Positions 1-36,216 of a stretch of DNA of 36,216 bases are shown here, in pieces; positions within the stretch are counted from its first letter, which is position 1, and every line of letters begins with the position of its first letter. The position numbers were made by a program, and so were the translations under genes. The notes beneath the pieces were generated by a model. It was not told the DNA's origin, did not search any database, and saw only the letters and a program-made list of their open reading frames with translations. The DNA comes from Phormidesmis priestleyi Ana (GTDB lineage: Bacteria > Cyanobacteriota > Cyanobacteriia > Phormidesmidales > Phormidesmidaceae). The stretch covers positions 1 to 36,216 of the forward strand of contig LJZR01000038.1 of assembly GCA_001314865.1 (NCBI GenBank), in the 5' to 3' direction.

Positions 1-282
1 GTAGAAGTGAAGACCGATAGCGTTTGATGAAGGCACAACCGCACCAGAGATGATGTTGTTGCCGTACATCAAAGAGCCTGCAACAGGCTCACGGATGCCA
101 TCGATGTCAACCGGAGGGGCTGCGATGAAGGCGATTACGAAACAGGCAGTGGCAGCCAGCAGAGTCGGGATCATCAACACGCCAAACCAACCTACATAGA
201 GGCGGTTTTCGGTGCTGGTAACCCACTGACAAAACTGCTCCCACAACGAAGCGCTTTGGCGCTGCTGTAGTGTAGTAGTCAT
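1..282 (-). CDS. psbA: Photosystem II reaction centre protein D1, N-terminal part (cut by window edge)
   Basis: The reverse complement from the ATG at 282 reads 94 codons without a stop and runs off the left edge. The protein begins [20 protein letters not shown] and contains [15 protein letters not shown] and the first transmembrane segment, which is unmistakable D1. D1 binds the P680 chlorophylls, pheophytin, QB and the Mn4CaO5 cluster in the thylakoid membrane. Only about the first quarter is visible, so residue 130, which separates low-light from high-light D1 isoforms, cannot be read. A purine-rich AAAAGGA lies 5 nt upstream of the ATG. A strong promoter-like sequence and an HLR1-like element lie upstream (separate entries). 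The identity is certain; which psbA copy this is cannot be told. Confidence 0.98.
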
Positions 283-352
283 TATGAATCCTTTTAGTTA
301 TCTAGGTACAAAGGGCGGAAGGCACAAAAAGATGTCTTTCGCCTGCATGTTC

Positions 353-381
353 AATATAACGGCTTTTATGAGTTTTGTAAA
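353..381 (-). promoter_or_regulatory. psbA promoter (sigma70 type)
   Basis: Read on the minus strand, TTTACA (376-381) and TATATT (353-358) are separated by exactly 17 bp. Both hexamers are close to the sigma70 consensus and resemble known cyanobacterial psbA promoters. Transcription would begin near 345, giving a leader of about 63 nt. This is predicted from sequence alone. Confidence 0.75.
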
Positions 382-391
382 GTTACGCAAA
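374..391 (-). promoter_or_regulatory. HLR1-like direct repeat overlapping the psbA -35
   Basis: On the minus strand the octamers TTTGCGTA and TTTACAAA are separated by 2 nt. The known HLR1 site of RpaB is two (G/T)TTACA(T/A)(T/A) octamers spaced 2 nt. The downstream octamer matches 8 of 8 and the upstream one 6 of 8. The site sits on the -35 hexamer, the usual place for RpaB control of psbA-type promoters. Confidence 0.5.
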
Positions 392-664
392 CATTAAGAT
401 GAGTCATTGCTCGATTTTTTTCTAGCTCGCATTGCCGAAAATCATATTTCTTTTTGGCGAGACGACCAGAGCCATTTGAATTTATTTAAATCTATTAGAA
501 TTCGCTACATCCCTCTCGTGAAGGGGCATGAGCCGAGCCTGTGTTGCATGGGCTAAAGATGCAATTTAGCGGGTGGTTAGGCGATAGGCTAACGGCTTGG
601 ATTGGCTTAAATGATTTCTGAGAGCGGAGATTGTTAAGCGGATTGTTAAGTGAGAGCTCAGCAA

Positions 665-1708
665 TTATGAGAGCGCTCCAAACCAGATGATTGGCTTGCG
701 AACTTCAGCAATGAGTCCTCCTGGATAGGTGCTAGTGCGGCTACCGTTGGGTGCCTGTAGCAGAAGCACTAGTGCTTCTATTTGTTGAAAGTTCGGTGGC
801 TTAGCAAGGCTAGCTTGCAGAAGCTGTCGCATGACTCTTCGTCGGAGTGCGAGCGGTGCGAGCTGGAGCGTGTGCATATCAATTTCCCATGCTGGCTTTG
901 TTTGCAGTGCTTTGGGGTTGTCTGGGCTTTCAACTGGGCTGCTTGGGGTGATGACTTGGTTGTATAGGTGAGTGGCTTGTGACTGTAGGTAGGCAATGTC
1001 TGCTGCTGTGATTTCTGCTGTCTGAGAGAGCGATCGCCCAATCTGGGGATTAAAGTGTTCGCTTAGGTAAGGGATGAGTTCATGCCGAATGCGGTTGCGA
1101 CGGAAAGCTAAGTTCGAGTTGCTGCTGTCTTCCCAAATGGGGAGTTGGTGGGCGCTGCAAAAGTCTTGGGTTTCCTGGCGGCTGAAGTTTAAGAGCGGTC
1201 TAACCAGTTCAATATGGGGCTGGTGATTAGTTGGAGAATGATTGAGCGATCGCTGCCAAGGTAATGAGCTAATGCCGTCAATGCCAGTTCCACGAACGAG
1301 ATTATACAAGAGAGTTTCGGCGCGATCGCTGGCCGTATGTCCGGTCACGACATGGGAATATCCTTGCGCTTGCGCGATCTTGTAAAACGTTTTGTAGCGC
1401 CATTCACGTGCGTCAGCTTCGCCTTTGAGCGTCATTTGTGCAACTTCTATCCATGCCGGAATTTTCCAGGTGTTCGCAAGCTGCAGAACATGGTTGGCGT
1501 TGTCACTTGAGTCAGGACGCCAGCGATGGTCGCAATGCACGAGGGCTAGCGTCCATTGCCACTTGGCCTGTAAATCTATAAGTAGGCGTGCTAAGCAAAG
1601 AGAATCCTGTCCCCCAGACACAGCCATTAAAACAGCGCTGTTTTTAGGAAGCAGGATTCTTTGTCTGAGCAAGGTATGTAGTTTAGCGTGTGCTAAAGAC
1701 CAGGCCAT
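665..1708 (-). CDS. tilS: tRNA(Ile)-lysidine synthetase
   Basis: TilS uses ATP to attach lysine to C34 of the tRNA-Ile that has a CAU anticodon, changing its decoding from AUG to AUA. It acts in the cytoplasm and is essential in bacteria. The PP-loop ATP-binding motif SGGQDS lies near the N-terminus (residues 31-36 with this start). It is followed by HCDHRWRPDS and the tRNA-contacting segment GHTASDRAETLLYNLVRGTG, the order typical of TilS. I start at the ATG at 1708 because MAWSLAHAKLHTLLRQR matches cyanobacterial TilS starts; a TTG ten codons upstream (1738) keeps the frame open. At 347 residues it has the usual short cyanobacterial length with a reduced C-terminal domain. The gene appears monocistronic. 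Confidence 0.95.
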   Translation of the reverse strand: MAWSLAHAKLHTLLRQRILLPKNSAVLMAVSGGQDSLCLARLLIDLQAKWQWTLALVHCDHRWRPDSSDNANHVLQLANTWKIPAWIEVAQMTLKGEADAREWRYKTFYKIAQAQGYSHVVTGHTASDRAETLLYNLVRGTGIDGISSLPWQRSLNHSPTNHQPHIELVRPLLNFSRQETQDFCSAHQLPIWEDSSNSNLAFRRNRIRHELIPYLSEHFNPQIGRSLSQTAEITAADIAYLQSQATHLYNQVITPSSPVESPDNPKALQTKPAWEIDMHTLQLAPLALRRRVMRQLLQASLAKPPNFQQIEALVLLLQAPNGSRTSTYPGGLIAEVRKPIIWFGALS

Positions 1709-1787
1709 GATGTCTTTACCTTGCTGGTTCTCAGGCAATACCTAACGACGACTATAAAACGTGATTTTTTGAGTCTAGCGCTTCTAA

Positions 1788-1807
1788 TGCCTTCTCATGC
1801 CTTCTAT
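1788..1807. repeat. Tandem repeat 2 x 10 bp across a stop codon
   Basis: ATGCCTTCTC is followed directly by ATGCCTTCTA. The second copy covers the TAG stop (1804-1806, minus strand) of the PstS-like gene. Read in the gene's direction, the copies supply TAG, then an in-frame TGA, then a TAG in another frame. It is one of several stop-codon arrays in the window. Confidence 0.7.
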
Positions 1808-3882
1808 TGCTTAGTGGTGTCTTTGATGTCGTCTTTGATGGCAGAGGCTTTATCTGTAGCCTGCTCAGTTGCTTCATTGATCCGTTGTTTAGCGCGCTCT
1901 AGCCAGCTACTACCTTTCTCGGTAGCGCTGTGTGTCACGCTTTGAAGCGGATGTTTATTGCTATCAATGCCGACTTGAAGATGGGTGCGATCGCTATTAA
2001 GCCCATCTTGAGTAAGACCCATGCCCTCTCGGGAGGTGCTCTTCACGCCGTCAATGCCACCCTGAATACTCCCTTGAAGCTTAGTCTGATCTCCGTCAAT
2101 TCTGCCTTGAAGGCGGTCAATACTGCCCTGTGCGGCACCTGTAATGTTATTTGTGCCACCTGGAACGCTACTCTGAACGCCCGATCTCACGTTGCCAAGG
2201 TCACTGTGTAGAGATTCCTTCATGTCGTCAATACTGCTTTGCTCAGAGCGTTGATCCGAGTCAGAAATATTTCCTAGATCCATCGTGACATCGCCAGTTG
2301 CGACATCGCCAGTTGTGACATCGCCTGCCTTATTTTTTATTCGACCGGCCAATCCTGCGCCAGCGGCAGCCACTCCCCCCACTAATGCCACACCACTTGC
2401 TGCTGCTTTACCCAGCCCAACAGAGCCTACTGTCCCTACAGCATCACCGGTATCCTCGACAGATGTAGAGATGCCGTCTGCTTCTACGGCGTCTAGCCCA
2501 GACCCCAGACCTGTTTTAGGCAGATTGTTACCGCGATATGAGCTGCGAATCCTATCATCAGCAACACCACCCGTACTACCTGTATTTACCGCATAGCCAG
2601 TTTCTTCATCTTTACTGCGTTTGGCAGCCGCCCAAATTAACAGTCCCAACCCGGCCAAAGGCAACAGTAGCCACCACCAACGCCCACGACCTGCTAAGAG
2701 CTGATTAGCCTCTCCCCCAACACCGTCAAGATCATTGGCATCAGTACCGTCAACCCCATCGGTAATAACAGTGCCGTCTTCCCCGATTGCGACATTGCCC
2801 TGAGTGGTATCTGCGGCGCCATCAACAGCGGCACCATTTGCAGAACCGCTAGCGCTGCCCTCAGCGCTACTATTTCCATTGGTGTTGTCAGCATTGGCTG
2901 CATTGCCATTCCCCTCTGTATCACTACTAGCGGCACCATCAGCAGGCGCGCCTGCCGCCGTATTCCCACCTGCCCCTCTGGTAGCTCCGGCTCCGGGTGA
3001 AATTGCATAACCGGACAGATTGGCGTTGTTGAGTACACTTTGGCCTGGATTGCCTGTGGCATAGCCGAGGAAAGCCGCAACCGCTGGAGAGGCACCACCT
3101 GCATATACGAAAGAATAAGGCTGAGAGAAGGGATAACGCGGATCGTCTGGCAGCGTTTGATGCAGCTGAATAGCTTTGATATCAGGCTGACCCTCTAGCT
3201 CACTGACCAGCATGTATCCAATGCCGTCTTTCCCCAGGGCTTTGGCTAGGGCTGCTGTAGAATCTTCGCTGAGTTGCGTTGCCGTATCGCCTGTTTTGAA
3301 TTCAGCTGTCGTAAAAACGGGGTAGGGTTTAAGCGCCTGACGAGTCTCGCTGGTATCGGGACGATCAATCACTTTAATAGGACCAGCGGAACCTCCCACT
3401 GCTGACCAATCCCTAATTTCTCCTCTAAAGATCTGAGCGAACTGGCTTCCAGTTATGCTCTGTGAAAAAGCATTGTCTTTCCCAACGACGACGGCAATTT
3501 TTTCTCGCCGCACCGGAACTGCAATCAGCTTTTTTTCTTTTTCGGCTTCGGTTAGCGGCCGGCTAATGGCTGCAAGGTCGGCATTGCCATTTAATACTGC
3601 TTGAATAGCTGCGTTTGAATCATTTGTGGTGATATTAACTTTGCCCGCGTATTGCTTTTCAAAGCCCTGCCCCAAAGCCCGGCTAATTGTAGTCATGTTG
3701 TCTGAGCTGCTGGCAATCTTGACCTGGGTTCCTTTCGCCACGGAGTCAGGCACAGAAAAGCTAGGAGCCGCTTGACCCAGGACAGGTGCCTGAAATAATA
3801 AAGAAGCGACTGATTGGGTGGGTATAGCACAGGCGAGAAGCGCTGCGACTGTTAGCGCTGAAGCCGTTTTACGGTTAACCAT
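1804..3882 (-). CDS. Exported PstS-like substrate-binding protein fused to a transmembrane anchor and repeat-rich tail
   Basis: This 692-residue protein has four parts. Residues 1-28 look like a signal peptide (basic start, then LTVAALLACAIPTQSVAS). Residues about 50-290 form a PBP-like phosphate-binding-protein fold (VKIASSSDNMTTISRALGQG, then NADLAAISRPLT and FAQIFRGEIRDWSAVGG). A long Gly/Ala/Asn/Asp-rich linker leads to a membrane segment at about 397-420 (RGRWWWLLLPLAGLGLLIW) followed by basic residues. The tail holds a second hydrophobic Ala/Gly stretch, a TGDVATGDV repeat, and amphipathic repeats (GSIDRLQGRIDGD type). No ABC permease or ATPase is adjacent, so a transport role is not indicated; cell-envelope sensing or scaffolding is as likely. 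The layout recalls cyanobacterial proteins that carry a DUF4912 domain after the anchor, but I see no DUF4912 motif here. Ligand unknown. Confidence 0.75.
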   Translation of the reverse strand: MVNRKTASALTVAALLACAIPTQSVASLLFQAPVLGQAAPSFSVPDSVAKGTQVKIASSSDNMTTISRALGQGFEKQYAGKVNITTNDSNAAIQAVLNGNADLAAISRPLTEAEKEKKLIAVPVRREKIAVVVGKDNAFSQSITGSQFAQIFRGEIRDWSAVGGSAGPIKVIDRPDTSETRQALKPYPVFTTAEFKTGDTATQLSEDSTAALAKALGKDGIGYMLVSELEGQPDIKAIQLHQTLPDDPRYPFSQPYSFVYAGGASPAVAAFLGYATGNPGQSVLNNANLSGYAISPGAGATRGAGGNTAAGAPADGAASSDTEGNGNAANADNTNGNSSAEGSASGSANGAAVDGAADTTQGNVAIGEDGTVITDGVDGTDANDLDGVGGEANQLLAGRGRWWWLLLPLAGLGLLIWAAAKRSKDEETGYAVNTGSTGGVADDRIRSSYRGNNLPKTGLGSGLDAVEADGISTSVEDTGDAVGTVGSVGLGKAAASGVALVGGVAAAGAGLAGRIKNKAGDVTTGDVATGDVTMDLGNISDSDQRSEQSSIDDMKESLHSDLGNVRSGVQSSVPGGTNNITGAAQGSIDRLQGRIDGDQTKLQGSIQGGIDGVKSTSREGMGLTQDGLNSDRTHLQVGIDSNKHPLQSVTHSATEKGSSWLERAKQRINEATEQATDKASAIKDDIKDTTKQ
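2287..2329. repeat. In-frame 15-bp tandem repeat inside the PstS-like gene
   Basis: Two copies of GACATCGCCAGTTG plus one variable base (2287-2301, 2302-2316) are followed by a partial third copy. Because the unit is 15 bp, the reading frame is kept, and on the minus strand it encodes the repeated TGDVA motif in the tail. Expansion or contraction would change tail length by five residues at a time. Confidence 0.75.
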
Positions 3883-4330
3883 GACTCAATGACACCTGCA
3901 AGTAGGCGAAACAACTTTTTTGAAAAGAAAAACGAAGATGAAGACACCGGTCAGATTTAACAAAACCTAGCTGGTGTATCTCTATAAATGCCTTCAATAA
4001 GTTTGGGTATTTTCACTCATTGATCTAAAAATCAACCGCTTACGATAGGCATTTGTGATTATGCTTATGCAGCTTACACGGTATGACAGCTTCATCAAAT
4101 TATTGAACGAATTTATATTTTCTTTAAAGTGGCATGTTTTCTTTAAAGAAAAGAAAATTTCCGAGCCGACTGTGTCTGAAAAGCTTCTGAAAATGGCAGT
4201 GGAAATTTTATCAGAACTTGTTTGATAAAGCCTTAGTTTAGGGATGTGGGGCCGTTTTTCTACGGTGTTTGTTAGTCCTTAGCAGGTAGTTTTTGACAGG
4301 CTTTTGAGGTGCTTTGGGAACACCTCTAAT

Positions 4331-4390
4331 TGTGGTAACGGCTGTGCAAGTGTGGCAACGGCTGTGCAAGTGTGGCAACGGCTGTGCAAG
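4331..4390. repeat. Tandem repeat 3 x 20 bp
   Basis: The 20-bp unit TGTGGCAACGGCTGTGCAAG occurs three times without gaps (4331, 4351, 4371), with one T/C difference in the first copy. It lies in the divergent region 220 bp upstream of minC. It carries no stop codon on either strand, unlike most other arrays in the window. Confidence 0.9.
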
Positions 4391-4548
4391 GCGGTTTCGC
4401 AAAGGGATTCGGTATAGGTCTTCACTTCTTATGTATCCAGATATCCTGAGGAATTTGACAGATTTATCCACACGCTGTTCTACTCAAAGCAATAGTGTTC
4501 TAAGATGGCCAAGGCTTATAGGGTGGTTATTGTGATAAAGCTTAATTA

Positions 4549-4584
4549 ATAATACTTGTATTATCAGCCTGCTTTCGGTATAGA
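4549..4584 (+). promoter_or_regulatory. Promoter of minCDE with overlapping inverted repeat
   Basis: TTGTAT (4556-4561) and TATAGA (4579-4584) are spaced 17 bp, giving a sigma70-type promoter with a leader of about 20 nt before the minC ATG. The inverted repeat ATAATAC-tt-GTATTAT (4549-4564, perfect 7-bp arms) covers the -35, a placement suited to a repressor. No regulator is recognised. Confidence 0.5.
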
Positions 4585-4611
4585 CTCTCGGCACATCTAT
4601 CGCGTCGATAA

Positions 4612-5514
4612 ATGGCTCCAGATTTTTCATTTATGCAAGACAGTCAAAGCGATTCGTCAGGCACTCCGGCTGATGGGGGCGTTAACTTTGACAATTTTAT
4701 TTTAGAGATTGAGCCTGATCCTGAAACCACTCAGGAGGAAGCTGCCCAGACTAAACCAGAGAGCAATCCCAATTTGCAGGTTCAGTTTAAGAGTGAGCGG
4801 GGTCGCTTATTGCTGCTTTTGCCACCCGCTCCTGAGAAGAGCCGTAATCCTGTGTATTGGGAAGATTTGAGGGATCAGCTCAAACGACGGCTGAGTGGTG
4901 GAGAGCGATTTTTGCAACCCCATACGCCCGTGCATCTGATCGCGCGCGATCGCCTCCTCAACAGCCAGCAGATCCAGGAAATAGACGCGATGCTCAGCGA
5001 TGCTCAGCTCCCGCTCAAAAGAATTTATTCCAGCCGTCGTCAAAGTGCTGTGGCAGCTGCAACCGCAGGCTATTCAGTAGAGCAGCAGACCACGTTGGGT
5101 CACTTGGGCCAGGGGCAAGAAGCGTCTCGTCAGGCCATGGATGAGCCCCTATACCTACAAACAACGCTTCGATCTGGTGTTGAAGTGCGCCATAGAGGCA
5201 CTGTCATTGTGTTAGGCGATGCCAATCCCGGCAGCTCTATTGTTGCCGAGGGTGACATCTTTATATGGGGTCGTCTACGAGGGGTTGTTCATGCTGGCGC
5301 TGATGGTAACAGACAGTGCCGTATTATGGCTCTGCATATGCAGCCTACTCAGCTGCGAATTGCCGACCAGGTAGCGCGATCGCCCGAAGATCCGCCTGCG
5401 CAGTATCAACCTGAAGTCGCCTACATTGGCCCCGACGGTATCCGAATTGCGCTGGCCGCCGAGTTTGCCCTAGCTGATTTACCTGCTAACCTACCTACCC
5501 AAGAGAGCCCCTAA
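4612..5514 (+). CDS. minC: Septum site-determining protein MinC
   Basis: MinC blocks FtsZ polymerisation away from mid-cell and is recruited to the membrane by MinD. The 300-residue product has a weakly conserved N-terminal domain (about 50-150) and a clear C-terminal MinC beta-helix domain (about 180-285). The latter is marked by LRSGVEVRHRGTVIVLGDAN, then GSSIVAEGDIFIWGRLRGVVHAGA and QPTQLRIADQVARS. The first 45 residues are acidic and Pro/Thr-rich, as in other cyanobacterial MinC proteins. The ATG at 4612 is used; an in-frame ATG at 4633 is an alternative, and neither has a clear Shine-Dalgarno sequence. It is the first gene of minCDE, with minD 21 nt downstream. Confidence 0.93.
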   Translation: MAPDFSFMQDSQSDSSGTPADGGVNFDNFILEIEPDPETTQEEAAQTKPESNPNLQVQFKSERGRLLLLLPPAPEKSRNPVYWEDLRDQLKRRLSGGERFLQPHTPVHLIARDRLLNSQQIQEIDAMLSDAQLPLKRIYSSRRQSAVAAATAGYSVEQQTTLGHLGQGQEASRQAMDEPLYLQTTLRSGVEVRHRGTVIVLGDANPGSSIVAEGDIFIWGRLRGVVHAGADGNRQCRIMALHMQPTQLRIADQVARSPEDPPAQYQPEVAYIGPDGIRIALAAEFALADLPANLPTQESP

Positions 5515-5535
5515 ATAAGGCCCCAGAAAGAGCAT

Positions 5536-6339
5536 ATGAGCCGTATTATCGTGATGACCTCCGGCAAGGGAGGCGTTGGTAAAACTACCTGCACCGCAAA
5601 CCTAGGTATGGCTTTAGCCAAAGCCGGACAGCGAGTTGCCGTCGTTGACGCCGACTTTGGTCTGCGTAACCTTGATTTGCTACTCGGACTTGAAAATCGC
5701 ATTGTATACACCGCCTTAGACGTCTTAGCCGGTGAATGTCGCCTAGATCAGGCGCTTGTCAAAGATAAAAGGCAGCCCAACTTAGCACTGCTGCCAGCTG
5801 CCCAAAATCGGTCTAAAGAGTCCATTAAGCCCGAGCAGATGAAGCGACTAATTAAGGCGCTCACCAAAGTCTATAACTTTATTTTGATCGACAGTCCAGC
5901 GGGAATTGAAATGGGCTTCCGTAACTCGATTGCCGCTGCTCGCGAAGCCATCATTGTGACAACGCCCGAAATCTCGGCAGTTCGAGATGCTGACCGAGTG
6001 ATTGGTCTGCTAGAAGCAAACGACATTAAGGCGGTTCGGCTGGTGATTAACCGGTTGAGGCCAGCAATGGTCGCAGCAGAGCAGATGATGTCTGTCAAAG
6101 ATGTTCAGGGCATCCTGTCTATTCCACTGCTTGGCGTTATTCCCGATGACGAGCAGGTGATAGTTTCGACCAATAAGGGGGAGCCCTTGGTATTAGACGA
6201 GAAACTCTCTAAAGCGGGTATCGCTTTTACAAATGTCTCCCAGCGTTTGCAGGGCGAAAAAGTGCCGCTGATGGACTTGAGCATTCCTCAGGACAACTTT
6301 TTCACTCGTCTCAAACGGCTATTTGGCGTCTCCTCATAG
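5536..6339 (+). CDS. minD: Septum site-determining ATPase MinD
   Basis: MinD is the membrane-cycling ParA/MinD ATPase that carries MinC to the poles and is released by MinE. The 267-residue protein shows the deviant Walker A motif KGGVGKTT (residues 11-18), VVDADFGLRNLDLLLG, and the Walker B region FILIDSPAGIE. It ends with an amphipathic membrane-targeting helix (FFTRLKRLFG). Length and motifs are typical. It follows minC by 21 nt and precedes minE by about 85 nt in one likely operon. Confidence 0.98.
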   Translation: MSRIIVMTSGKGGVGKTTCTANLGMALAKAGQRVAVVDADFGLRNLDLLLGLENRIVYTALDVLAGECRLDQALVKDKRQPNLALLPAAQNRSKESIKPEQMKRLIKALTKVYNFILIDSPAGIEMGFRNSIAAAREAIIVTTPEISAVRDADRVIGLLEANDIKAVRLVINRLRPAMVAAEQMMSVKDVQGILSIPLLGVIPDDEQVIVSTNKGEPLVLDEKLSKAGIAFTNVSQRLQGEKVPLMDLSIPQDNFFTRLKRLFGVSS

Positions 6340-6424
6340 ATGCTCTACTCCATATAGACTTCTTCAAAAGGGGCTTGTTTAAGAGCGAACGACTTAAAAT
6401 GGCGACATCGAGGTGACTAACAGT

Positions 6425-7099
6425 ATGGCAATTCCTATTATCAGCGATCTTTTAGAAAGACTCTTTGGCTCAGGCGAAGATCCTCACAGCCGTGATGATG
6501 TTAAGCGTCGGCTGCAAATTGTGCTTGCCCACGACCGCTTGGCACTCGATCCACAAACCTTAGAGATGATGCGCCAGGAAATTATTGCTGTTGTTTCGCG
6601 CTATGTCGAGGTAGATTTTGAGTCTTTGGAGTTTTCGCTAGCAACGAATGAAAGAGTAACCGCGCTGACCGCAAATTTGCCTATTCGACGTATTCGTCCG
6701 CTTGGGCGCGGCCCCGACCAGCCCATTATGCCCGAGCAGGAGGTCGAGAAAATTGAGCTGGCCTCACCTGCCGAAGCACTTGCCCTAGATGCCCAAGACG
6801 CAGAGGCCGCGCTCAGACGCTTCGAAGCCAACACTCGTGACGCGCATCCCTATCTTGACATTGATAGATCTGGCCTAGATGAAGACGAAGATGAATCCGG
6901 AACCACCGGAACTAATAATAGTGTGCTAGCTGAGGCAGAAGCAGCTACCTCTACGGACCTAGCGGTTGGTGAGAGTGTTGATGATTCTTTTCGTGCCAGT
7001 GATGATTCAGTCGCGCTCTTAGAAGAGCCCACGCCAGAAATCCCTGACATGTCTATTCCTGAGGCTTCCGCTCATGCAAAGATGCAGTCTGATAAGTGA
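6425..7099 (+). CDS. minE: Cell division topological specificity factor MinE with long acidic C-terminal extension
   Basis: MinE stimulates MinD ATPase and drives pole-to-pole oscillation. The N-terminal 95 residues are standard MinE: membrane-binding ISDLLERLFG, the MinD-contact helix region RDDVKRRLQIVLAHDRLALD, then MRQEIIAVVSRYVEVDFESL. Typical MinE is about 90-100 residues; this one continues for about 125 more residues rich in Asp, Glu, Ser and Ala, including DEDEDESGTTG, with no recognised domain and probably disordered. I start at the ATG at 6425, which gives the usual short N-terminus and has GAGG 11 nt upstream; a GTG at 6413 would add four residues. The stop codon is the first base triplet of an 11-bp tandem array. 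Confidence 0.93.
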   Translation: MAIPIISDLLERLFGSGEDPHSRDDVKRRLQIVLAHDRLALDPQTLEMMRQEIIAVVSRYVEVDFESLEFSLATNERVTALTANLPIRRIRPLGRGPDQPIMPEQEVEKIELASPAEALALDAQDAEAALRRFEANTRDAHPYLDIDRSGLDEDEDESGTTGTNNSVLAEAEAATSTDLAVGESVDDSFRASDDSVALLEEPTPEIPDMSIPEASAHAKMQSDK

Positions 7100-7151
7100 A
7101 GTCCATCTGAAGTCCGCCTAAAGTCCACCTAAAGTTCGACTAAAGTCTTTA
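7097..7151. repeat. Tandem repeat 5 x 11 bp starting on the minE stop codon
   Basis: Five units begin at 7097, 7108, 7119, 7130 and 7141, of the form T(G/A)AAGTCCACC with variation. Each unit opens with TGA or TAA. The first TGA is the real minE stop. Because 11 is not a multiple of 3, the stops fall in all three frames. Confidence 0.85.
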
Positions 7152-7303
7152 TTTACTTAACTCACCGGTCACTGTACTGGTTGGTTTGGGGTGCGCGAAA
7201 ATAAGCGGTCTTATTTCTCTTCATTCTGCAATGTATCGAATCATCGCTTATACTTTCTTTATAGACCCATAAATAAAACTCAGAAAAATTGGAAGCGCCT
7301 GTT

Positions 7304-7504
7304 ATGGAAAACCCGAATAAACTCGATTCTTCAGGCACTAGCGCTGCTTTGGAAACCAAAATGTTAGGTGTTAATCCGACCCGTTATTATCGCCCGGAGC
7401 CTCGCTTGGGGTTTACGCCTTTTGCTGAGTTGTGGAACGGGCGGTTAGCTATGGTTGGCATTATTGTTGCCTTGGCCTTTGAGCTGATATCTCATCGCGG
7501 ATAG
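7304..7504 (+). CDS. High light-inducible protein (HLIP / small CAB-like protein)
   Basis: This is a 66-residue one-helix protein of the chlorophyll a/b-binding superfamily. HLIPs bind chlorophyll and carotenoid in the thylakoid membrane and protect newly made or damaged photosystem proteins. The single helix carries the family signature (FAELWNGRLAMVGIIVAL) with the pigment-ligand Glu, Asn and Arg. The N-terminal third is hydrophilic. I choose the ATG at 7304, preceded by GGAAG at 8 nt; a TTG five codons upstream (7289) is possible. It stands alone, with a terminator-like hairpin at 7667-7700. Confidence 0.93.
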   Translation: MENPNKLDSSGTSAALETKMLGVNPTRYYRPEPRLGFTPFAELWNGRLAMVGIIVALAFELISHRG

Positions 7505-7565
7505 TCGCTTTTGCGTTAGACCCGTTTATTCTTATCTCGAATTTGCGCTATCCAATTTGCACTAT

Positions 7566-7604
7566 TAAGTAAGTCAAATAAGTAAGTCAAATAAGTAAGT
7601 CAAA
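7566..7604. repeat. Tandem repeat 3 x 13 bp downstream of the HLIP gene
   Basis: Three perfect copies of TAAGTAAGTCAAA lie 62 nt after the HLIP stop. Each unit carries TAA, and with a 13-bp period the stops rotate through all frames. Confidence 0.9.
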
Positions 7605-7666
7605 ATTGGGTAGCTCCGAATTAGACAGGCATCATTAGATTGCTGCTCTGTCTTGGTGAATGGCAT

Positions 7667-7700
7667 AAATGGTCGCCTGCCACTAGGGCGCGACCATTTT
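7667..7700 (+). terminator. Hairpin terminator after the HLIP gene
   Basis: AAATGGTCGC (7667-7676) pairs perfectly with GCGACCATTT (7690-7699) around a 13-nt loop, followed by a short T-rich stretch. It sits between the plus-strand HLIP gene and the convergent minus-strand gene and could end either transcript. Confidence 0.65.
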
Positions 7701-7746
7701 ATGGGGTGATTGTGTGGGTGATCCAAAAGTAGCTCTCCTGAGTGGA

Positions 7747-7791
7747 AATCATTTGAACCGCAATCGTTTGAGCAGCAGTCGTTTAGGCTAT
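7747..7791. repeat. Tandem repeat 3 x 15 bp across a stop codon
   Basis: Units AATCATTTGAACCGC, AATCGTTTGAGCAGC and AGTCGTTTAGGCTAT lie head to tail. The third covers the TAA stop (7783-7785, minus strand) of the neighbouring gene. The first two copies lack a stop in the gene's direction. Confidence 0.75.
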
Positions 7792-8250
7792 GTTAGGTGG
7801 TATTTGGGGCTTCATGGCCTGCGTGAGTTGATTTTGAAATAGACCTTTTAGATCGGCACGGCGCACTTCAATCGCTTGGTCGCGCGAATCTGTTTCTAAA
7901 AAGATCAGGCTGTCTACCGGTGCGATAGAGGGGAGCTGGAATAGGAGTCTGGCAACAGGAATCGGTAGTGCCATGAGTCCAGGGTTGCTTTTGGCTAATT
8001 TGTCTTTGGCGGCAGCGGCTAGAGAGGGGTAGGCATAGATGACTCTCTTAGGCTGGGTAGGTGTATCTTTGTGGGCGACGGTTGCCTGTAGCCATTGCTT
8101 GTCAACCGACTGCAAAATGTAGTATTTGGAATGCTTCAGTTGCTTGGCGATCGCCTGAATAATCGGCGCGACTGTTTGGATGGCCTGTTTGAGATCGGCT
8201 TCGGGCGGGGCCTCGTCGATAAGATCTTGGAGCTGTTGATCGATGTTCAT
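7783..8250 (-). CDS. Conserved hypothetical protein, 155 aa
   Basis: I do not recognise a named family. The protein has no signal peptide or membrane segment and looks like a small soluble alpha/beta protein. It has an N-terminal helical part (about 1-45), a beta-rich centre (YYILQSVDKQWLQATVAHKD, RVIYAYPS) and a helical C-terminus. Codon use matches the neighbours, and HIP1 occurs inside it (near 8149), so it is probably real. It converges on the HLIP gene and is divergent from hetZ. The stop codon lies in a tandem repeat. Confidence 0.75.
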   Translation of the reverse strand: MNIDQQLQDLIDEAPPEADLKQAIQTVAPIIQAIAKQLKHSKYYILQSVDKQWLQATVAHKDTPTQPKRVIYAYPSLAAAAKDKLAKSNPGLMALPIPVARLLFQLPSIAPVDSLIFLETDSRDQAIEVRRADLKGLFQNQLTQAMKPQIPPNIA

Positions 8251-8844
8251 AGATAGTGAGAAAGTTACGAAAAATTAGGCCTAGCTAAACACTGCCGTCT
8301 CAATCGGGTTCGCTCAAGATGGGTCGAAAGCACAAGATTAAAAATTGCAGGGCAAAACCTTATAAATGCAATGGTTATTCCTCATAACTTTAATGCTTCT
8401 GTGAATATCTCGTCAGATTGTTTAGAACCTCTGCCGATTTGTCTACTCTCAATTTGGTGCCTACTAACTGTTTAACCTGAAAACCATCTACATATTTCGC
8501 TACTGATTCGTCACCAGGCTGTGAGCGGCCACTTTTTAGGGAGTACCACTTGTTTGGAGTATTAGGAGAGCCTACAAGGTTTCAACTAGGGTTTCAACTA
8601 GGGCTTCAACTAGGGTTTCAACTAAGACTTTAACAAAGGCTCTGCTGCTCATACACACCTCAGAACGCGAAGATTTCTTTAGATAGTTCTACTCTCAAGC
8701 ATCGCTTGCTTGCAGATCTGTCGTGTATTACTGGCTTTGAATTGAGTGGTCAGTCGCTAGCTTTTTGTAGCGAGTGGTATCCACATAGCCATTGAGGAAT
8801 CAGGTTTCTTTTGATCAGTAACGGTTCTACCATCAGGGAATAAT
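8251..8844. other. Divergent region upstream of hetZ
   Basis: This 594-bp stretch lies between the divergent starts of the 155-residue hypothetical gene and hetZ. It is AT-rich in its left half and holds no convincing gene. The only clear structure is the 12-bp tandem array at 8577-8635. I could not identify HetR-, NtcA- or RpaB-type sites with confidence. Confidence 0.6.
8577..8635. repeat. Tandem repeat about 5 x 12 bp upstream of hetZ
   Basis: The unit AGGGTTTCAACT occurs at 8588, 8600 and 8612, with a shortened copy before (8577) and a degenerate copy after (8624). It lies about 210-270 bp upstream of hetZ. CTAG at each junction gives a TAG per unit on the plus strand. Confidence 0.85.
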
Positions 8845-9960
8845 TTGTTATTAGCTGTGGATACGCTCTTTGAACGACTGTTTCAAGAATTGAGTCGGGC
8901 TACGCCAGCCTCAAAACGCAACTGTCAAGAGGTCGCTGCTCGTGTTGTTGAAGAAGTTCAGCGAATTTGTACCGAGAGTCAGCGCATTCAAAATTCAGGT
9001 GATGTAGAAGGCTGGGCGAGCGATTTGGCCAGTCATCGACTGAAGCAGATTCGCCGGTATGTTGATTTTGGCTCTAGTAAAGGCCGATTGGAGTTGCACA
9101 GCAGCCTGAGCGCGATTGTGTATCGCTACATGACGCCGCCACAGGTACAGTCTAGCTATCAGGCTAGGGTGTCGCTGATTGAAGATTTTTTGCAAAACTT
9201 TTACGTCGAGAGTATCAATGCGTTTAGGCGAGAGAATTCGGTCGCTGCTGACTATCGGCCTCGGTCTTCACTGGAATTAGCTGAGTACATGGCGTTTACT
9301 GAGCGCTATGCCAAGCGACGGATTCCGCTCTCTCGGGGGCGATCGCAGCAGCTAATTATTTTGAGAACCCAAACGTTTTCAAAACAACAGCCCCCTGAAA
9401 CCACCATTGATATTCAGCAGGCCATTGAAGGCGGTGATTCTGAGCATCCTAGAACCGCGCCCTTCCAGCGTTTGCGTGAGGAACTAACCACCTCTGAGGA
9501 CACCAGCGATTCAGAGAGTACCGTGCGGGAACGAGTCATTGAGCAACTGATGGACTACTTGGTAGAAAAGGGGCAGCAAGACTGTGCCGACTACTTCAGT
9601 TTGCGGCTGATAGATTTACCGACTCATGAGATTGAGGAAATTTTAGAAATTGACTCGCGAGAGCGAGACTATCTTCAACAGCGGTTTAAGTACCATTTAC
9701 TGAAGTTTTCCTTTGCCCATAACTGGGAGCTAGTTCATGAGTGGCTCGGGGCAGAATTGGGGAGGAACCTAGGGCTGACCCCTCAGCAGTGGGAGTACTT
9801 TCAGACCAAAATCACGCAGACTCAAGCTAAAATACTCAATTTGAAGCAACAGGGCCTAAGCGACTTGGAGATCTCTAAAACCCTCGATCTAACACCTACG
9901 CAGCTGCGGAAGCAATGGTCTAAACTACTAGAGCAGGCATGGGATATTCGCAATATTTAA
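8845..9960 (+). CDS. hetZ: HetZ-family regulator
   Basis: HetZ is a DNA-binding regulator needed for heterocyst commitment in Anabaena, and is conserved in filamentous cyanobacteria that make no heterocysts. The 371-residue protein matches the family throughout. Recognisable segments are VVEEVQRICTESQRIQ, the central ELHSSLSAIVYRYMTPPQ, MAFTERYAKRRIPLSRGR, QTFSKQQPPETT, and a C-terminal helical region ending KLLEQAWDIRN that looks like a sigma-region-4-like helix-turn-helix (GLSDLEISKTLDLTPTQLRK). The TTG at 8845 has AGGGA 7 nt upstream; a GTG at 8857 is the alternative. patU follows by about 106 nt on the same strand, the usual family arrangement. Confidence 0.88.
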   Translation: MLLAVDTLFERLFQELSRATPASKRNCQEVAARVVEEVQRICTESQRIQNSGDVEGWASDLASHRLKQIRRYVDFGSSKGRLELHSSLSAIVYRYMTPPQVQSSYQARVSLIEDFLQNFYVESINAFRRENSVAADYRPRSSLELAEYMAFTERYAKRRIPLSRGRSQQLIILRTQTFSKQQPPETTIDIQQAIEGGDSEHPRTAPFQRLREELTTSEDTSDSESTVRERVIEQLMDYLVEKGQQDCADYFSLRLIDLPTHEIEEILEIDSRERDYLQQRFKYHLLKFSFAHNWELVHEWLGAELGRNLGLTPQQWEYFQTKITQTQAKILNLKQQGLSDLEISKTLDLTPTQLRKQWSKLLEQAWDIRNI

Positions 9961-10066
9961 GACTGTTTCAACCTGCGTTGGGATATGAGTCTGCTTTGTT
10001 TGAGTGGCAGGTTTGGGTTTTCTTCTGGGGTTCCCTTAAGATCCGTCCGGACTGGTCTATCGTCCT

Positions 10067-11239
10067 ATGAATAATGACTCAGATAATATTCGGAACTTGC
10101 TTCTGTGGCTTTTGTACAGGTTCGACCCGACATTTTCTTTACCATCAGGAAATGGGTCTACATTGGAAGCCAACACAGCAGAAGCAGGTGTATTCGAAGT
10201 CGGGTCTGATGCAACGTCTATGAAGTCTGTCCACCAAAAAGGGTCTGAGGAGGCATCCTCTTATCCATCTACATCCGCTAGCGCATCGCTCTTAGGAGCA
10301 TTACAGCCTAGCTTTTCAGCGACTTCGAGATCAGTGTCTTGTTCTGCCACAGAGCGTTCAACGGAGCGTTCATATGCGGCACGTAAAGATGCGAATTCTC
10401 AGACGGCTCAGTCGTTTAACTTCGGAGAAATCCACGCTGTGCAAGAACGTTTTCAAGCTTTATTGAAGCAACGTCTCCTTTCGGAGTACGAAAATAACCC
10501 TCCTCTCTTCCCTTGGGAGTCAGAAATTAGCGAGTATCCTGCTGAGGTGGCTGATAGCGTACCGACTGCTGCCATGTCATCTTTGTGGCGTACTCATCTG
10601 AGTGGATTGAGCGTGTCGGGCCTGTTGCCTACTGCGCTGATAGATACCCTGCTAGAGCGGTGTCAGGAGATTGCTCGCGCCCCTATTAAGCAGGGAATTC
10701 GGTTGGTGAGAGCGGTCGAAGACATTTTTCCTGAGAGCGCTGATATGTTGGAGCCGATCGCCAACATGGTGCTGGTGCCTGCCTACCGCTCGGGGCGAGA
10801 AGCTCAAGATGCGGTGATTAGAGAAATTACTCATGCAGTGGGTGGCTATGATTCGGCGATGCCTGAGCAGCAAATTGCGCTGTCTATGCTGGCTGCGCAG
10901 GAAATATTAGGGGCGCTGACGTTTTCGGTGAGTGCTGCTCAGCCCTATGAGCAGCGAAGCTGGATAACTGCTGCGGGTGCTATTGACCTGACGGTTAGCT
11001 ATGGGGCTACTCACAATGGCTGCCATGAACTTAAGGTGGTTGCTGTGTTGCCAGAGGGTGGTCAACTGCGACTACGTGATGGTGATGTAGAAAAGCTGGC
11101 GCTGCGATCGCAGCCGGGTGCTCTTGATGTCGCCCTCTCTACGCCTGCTCTGGGTACAACCTATATGCTGGAAGTGTTTTTACAAAGCGAAGTCTCTGGA
11201 CTCAACTTTGCGATTCACGTCGCTGATGTGCTTGCTTGA
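10067..11239 (+). CDS. patU: PatU-like heterocyst-pattern protein
   Basis: PatU influences heterocyst spacing in Anabaena, where the ancestral gene is split into patU5 and patU3 next to hetZ. Here it is a single 390-residue frame, the unsplit form. The N-terminal 120 residues are Ser/Thr-rich and low complexity. The conserved part begins near residue 124 with the pattern VQERFQALLKQRLLSEYENN and PPLFPWESE, then LPTALIDTLLERCQEIAR, LVRAVEDIFPES and MALSMLAAQEILG-like helices. The assignment rests on position after hetZ and on these motifs. Its biochemical role is unknown. A good terminator follows at 11339. Confidence 0.8.
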   Translation: MNNDSDNIRNLLLWLLYRFDPTFSLPSGNGSTLEANTAEAGVFEVGSDATSMKSVHQKGSEEASSYPSTSASASLLGALQPSFSATSRSVSCSATERSTERSYAARKDANSQTAQSFNFGEIHAVQERFQALLKQRLLSEYENNPPLFPWESEISEYPAEVADSVPTAAMSSLWRTHLSGLSVSGLLPTALIDTLLERCQEIARAPIKQGIRLVRAVEDIFPESADMLEPIANMVLVPAYRSGREAQDAVIREITHAVGGYDSAMPEQQIALSMLAAQEILGALTFSVSAAQPYEQRSWITAAGAIDLTVSYGATHNGCHELKVVAVLPEGGQLRLRDGDVEKLALRSQPGALDVALSTPALGTTYMLEVFLQSEVSGLNFAIHVADVLA

Positions 11240-11543
11240 TTCAGCGTTTCTAGCCGGGTTCGTTTTGAGCATCTACACATTGGCCGCTTGTTACGCAGCC
11301 TTTTATCAATATGCGATTATTCTTTGATCGTCCTTTTTAAGAGGTCAGTTCCGCTTGGAGCTGGCCTTCTTTATTGGGGCCTTATTAGGACATTTCTGTT
11401 TAGGGTATTTCTGTCATCATCTCCAAAGATAACAAACGTGCTTATGCTAGGCAGGAGCGATACAATAAACTCCTCTTATGTTGCCTGTCATTTCGCTTGT
11501 TATGTCCACTATGGCGCATCCTCTCTCTATCCCTTGAATTGAT
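11240..11543. other. Intergenic region patU-argD
   Basis: This 304-bp gap contains the terminator at 11339-11372. TACAAT at 11461 could be an argD -10, but no good -35 accompanies it. Two short open frames here have no conserved features and are judged spurious. Confidence 0.5.
11339..11372 (+). terminator. Rho-independent terminator after patU
   Basis: GGTCAGTTCC (11343-11352) pairs with GGAGCTGGCC (11357-11366) through 10 bp including two G-U pairs, closing a GCTT tetraloop. The stem is flanked by AAGA and followed by TTCTTT. It lies 100 nt after the patU stop, ends the hetZ-patU transcript and insulates argD. Confidence 0.75.
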
Positions 11544-12869
11544 ATGTCCTCTCCAACGCTGACTTCCGAGACTCAATTGACTCCCGACTCGCTACCTCAG
11601 GCATCTTCGGATTTAGTTGCTAACGCCACTTCGGCAGATGCGTCCTCAACGACTCAGGCTGACTTTCAACCCGATGTGTTTGATCAGCATGTGATGTCAA
11701 CCTATGGTCGATTCCCGATTGCGCTGGAACGAGGTGAGGGATGCCGTGTTTGGGACTCTAATGGCAAGGCGTATTTGGATTTTGTGGCAGGCATTGCGAC
11801 CTGCACCTTGGGCCATGCCCATCCGGCGATGGTAGAGGCGGTAACGACGCAGATTAAAAAACTGCATCATGTTTCTAATCTGTACTACATTCCTGAGCAG
11901 GGTGCTTTGGCTGAATGGCTCACCGCGAATTCTTGCGCCGATCGTGTGTTCTTTTGTAATTCGGGGGCGGAGGCGAATGAGGGGGCCATTAAACTGGCTC
12001 GTAAGTATGGCCATACTGAGCTGGGCATAGACGCGCCGGTTATTATTACAGCGCAGGCTAGTTTTCACGGCAGAACGCTGGCGACTGTAACCGCGACAGG
12101 ACAGCCTAAGTACCAAAAAAACTTTAATCCTTTGGTGCCGGGTTTTTACTATGTGCCCTATAACGATATTGAGGCGCTGCGAACTGCGATTCGTGAATTG
12201 GATGCTGAGCAGCGGCAGGTGGCGGCAATTCTGCTAGAGCCGATGCAGGGCGAGGGTGGCGTATGCCCCGGAAATCCGGTGTACTTTAAGCAGGTACGTC
12301 AGCTTTGTGATGAAACAGGCATTTTGCTGATGTTGGACGAGGTGCAGGTAGGAATGGGCCGCACAGGTAACCTATGGGGCTATCAGACGGTGGGCGTAGA
12401 GCCAGATGTGTTTACCTCGGCTAAGGGGCTCGGAGGCGGTGTGCCGATCGGAGCGATTTTGACGAAGCGTCATTGTGATGTGTTTAAGCCTGGGGAGCAT
12501 GGCAGTACGTTTGGCGGTAATCCGTTTGTCTGTGGTGTGGCGCTGAAGGTATGTGAGACGCTGGCATCTGAAAACTTGCTGGCAAATGTGCGATCGCGCG
12601 GCAAGCAGCTCAGAGCAGGGCTCCAGAAGATCGTTCAAAAGTACCCTAGCCTCTGTACGGGTGTTAGAGGCTGGGGGCTGATTAATGGGCTGGTGCTCGC
12701 GGAAGGGATAGCGGCTTTGGATATTGTTAAGGTTGCACTAGAAGAAGGTTTACTCGTTATTCCGGCAAGTGCCAAGGTCGTACGGATGGTGCCGCCTTTG
12801 ATTGTGAGTGAAGCTGAGGTCGACCAGGCATTAGCGCTGTTAGATCGAACACTGAGCAAGTTGGCATAG
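11544..12869 (+). CDS. argD: Acetylornithine aminotransferase
   Basis: ArgD is the PLP-dependent aminotransferase that makes N-acetylornithine from N-acetylglutamate semialdehyde in arginine synthesis; it may also serve in lysine synthesis. The 441-residue protein shows the class III fold: GRFPIALERGEGCRVWDSNG, FCNSGAEANEGAIKLARKYG, SFHGRTLATVTATGQPKYQ, the cofactor-binding LLMLDEVQVGMGRTG (Asp265) and the Schiff-base lysine in TSAKGLGGG (Lys294). About 48 residues before the conserved core are Ser/Thr/Ala-rich; such variable leaders are common in cyanobacterial ArgD. The gene converges on recF, and a 13-bp tandem array starts 2 nt after its TAG. Confidence 0.95.
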   Translation: MSSPTLTSETQLTPDSLPQASSDLVANATSADASSTTQADFQPDVFDQHVMSTYGRFPIALERGEGCRVWDSNGKAYLDFVAGIATCTLGHAHPAMVEAVTTQIKKLHHVSNLYYIPEQGALAEWLTANSCADRVFFCNSGAEANEGAIKLARKYGHTELGIDAPVIITAQASFHGRTLATVTATGQPKYQKNFNPLVPGFYYVPYNDIEALRTAIRELDAEQRQVAAILLEPMQGEGGVCPGNPVYFKQVRQLCDETGILLMLDEVQVGMGRTGNLWGYQTVGVEPDVFTSAKGLGGGVPIGAILTKRHCDVFKPGEHGSTFGGNPFVCGVALKVCETLASENLLANVRSRGKQLRAGLQKIVQKYPSLCTGVRGWGLINGLVLAEGIAALDIVKVALEEGLLVIPASAKVVRMVPPLIVSEAEVDQALALLDRTLSKLA

Positions 12870-12870
12870 T

Positions 12871-12909
12871 AGATGGGTCTAGCAGATGGGTTTAGCAGGT
12901 TGGTTTAGC
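12871..12909. repeat. Tandem repeat 3 x 13 bp after the argD stop
   Basis: Units AGATGGGTCTAGC, AGATGGGTTTAGC and AGGTTGGTTTAGC follow one another, starting 2 nt after the argD TAG (12867-12869). Each carries TAG, and the 13-bp period puts these stops in all three frames. The array fills the space between the convergent argD and recF stops. Confidence 0.9.
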
Positions 12910-12914
12910 AGTTT

Positions 12915-14123
12915 TTAAGAACTAGCTACGAGCCTGCCCTGGTCAACTGTGAGAATCTGGGATGCTTTGAGCCACTGTGCGTCGAAGGAGCCTAGATGAG
13001 TGGTGGTGATGATGGTTTGGAACCGATCTTGAATAGTTTCTAGAAGCTGATTTTGACGCTTGAGATCGAGCTCTGCTAAGACATCGTCTAGTAATAGCAA
13101 GGGAGGCTCGCCGATGACTGCTTCAATGAGTTCTAGCTCGGCGAGCTTAAGTGAGAGCACGAGCGTTCGCTGCTGGCCTTGCGATCCGTACTGTCGAGCG
13201 GGCGTTTGGTTAATTACGAAGTCGATATCGTCTCGATGTGGCCCAACTAAGGAGGTGCGCTGGTGGTATTCAGCGATCGCGCGCGACTGAATTTTTTCTA
13301 GGAAGGACTGCTGAATGATCGCGGGGTCGTCTGCAATGAGTGCTACGTTGGGCTGGTAGGCAATGGTGAGCGCTTCGGCATCGCCACTAATGGACTGGTG
13401 CCAGCGTTGCGCGAGGGGAATGAGCCGGTTGAGGACGCGCGATCGCCTGCGAGTGACCCGAGTTCCAGTGGTGGCTAGTTGCGCATCCCAAATGGCCATT
13501 TGAGTAGGCATTTGGCTCAGCTGAATCTGATCTGACTGATTGTGATGGGTAATTTGCTGCTGCTGACTGGTCAGCAGCGTCGTGTCTATTCGATCATCTA
13601 GATCATCGGCGTTTGCAGTGTGCTGCTTAATAAAGGCATTGCGCTGCTTGAGTACCTGATTGTACTGTTGCAAAATATAGGCATAGACGGGCTCTAGCTG
13701 GGTGAGCAGCGTATCTATCCAAATGCGCCGTCCGCCAGGGCCACCTCGAACCAAGTCGATATCTAAACTAGAGAACTGAACGGCGTTGAGATGGCCTAAA
13801 AAGTCCTGCTGCCGCTTGAGCGTTTCACCGTTGATGACAGCGGTGCGACGACCAGCATTTTTCAATGTCAAGCTGAGTTCGCTAACGCCGAGTTCTCTTT
13901 GTAGTTGCGCTTTGATTTGACCGATGTTGGCGCCTTCTTTGACCAAGTCGCGATCGCGACTCGTGCGGTGTGACTTTAGCGTTGCCAACATTTCAACCGC
14001 CTCTAGCAGGTTGGACTTGCCCTGAGCATTGTCCCCTACCAGAATCGTTTTGGGCGCGCTAAAGGCAACAGACTGACTGCTGTAGTTGCGAAAGTTTTGC
14101 AGGTGAAGGTGCTGGAGAAACAT
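12915..14123 (-). CDS. recF: DNA replication and repair protein RecF
   Basis: RecF is an SMC/ABC-type ATPase that, with RecO and RecR, loads RecA at single-strand gaps. The 402-residue protein opens with [16 protein letters not shown], has Walker [10 protein letters not shown] (residues 30-38), the RecF signature region [15 protein letters not shown] and the helical arm. It ends with [20 protein letters not shown] and Walker [13 protein letters not shown]. The internal arm is slightly longer than in E. coli RecF (about 357 residues), as in other cyanobacteria. It is a lone gene, not next to dnaA-dnaN, which is common in cyanobacteria. Confidence 0.96.
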
Positions 14124-14481
14124 ATCGCAAATGAGATTGACCCGATGACCAAAGCGATAGTCATCAACAAGGGTCGTCAGTTTGAGCTAGTCATCAGTTT
14201 AAGCTAGGCTTGCCCTTCATAGTCTGCGATCGCTTAGGGAAAGATTGAGGGACATCCGACAGTGACAACGGATGGTAACGGATGCCATAGAAGACTTTGC
14301 CTTCTGGTTAGCGCGATCGCCATTATCTCTTTAATCAAAACCGAGACCAGCGAGACTGGTCCTAGAATAAGCGATCGTTAGCTTAGGTGTCGGCGTGTGC
14401 TGCGAGTGAAGAGCCGAAATAATCCTAATTACGCTTGTAATAAATTGGGCAGCCGGTGCTACAATACTCAAGCGCCAGCGA
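14124..14481. other. Region between recF start and tRNA-Gln
   Basis: This 358-bp gap contains the recF upstream region, two 17-bp tandem copies (GTCGTCAGTTTGAGCTA and GTCATCAGTTTAAGCTA, 14173-14206) and two HIP1 octamers (near 14226 and 14312). No gene is visible. Confidence 0.55.
14435..14465 (+). promoter_or_regulatory. Candidate promoter of tRNA-Gln
   Basis: TTGTAA (14435-14440) and TACAAT (14460-14465) lie 16 nt upstream of the tRNA. The 19-bp spacing is longer than ideal, so the -35 is uncertain. Confidence 0.4.
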
Positions 14482-14553
14482 TGGGGTGTCGCCAAGTGGT
14501 AAGGCAGCGGGTTTTGGTCTCGCCATTCCTAGGTTCGAATCCTAGCACCCCAG
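14482..14553 (+). tRNA. trnQ: tRNA-Gln (anticodon TTG)
   Basis: The acceptor arms TGGGGTG (14482-14488) and CACCCCA (14546-14552) pair fully, with discriminator G at 14553. The anticodon stem GCGGG/CTCGC closes the loop TTTTGGT, with anticodon TTG at 14514-14516. The T-arm contains GGTTCGAATCC. CCA is not encoded. Confidence 0.97.
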
Positions 14554-14625
14554 CTTTTAAACGCAACTTTTCCATTGACATTACCAGCGAAAGGTCACCA
14601 AGCCTACTCGCTAAATATTGCTAAT

Positions 14626-14665
14626 AAAAGCAGTCAAGCTCATAGAGCGTGGCTGCTTTTGTTTT
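14626..14665 (+). terminator. Hairpin terminator after tRNA-Gln
   Basis: AAAAGCAG (14626-14633) pairs with CTGCTTTT (14653-14660), followed by GTTTT. The 8-bp stem with a 19-nt loop and T-rich tail lies 73 nt downstream of the tRNA. Confidence 0.5.
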
Positions 14666-15552
14666 GAATATCTGTTCTAGAAAACTGTTCTAGAAAATTG
14701 TTGTAGACAAGCGTGCCTATGAGCTGCGTCAGACTCTCAGTAAGATGGGTTTTGCAACGTAACATTTCATACGGTCACATGGCTTGACATTTTGTTAAAT
14801 TTCTCTTGTTTATGAGTGAAAAAAATGATTTTGGCCTTAACTATACCGCCAAGAGGCTGATTCATTTATCTCACTCATATGAATTTCATGAAATGGCAAA
14901 GAACGGTTTCGAAGCGTTGATGCTGCTCATCTAGACAATGGCGAGATGATGGCGAGATGATGGCGAGATGATGGCGAGATGATGACTAGACAAGGGCTAG
15001 ATAAGGGCTGACAGCGGCTGATAACACAGACTTGATCCTCGGCTTGCACAGCGTGCAACAAGCAGAAGCGACCACAAAACTTAATCCTTGCTTTACAAGA
15101 CTAATGCTCGTCTGAACAGATTAGGTTGATGCCTGAACTGCTTTTATATCAAGGCTTATATCCGTTGAGCCAAGCTTTGTCATCCATGAATTTAACCAAT
15201 GAATTTATTAGCTGTCTTGGAACTTCCCTAAAAATAGGGACGTCTTCCTATGTGTATTGGCAAAACAATTTTATGCAGTGCTCGATATTGGTTTTCTAAA
15301 TTTGTTTTTTGACCACCCTGTCTTCTTCTCTATATGTAAATACTCATTAAAAGCGCTATGTAGAGTATCAAATATGACATATAGGTGGTCGTTGCCTAGC
15401 TGAGTGAGTATTTTGTCTAACTCTAGGCGAGTTATTGGAAACGCAAGGCGAGTTATTGAAAACACGACTACTCCAGTGCTTCTCAACTGTCGTTTTTATG
15501 CCTTTAGCGCTGTCTGACTTTTTTGTTTTCCGAAGGTTGCTACTTGCACAAT
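14666..15552. other. Long gene-poor region between tRNA-Gln and the glycosyltransferase gene
   Basis: About 890 bp hold no gene I can support. The region contains a TTGACA (14784-14789), complementary 9-mers TATGAGTGA (14811-14819) and TCACTCATA (14871-14879), a four-copy 11-bp array (14938-14981), and a duplicated GGCGAGTTATTG segment near 15425-15458. A 71-codon minus-strand frame at 15271-15486 has no family features. A small RNA is possible but unproven. Confidence 0.5.
14938..14981. repeat. Tandem repeat 4 x 11 bp
   Basis: Four perfect copies of ATGGCGAGATG start at 14938, 14949, 14960 and 14971. They lie in the gene-poor region and are not attached to any gene end. Confidence 0.95.
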
Positions 15553-16428
15553 ATGACTCATTTTGATTCTGACATAGCTCATTCTGGCATAGACAATAGT
15601 GCGCCTACAGCTGTTTTGGCTCCCCAGCAATGCTCGAACAAAAGCCTCACGATTGGCAGCGACGCTCAGCCTGTGGCACCTTCCAAAGTCGTTCTTTTGG
15701 GCATGGATTTTGACAATTTTTCTAAGCAGGAGCTGCTTTCTAGTTTGAGGAAAGGCGTTGTGTTTACGCCTAATGTGGATCACATGATGAAACTGCGTCG
15801 AGATCCTGACTTTGCCTCTGTATACCAAAGAGCCGACTTTAAACTCTGCGATAGTCAGGTGCTGATGTATGCCGCTAAGTTTTTGGGCAAGCCGCTGAAG
15901 GCAAAGCTCTCGGGGTCAGATTTGTTTCCCTGGTTTTGTGATTATCACAAGCACAACGAAAATATCAAGGTGTTTTTGCTCGGTGGGGCAGAAGGCATTG
16001 CCAAAGAGGCTCAGAGACGAATTAACGCCAGAATAGGTCGTGAGATTGTAGTAGGTGAATATTCACCGCCGCTTGGGTTTGAGACTGATCTTGAAGAATG
16101 TGAGAATATTGTTGCTTTGATTGAGCGATCCTCTGCAAATGTAGTGGCCGTTTGCCTCGGTGCCCCCAAGCAGGAAAAATGGATTGCGACTTATCGCGAT
16201 CGCCTACCCACTATTGATATTTTTATGGCAATCGGCGCTGCTGTTGACTTTGAAGCGGGCCGTAAGCCTAGAGCGCCTCAATATGTCAGCGAGCTCGGCC
16301 TAGAATGGCTGTACCGGTTGATTTGTGAGCCGAGAAGGCTATGGCGCCGGTATTTGATTGAGGGAATGCCCTTTGTCGGTTTAGTGCTGGCTGAAAAAAT
16401 GAGACAGTCACGGCCTCGAAAAGCATAA
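15553..16428 (+). CDS. WecG/TagA/CpsF-family glycosyltransferase (GT26)
   Basis: The family transfers a sugar such as N-acetylmannosaminuronate or N-acetylmannosamine onto a lipid-linked acceptor at the inner face of the membrane, for polysaccharide assembly. After about 45 variable residues the core follows the family: VLLGMDFDNFSKQELLSSL, then TPNVDHMMKLRRDPDFASVY, ADFKLCDSQVLMYAAKFLG, LSGSDLFPWFC, KVFLLGGAEGIAKEA, VVAVCLGAPKQEKWI and FMAIGAAVDFEAG. The basic C-terminus (RLICEPRRLWRRYL) is the family's usual membrane-contact region. I use the ATG at 15553; a TTG at 15523 would add ten residues. No other polysaccharide genes adjoin it, so substrate and pathway are not shown. Confidence 0.9.
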   Translation: MTHFDSDIAHSGIDNSAPTAVLAPQQCSNKSLTIGSDAQPVAPSKVVLLGMDFDNFSKQELLSSLRKGVVFTPNVDHMMKLRRDPDFASVYQRADFKLCDSQVLMYAAKFLGKPLKAKLSGSDLFPWFCDYHKHNENIKVFLLGGAEGIAKEAQRRINARIGREIVVGEYSPPLGFETDLEECENIVALIERSSANVVAVCLGAPKQEKWIATYRDRLPTIDIFMAIGAAVDFEAGRKPRAPQYVSELGLEWLYRLICEPRRLWRRYLIEGMPFVGLVLAEKMRQSRPRKA

Positions 16429-16585
16429 GATTGAAAGGCAGTAGAATCCTTTTGAATGAGGACCCCAAAAATTACGCTAGGGTAAGGTCAATACTTAATT
16501 GTCCCAATCTTAGTTGTCCTAATCCGTTCATTTCCTCATTCATTTACTTACATTCGGATCACTCGCCTCCTTTTTGTCTTTCAAC

Positions 16586-17014
16586 ATGGAAACACCTCAG
16601 ACCAATGATGGTCGTGATCAATCAACCATGCAGTATTCTGCTGCTGTGATACGTCGAGCCCAGCGAGCAGTGTGGTGCTCGCCGTTTTATCCACAGCTGC
16701 TCGCTGAAATGCAGCTAGCTAGCGTCAGCGTACCGACCATTGCCGAAGATAGCGGTGTGCTAAAAGGCTATACCCGGCAGCCCCTTTCAGAAGTTAGCGC
16801 TGAGTCGGGGTTGATGTGGCTAGCTGAAGTCGGTATTTTGCGACGCGAGGTCGATGGGCAAGGACTCACCGACAGCTTTAGGCTAACGCCCTTAGGTCGT
16901 CAGGTCGTTGAAGACTGGCGATCGCAGGGTTGTCCGGATCGACGCGCTAGCTTAGTGGACTATATAAAGAACTCAATTATCCGCCGCCTCCGTGTCCCTG
17001 AATGGCTATGGTAG
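16586..17014 (+). CDS. Npun_F0494-like conserved cyanobacterial protein
   Basis: The 142-residue protein resembles the small cyanobacterial family named after Npun_F0494. Recognisable parts are AVIRRAQRAVWCSPFYPQLL, then TIAEDSGVLKGYTRQPLSE, SGLMWLAEVGILRREVDGQG and SFRLTPLGRQVVEDW. The pattern of short helices ending in LTPLGRQ resembles a winged-helix fold, so a DNA-binding or regulatory role is conceivable but unproven. Function is unknown. The ATG at 16586 is chosen; a TTG at 16574 adds four residues, and neither has a clear ribosome-binding site. Confidence 0.75.
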   Translation: METPQTNDGRDQSTMQYSAAVIRRAQRAVWCSPFYPQLLAEMQLASVSVPTIAEDSGVLKGYTRQPLSEVSAESGLMWLAEVGILRREVDGQGLTDSFRLTPLGRQVVEDWRSQGCPDRRASLVDYIKNSIIRRLRVPEWLW

Positions 17015-17210
17015 CTAAATCTGTGCAGATTCTTTGGTAATTCGGTGTTTTTTGTCGTTAGTGCTTTTCGCTGTCGGTGCTTTTTGTGACAGAACCGAGT
17101 GTTTGTACGGAAGTTAGTAGATCCCATCAACTTTATTTGCTTCACAAACGCCAAAGTTTGGGTAATGTGGGGAGGGGATGAAATTTAGATAATACGAAGG
17201 GGAGCAGCAA

Positions 17211-18704
17211 GTGGTGAAGTCAATAATGGTGGTCGGCACGACCTCCCATGCTGGTAAGTCCATGCTGGTAGCTGCGCTGTGTCGTATTTTAAGCCGTCGC
17301 GGCTGGCGAGTTGCTCCCTTTAAGGGGCAAAACATGGCATTGAATTCCTACGTCAGTACGACGGGCGCTGAAATTGGCTATGCTCAAGCGGTGCAAGCTT
17401 GGGCTGCTGGCGTTCCTCCCCAAGCGGAAATGAACCCGATTTTGTTGAAGCCCCAGGGTGACAGTACCTCTCAGGTGATTTTAAAGGGCCGCCCGGTGGG
17501 CATAACGACTGCCGAAAAGTATTACGAAGAATTTTTTACGGCAGGTTGGCAGGCGATTCAGGAGAGCTTGGCTCGGCTCAGTCAGGAGTTTGATCTGTTG
17601 ATTTGTGAGGGGGCTGGTAGCCCTGCGGAGATCAATTTGAAGCACCGTGACTTAGCCAATATGAGGATTGCTTCCTATCTAGAATCTCCTACGATTTTGA
17701 TCGCAGATATTGACCGGGGCGGCGTATTTGCCCATATCGTTGGCACGTTAGAACTGTTAGAGCCCGAAGAAAGGGCATTGATCAAAGGCATTGTAATTAA
17801 TAAATTTCGGGGACAGCGGTCTATTTTGCAGCCCGGTATTGATTGGCTAGAGGAGCGTACGGGTATTCCCGTTATTGGGGTCATTCCATGGCTAGATGAG
17901 GCATTCCCAGCTGAAGATTCGCTCTCGCTGTTAGATCGTCAGTCGGTAAAAACAGAGGCTGAAATCACAGTAGCGGTCATTCGGCTGCCTAGAATTTCTA
18001 ACTTTACTGACTTTGATTCATTAGAGGCTGAGCCTTCGGTGAATGTAAAGTACTTGAGCCCTAACGATACTTTGGGCTACCCAGATGCCGTGATTTTGCC
18101 GGGTACAAAAACGACGATTGCTGATTTGCTGGTGTTACAGCAAACGGGTATGGCAGAGGCTATTCGTAACTACGCTGCTGCGGGCGGTACGGTGATTGGT
18201 ATTTGTGGTGGCTTTCAAATTATGGGTCAGATGCTGGCTGATCCGGAAGGATTAGAGGGGCAAGAAGGGCGTTTTAACGGTTTGGGCTTGTTGCCGCTGC
18301 GGACAGTGATTACGCAGCAAAAGGTCGCTAGGCAGCGAACAGTGACCTCGAAGTATCCTCAAGAAGGCCTGCCGGTTATCGGCTACGAAATTCATCAGGG
18401 CCGTACTCAGCTGGTGATGCCTACCGATAATGAAGGGGATGATACGCCTTCGTTTATGGCTATTTTTGATGATCGCAGCTTAGGTATTGTGGATGAAGCT
18501 CAGTCGGTGTGGGGGACTTACTTGCATGGCATTTTTGACAATGGCCCTTGGCGACGAGCTTGGTTGAATCGTCTGCGCCAGCAGCGCGGGCTGAGTTCTA
18601 TGCCAACTGGCATAGCAAACTACCGTGAGCAGCGTGACAGTATGTTGAACAGCTTAGCGACTACGATTGAAAAGTATATTGATTTGGCTCCAATTTTGTC
18701 TTAA
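17211..18704 (+). CDS. cobQ: Cobyric acid synthase
   Basis: CobQ amidates four carboxylates of adenosylcobyrinic acid diamide, using glutamine and ATP, in cobalamin synthesis. The 497-residue protein has both expected halves. The N-terminal dethiobiotin-synthetase-like domain shows VVGTTSHAGKSMLVAALCR, FKGQNMALNSYV, GAGSPAEINL and ADIDRGGVFAH. The C-terminal class I-like glutamine amidotransferase domain has the nucleophile in GICGGFQIMG (Cys332), GYEIHQGRT, and the histidine of TYLHGIFDN (His439). It starts at GTG 17211 with AGGGGAG upstream; GTG 17214 is an alternative. A 13-bp tandem array follows the stop by 1 nt. No other cob genes are nearby. Confidence 0.96.
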   Translation: MVKSIMVVGTTSHAGKSMLVAALCRILSRRGWRVAPFKGQNMALNSYVSTTGAEIGYAQAVQAWAAGVPPQAEMNPILLKPQGDSTSQVILKGRPVGITTAEKYYEEFFTAGWQAIQESLARLSQEFDLLICEGAGSPAEINLKHRDLANMRIASYLESPTILIADIDRGGVFAHIVGTLELLEPEERALIKGIVINKFRGQRSILQPGIDWLEERTGIPVIGVIPWLDEAFPAEDSLSLLDRQSVKTEAEITVAVIRLPRISNFTDFDSLEAEPSVNVKYLSPNDTLGYPDAVILPGTKTTIADLLVLQQTGMAEAIRNYAAAGGTVIGICGGFQIMGQMLADPEGLEGQEGRFNGLGLLPLRTVITQQKVARQRTVTSKYPQEGLPVIGYEIHQGRTQLVMPTDNEGDDTPSFMAIFDDRSLGIVDEAQSVWGTYLHGIFDNGPWRRAWLNRLRQQRGLSSMPTGIANYREQRDSMLNSLATTIEKYIDLAPILS

Positions 18705-18705
18705 A

Positions 18706-18744
18706 AAGTATAGATAGAGAATATAGATAGAAAGTATAGATAGA
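18706..18744. repeat. Tandem repeat 3 x 13 bp after the cobQ stop
   Basis: AAGTATAGATAGA, GAATATAGATAGA and AAGTATAGATAGA follow the TAA (18702-18704) almost directly. Each unit carries TAG twice, and the 13-bp period places stops in all frames. Confidence 0.9.
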
Positions 18745-18803
18745 GCTAGAAGTTTCAAGGTTTTTACTAATTTGGCGTTTGTAGCGCTTATATAGGTGAG
18801 AGA

Positions 18804-19601
18804 GTGACTCCCAGCGCAATTGTGTTTTTATCGCTAGCTGGCTTGGTTTCAGGTGTGCTAGCTGGCTTTTTAGGAATCGGCGGTGGTACCTTGCTGGTTC
18901 CCGTATTGGTGCAGCTTGGTTTTTTGCCAGTGCAGGCAACAGCAACCAGTTCTCTAGCGATATTGATGACCGCTAGTGCGGGCAGTTTGCAAAACTGGCG
19001 GATGGGTTTATTAGATATTCGGCAGGTTTTGCTGTTGGGTGCTTCGGCTGTGGTGACGGCATTTTTGGCGACGTTTGTGGGCGATCGCCTCCCACAGTAC
19101 CTTTTGCTTACGGGCTTTGGCCTATTGCTGCTCAGCAATTTATATCTGGTTTCTTTAAAGAAGCGAGTTATTCGCACGGCAGAGTTTAGAGAGGGCCGAA
19201 CAGCGAGTACTGGCCCTGCCATCCATCCGATTGTGGCGCGAATTGTGACCGGGGCGATCGCAGGCTTTATGGCAGGGTTATTTGGCGTGGGCGGCGGTGT
19301 GATTTTGGTGCCGCTCCAAATTTTGCTGCTGGGCGAGAGTATTAAGGCCGCCGTGCGAAATAGCCTAGGGGTGATCGTGATTACCTCTGTTTCAGCGGTT
19401 GCGGGCCATGCGATCAATCAAAACATCGATTTTTTAGCGGGGCTGATTTTAGGCATAGGCGGCTTGATCGGTGTACAGTTCAGTACTCGATTTTTGCCCC
19501 GCTTGAGTGACAACACTGTTACGCAGCTGTTTAGGGCGCTGCTGCTGCTGCTGTCAATTTATATTTTTTGGCAGGCCTGGCAGCTATATAGCGCTGTATA
19601 G
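18804..19601 (+). CDS. TauE/SafE-family membrane permease
   Basis: This 265-residue integral membrane protein belongs to the TauE/SafE (DUF81) family, whose members export sulfite, sulfoacetate or other small organic anions. It shows the duplicated family motif: GVLAGFLGIGGGTLLVPVL in the first half and GAIAGFMAGLFGVGGGVILV in the second, with seven or eight hydrophobic segments in all. The GTG at 18804 is preceded by AGGTGAGAGA. It stands 99 nt after cobQ on the same strand; whether both share a transcript is unclear, and the substrate cannot be inferred. Confidence 0.9.
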   Translation: MTPSAIVFLSLAGLVSGVLAGFLGIGGGTLLVPVLVQLGFLPVQATATSSLAILMTASAGSLQNWRMGLLDIRQVLLLGASAVVTAFLATFVGDRLPQYLLLTGFGLLLLSNLYLVSLKKRVIRTAEFREGRTASTGPAIHPIVARIVTGAIAGFMAGLFGVGGGVILVPLQILLLGESIKAAVRNSLGVIVITSVSAVAGHAINQNIDFLAGLILGIGGLIGVQFSTRFLPRLSDNTVTQLFRALLLLLSIYIFWQAWQLYSAV

Positions 19602-19619
19602 ATAACCTGATGTAGCGCG

Positions 19620-19701
19620 CTCTGCAAAAGATGACTCTGCAAAAGATTGCTCTAAAAGATTGCTCTAAAAGATTGCTCTAAAAGATTGCCCTACAAGATT
19701 G
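19620..19701. repeat. Tandem repeat, two 15-bp and four 13-bp units, after the permease stop
   Basis: Two 15-bp units (CTCTGCAAAAGAT plus two bases) are followed by three perfect copies of CTCTAAAAGATTG and one CCCTACAAGATTG. The array begins 18 nt after the TAG of the permease gene. The 13-bp units carry TAA. The change of unit from 15 to 13 inside one array suggests stepwise slippage. Confidence 0.9.
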
Positions 19702-19731
19702 CTCCATGAAATAAATCTATAAATCGCTTGA

Positions 19732-20514
19732 TTAGGCGGCGCAAATGGCCTGCGCTAGGGCAATGTCAAAATATTGGGCATCTTTGGCATCACCTGCGAT
19801 CACCTGAAAAGGCTGCTCAGGTTCACCAAAATCGCTAATGACGAGTGTGGCTTGGCTGAAGTCTTGCTGGCGGGTGTAGTCGTTGACGGTAATGATGGTT
19901 TTAAGCCCTGTTTGAGTCGCAGAGAGTAGGCCGTTGTTGGTATCTTCAAAACCCAGACAGTTCTCTGGCGGTAAGTTGAGATGCGCTAGGGCATATTCAA
20001 AAATGTCGGGGGCTGGCTTTTTGTGCGGCACCATGTCACCTGCCGCAATGACTTCAAACCAGCTCAGACTTTCTGCGCCGAGGGTATTTTCTAGCAGTGC
20101 CTGGACATTTGCGGGCGTGGTGGTGGTGGCGATCGCCAGCCTGATTCCTTTGTCTCTGGCCTCATTCAGCAGCCTTTTTACGCCGGGTCGCAGCGGAATT
20201 CGGCCCTCTTGTGCAAATTGCTTATAGTGCTGAGTTTTGACCGCGTGCAGATGCTTGATAAAGTCAGCCAAATCAGCAAAGCCATCTGGCAATACAAAGT
20301 TAGGCTGAGACTGCTGCACATAGGCTCTGATGCGTTCCTTGCCGCCCGATACCTCTAGAAGTTCGCCATAGAGCGCTTCTGACCACTGCCAGTCGAGACC
20401 ATTGTCTGCAAAGGCTTGATTGAACGCGGGTCGATGCCCGTCGCGCTCAGTTTCGGCAAGCGTGCCGTCTACGTCAAAAATAAGCGCCTTCAGCTCGCGG
20501 GTGGTCTGTGCCAT
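19732..20514 (-). CDS. cbbY: CbbY-like HAD phosphatase (probable xylulose-1,5-bisphosphate phosphatase)
   Basis: CbbY removes xylulose-1,5-bisphosphate, an inhibitory misfire product of RubisCO, by dephosphorylation. The 260-residue protein has the HAD nucleophile motif FDVDGTLAE (Asp14, acid/base Asp16), the CbbY cap signature HRPAFNQAFADNGLDW with YGELLEVSGGKERI, motif II IATTTTPANV, motif III HKKPAPDIFEYAL and motif IV GFEDTNNGL. The cap segment resembles characterised CbbY proteins more than generic HAD phosphatases. Substrate is inferred, not shown. It lies about 6 kb from rbcL on the opposite strand. Confidence 0.8.
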   Translation of the reverse strand: MAQTTRELKALIFDVDGTLAETERDGHRPAFNQAFADNGLDWQWSEALYGELLEVSGGKERIRAYVQQSQPNFVLPDGFADLADFIKHLHAVKTQHYKQFAQEGRIPLRPGVKRLLNEARDKGIRLAIATTTTPANVQALLENTLGAESLSWFEVIAAGDMVPHKKPAPDIFEYALAHLNLPPENCLGFEDTNNGLLSATQTGLKTIITVNDYTRQQDFSQATLVISDFGEPEQPFQVIAGDAKDAQYFDIALAQAICAA

Positions 20515-20540
20515 TGATATTTTTTCCTATATACCGTTGG

Positions 20541-20583
20541 GATTGATTTGATTGATTGAATTGATTCGATTGAATTGATTGAG
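20541..20583. repeat. Low-complexity GATT-rich tandem stretch
   Basis: Degenerate GATTGAATTGATT-type units fill the space between the ExoD-family gene (stop at 20612) and the start of the CbbY-like gene (20514), both on the minus strand. Confidence 0.7.
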
Positions 20584-20611
20584 TTTGGGGCTGATTGTGC
20601 TCAGGGGTTTT

Positions 20612-21259
20612 CTAGGGTTTGATCCAGTCTTTAGCGGCTTCTACGGCTTGCTCCATCCCGGCGCTGCCTAACCGATAGAGCAGGTAGAGAATTGTACCGC
20701 TAACGCATGCTCCAATCGCACAAATGGTCAGCCCAGCAAGGCTGATTGCGCCGTCGTCATCAAGTAAACCAAAACCAGTGACAAAAATACCAATGGCGGG
20801 CAGGGTGTTGGTCAGGGGAATTGGGATCATCATTGAGATGGACATTAGTGCGATCGCAATGCCAATGACCAGTCTCCCCGTCCGGCTAGTGCAAACCGAG
20901 GTTAGCCTAGGCTTTGATATTCGCTCAATGCGATGTAGCCACGGCATGCCCTTACGAATAAAGTCCTGCACCATAGAGCGTTCAAACCCGCGCTTACGAA
21001 ACTTTTCGGGCAGCCAGGGTTGTTCTGAGCCCACAATGAGCTGTCCGGCTAGTAGCAGCATGACAATCCCAAACGGAATCGAAATAACCGGCGCAGGTAT
21101 GGGCAATGCCGACGGCAGTGCTAGCAGTACAAACAAAAATCCAAACGTGCGTTCGCCTGCAATCTCTAGGATCTCATTGAGCGTCACTTCGCTCGTTGCG
21201 CGATCAGAGGCCTCTTCGCTGAGAAAGTATCGCTGTAATTCCGCAGATAGTCTGGCCAT
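20612..21259 (-). CDS. ExoD-family membrane protein
   Basis: The 215-residue protein belongs to the exopolysaccharide synthesis ExoD family, named for a Sinorhizobium gene needed for exopolysaccharide and alkaline tolerance, with no known biochemical activity. The N-terminal 35 residues are soluble (LSAELQRYFLSEEASDRATS). Then come hydrophobic segments ERTFGFLFVLLALPSALPIP, IPFGIVMLLLAGQLIVG, TGRLVIGIAIALMSISMMIP and LAGLTICAIGACVSGTILYL. The Pro/Gly-rich PSALPIPAPVISIPFGI loop is typical of the family. It lies upstream of the CbbY-like gene on the same strand, about 97 nt apart. Confidence 0.85.
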   Translation of the reverse strand: MARLSAELQRYFLSEEASDRATSEVTLNEILEIAGERTFGFLFVLLALPSALPIPAPVISIPFGIVMLLLAGQLIVGSEQPWLPEKFRKRGFERSMVQDFIRKGMPWLHRIERISKPRLTSVCTSRTGRLVIGIAIALMSISMMIPIPLTNTLPAIGIFVTGFGLLDDDGAISLAGLTICAIGACVSGTILYLLYRLGSAGMEQAVEAAKDWIKP

Positions 21260-21453
21260 ACAAAAATCTCAATTTCAAAGAAACGCAAATTTGGTCTATA
21301 GCAATATATAGCTTTTACAAGGCTGCTTACACTGCTCAGTCATCTCAGAATTCGTCATTGATTAATTTTTTTCATTTTATTTGTGGCCCTTGTGTCTTTT
21401 CGCTTGAGCTAAGCAATGTTAAGTTCGTATGAAATGATACACCCAGCAATCCT

Positions 21454-22062
21454 ATGGTTAAATTCTCTGATTTGATGGCGGCAGGTAGTCTCGCGATAAT
21501 GACGAGTCTGATATTTCCCTCCGTCGTATCAGCAGAACCTTTGCAAGCGGTCCCTGTGGCCCAAGGAACGACCGTCTCTGCAGACATTGCTAGCTTTATG
21601 TCGAACTACGCGCCGACAGAATGTACTGTTCAGTTCGGCTATGTCGAGAGCGGCGATTTCCGACGACGACTCGCCCAAAATTTTACGCGAACGATGGATT
21701 CTTTGATGGTGAGCCAGCCTGCAAATGCTTGCGAGGCTGTGACAGGGACAGACAATGGCAGAACCCGAAACTTTAACTTTATTCGCGCTGATCACGGTGT
21801 GTACAAAGTGATTACCCGCAGTGACTACAGCTACGATGAAGTGAATACTCTTTACGAGTATGAAGTGCTTGGCATTCGGTTTATTCCGATTAATGCTGAG
21901 GGCGAGTTAGATCCCGAAAATGCGAGAACGCTTTTATCTTTAGGTCAGGGAACCTGCGAAATTGATGATCCTGAAGACCCTTTTGATGTTTTTTGTGAAT
22001 TTGCCACGATCACTTCAGACGAGCGCGAATTAGCCGTTGGGCAGCTGAGCTATTTTTACTAA
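21454..22062 (+). CDS. Secreted hypothetical protein, 202 aa
   Basis: I do not recognise a family. The first 28 residues look like a Sec signal peptide (VKFSDLMAAGSLAIMTSLIF, then VVSAEP). The mature part has four cysteines (in ECTVQFGYV, NACEAVTG, GTCEIDD, VFCEFAT), which could form two disulfides in the periplasm. The remainder is acidic and probably beta-rich. It stands alone, converges on ahcY and is closed by a strong bidirectional terminator. Codon use fits the neighbours. Confidence 0.8.
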   Translation: MVKFSDLMAAGSLAIMTSLIFPSVVSAEPLQAVPVAQGTTVSADIASFMSNYAPTECTVQFGYVESGDFRRRLAQNFTRTMDSLMVSQPANACEAVTGTDNGRTRNFNFIRADHGVYKVITRSDYSYDEVNTLYEYEVLGIRFIPINAEGELDPENARTLLSLGQGTCEIDDPEDPFDVFCEFATITSDERELAVGQLSYFY

Positions 22063-22084
22063 TACAGCCTTCAAGAAAGCCAGC

Positions 22085-22124
22085 AAAAAAGCCGAGGGCA
22101 TATAGAAATGCCTTCGGCTTTTTT
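22085..22124. terminator. Strong bidirectional terminator
   Basis: A 17-bp stem pairs 22085-22101 (AAAAAAGCCGAGGGCAT) with 22108-22124 (ATGCCTTCGGCTTTTTT), with one G-U pair and a 6-nt loop. It has T-runs on both strands and sits between the convergent secreted-protein gene and ahcY, so it can end both. Confidence 0.93.
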
Positions 22125-22157
22125 GTCAGCTAGCGACTCAGGTTACAAGGACTGTGC

Positions 22158-23582
22158 TTAGTACTTGTAAGTCTCGTTCTTAAACGGCCCTTGAACGGGG
22201 ACGTGAATGTATTCTGCTTGCTCCTTGGTGAGTTCGGTAATCACTCCGTTGAAGCCTTCGACCATGTAGCGAGCGACTTCTTCGTCGAGTTGCTTAGGCA
22301 GTACCTCAACGGTGATAGCGGCTGCTTTTTGGTCGGTGGGGAGGTCGGCAAATTTTTTCTCATACAGGAAGATTTGTGCTAACACCTGGTTAGCAAAAGA
22401 ACCGTCCATAATGCGGGAAGGATGGCCTGTTGCGTTACCGAGATTCACTAAGCGACCTTCGGAGAGCAGAATCAAGAAGTCCTTAGGATCGTCAGAGCGG
22501 TAGACCTGGTGAACCTGGGGCTTCACTTCTTCCCAACGCCATGTTTTGCGCATGAAGGCGGTATCAATTTCGTTGTCAAAGTGGCCGATGTTACAGACAA
22601 CTGCGCCTGGTTTGAGATTGGCCAGAATGTTTTTGTCGCAAACGTTGTAGTTACCTGTGGCGGTGACGACCAAGTCAGTTTTGGACAGTAGGTCTAGATC
22701 GAGGCTGTCTACGGTGCCATCGTTTTTTCCGTTTTTGTAGGGTGAAACGACTTCAAAGCCGTCCATGCAAGCCTGCATTGCGCAGATAGGATCTACTTCT
22801 GCGACCTTGACGATCATGCCTTCTTGACGAAGGGAGGCCACAGAGCCTTTGCCCACGTCGCCATAGCCAATGACCAATGCCTTTTTACCTGAGAGCAGGT
22901 GGTCGGTGCCGCGCTTGATGGCGTCGTTAAGGCTGTGGCGACAGCCGTACTTGTTATCGTTTTTGGTTTTTGTAACGGCGTCGTTAACGTTGATGGCGGG
23001 AATTTTTAGCTCGCCTTTTTCTAGCATTTCAAACAGGCGGTGAACGCCTGTGGTGGTCTCTTCGGTAACGCCGTGGATGCGTTCCAGCATTTGAGGATAT
23101 TTTTGGTGAATGTGGCCGGTGAGGTCGCCGCCATCGTCCAAAATCATGTTGGCGTCCCACAGTTCGCCGCTTTCACTACCACCGGGGCTGTAGCAGGTTT
23201 GCTCTAGGCACCAGATGTACTCTTCTTCGGTTTCGCCTTTCCAAGCAAATACGGGGATGCCTGCGGCGGCGATCGCAGCGGCTGCGTGATCTTGGGTGGA
23301 GAAAATGTTGCAAGAAGACCAGCGCACTTCGGCGCCTAGCTCACACAGGGTTTCGATCAAAACCGCTGTTTGAATGGTCATGTGAATGCAGCCGATGATC
23401 TTGGCGTTGGACAGGGGCTTGCTGTCGCGGTACTTGTTGCGGATAGCCATGAGAGCAGGCATTTCGCCCTCAGCGATCGCAATTTCCTTACGGCCCCAGT
23501 CAGCCAAGGCGATATCAGCGACTTTGTAATCTAAATTGCGCTTAGGCGCGGTATCAGGGATTCGAGTGCCGGTTGCAATCAT
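22158..23582 (-). CDS. ahcY: Adenosylhomocysteinase
   Basis: AhcY hydrolyses S-adenosylhomocysteine to adenosine and homocysteine, relieving product inhibition of methyltransferases. The 474-residue protein carries the full pattern: [20 protein letters not shown], the substrate-binding [37 protein letters not shown] with the catalytic Lys/Asp region, and the NAD-binding [11 protein letters not shown] (GYGDVGKG at 239-246). It ends in the conserved YKY that reaches the partner subunit's NAD site. The length matches the longer bacterial form. No S-adenosylhomocysteine riboswitch was recognised upstream. Confidence 0.98.
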
Positions 23583-23772
23583 AGTAAATTCTGTAGTTTC
23601 TTTCTGGATGTGAACGAAAACGGATTTGCGTTTATGTGCTTAGCTTACCTTCAATAAAGAAGTGTAAACACTGCAAAACCCCTTTCAGGCCATACATTCC
23701 ACCGATGTATATATATTGATAGGATTGATTAAGACGCTGGTTGAAGGTCAGAATAACGCCCATTTACGGCTT

Positions 23773-23864
23773 GTTTTACGGCGTCTGTTCTACAGCGCCC
23801 GTTCTACTGTGCCTGTTCTACAGCGCCTGTTCTACAGCGCGTTTTACTGTGCGTTCTACTGTGC
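23773..23864. repeat. Tandem repeat, four 14-bp and three 12-bp units, running into the panB coding end
   Basis: Four 14-bp units of the type GTTCTACAGCGCCT (23773-23828) are followed by three 12-bp units of the type GTTCTACTGTGC (23829-23864). The array covers the TAG stop of panB (23856-23858, minus strand) and its last codons. Read with panB, each unit holds TAG or TAA, depending on the copy. Confidence 0.9.
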
Positions 23865-24647
23865 GTTCTTAGGAGACTTGCTGCGCTGACGTACGTCTTC
23901 ACAAAAGGCTTTGGCCGCGCTGATGCCCTGCTCTCTCAAATTCACATAAGGCTTTGCAAAAGGCGGTTGCCAATCGGAGAGTCCGAGTAAATCTGATGTG
24001 ACGAGCACCTGACCGTCGCAGTCTGGCCCTGCGCCAATACCGATGGTGGGAACCGTTAGGGCTGAGCTGATTTTGCTGGCTAAGTCATTGGGGATATGCT
24101 CTAGCACAATTGAAAAGACGCCAGCTCGTTCTAACGCCAAGGCTTCATTAAAAATGCGATCGCTCTCTTCTGCCGACTTTCCTTGTTTGCGAAAGCTGCC
24201 GAACTGATAGACCGATTGCGGGGTAAGGCCCACATGCCCCATCACCGGTATGCCAGCTTCTACGGTCGCTGTGATGGTCTCTACAATCGCCTGATAGCCG
24301 CCTTCCATTTTCACTGCTTGGGCGCCTGTTTCTTTCAAGATCCGACCTGCGGCATTCATCGCGGCCTCACGGCTCACCTGATAGCTAAAAAAGGGTAAAT
24401 CTACGACAACCAGCGTTTTCGGCACGCCTCGGCGTACCATTTTGGCATGGTGAATCATTTCATCTAAGGTGAGCGGCAAGGTTGTTTCATGACCCATGAC
24501 TGGCATGGCCATCGAATCGCCGACTAAAACAATGTCAGCGCCAGCAGCATCTACCATTTGAGCGGAGAGATAGTCCCAGGCAGTCAAAACTGCGATCGCC
24601 TTATTTTCCCGCTTCCACTGCGCAAACTGATGCACATTGACGATCAT
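23856..24647 (-). CDS. panB: 3-methyl-2-oxobutanoate hydroxymethyltransferase
   Basis: PanB transfers a hydroxymethyl group from methylenetetrahydrofolate to alpha-ketoisovalerate, giving ketopantoate, the first step of pantothenate and CoA synthesis. The 263-residue protein shows the metal-binding and catalytic segments [20 protein letters not shown], then [34 protein letters not shown] and [15 protein letters not shown]. Length is standard. The final residues (KNAQ) and stop lie in a tandem repeat, so the C-terminus may vary between strains. Confidence 0.96.
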
Positions 24648-24755
24648 AGATAGCTTGCTCCTATGCCTTGAGAGAGAACGCCTAGAAAAGCGCTTTCTAT
24701 TTTCTCTGGCTTTTCCAACGAAAGCTAGCGTATCAAACCCTGGTGATGTCTTTTA

Positions 24756-24775
24756 AGTAGAGATCAGTAGAGATT
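24756..24775. repeat. Tandem repeat 2 x 10 bp across a stop codon
   Basis: AGTAGAGATC and AGTAGAGATT are adjacent. The second covers two bases of the TAA stop (24774-24776, minus strand) of the propeller gene. Read with the gene, TGA follows at the junction of the two copies. Confidence 0.65.
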
Positions 24776-25862
24776 ACCGCGCACCCGCTGCGCTCACAAT
24801 CGACCCATGCGGGGTGCCGCGTCCGGTGACTCGGCTCACCCATGCTAAGCCTTCGGTGGTGCCCACCCAAATTTTATTACCGGTATCGGGCGAAATGGAC
24901 AGGACATGTTCAGATGGTAGGTTGGGCACGCGGCCTACGATTGCGCCATTGTAGGGGTTTAGTTTGAGTAGGCCAGTGCGAGTGCCGACCCACAGGCTTT
25001 GGGTCTCGTCGAAGGCGATCGCCTCTACATTCATCCCTCGTAGCTGAGTCACCGATCGCAGTAGCTGACCCGTCCGACTATCAACCACCAGTAACCCAGT
25101 GGGCGTCCCAATCCACAAATTTCCCTGCGGCCCAACAGCCATAGCCTGCGCTGAACGTCCCGGTAGGTTATTTACTCGGTCAGTAATATAGGCCGATGCC
25201 GTATTGATCCGAACCAAGCCTTCTAGCGTGCCGACCCATAAGTTGCCATCAGGTGCGAGCCCAAGCGTATTTGCGCTTACCCCAGGCAACGCTTGCAATG
25301 TCGTCATCAGCAGTCCTTCATCAGGGCTAATTAGCGCCAGTCCTCGGTCGGTGCCCACCCATAAAAAACCGCGTTGATCGACTAGGGTTGCTAGCACTCG
25401 GTTAGAAGGCAGCTGAAAGTTTTGAGCCGTGACCTTGTTAATACGAGGCTCAACGCGAACGAGTCCTTCAGGTGTGCCTAACCAAATGCGACCCACTTTA
25501 TCTTGGGCCATCGCATCAATAAATCGGTTGGGCAGAGCAACGCTGGCCAAAACCCGTCCTGTCTCAGGATCTATGCGGCTGAGTCCTTGGTGAGATCCTA
25601 CCCATAAGCTGCCAGTGTAGTCAGCTTGCAGGGCGCCAACCTGATAGTTTTGCACCATCGGATTGGTCTGACTTTCCCTTTCTGATGCCAGCGGTCTAGA
25701 GGGCACGCCAATATCTGCGTTAGGAACCTGCCGCATCTGTGCGTTTGCCGGGGGGGCTATCCCTGTCTCAATGCGAATGCCCAAGCCGAGCCAGACTGTG
25801 CTTCCTACAAAAGCAGCACCTGCAATATGACTGACCTTTTTGGCAAGACTCACGGAAGACAC
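24774..25862 (-). CDS. Secreted seven-bladed propeller protein (two-component regulator propeller repeats, no kinase)
   Basis: The 362-residue protein starts with a probable signal or anchor segment (IAGAAFVGSTVWLGLGI, then ANAQ). It then holds seven repeats of about 42 residues with the core (L/I)WVGT-x-x-GL: SLWVGSHQGL, RIWLGTPEGL, FLWVGTDRGL, NLWVGTLEGL, NLWIGTPTGL, SLWVGTRTGL and KIWVGTTEGL. Seven copies make one complete beta-propeller of the type that normally forms the periplasmic sensor of hybrid histidine kinases. No kinase, transmembrane C-terminus or regulator domain is attached. The ligand is unknown. It starts at GTG 25862 and is divergent from rbcL. Confidence 0.85.
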   Translation of the reverse strand: MSSVSLAKKVSHIAGAAFVGSTVWLGLGIRIETGIAPPANAQMRQVPNADIGVPSRPLASERESQTNPMVQNYQVGALQADYTGSLWVGSHQGLSRIDPETGRVLASVALPNRFIDAMAQDKVGRIWLGTPEGLVRVEPRINKVTAQNFQLPSNRVLATLVDQRGFLWVGTDRGLALISPDEGLLMTTLQALPGVSANTLGLAPDGNLWVGTLEGLVRINTASAYITDRVNNLPGRSAQAMAVGPQGNLWIGTPTGLLVVDSRTGQLLRSVTQLRGMNVEAIAFDETQSLWVGTRTGLLKLNPYNGAIVGRVPNLPSEHVLSISPDTGNKIWVGTTEGLAWVSRVTGRGTPHGSIVSAAGAR

Positions 25863-25951
25863 CTACTTTGAATGAACAAGTCTAAATGAACAAGGAATGC
25901 TGATGAGATAGCTTGCCCAAAAAGTGTCTATTGGTATGCGAGTGGCCCTAG

Positions 25952-25995
25952 AAAGTGAATCCAAAAGTGAATCCAAAGTGAATCCAAAGTGAACC
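25952..25995. repeat. Tandem repeat 4 x 11 bp
   Basis: AAAGTGAATCC occurs at 25952, 25964 (after one extra A) and 25975, and as AAAGTGAACC at 25986. It lies between the divergent propeller and rbcL promoters and is not at a gene end. Confidence 0.9.
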
Positions 25996-26073
25996 GCTAA
26001 AAGGGTAGTAAAAACCAGCAGTGCCTGTTTGCAGCGATTGGCCTAAAAAATTATGGTTGTTTTAACATTTTTC

Positions 26074-26091
26074 TTTACGTAATGTTACAGG
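26074..26091 (+). promoter_or_regulatory. HLR1-like direct repeat upstream of rbcL
   Basis: TTTACGTA and GTTACAGG are separated by 2 nt, the HLR1 arrangement bound by RpaB; they match the octamer consensus 7 of 8 and 6 of 8. AATATT at 26108-26113 could be a -10 with TTACAG as -35 (17-bp spacing), giving a leader of about 380 nt. Confidence 0.45.
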
Positions 26092-26339
26092 TGATACTGC
26101 GCTTCTCAATATTGCGAAAATGCCTGAAACCTTTCTACATCAGCATTCATAATAATTAATTATCACAGGATACAGAACTTCTAAAAGGAAACTTATCGAA
26201 GGGCTGGTAGTATTCTGTAGAGCATAGGTTTATTTGAGCAGCACTCAAACCTCATGGCGCGGTCGATTCATAGCACTTTAAGGGTGGTTTCACACAACCG
26301 ATTCCTGGCAGATTGCAAAAAGGCTACTGGACCACGCTA

Positions 26340-26450
26340 TGAACTCCAAGCAAATTAAAAATCGTCTGAAGTGTTCGCTGATACAGAAGTGTCAGTATTG
26401 AAATACTCGGACGTTGGGTGCGGGTTTTTTAATAAAAACCATGGAGTTCA
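26340..26450 (+). promoter_or_regulatory. Candidate structured RNA element in the rbcL leader (three-way junction)
   Basis: Four helices can be drawn without conflict. P1 pairs TGAACTCCA (26340-26348) with TGGAGTTCA (26442-26450). P2 pairs CGTCTGA (26363-26369) with TCGGACG (26407-26413), one G-U. P3 is CTGATAC/GTGTCAG closing an AGAA loop (26378-26395). P4 is GGTTTTT/AAAAACC closing TAAT (26423-26440). P1 encloses two branches, P2-P3 and P4, and ends 48 nt before the ATG of rbcL. It matches no riboswitch class I know. The fold was drawn by eye. Confidence 0.4.
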
Positions 26451-26498
26451 ATCAATATCTCGTTCGATTCATAGGAAATAGACAGGAAATAGGGAAAT

Positions 26499-27929
26499 AT
26501 GTCCTACTCACAGACGCAAGCAAAGTCTGGTGCTGGTTACAGCGCTGGTGTTCAGGATTACCGGCTGACTTACTACGCCCCGGATTACACGCCCAGAGAT
26601 ACCGATATTTTGGCTGCTTTCCGGATGACGCCTCAACCCGGCGTGCCTCCTGAAGAGTGCGCAGCAGCTGTGGCCGCAGAATCTTCTACTGGTACTTGGA
26701 CTACCGTGTGGACTGACCTGTTGACCGATATGGATCGCTACAGAGGTCGTTGCTACGACATTGAGCCCGTTCCCGGTGAAGATAATCAGTACATCGCTTA
26801 CGTGGCTTACCCCCTCGACTTATTTGAAGAAGGCTCGGTTACTAACCTCCTCACTTCTATTGTCGGTAACGTATTTGGCTTTAAAGCCTTGCGTGCGCTT
26901 CGTTTAGAAGATCTGCGGATTCCGGTCGCTTACCTAAAGACTTTCCAAGGGCCTCCTCACGGAATTCAGGTTGAGCGCGATCGCATGAACAAGTACGGTC
27001 GTCCTATGCTCGGCTGTACGATTAAGCCCAAGCTAGGCCTATCTGCTAAGAACTACGGTCGTGCGGTTTATGAGTGTCTGCGAGGCGGTCTCGACTTTAC
27101 CAAAGACGACGAGAACATCAACTCACAGCCTTTCCAAAGATGGCGTGACCGTTTCTTGTTCGTTGCTGACGCTATTCATAAGTCTCAAGCAGAAACAGGG
27201 GAACTCAAAGGGCATTACCTCAACGTAACCGCTCATACCTGCGAAGAAATGCTCAAGCGGGCCGAGTACGCCAAAGAACTCGAAATGCCCATCATCATGC
27301 ATGACTTCTTGACTGCTGGCTTCACTGCCAACACCACTTTGTCACACTGGTGCCGCGACAACGGCCTGCTGCTGCACATTCACCGCGCCATGCACGCCGT
27401 ACTCGACCGTCAAAAGAACCATGGTATCCACTTCCGCGTACTGGCTAAGTGCTTGCGCATGTCCGGCGGTGACCACATTCACACCGGTACAGTTGTAGGT
27501 AAGCTCGAAGGCGACAGAGCTGCGACTCTGGGCTTCGTTGATCTCCTCCGCGAAAACTACATTGAGCAAGACAAGTCTCGCGGTGTGTACTTCACTCAAG
27601 ATTGGGCTTCTATGCCAGGTGTGATGGCCGTTGCTTCTGGCGGTATTCACGTATGGCACATGCCTGCACTAGTAGAAATCTTCGGCGATGACTCCGTGCT
27701 GCAGTTTGGTGGCGGTACGTTGGGCCACCCTTGGGGCAATGCGCCAGGTGCAACCGCAAACCGCGTTGCGCTTGAAGCTTGCGTTCAGGCTCGTAACGAA
27801 GGCCGTAACCTCGCTCGTGAAGGTGGCGACATTCTTCGTGAGGCCGGTAAGTGGTCTCCTGAGCTTGCTGCTGCGCTTGATCTTTGGAAAGAGATCAAGT
27901 TTGAGTTCGACACTGTTGACACTATCTAG
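26499..27929 (+). CDS. rbcL: RubisCO large subunit, Form IB
   Basis: RbcL fixes CO2 onto ribulose-1,5-bisphosphate inside carboxysomes. The 476-residue protein is complete, with the N-terminal [15 protein letters not shown], the carbamylated lysine in [14 protein letters not shown] (Lys202), active-site TIKPKLG (Lys176, Lys178), loop 6 GKLEGDR and the C-terminal tail EFDTVDTI. It is the Form IB type expected with RbcX and a beta-carboxysome. The ATG at 26499 is preceded by AATAGGGAAAT. The stop codon is inside a 15-bp tandem repeat that provides a second in-frame TAG. rbcX follows by 127 nt on the same strand. Confidence 0.99.
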
Positions 27930-27963
27930 CCCAAAACTATCTAGCCCAAAAACTAGCCCAAAA
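27921..27963. repeat. Tandem repeat across the rbcL stop codon
   Basis: Two copies of ACTATCTAGCCCAAA (27921-27935, 27936-27950) are followed by a shortened ACTAGCCCAAAA. The first copy encodes the last residues Thr-Ile and the TAG of rbcL. The second gives another TAG exactly 15 nt later in the same frame. Confidence 0.9.
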
Positions 27964-28056
27964 CGGTATCAGGCAGAGCGGTTTCTAGAGCGCCGTTGAT
28001 CGGAAAATGGTGAGTACACAAGATTTATCGGCGCTTTTTGATGGAGCGCCTCAGAT

Positions 28057-28524
28057 ATGGATCTCAAGCGAATTGCCAAAGATACGGCTCAGGTACTCAC
28101 GAGTTACCTTACCTATCAATCTGTTCGCACTGTGCTAGACCAGCTTAAAGAAACCAATCTGCCTCGCTACTACTCGTTCCGAGAGTTTTCGAGTCGTGAA
28201 AGGCTGCAAGATGGCGAAGCATTCATTCGGGATCTGTTTCAAGCAGAGCCTGAACTGGCACTGAGAATAATGACAGTCAGACAGCATCTAGCCGAAGAGA
28301 TTACTGAATTTCTGCCTGAGATGGTGTCTGCCAATATTCAACAGTCCAACATGGAGCATCGTAAGAAACATCTAGAGCGCATGACGCAAATGACCTCGGA
28401 AGATCTTGCCGCTAGCGTCGATAGAGGCAGCGACTGGATCAGCGAGTTAGAGGATGCCGATTCTGCTAAAAACGAGGCTGAAACTGAGGCAGACAGTTCT
28501 GATTCAACAGATTTGTCTAGTTAA
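28057..28524 (+). CDS. rbcX: RubisCO assembly chaperone RbcX
   Basis: RbcX is a small homodimeric chaperone that grips the C-terminal peptide of RbcL and stabilises RbcL dimers until L8 forms and RbcS binds. The helical core is clear: DLKRIAKDTAQVLTSYLTYQ, AVRTVLDQ-like helix, PRYYSFREFSSRERLQDGEA and FIRDLFQAEPELALRIMTVR. Typical RbcX is about 130-135 residues; this one is 155 because of an acidic Ser/Glu-rich tail (DSAKNEAETEADSSDS). It sits between rbcL and rbcS, the usual order in cyanobacteria. Confidence 0.96.
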   Translation: MDLKRIAKDTAQVLTSYLTYQSVRTVLDQLKETNLPRYYSFREFSSRERLQDGEAFIRDLFQAEPELALRIMTVRQHLAEEITEFLPEMVSANIQQSNMEHRKKHLERMTQMTSEDLAASVDRGSDWISELEDADSAKNEAETEADSSDSTDLSS

Positions 28525-28568
28525 TAGGCCAATCCATATTAATGGGTTTAACTATTCTTCTCTATCTC

Positions 28569-28610
28569 TTTTAACGGCTCGATTTTAACGGCTCGATTTT
28601 AACGGCTCGA
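28569..28610. repeat. Tandem repeat 3 x 14 bp after rbcX
   Basis: Three perfect copies of TTTTAACGGCTCGA begin 44 nt after the rbcX stop. Each carries TAA, and the 14-bp period rotates these stops through all frames. Confidence 0.95.
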
Positions 28611-28647
28611 TTAGATAACAACTAGATAACGGCCAATACACACTGGC

Positions 28648-28699
28648 CTCATTCTCGAACCTCATTTTCAAACTTCATTCTCAAACTTCATTCTCAAAC
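28648..28699. repeat. Tandem repeat 4 x 13 bp before rbcS
   Basis: CTCATTCTCGAAC, CTCATTTTCAAAC and two copies of TTCATTCTCAAAC lie in the rbcX-rbcS spacer, ending 33 nt before the rbcS ATG. It is a second, unrelated array within the same 208-bp spacer. Confidence 0.9.
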
Positions 28700-28732
28700 A
28701 TTAGACCCATCATTCGTAACTAGAAGGAACAC

Positions 28733-29086
28733 ATGAAAACTCTGCCCAAAGAGCGTCGGTACGAAACTCTCTCTTATCTTCCCCCTCTTACCGATCAGCA
28801 AATTGAAAAGCAGCTCAACTATTGCCTACAAATGGGCTATATCCCTGCTGTTGAATTCAATGAGAACTCCAATCCTGAGGAGTACTATTGGACAATGTGG
28901 AAGCTGCCTTTGTTTGGTGCAACCAGCACTCGTTCGGTACTTGACGAAGTTCAAGCTTGCCGATCTGAGTATGGCAACTGCTTTATCCGCGTGGTGGGCT
29001 TTGACAATGTTAAGCAGTGCCAAGCTGTGAGCTTTATCGTTCATAAGCCCGGTAGCAACAGCAACAGCAGCGGCTACCGCTACTAA
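28733..29086 (+). CDS. rbcS: RubisCO small subunit
   Basis: RbcS caps the L8 core to form L8S8 RubisCO. The 117-residue protein shows the small-subunit pattern [20 protein letters not shown], then [31 protein letters not shown] and [11 protein letters not shown]. It ends with a short Ser/Asn-rich tail ([10 protein letters not shown]). AAGGA stands 4 nt before the ATG. It is last in rbcL-rbcX-rbcS and is closed by a strong terminator at 29142. Confidence 0.98.
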
Positions 29087-29141
29087 AGAAAAATGCTAGT
29101 TGAGTAATTTCTTTAGTCATTGCTCATCGAGTTCAATTTTA

Positions 29142-29170
29142 GGGAGGTAGCTTGAGCTATCTCCCTTTTT
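29142..29170 (+). terminator. Rho-independent terminator of the rbcLXS operon
   Basis: GGGAGGTAGC (29142-29151) pairs with GCTATCTCCC (29156-29165) with one G-U pair around a TTGA loop, followed by five T. A second AT-rich hairpin, CTAAAGAAA/TTTCTTTAG (29083-29116), lies just upstream at the rbcS stop. Confidence 0.93.
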
Positions 29171-29222
29171 AGTCAGGGTTTAGTCAGGGTTTAGTCAGGG
29201 TTTAGTCAGGGTTTAGTCAGGG
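29168..29222. repeat. Tandem repeat 5 x 11 bp after the rbc terminator
   Basis: Five perfect copies of TTTAGTCAGGG begin in the T-run of the rbc terminator. Each unit carries TAG, with an 11-bp period that covers all frames. Confidence 0.95.
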
Positions 29223-29307
29223 CATTGTAGTGAAAGACTGGGTTCGTAAGGCTTCCTGCGGGGGCTTCTGCTGTAATGTAAACTGCAACTACAGCCCTTA
29301 AATATGG

Positions 29308-29727
29308 ATGCAAAAAATGTCGCAGACAGAGCGCTTGGTAATGCTGGCTGAAGATCAGCTCACTGAGTACAGTACAGATTCTCGGAAGATTGAGAAGCTA
29401 CGGCAAAAGATTGCGTTATCGGTATCGCCTGCACAGCAACAGCAAGTCAAGAAAGAACTAGAAGCGGATTTGCCGCGCAACTTTTTTGATGAGATTTTGC
29501 TGCAACAGCGGCAGGCAGTGGCGCTGCCCTTTTGGGGAATTGCTGGGTTAGGATTACTGTTTGGCATTTCGTTTACGCAGCCAGTAGATTTTATTGCGAC
29601 CGGGCTTGGCGGTGCGGCAGCTATTTTGATTCAAAAGCGAGGCTGGAAGATCCAGGCTAAAAACATGGTGATACAGGCCCTCACTCAAATTGAGGAACGT
29701 GCTCAGCAGGCTAAAAGTGCAGATTAG
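29308..29727 (+). CDS. Small membrane protein with coiled-coil N-terminus, 139 aa
   Basis: I do not recognise a family. Residues 1-65 are charged and helical (TDSRKIEKLRQKIALSVS, QQQQVKKELEADL), likely a coiled coil. Two hydrophobic segments follow (about 70-88, PFWGIAGLGLLFGIS; about 92-108, VDFIATGLGGAAAILIQ), forming a helical hairpin in the membrane. The tail is basic then Gln/Glu-rich. It has its own upstream region after the rbc terminator and is followed 43 nt later by the SGNH hydrolase gene, so the two may be co-transcribed. Confidence 0.75.
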   Translation: MQKMSQTERLVMLAEDQLTEYSTDSRKIEKLRQKIALSVSPAQQQQVKKELEADLPRNFFDEILLQQRQAVALPFWGIAGLGLLFGISFTQPVDFIATGLGGAAAILIQKRGWKIQAKNMVIQALTQIEERAQQAKSAD

Positions 29728-29770
29728 CTAAGCTAGCTGTCGCTTAGCTTGTTGTGAAAGATAGTTTGTT

Positions 29771-30412
29771 ATGAAAGATATTCGCATTTGTTTCTTTGGT
29801 GATTCTTTCGTCAACGGCACGGGTGATCTGAGTTATTTAGGATGGACAGGCCGAGTTTGTGCCGCCATAGCGGCTTCCCACTACAAATTGACGTATTACA
29901 ACTTAGGGATTCGAGGGAACTGCTCTGAGCAAATCGAATCCCGCTGGCAGGTAGAAGCTGGACTACGGTTTGGGTGCGATTGTGACGCTCGGCTTGTGTT
30001 TGCCTTTGGAACCTGTGACAACCTGACTACGGACGGTGAGGCTCCTTTGCTTAACGCCCAAGAGAATTTTTTCATAGCGCCTAGAAATTCTATTCGTTGT
30101 GCTCGTCGGATATTGATACAGGCACGGGCGCAATATCCAACACTGTTGATTGGCCCGCCTCCGGTAGCAGACGAAGCGCTTAATCGGCGCAACGAAAATA
30201 GTTCTAAGGCATATAAAACGCTGGCTGCGGAATTGGCTGTGCCGTATCTAGATATTTACACACCGCTACGGCAGAACGAGACTTGGATGGCCGAAGTTGC
30301 AGCCGTTGATGGCTATCATCCTGCGGCAGCAGGATATGCTGCCCTGGCAGCGCTAGTATTACAGTGGCCTGCATGGCAGGCGTGGTTCGCTGAAAATTTC
30401 GCTGAAAACTAG
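29771..30412 (+). CDS. SGNH/GDSL-family hydrolase
   Basis: The 213-residue protein has the block I motif FFGDSFVNG with the nucleophile Ser12, block II NLGIRGNCS, and block V DGYHPAAAGY with Asp180 and His183 completing the triad. Family members are esterases, lipases or thioesterases acting on small esters, lipids or acylated sugars. There is no signal peptide, so it is probably cytoplasmic; the substrate is not known. The last eight residues are the tandem FAENFAEN, from a 12-bp duplication just before the stop. A 6 x 14-bp array starts immediately after the TAG. Confidence 0.85.
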   Translation: MKDIRICFFGDSFVNGTGDLSYLGWTGRVCAAIAASHYKLTYYNLGIRGNCSEQIESRWQVEAGLRFGCDCDARLVFAFGTCDNLTTDGEAPLLNAQENFFIAPRNSIRCARRILIQARAQYPTLLIGPPPVADEALNRRNENSSKAYKTLAAELAVPYLDIYTPLRQNETWMAEVAAVDGYHPAAAGYAALAALVLQWPAWQAWFAENFAEN

Positions 30413-30496
30413 ATCCTTCCAATCCAATCCTTCCAATCCAAGCCTTCCGATCTGATTCTTCCAATCCAACTCTTCCAATCTAATTCTTCCAATTTA
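30413..30496. repeat. Tandem repeat 6 x 14 bp directly after the hydrolase stop
   Basis: Six units of the type ATCCTTCCAATCCA begin at 30413, 30427, 30441, 30455, 30469 and 30483. The first base follows the TAG (30410-30412) without a gap. The first two copies are identical and divergence grows toward the 3' end. Unlike most arrays here, the unit carries no stop codon on the plus strand. Confidence 0.95.
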
Positions 30497-30602
30497 AGCG
30501 AGAGCCATAGCAAAGTCTAGCAATAGTAAAGTCAATAGAAAATGGCTCATTACTTTTCTTCTCTTTCTGTTCTTTTGAGTAACTGTTTTTAATAGCCTCC
30601 TA

Positions 30603-32012
30603 ATGACTTATTACGTTTCACCGAGCTTTTTGAATAAGCTAGCCGTCCACATTACTAAAAACTATCTTGACTTACCTCGGGTCAAGGTGCCGTTGATTTT
30701 AGGCATTCACGGTCGCAAGGGTGAAGGTAAGACTTTTCAGTGTGAGCTAGTGTTTGAGCGGATGGGCGTGGAGGTGGTGCATATCTCGGGCGGTGAGCTA
30801 GAAAGCCCAGATGCGGGTGATCCGGCAAGATTAATTCGGCTGCGATACCGAGAGGCCGCTGAACTGGTGCGGGTGCGAGGCTGTATGGCGGTGCTGATGA
30901 TCAATGACTTGGATGCAGGCGCGGGTCGTTTTGATCGGATGACGCAGTACACTGTGAATACGCAGTTAGTGAATAATACGCTGATGAACATTGCGGATAA
31001 TCCTACCAATGTTCAGTTGCCCGGTAGCTATGACGAAAAAGAGCTGCCGCGTATTCCGATTATTGCGACGGGTAACGACTTTGCGACGCTGTATGCACCG
31101 CTGATTCGCGATGGACGGATGCAGAAGTTTTATTGGGAGCCGAGTGATGAAGATCGGCTAGGTATTGTCGGTGGTATGTTTGCTGAAGATGGACTCTCCA
31201 AGGCTGCTATTGAAAAGCTGGTGAAGCATTTTGATACGCAGGCAATTGATTTTTTTGGGGCGGTGCGATCGCAAATATACGATGAACAAATCACCCAATT
31301 CATCCATTCAGTGGGTATTGAAAATATTGCTAGTCGCATTGTTAATTCACTCAAAATCCCAACTTTTGCCAAACCTGACTTTCAGTTAGAGCATCTCATT
31401 GAAGTCGGTGAATCTCTAGTCCGTGAACAAAACTACGTCCGTACAATGGGTTTGGTGAGTGAATACAACCAGGCTGTGACACCCTCGGGCGATCGCCATT
31501 CTGCCACTCCTTTATCTGCTCGCCGCTCGGATTATCATCGAGATTCTGCCCTCCTGACGCCACCCCAAACAAACCCGCTAACGCCCTATATTGCTAGTAA
31601 AAAGGGGCTAGGGAAAAGAGATGCTCAGCTTGCCAATTTAGAAACTTCTTCAGGCCGATCTTTCAAAGAGATGCTCCAAGCAAAAGTCTCTCAAGAAGAG
31701 AAAGTCTCTCAAGAAAAAAGTGTCAATCGAGAAACCCACCTGCCCATCTCAGCAGAACAGTCACTGCATGACATTCTGAGTCGGGGCCATCGGCTAGGGA
31801 TAGAGCATGTAGACAAGCGGCGATTTCGGGTGAATTCGTGGCAGAGCTACGCAACTGTTGATAGTCATGGTGATGATGGTGGGAATACCCGCGAAGCCGC
31901 CGCTGTGCTGCAAGCCTGTCTGACTGAGTTTCCAGATCACTATATTCGGTTGATTGGCATTGATCGCCAAACCAATCGGCGAATTAATGAAACAATTGTT
32001 CAGCGCCCTTAA
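30603..32012 (+). CDS. rca: RubisCO activase with C-terminal small-subunit-like domain
   Basis: Rca is the AAA+ ATPase that pulls inhibitory sugar phosphates out of RubisCO. Residues 1-290 form the AAA+ module: Walker A GRKGEGKT (37-44), Walker B AVLMINDLDAG (96-106), pore-loop and sensor region, and IIATGNDFATLYAPLIRDGR with the sensor-1 Asn and arginine finger. A flexible linker (about 291-382) contains a repeated KVSQE motif. Residues 383-469 form an SSU-like domain (DILSRGHRLGIEHVDKRRFR to IGIDRQTNRRI), which docks to RubisCO or carboxysome scaffolds. The 469 residues match the cyanobacterial SSUL-Rca class. It lies about 1.5 kb downstream of rbcS on the same strand. Confidence 0.95.
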   Translation: MTYYVSPSFLNKLAVHITKNYLDLPRVKVPLILGIHGRKGEGKTFQCELVFERMGVEVVHISGGELESPDAGDPARLIRLRYREAAELVRVRGCMAVLMINDLDAGAGRFDRMTQYTVNTQLVNNTLMNIADNPTNVQLPGSYDEKELPRIPIIATGNDFATLYAPLIRDGRMQKFYWEPSDEDRLGIVGGMFAEDGLSKAAIEKLVKHFDTQAIDFFGAVRSQIYDEQITQFIHSVGIENIASRIVNSLKIPTFAKPDFQLEHLIEVGESLVREQNYVRTMGLVSEYNQAVTPSGDRHSATPLSARRSDYHRDSALLTPPQTNPLTPYIASKKGLGKRDAQLANLETSSGRSFKEMLQAKVSQEEKVSQEKSVNRETHLPISAEQSLHDILSRGHRLGIEHVDKRRFRVNSWQSYATVDSHGDDGGNTREAAAVLQACLTEFPDHYIRLIGIDRQTNRRINETIVQRP

Positions 32013-32183
32013 AGTCTGACAAATCAATAAATGACCGTTGCAGAAAAAGGCCCTCACGACAAAAGAGTGTCCTGTCTAACCAAAGAGGGCGTTGTTATTT
32101 AGATAGATCTTAAATAGATTTTCTGAGATCTTTTCAGATGGATTGATTAATCCATTTAATCTGTACAAGCTGATCCGTACGAC

Positions 32184-32636
32184 CTACTGCTGCAAATACT
32201 GTTTGAGTCTGACCAGGCTGAGGGTTTGACCCAAATTAAGCGGCAGTATAGAGATGCCTTCTAAGCGTGACTGTACCCAGCCATCCCCCCACTGCCATTC
32301 GTGGAAGCCATCAATACTACCGCTGAGTAAAAACCTAATACCTGCCGCCGAGAGCTGCTCGACTCGATGGCTCACCTTAACAAAACCCAACGTACTATCG
32401 AATGTTTGGCCTATGGACAGCCGAGCTGACGTCGTTCCATCAGCAGACCATCCACCTGCTGTGCGGCTATCGTTGACCGGACGAGGGTTCTTGTTCTTGG
32501 ATGTATCAGAAATATCAATTTGTTGAGGGTATAGCCATTTCCTTAGCCTTTCGGGCTCAGTTAAGCTGCGGCTAATTGTCTCGGCACTGGCCTCTATCTC
32601 AATCCGAATGCTGCTCTGTTGATAGGTTCCAAACAT
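32184..32636 (-). CDS. SRPBCC (START-like) family protein
   Basis: The 150-residue protein begins with the typical SRPBCC opening (SIRIEIEASAETISRSLTEP, then ERLRKWLYPQQ). It continues with alternating strands and a final helix, and shows the DUSFDSTLGFVKVSHRVEQL-like central strands. The fold makes a deep hydrophobic pocket for lipids or pigments, but the ligand is unknown. No signal peptide is present. It lies upstream of nothing obvious and follows rpaA by 66 nt on the same strand, so it could be the second gene of an rpaA transcript. Confidence 0.75.
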   Translation of the reverse strand: MFGTYQQSSIRIEIEASAETISRSLTEPERLRKWLYPQQIDISDTSKNKNPRPVNDSRTAGGWSADGTTSARLSIGQTFDSTLGFVKVSHRVEQLSAAGIRFLLSGSIDGFHEWQWGDGWVQSRLEGISILPLNLGQTLSLVRLKQYLQQ

Positions 32637-32701
32637 TGAATCCCTTGGAAGGCTGTGATGGCAGGCTGTAAGAAGAGAATGCCTTGCTTCGCCTGTGACT
32701 T

Positions 32702-33439
32702 TTAGCTCGCGACTTTAACAGCGGGTGTGAGTTCACTTTCGCTCGGAAGCTCTAAGCAGTAGCCTGCGCCATAGACTGTTTTAATGTACTGAGGATGTCT
32801 CGGATCGGGCTCTAGCTTGGTGCGTAGATGGCGAATATGAACGCGAATAGTCTCAATATCATCGTTGGGGTCGTAGCCCCAAACTTCTTTGAGAATTTCA
32901 CTCGGTGACACAGTTTGTCCATGCCTTTGAAGGAGGCAGTGAAGAAGCTCGAACTCTAAATGGGTGAGCTTAACGGTGCTATCTAGCCAGATTGCTTCAA
33001 ATCTTTCTGGTACTAGGGTTAACGGCCCATAGCTCAAAATTTCGCTGTGTTTGGCTGCTTGAGGAATGCGATCGGTGCGTCTTAGCAATGCGCGAACCCG
33101 TGCCAGCATTTCTTCTAGCTCGAAGGGCTTGGTTAAATAGTCGTCGGCACCTGCGTTAAAGCCATCTACCTTGTTTTGCGTTTCTCCCAATGCTGTCAAC
33201 ATGAGCACCGGAATATCGGCAGTGCGATCATCTCTCCTAAGCCGCTGACAGACGGTGAATCCATCTACCTTAGGTAACATCAGATCCAGCATGATTAAGT
33301 CAGGCACCATTTGCACAGCCAGTGCTTGACCCCTCACACCGTCGTTTGCTTGGCTAATGTCGTAACCAGCCATCTCAAGGTTGATTGAGACAAGCTCAAC
33401 GATGGCTGGATCATCATCAATGACAAGTATACGCGGCAT
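32702..33439 (-). CDS. rpaA: OmpR-family response regulator RpaA
   Basis: RpaA is the main output regulator of the KaiABC clock, phosphorylated by SasA and dephosphorylated through CikA; it drives dusk genes and affects phycobilisome-photosystem coupling. The 245-residue protein has the acidic pocket DDD (8-10), phospho-acceptor Asp52 in LIMLDLMLP, Thr82, and Lys104 in TKPFE. The winged-helix DNA-binding domain contains [20 protein letters not shown] and [20 protein letters not shown]. Segments such as [20 protein letters not shown] and VPERFEAIW are characteristic of RpaA and are absent from RpaB. No kinase gene is adjacent. A helically spaced CTTAA cluster lies upstream. Confidence 0.93.
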
Positions 33440-33921
33440 ATTAAAAAGGGGTGTTGCTATAAGACTAAGACTACCACCTCAGTCAACAGTAGTGAGTACA
33501 TATACTCTCTACTTTAGAAAAATGAATGGATTTTCTTAAGGCCAGTATTAAGTAGGTATTGTTAAAGGCAACCATACAATACTTATATTCATATTATTTT
33601 ACAGAGCATTAAGCACCTGCAGGCTTAATACGAGCTTAAGATTCTTAAATGCGCTTTTCTTAATGCTTGTTCTAAGTGCCTGTTCCTGTTCTTGCGTAAA
33701 TGGTTTCTGAGCAGATTTTTAAAAGGCAACCTTAGCGGTAGCTGCTCCTAGCCACCTAGCCACCATCAAAAAAGAGTCACCCCTGCCTTCTCGGTAGAGA
33801 TTTGAGTGAAGGTTGAATGCTTGCTAAGCGCTTTGGGAACAAATGCTTTGAGAATAAAAGCGTCCAGAATGCATTCGCTCTATGCAATCTTTTTATTTGT
33901 TTAAAGCTTATTTAGTTAAAA
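33440..33921. other. rpaA upstream region
   Basis: These 482 bp lie between the rpaA start (leftward) and tRNA-Asn. They hold no gene. CTTAA occurs at 33624, 33635, 33644 and 33659, about 185-225 bp upstream of rpaA, with related TTAAG words near 33610 and 33550. This resembles a tandem binding array for an OmpR/PhoB-type regulator. Confidence 0.5.
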
Positions 33922-33993
33922 CTCCCCAGGTAGGATTCGAACCTACGACCAATCGATTAACAGTCGACCGCTCTACCACTGAGCTACTGAGGA
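33922..33993 (-). tRNA. trnN: tRNA-Asn (anticodon GTT)
   Basis: On the minus strand the acceptor TCCTCAG pairs with CTGGGGA (one G-U), with discriminator G. The D-arm region is GCTCAGTGGTAGAGC, the anticodon loop CTGTTAA gives GTT, and the T-arm contains GGTTCGAATCC. CCA is not encoded. Confidence 0.97.
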
Positions 33994-34017
33994 ATGTGTA
34001 GTTCAAATGCGTATTTC

Positions 34018-34047
34018 ATAGTACAGAAGGCAGTGACCGTTTGGCAA
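34018..34047 (-). promoter_or_regulatory. Promoter of tRNA-Asn
   Basis: On the minus strand TTGCCA (34042-34047) and TACTAT (34018-34023) are 18 bp apart. The predicted start is near 34011, about 17 nt before the tRNA. Confidence 0.6.
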
Positions 34048-34082
34048 GATTTTTCTGAGATTTGTTGTTTTCCTGCGGTGAG

Positions 34083-34631
34083 TTACTCGATTTTGCCTAA
34101 GCGCATTTGGCTGAGCTGCGCCTGAATGTCTGGCTTGAGGCTGGTGAAAACTCGCCCAGAGCGTTTTTTGGCGGCCTTTTGACGGCTTTTAACGCGGTGA
34201 CCGACTCGTGTCACCTCGCTTTCTAGATGCAGGGCTGATATGCCTTCTGCGCCGTAGCCAATAACCGTTTGACGGTGAACGCTGTCAGAGGTCGCTACGA
34301 TTAGCCGCTGAGTGAACTTGCGGGCGTCTTTACGAAATTTGGCGCAGGCTCTTTCTATATAGCTGTCGGCTGTTTGGCCAAAGTTGGTGTAATGCACCGA
34401 GAGGTAGGGTGTTATTACCTCTTGTGAGGCGGGGGTGCGCTGCCCATAGGCATCGAATACTGCCCAGGTTTCATAACCTTGGTAGGCGCTGTAGTTTGCC
34501 AGCGCTACCACGAGGGTTTCTCGGGCCGCATCTAGTCCTCTTTGCTCTTTTAGCTGAATGAGGTTGGCCCATGCGCCAATAATGTTGTATCCGTCAACCA
34601 GGAGGATCGCTTGAGAAGGTTTGTCTGCCAT
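34083..34631 (-). CDS. YacP-like NYN-domain protein (probable RNase)
   Basis: The 182-residue protein is a NYN domain of the YacP type, a PIN-like nuclease fold. In Bacillus the relative Rae1/YacP cuts mRNA on the ribosome. It shows the acidic active-site positions in ILLVDGYNII, WAVFDAYG, ADSYIERACAKF and RLIVATSDSVHRQTV. The basic C-terminal tail (RVKSRQKAAKKRSGR) could bind RNA. The enzymatic target in cyanobacteria is not known. It starts at an ATG at 34631 and stands alone. Confidence 0.88.
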   Translation of the reverse strand: MADKPSQAILLVDGYNIIGAWANLIQLKEQRGLDAARETLVVALANYSAYQGYETWAVFDAYGQRTPASQEVITPYLSVHYTNFGQTADSYIERACAKFRKDARKFTQRLIVATSDSVHRQTVIGYGAEGISALHLESEVTRVGHRVKSRQKAAKKRSGRVFTSLKPDIQAQLSQMRLGKIE

Positions 34632-34744
34632 GGCAGGGCCAAAAGTAGCTGAAACTTTCTTAATACTAAGCGATATTCATAAGAAAGGTTTATGAGCGGC
34701 TGTGCGGAAGATTATTGGCCGGCTATTACCCGCTAGCTAGTGGA

Positions 34745-35458
34745 TCAGTTCACTAGAGAGGTCGTGGTGAGCTTTTGCTTAAGCCGTTGAGGATCGCCTT
34801 GATCGCTTAGGGCTCCGTTTTCTAATAAAAAGGCGCGATCGCAATAATCTAGCTCAGCTAGCCGATGGGTGACCCAGAGCGCCGTGAGTCCTCTGTTTTT
34901 GACCAGCGTCTGCACCTGTTGTACCAAGTCAATTTGGCTGTCGGGGTCGAGTAGGGCGGTGGGTTCATCTAGCAGCAGAATTTGGCAGTGCTGGGCGATC
35001 GCACCTGCGATCGCTACCCGCTGCTTTTGGCCGCCGCTGAGCGCGTAGATCGCCCGCCTTTGGAGATGCTGCAAATTGACCGCGCTCAAAGCCTCCTCAA
35101 CCCGCTGCCGAACTTCGCTCAATGCGAGCTGTTCTTTAACCAAGCCAAAGGCCACATCTGCTCCAACGGTCGGCATCACTAGCTGATGATCAGGATTTTG
35201 AAAGACAAAGCCAACCGGCCCCTGAGTGGTAATGCTGCCCAGCTGTTGCGGTAATAAACCGGCCAGAAGTCTGAGCAGTGTAGATTTGCCGCTGCCGTTG
35301 TTGCCTAGCAGCATACAAAATTCGCCCGGCTGAACGCTGAGCGAGCAGTGCTTGAGCACAGTTGCCCCAGAAGGCCAGTAAAAACTAACGTCATCTACTG
35401 CGATCGCGCTCTGTCTCTGGTCTTGGATCTGGTTTTGGCTTAGCAACTGTTCACTCAA
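34745..35458 (-). CDS. CbiO/EcfA-type ABC transporter ATPase
   Basis: The 237-residue ATPase has Walker A GNNGSGKST (52-60), Q-loop VFQNPDHQLVMPTVGADVAF, signature LSGGQKQR (140-147), Walker B LLLDEPTALLD and the H-loop in VTHRL (His198). The QNPDxQ segment is typical of CbiO/EcfA energy-coupling-factor ATPases for cobalt, nickel or vitamins, a better fit than generic ABC importers. No T- or S-component gene is in the window, so the substrate is unknown. The apparent start is TTG at 35458, and a cobalamin gene (cobQ) is too far away to be evidence. Confidence 0.85.
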   Translation of the reverse strand: MSEQLLSQNQIQDQRQSAIAVDDVSFYWPSGATVLKHCSLSVQPGEFCMLLGNNGSGKSTLLRLLAGLLPQQLGSITTQGPVGFVFQNPDHQLVMPTVGADVAFGLVKEQLALSEVRQRVEEALSAVNLQHLQRRAIYALSGGQKQRVAIAGAIAQHCQILLLDEPTALLDPDSQIDLVQQVQTLVKNRGLTALWVTHRLAELDYCDRAFLLENGALSDQGDPQRLKQKLTTTSLVN

Positions 35459-35498
35459 AGCGTTGCCTATCTCTGTTGCTCATATTTACAGCTAGATT

Positions 35499-35558
35499 TA
35501 CCGCTCTACCTACCGTTCTACCTACCGCTCAATTAACCGCTCGATTAACCGCTCGATT
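35499..35558. repeat. Tandem repeat 5 x 12 bp after the UPF0367 stop
   Basis: TACCGCTCTACC, TACCGTTCTACC, TACCGCTCAATT and two copies of AACCGCTCGATT lie between the UPF0367 stop (35576-35578, minus strand) and the ABC gene. Read with the gene, the TACC units carry TAG. Confidence 0.85.
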
Positions 35559-35575
35559 ATTATCTGCTAAGAGCT

Positions 35576-35851
35576 TTACTCATCACCTGCAAGCGCAAAA
35601 AATCCTGGAGCCCTGCCAGCTGCGCCGCCCTTGCCTTCTTTGTCATATATTTGCACGGCGATTAGCTCACTAACGGTCATTGCTATTTTTTTATCAGTAA
35701 CCTTATCGCAGCCTGCCTCTAGTATGGCCGGGTTGCCTGATGAAATGGCGTCCAAAGCTTTTTTGTACAGAGCTTCGGCAGCCTCCTTATCCTCTTTTTG
35801 TACAGTTAGCGGCATGGCAGTGTACTTCAGCGTAAATTCAACGATGTACAT
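35576..35851 (-). CDS. UPF0367 family protein
   Basis: The 91-residue soluble protein matches the cyanobacterial UPF0367 family in MYIVEFTLKYTAMPLTVQKE, then EALYKKALDAISSGNPAILE, KKIAMTVSELIAVQIYDKEG and the C-terminal GRAPGFFALA. Function is unknown. It lies on the minus strand, divergent from psbD by 266 bp and upstream of the ABC ATPase gene (117 nt gap), which could share its transcript. Confidence 0.85.
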   Translation of the reverse strand: MYIVEFTLKYTAMPLTVQKEDKEAAEALYKKALDAISSGNPAILEAGCDKVTDKKIAMTVSELIAVQIYDKEGKGGAAGRAPGFFALAGDE

Positions 35852-36068
35852 ATATTCAGTGATTAGCTTTTGTTCGCCCTATAGTATCGCAAACTATATC
35901 GGGATCATGGCGACTAAAATACCTGCTTTATTCATAGGTAGGAAGATTTTTCTGAGAAGACGCCTTATAATTGTGAGAAGTGGCGTAAAGATTAGTTAAC
36001 ACAATTCATGTTTTTTATGGGCTGATGTTATTGGTTCGCTTATTTTTTCTTGAGTGAACCCCTAATGC

Positions 36069-36086
36069 TTTACCCAGTCTTACATA
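36069..36086 (+). promoter_or_regulatory. HLR1-like direct repeat upstream of psbD
   Basis: TTTACCCA and CTTACATA are separated by 2 nt, matching the (G/T)TTACA(T/A)(T/A) octamer at 6 of 8 and 7 of 8. The element ends 31 nt before the psbD ATG. A clear -10 was not found, so the promoter itself is not defined. Confidence 0.4.
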
Positions 36087-36117
36087 AGATAAGATTATCC
36101 AATTTGGAGACCTCATA

Positions 36118-36216
36118 ATGACAATTGCAATGGGCCAAGCGCCCGCAGCCAGAGGACGGTTTGACGTCGTCGATGACTGGCTAAAGCGCGACCGATTCGT
36201 ATTCGTAGGCTGGTCC
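36118..36216 (+). CDS. psbD: Photosystem II reaction centre protein D2, N-terminal part (cut by window edge)
   Basis: From the ATG at 36118, 33 codons read MTIAMGQAP, then [20 protein letters not shown] and WS to the right edge, the standard D2 start. D2 pairs with D1 in the photosystem II core and binds QA. GGAG stands 8 nt before the ATG. psbC normally overlaps its end but lies outside the window. Confidence 0.98.

Follow-up and report, generated by a model that had tools for sequence, protein, structure and literature searches.

The leader of the rbcL gene of Phormidesmis priestleyi Ana carries a three-way junction of 111 nucleotides (nt; positions 26340 to 26450, forward strand) whose fold, judged from the comparison of seven leaders, has been maintained in one genus through compensatory changes, the element lying at rbcL in every case. 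We regard it as a new RNA of the rbcL 5' untranslated region (5' UTR), covarying, genus specific, and perhaps pseudoknotted, for which a sensor function is unsupported. The chances seem to us about even that it is a genus-specific domain acting in cis on the stability or translation of rbcL mRNA. Its features suggest an integral stabilising or regulatory region of the message more than they suggest a metabolite sensor of the classic type. An earlier note on this DNA had read the junction as riboswitch-like; a conserved, structured rbcL leader element with compensatory changes is the part of that reading that stands, whereas a riboswitch, if the word means an RNA that senses a ligand, is not supported. 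Its alternatives, a protein site or a stability element, appear to fit the evidence better. Few enzymes are as abundant as RuBisCO, and little has been described of its control after transcription in cyanobacteria in the literature that we surveyed.

The window, by which we mean the whole stretch of DNA analysed, comprises 36,216 nt (contig LJZR01000038.1 of assembly GCA_001314865.1, positions 1 to 36,216, forward strand) of a genome of 5.9 Mb. Its open reading frame (ORF) at 26499 to 27929 on the forward strand (476 amino acids), which we, like the earlier note, take to be rbcL, the gene of the RuBisCO large subunit, has homologues of at least 73% identity in 53 of 58 genomes. From their translations, the ORFs at 28057 to 28524, 28733 to 29086, and 30603 to 32012 presumably encode RbcX, RbcS, and a RuBisCO activase whose C-terminal portion resembles RbcS. 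The family sample consisted of 63 genomes, seven of them genus members; RbcL was located in 56 of the 63, and the rbcL upstream sequence was extracted for all 56 of these loci.

Four forward-strand helices form the junction: P1, the closing helix (TGAACTCCA at 26340 to 26348 with TGGAGTTCA at 26442 to 26450); P2 (CGTCTGA at 26363 to 26369 with TCGGACG at 26407 to 26413); the hairpin P3 (CTGATAC-AGAA-GTGTCAG, 26378 to 26395); and the hairpin P4 (GGTTTTT-TAAT-AAAAACC, 26423 to 26440). These coordinates, the total of two G-U pairs, and the gap of 48 nt that separates 26450 from the ATG (26499) had all been given in the earlier note and agree with the sequence, and the three-way junction itself is borne out by RNAfold, whose structure for 26340 to 26450 includes the same helices plus a few additional pairs. 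That structure has a free energy of -40.3 kcal/mol (z -6.65), and none of 200 shuffles was as stable. Because the element had been picked out of 36 kb, stability was also scored in 1952 tiles of 111 nt covering both strands of the window, with 24 shuffles each. Five of the 1952 scored below the grid tile nearest the element (26345 to 26455, z -4.75), namely those at 22053 (both strands), at 14579, at 14616, and at the first position of the window; with 24 shuffles, 26340 to 26450 itself had a z of -5.8. The stability of the junction is exceptional within 36 kb, yet not unique, and conservation therefore carries more weight. As for the other structured places, the stretch from 22053 to 22163, between converging ORFs, has a strong fold on either strand (z -6.93 and -6.75) and is perhaps a two-way terminator, and forward-strand positions 14579 to 14726 (z -5.87 and -4.84) lie directly downstream of a tRNA gene at 14482 to 14553.

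Given the seven genus leaders and no structure, RNAalifold returned P1, P2, a P3 stem, and P4, together with some other pairs. Laid on alignment A3, which includes more downstream sequence and from which our pair counts are taken, the 25 pairs of these helices were standard pairs in 90.8% of 173 cells: 96.8% in P1, 93.9% in P2, 91.4% in P4 (whose register in A3 fits the majority and is one column off for the window), and 69.2% in P3, the weakest helix, with four pairs counted. Both partners had changed in 10 of the 25 pairs, and such pairs were present in all four helices (4/9 in P1, 2/7 in P2, and 3/5 in P4), the outer pair of P1 varying among UA, UG, CG, and GC. The earlier note had set compensating against breaking substitutions, and the comparison came out on the side of compensation: in a control that ignores phylogeny, 0/500 shuffles matched the paired fraction, the number of two-sided pairs, or the covariation score, while the number of pair types was reached by 5/500. 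When the partners were slid by 1 to 3 columns, just 33.5 to 44.2% of cells were paired. Exchange of the 3' strands of P1, P2, and P4 between the seven species, again ignoring phylogeny, gave pairing as good in 20/5040 permutations for P1, 60/5040 for P4, and 328/5040 for P2, which by itself is borderline; joint exchange of all three did so in 3/5040. In alignments A1 and A2 the P1 3' strands of leaders L010 and L011 are misplaced, and RNAalifold on A2 gave 25 pairs of its own, seven with two-sided change.

A signal of this kind might come from the kinship of the seven leaders and chance complementarity, with no function behind it. The sample of only seven sequences, the controls that ignore phylogeny, and the sister genera in which the fold is missing lean toward such an explanation, but two-sided changes in every helix, the far lower values of the slid controls, and the result of the joint exchange weigh against it, and we consider it very improbable. 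Within the genus, the z scores of the seven elements (-7.40, -3.53, -2.54, -1.52, -2.69, -2.32, and -4.37) are all negative, and the extreme stability of the window's element is untypical. In 7/7 minimum-energy folds the element is closed by pairing of the two P1 strands, in L012 with a shifted register and a bulge. The AGAA tetraloop to which the earlier note drew attention is not conserved across the genus. A further helix beside P1 (26254 to 26267 with 26325 to 26340) is strong in the window; its exchange test gave 1041/5040, and it is therefore not claimed.

The leader conservation that the earlier note had proposed to check was found within the genus: a covariance model of the element, R1, searched over the genomes of the family, matched 7/63 at E≤0.1, these being all seven genus members, with one match per genome, at rbcL in 7/7. 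In P. priestleyi Ana the place was the only one at E≤10. At E≤0.1 the remaining 56 genomes of the family gave no match, nor did 53 non-genus genomes at E≤1 (R1 searches over 40 genomes ran with stricter filters). A sensitive scan of 23 of the 49 non-genus family loci gave seven weak matches at E≤10, the best with an E of 0.1; every one lay on the correct strand of an rbcL leader, four comprising P1 and the downstream linker, in the genera g3 and g7, and three the linker only (20 nt). By these weak leader matches, a trace of P1 and the linker extends past the genus; the arms do not. BLAST with the leader matched 7/58 genomes, the source genome included; it missed the genus member G006, and its weakest match (G007, E 0.006) lies away from rbcL. 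Before the same gene in sister genera, the junction fold was absent and different folds were present: consensus folds of g13, of g3, and of a mixed set (g2, g8, g9, and g12) differ from one another, each opening with a 5' hairpin. The stability of whole leaders was modest (mean z, -1.36 for 53 family leaders; -2.82 to +0.67 for genus members). A P1 common to the family was considered and rejected; an exploratory best-duplex search, run with no control, gave GAAC/GTTC in several leaders of g3 and g7 and in single-genus leaders, a GTTC-like motif was missing from its place in 10/56 leaders, and even in L012 the aligned P1 escaped the search.

This distribution bears on two rival explanations. 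A riboswitch, whose pseudoknotted junction would bind a metabolite of the Calvin cycle or of photorespiration and alter rbcL translation or decay, would suit the compact junction, the candidate pseudoknot, and the conserved junction bases. Related genera share the gene and the metabolites, so the bases of a ligand pocket would be expected to be kept, and the model finds no sign of them: among the 63 family genomes it matches nothing outside the genus at E≤0.1. A core conserved across many lineages, as a riboswitch would be expected to have, did not emerge from the search of the family, in which matches at E≤0.1 came from 7/63 genomes, all of one genus. Orphan riboswitch candidates are structured 5'-UTR elements, as is the 5' stabiliser of chloroplast rbcL; no Rfam family matched the leader, the window, or 20 related loci at the gathering threshold. 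Together with the different folds of sister genera and the failure to find a terminator-like site or ribosome-site sequestration by the element (below), this makes a riboswitch improbable, and that reading in the earlier note is not supported. A protein-binding site, at which the rbcL message would be repressed or stabilised by RbcL, by an assembly factor (RbcX, for example), or by some other RNA-binding protein, has a model in the ribosomal proteins that act on their own leaders. The single copy per genome, at rbcL only, and the conserved junction strand and linker favour it, but RbcL is at least 95% identical within the genus (full-length matches) and more than 90% identical in most of the family, where the fold is not retained; we hold such a site to be possible, if on the unlikely side.

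Downstream of P1, an AU-rich linker (CAATATCTCGTTCGATTC, 26453 to 26470, forward strand) leads to the ribosome site and is strongly conserved in the seven species; part of it matches the rbcL leaders of g3 and g7. In 7/7 genus members the ribosome site AGGA is predicted with high probability to pair with TCCT of codons 2 and 3 (26484 to 26505 in the window). The junction element does not hold the ribosome site, the predicted partner of the site being codons 2 and 3 rather than any part of the element. Sequestration of the ribosome site by P4 was considered and rejected (weak complementarity, 0.786 of cells), as was an attenuator, no terminator-like site being found in 25900 to 26600. The linker, or the junction strand J2/4, could instead be the seed of a target for a trans-acting or antisense RNA, presented by the fold. 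Conservation of the linker and its partial sharing with g3 and g7 are compatible with this, and an antisense RNA, RblR, is reported to act on rbcL in Synechocystis (PMC5306279). The arms covary, however, which a seed alone would not require, and we give an RNA target little credence.

Upstream, comparison across the family points to a promoter block. The palindrome ATAA-N7-TTAT at 26149 to 26163 (forward strand; LTTR-like, T-N11-A) occurs in strict form in 45/56 family loci and as ATAR-N7-TTAT in 53/56, and TATTCT at 26211 to 26216 (forward strand) belongs to a pattern, G[AG]TA[GA]TAT[TG]CT, present in 53/56 family leaders, the remaining three being off by one base; the -10-like box lies 186 to 318 nt upstream of the ATG. 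From the spacing, we take the palindrome to be a candidate site for RbcR, an LTTR, and TATTCT to be a candidate -10 box. The position of this conserved block leads us to predict that transcription begins near 26222, in which case the junction element would be transcribed as part of the rbcL mRNA. The earlier note had made its reading depend on a start not lying downstream of 26340; the predicted start lies upstream of that position.

The 5' end of the leader carries P0, a hairpin predicted at 26227 to 26251 on the forward strand (GGTTT/AAACC, extended in the window by TTTGAG/CTCAAA). A local hairpin around its motif is predicted in 6/7 genus members, L148 being the exception, and the whole-leader minimum-energy folds of the other genus members mostly omit it. 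By eye, L010, L012, and L148 have two tandem copies of a unit like AGGTTTATCTG at the 5' end of the leader, and the window (26226 to 26251) and L011 have one. A leader peptide was rejected: a 34-codon frame opens at ATG 26254, and the aligned codon varies between the seven species (by eye, ATG in 2/7, TTG in 2/7, and TCG in 3/7), so the start is unconserved.

J2/4, the junction strand at 26414 to 26421 (TTGGGTGC, forward strand), in which GGTG is invariant in 7/7 genus species, is complementary to the strand at 26241 to 26248 (GCACTCAA, forward strand) near the leader 5' end. Since this pairing crosses P1, it would constitute a true pseudoknot, if formed, and we think it somewhat probable. Over nine columns, 57/63 cells pair in the seven species, with GGCACCCAA/TTGGGTGTC and AAACACC/GGTGTTT among the strand pairs of other species. 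The score of 0.946 among 12,564 pairs of eight-column windows is level with that of shifted P1, and P1 itself alone is higher; J2/4 against the linker reaches 0.929 of cells, G-U pairs included. Column shuffles, which do not preserve neighbouring bases, reached 0.946 in 8/2000 trials (J2/4 against the upstream sequence) and 25/1000 (all against all). Exchange tests over the seven species were not significant (792/5040 and 400/5040). Other 16-mers complement the 5' region equally well or better in the window (13/138), L012 (11/154), and L014 (1/174), and in the other four species none does. The 5' motif lies in or at a local hairpin in 6/7 species, not in L148, and in the window five of its nine bases fall inside the P0 stem. 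Among 24 leaders of other genera, the best loop complements share no common place. A lineage-specific sensor RNA, in which the 5' strand docks into the junction in one metabolic state only, would link the synthesis of RuBisCO, at a post-transcriptional step, to a signal from the Calvin cycle or photorespiration; we think it quite unlikely.

We favour instead a 5'-UTR domain acting in cis. The 111-nt element would be the core of a 5' UTR of about 275 nt, transcription from about 26222 placing the junction within the mRNA, with P1 closing it and P2/P3 and P4 as its arms. Pairing of J2/4 with the leader 5' strand, a less strongly supported step, would give a pseudoknotted domain whose end lies 48 nt upstream of the start codon. 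The domain may be a fixed architectural feature of the message that hinders ribonucleases from entering on the 5' side; a barrier to 5'-end-dependent decay would be expected to take the form of a stable junction close to that end. Downstream, the AU-rich linker and the ribosome site would be kept open, for the ribosome or RNase E, and barrier and open stretch together would set the lifetime and translation of the mRNA. A protein might tune it, as might RNA decay that differs between light and dark, whereas tuning by a small ligand is improbable. The covariation-backed domain supplies precise bases for mutation.

A survey of the literature by title and abstract opening, with most subscription journals outside its scope, returned no rbcL leader fold like this one. 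Anabaena 7120 likewise has a long rbcL 5' UTR, with a 5' end at -414 that may, it was suggested, reflect processing or secondary structure, but the part of the report available describes no fold in that leader (PMC3141674), and our consensus fold of 27 Nostocales leaders, taken over their final 140 nt, keeps only three pairs. Cluster 87 of Axmann and others (2005) is likewise a computed structure signal before rbcLS, with a conserved promoter there; it differs in coming from marine picocyanobacteria, and any relation to the present fold would be putative (PMC1242208). The Synechocystis psbA2 leader is comparable in that the 5' UTR of a photosynthesis mRNA, together with RNase E, controls that mRNA in cis, although, as told in PMC5306279, its AU box is shielded by an antisense RNA and no junction fold is involved. 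Further related literature includes PMC12014562 and PMC6091082.

The near-constant promoter block, set against leader folds that change from genus to genus, raises the question of whether rbcL needs a structured leader of any shape. As a separate observation, all seven g3 leaders (L018, L026, L027, L136, L138, L139, and L144) share a long near-identical stretch, ATAAGGAGAACAGTCAATTTGGCTGTC..GCAGT..TTGCTGCTCGA, which carries two small hairpins in 7/7, while the rest of the leader varies.
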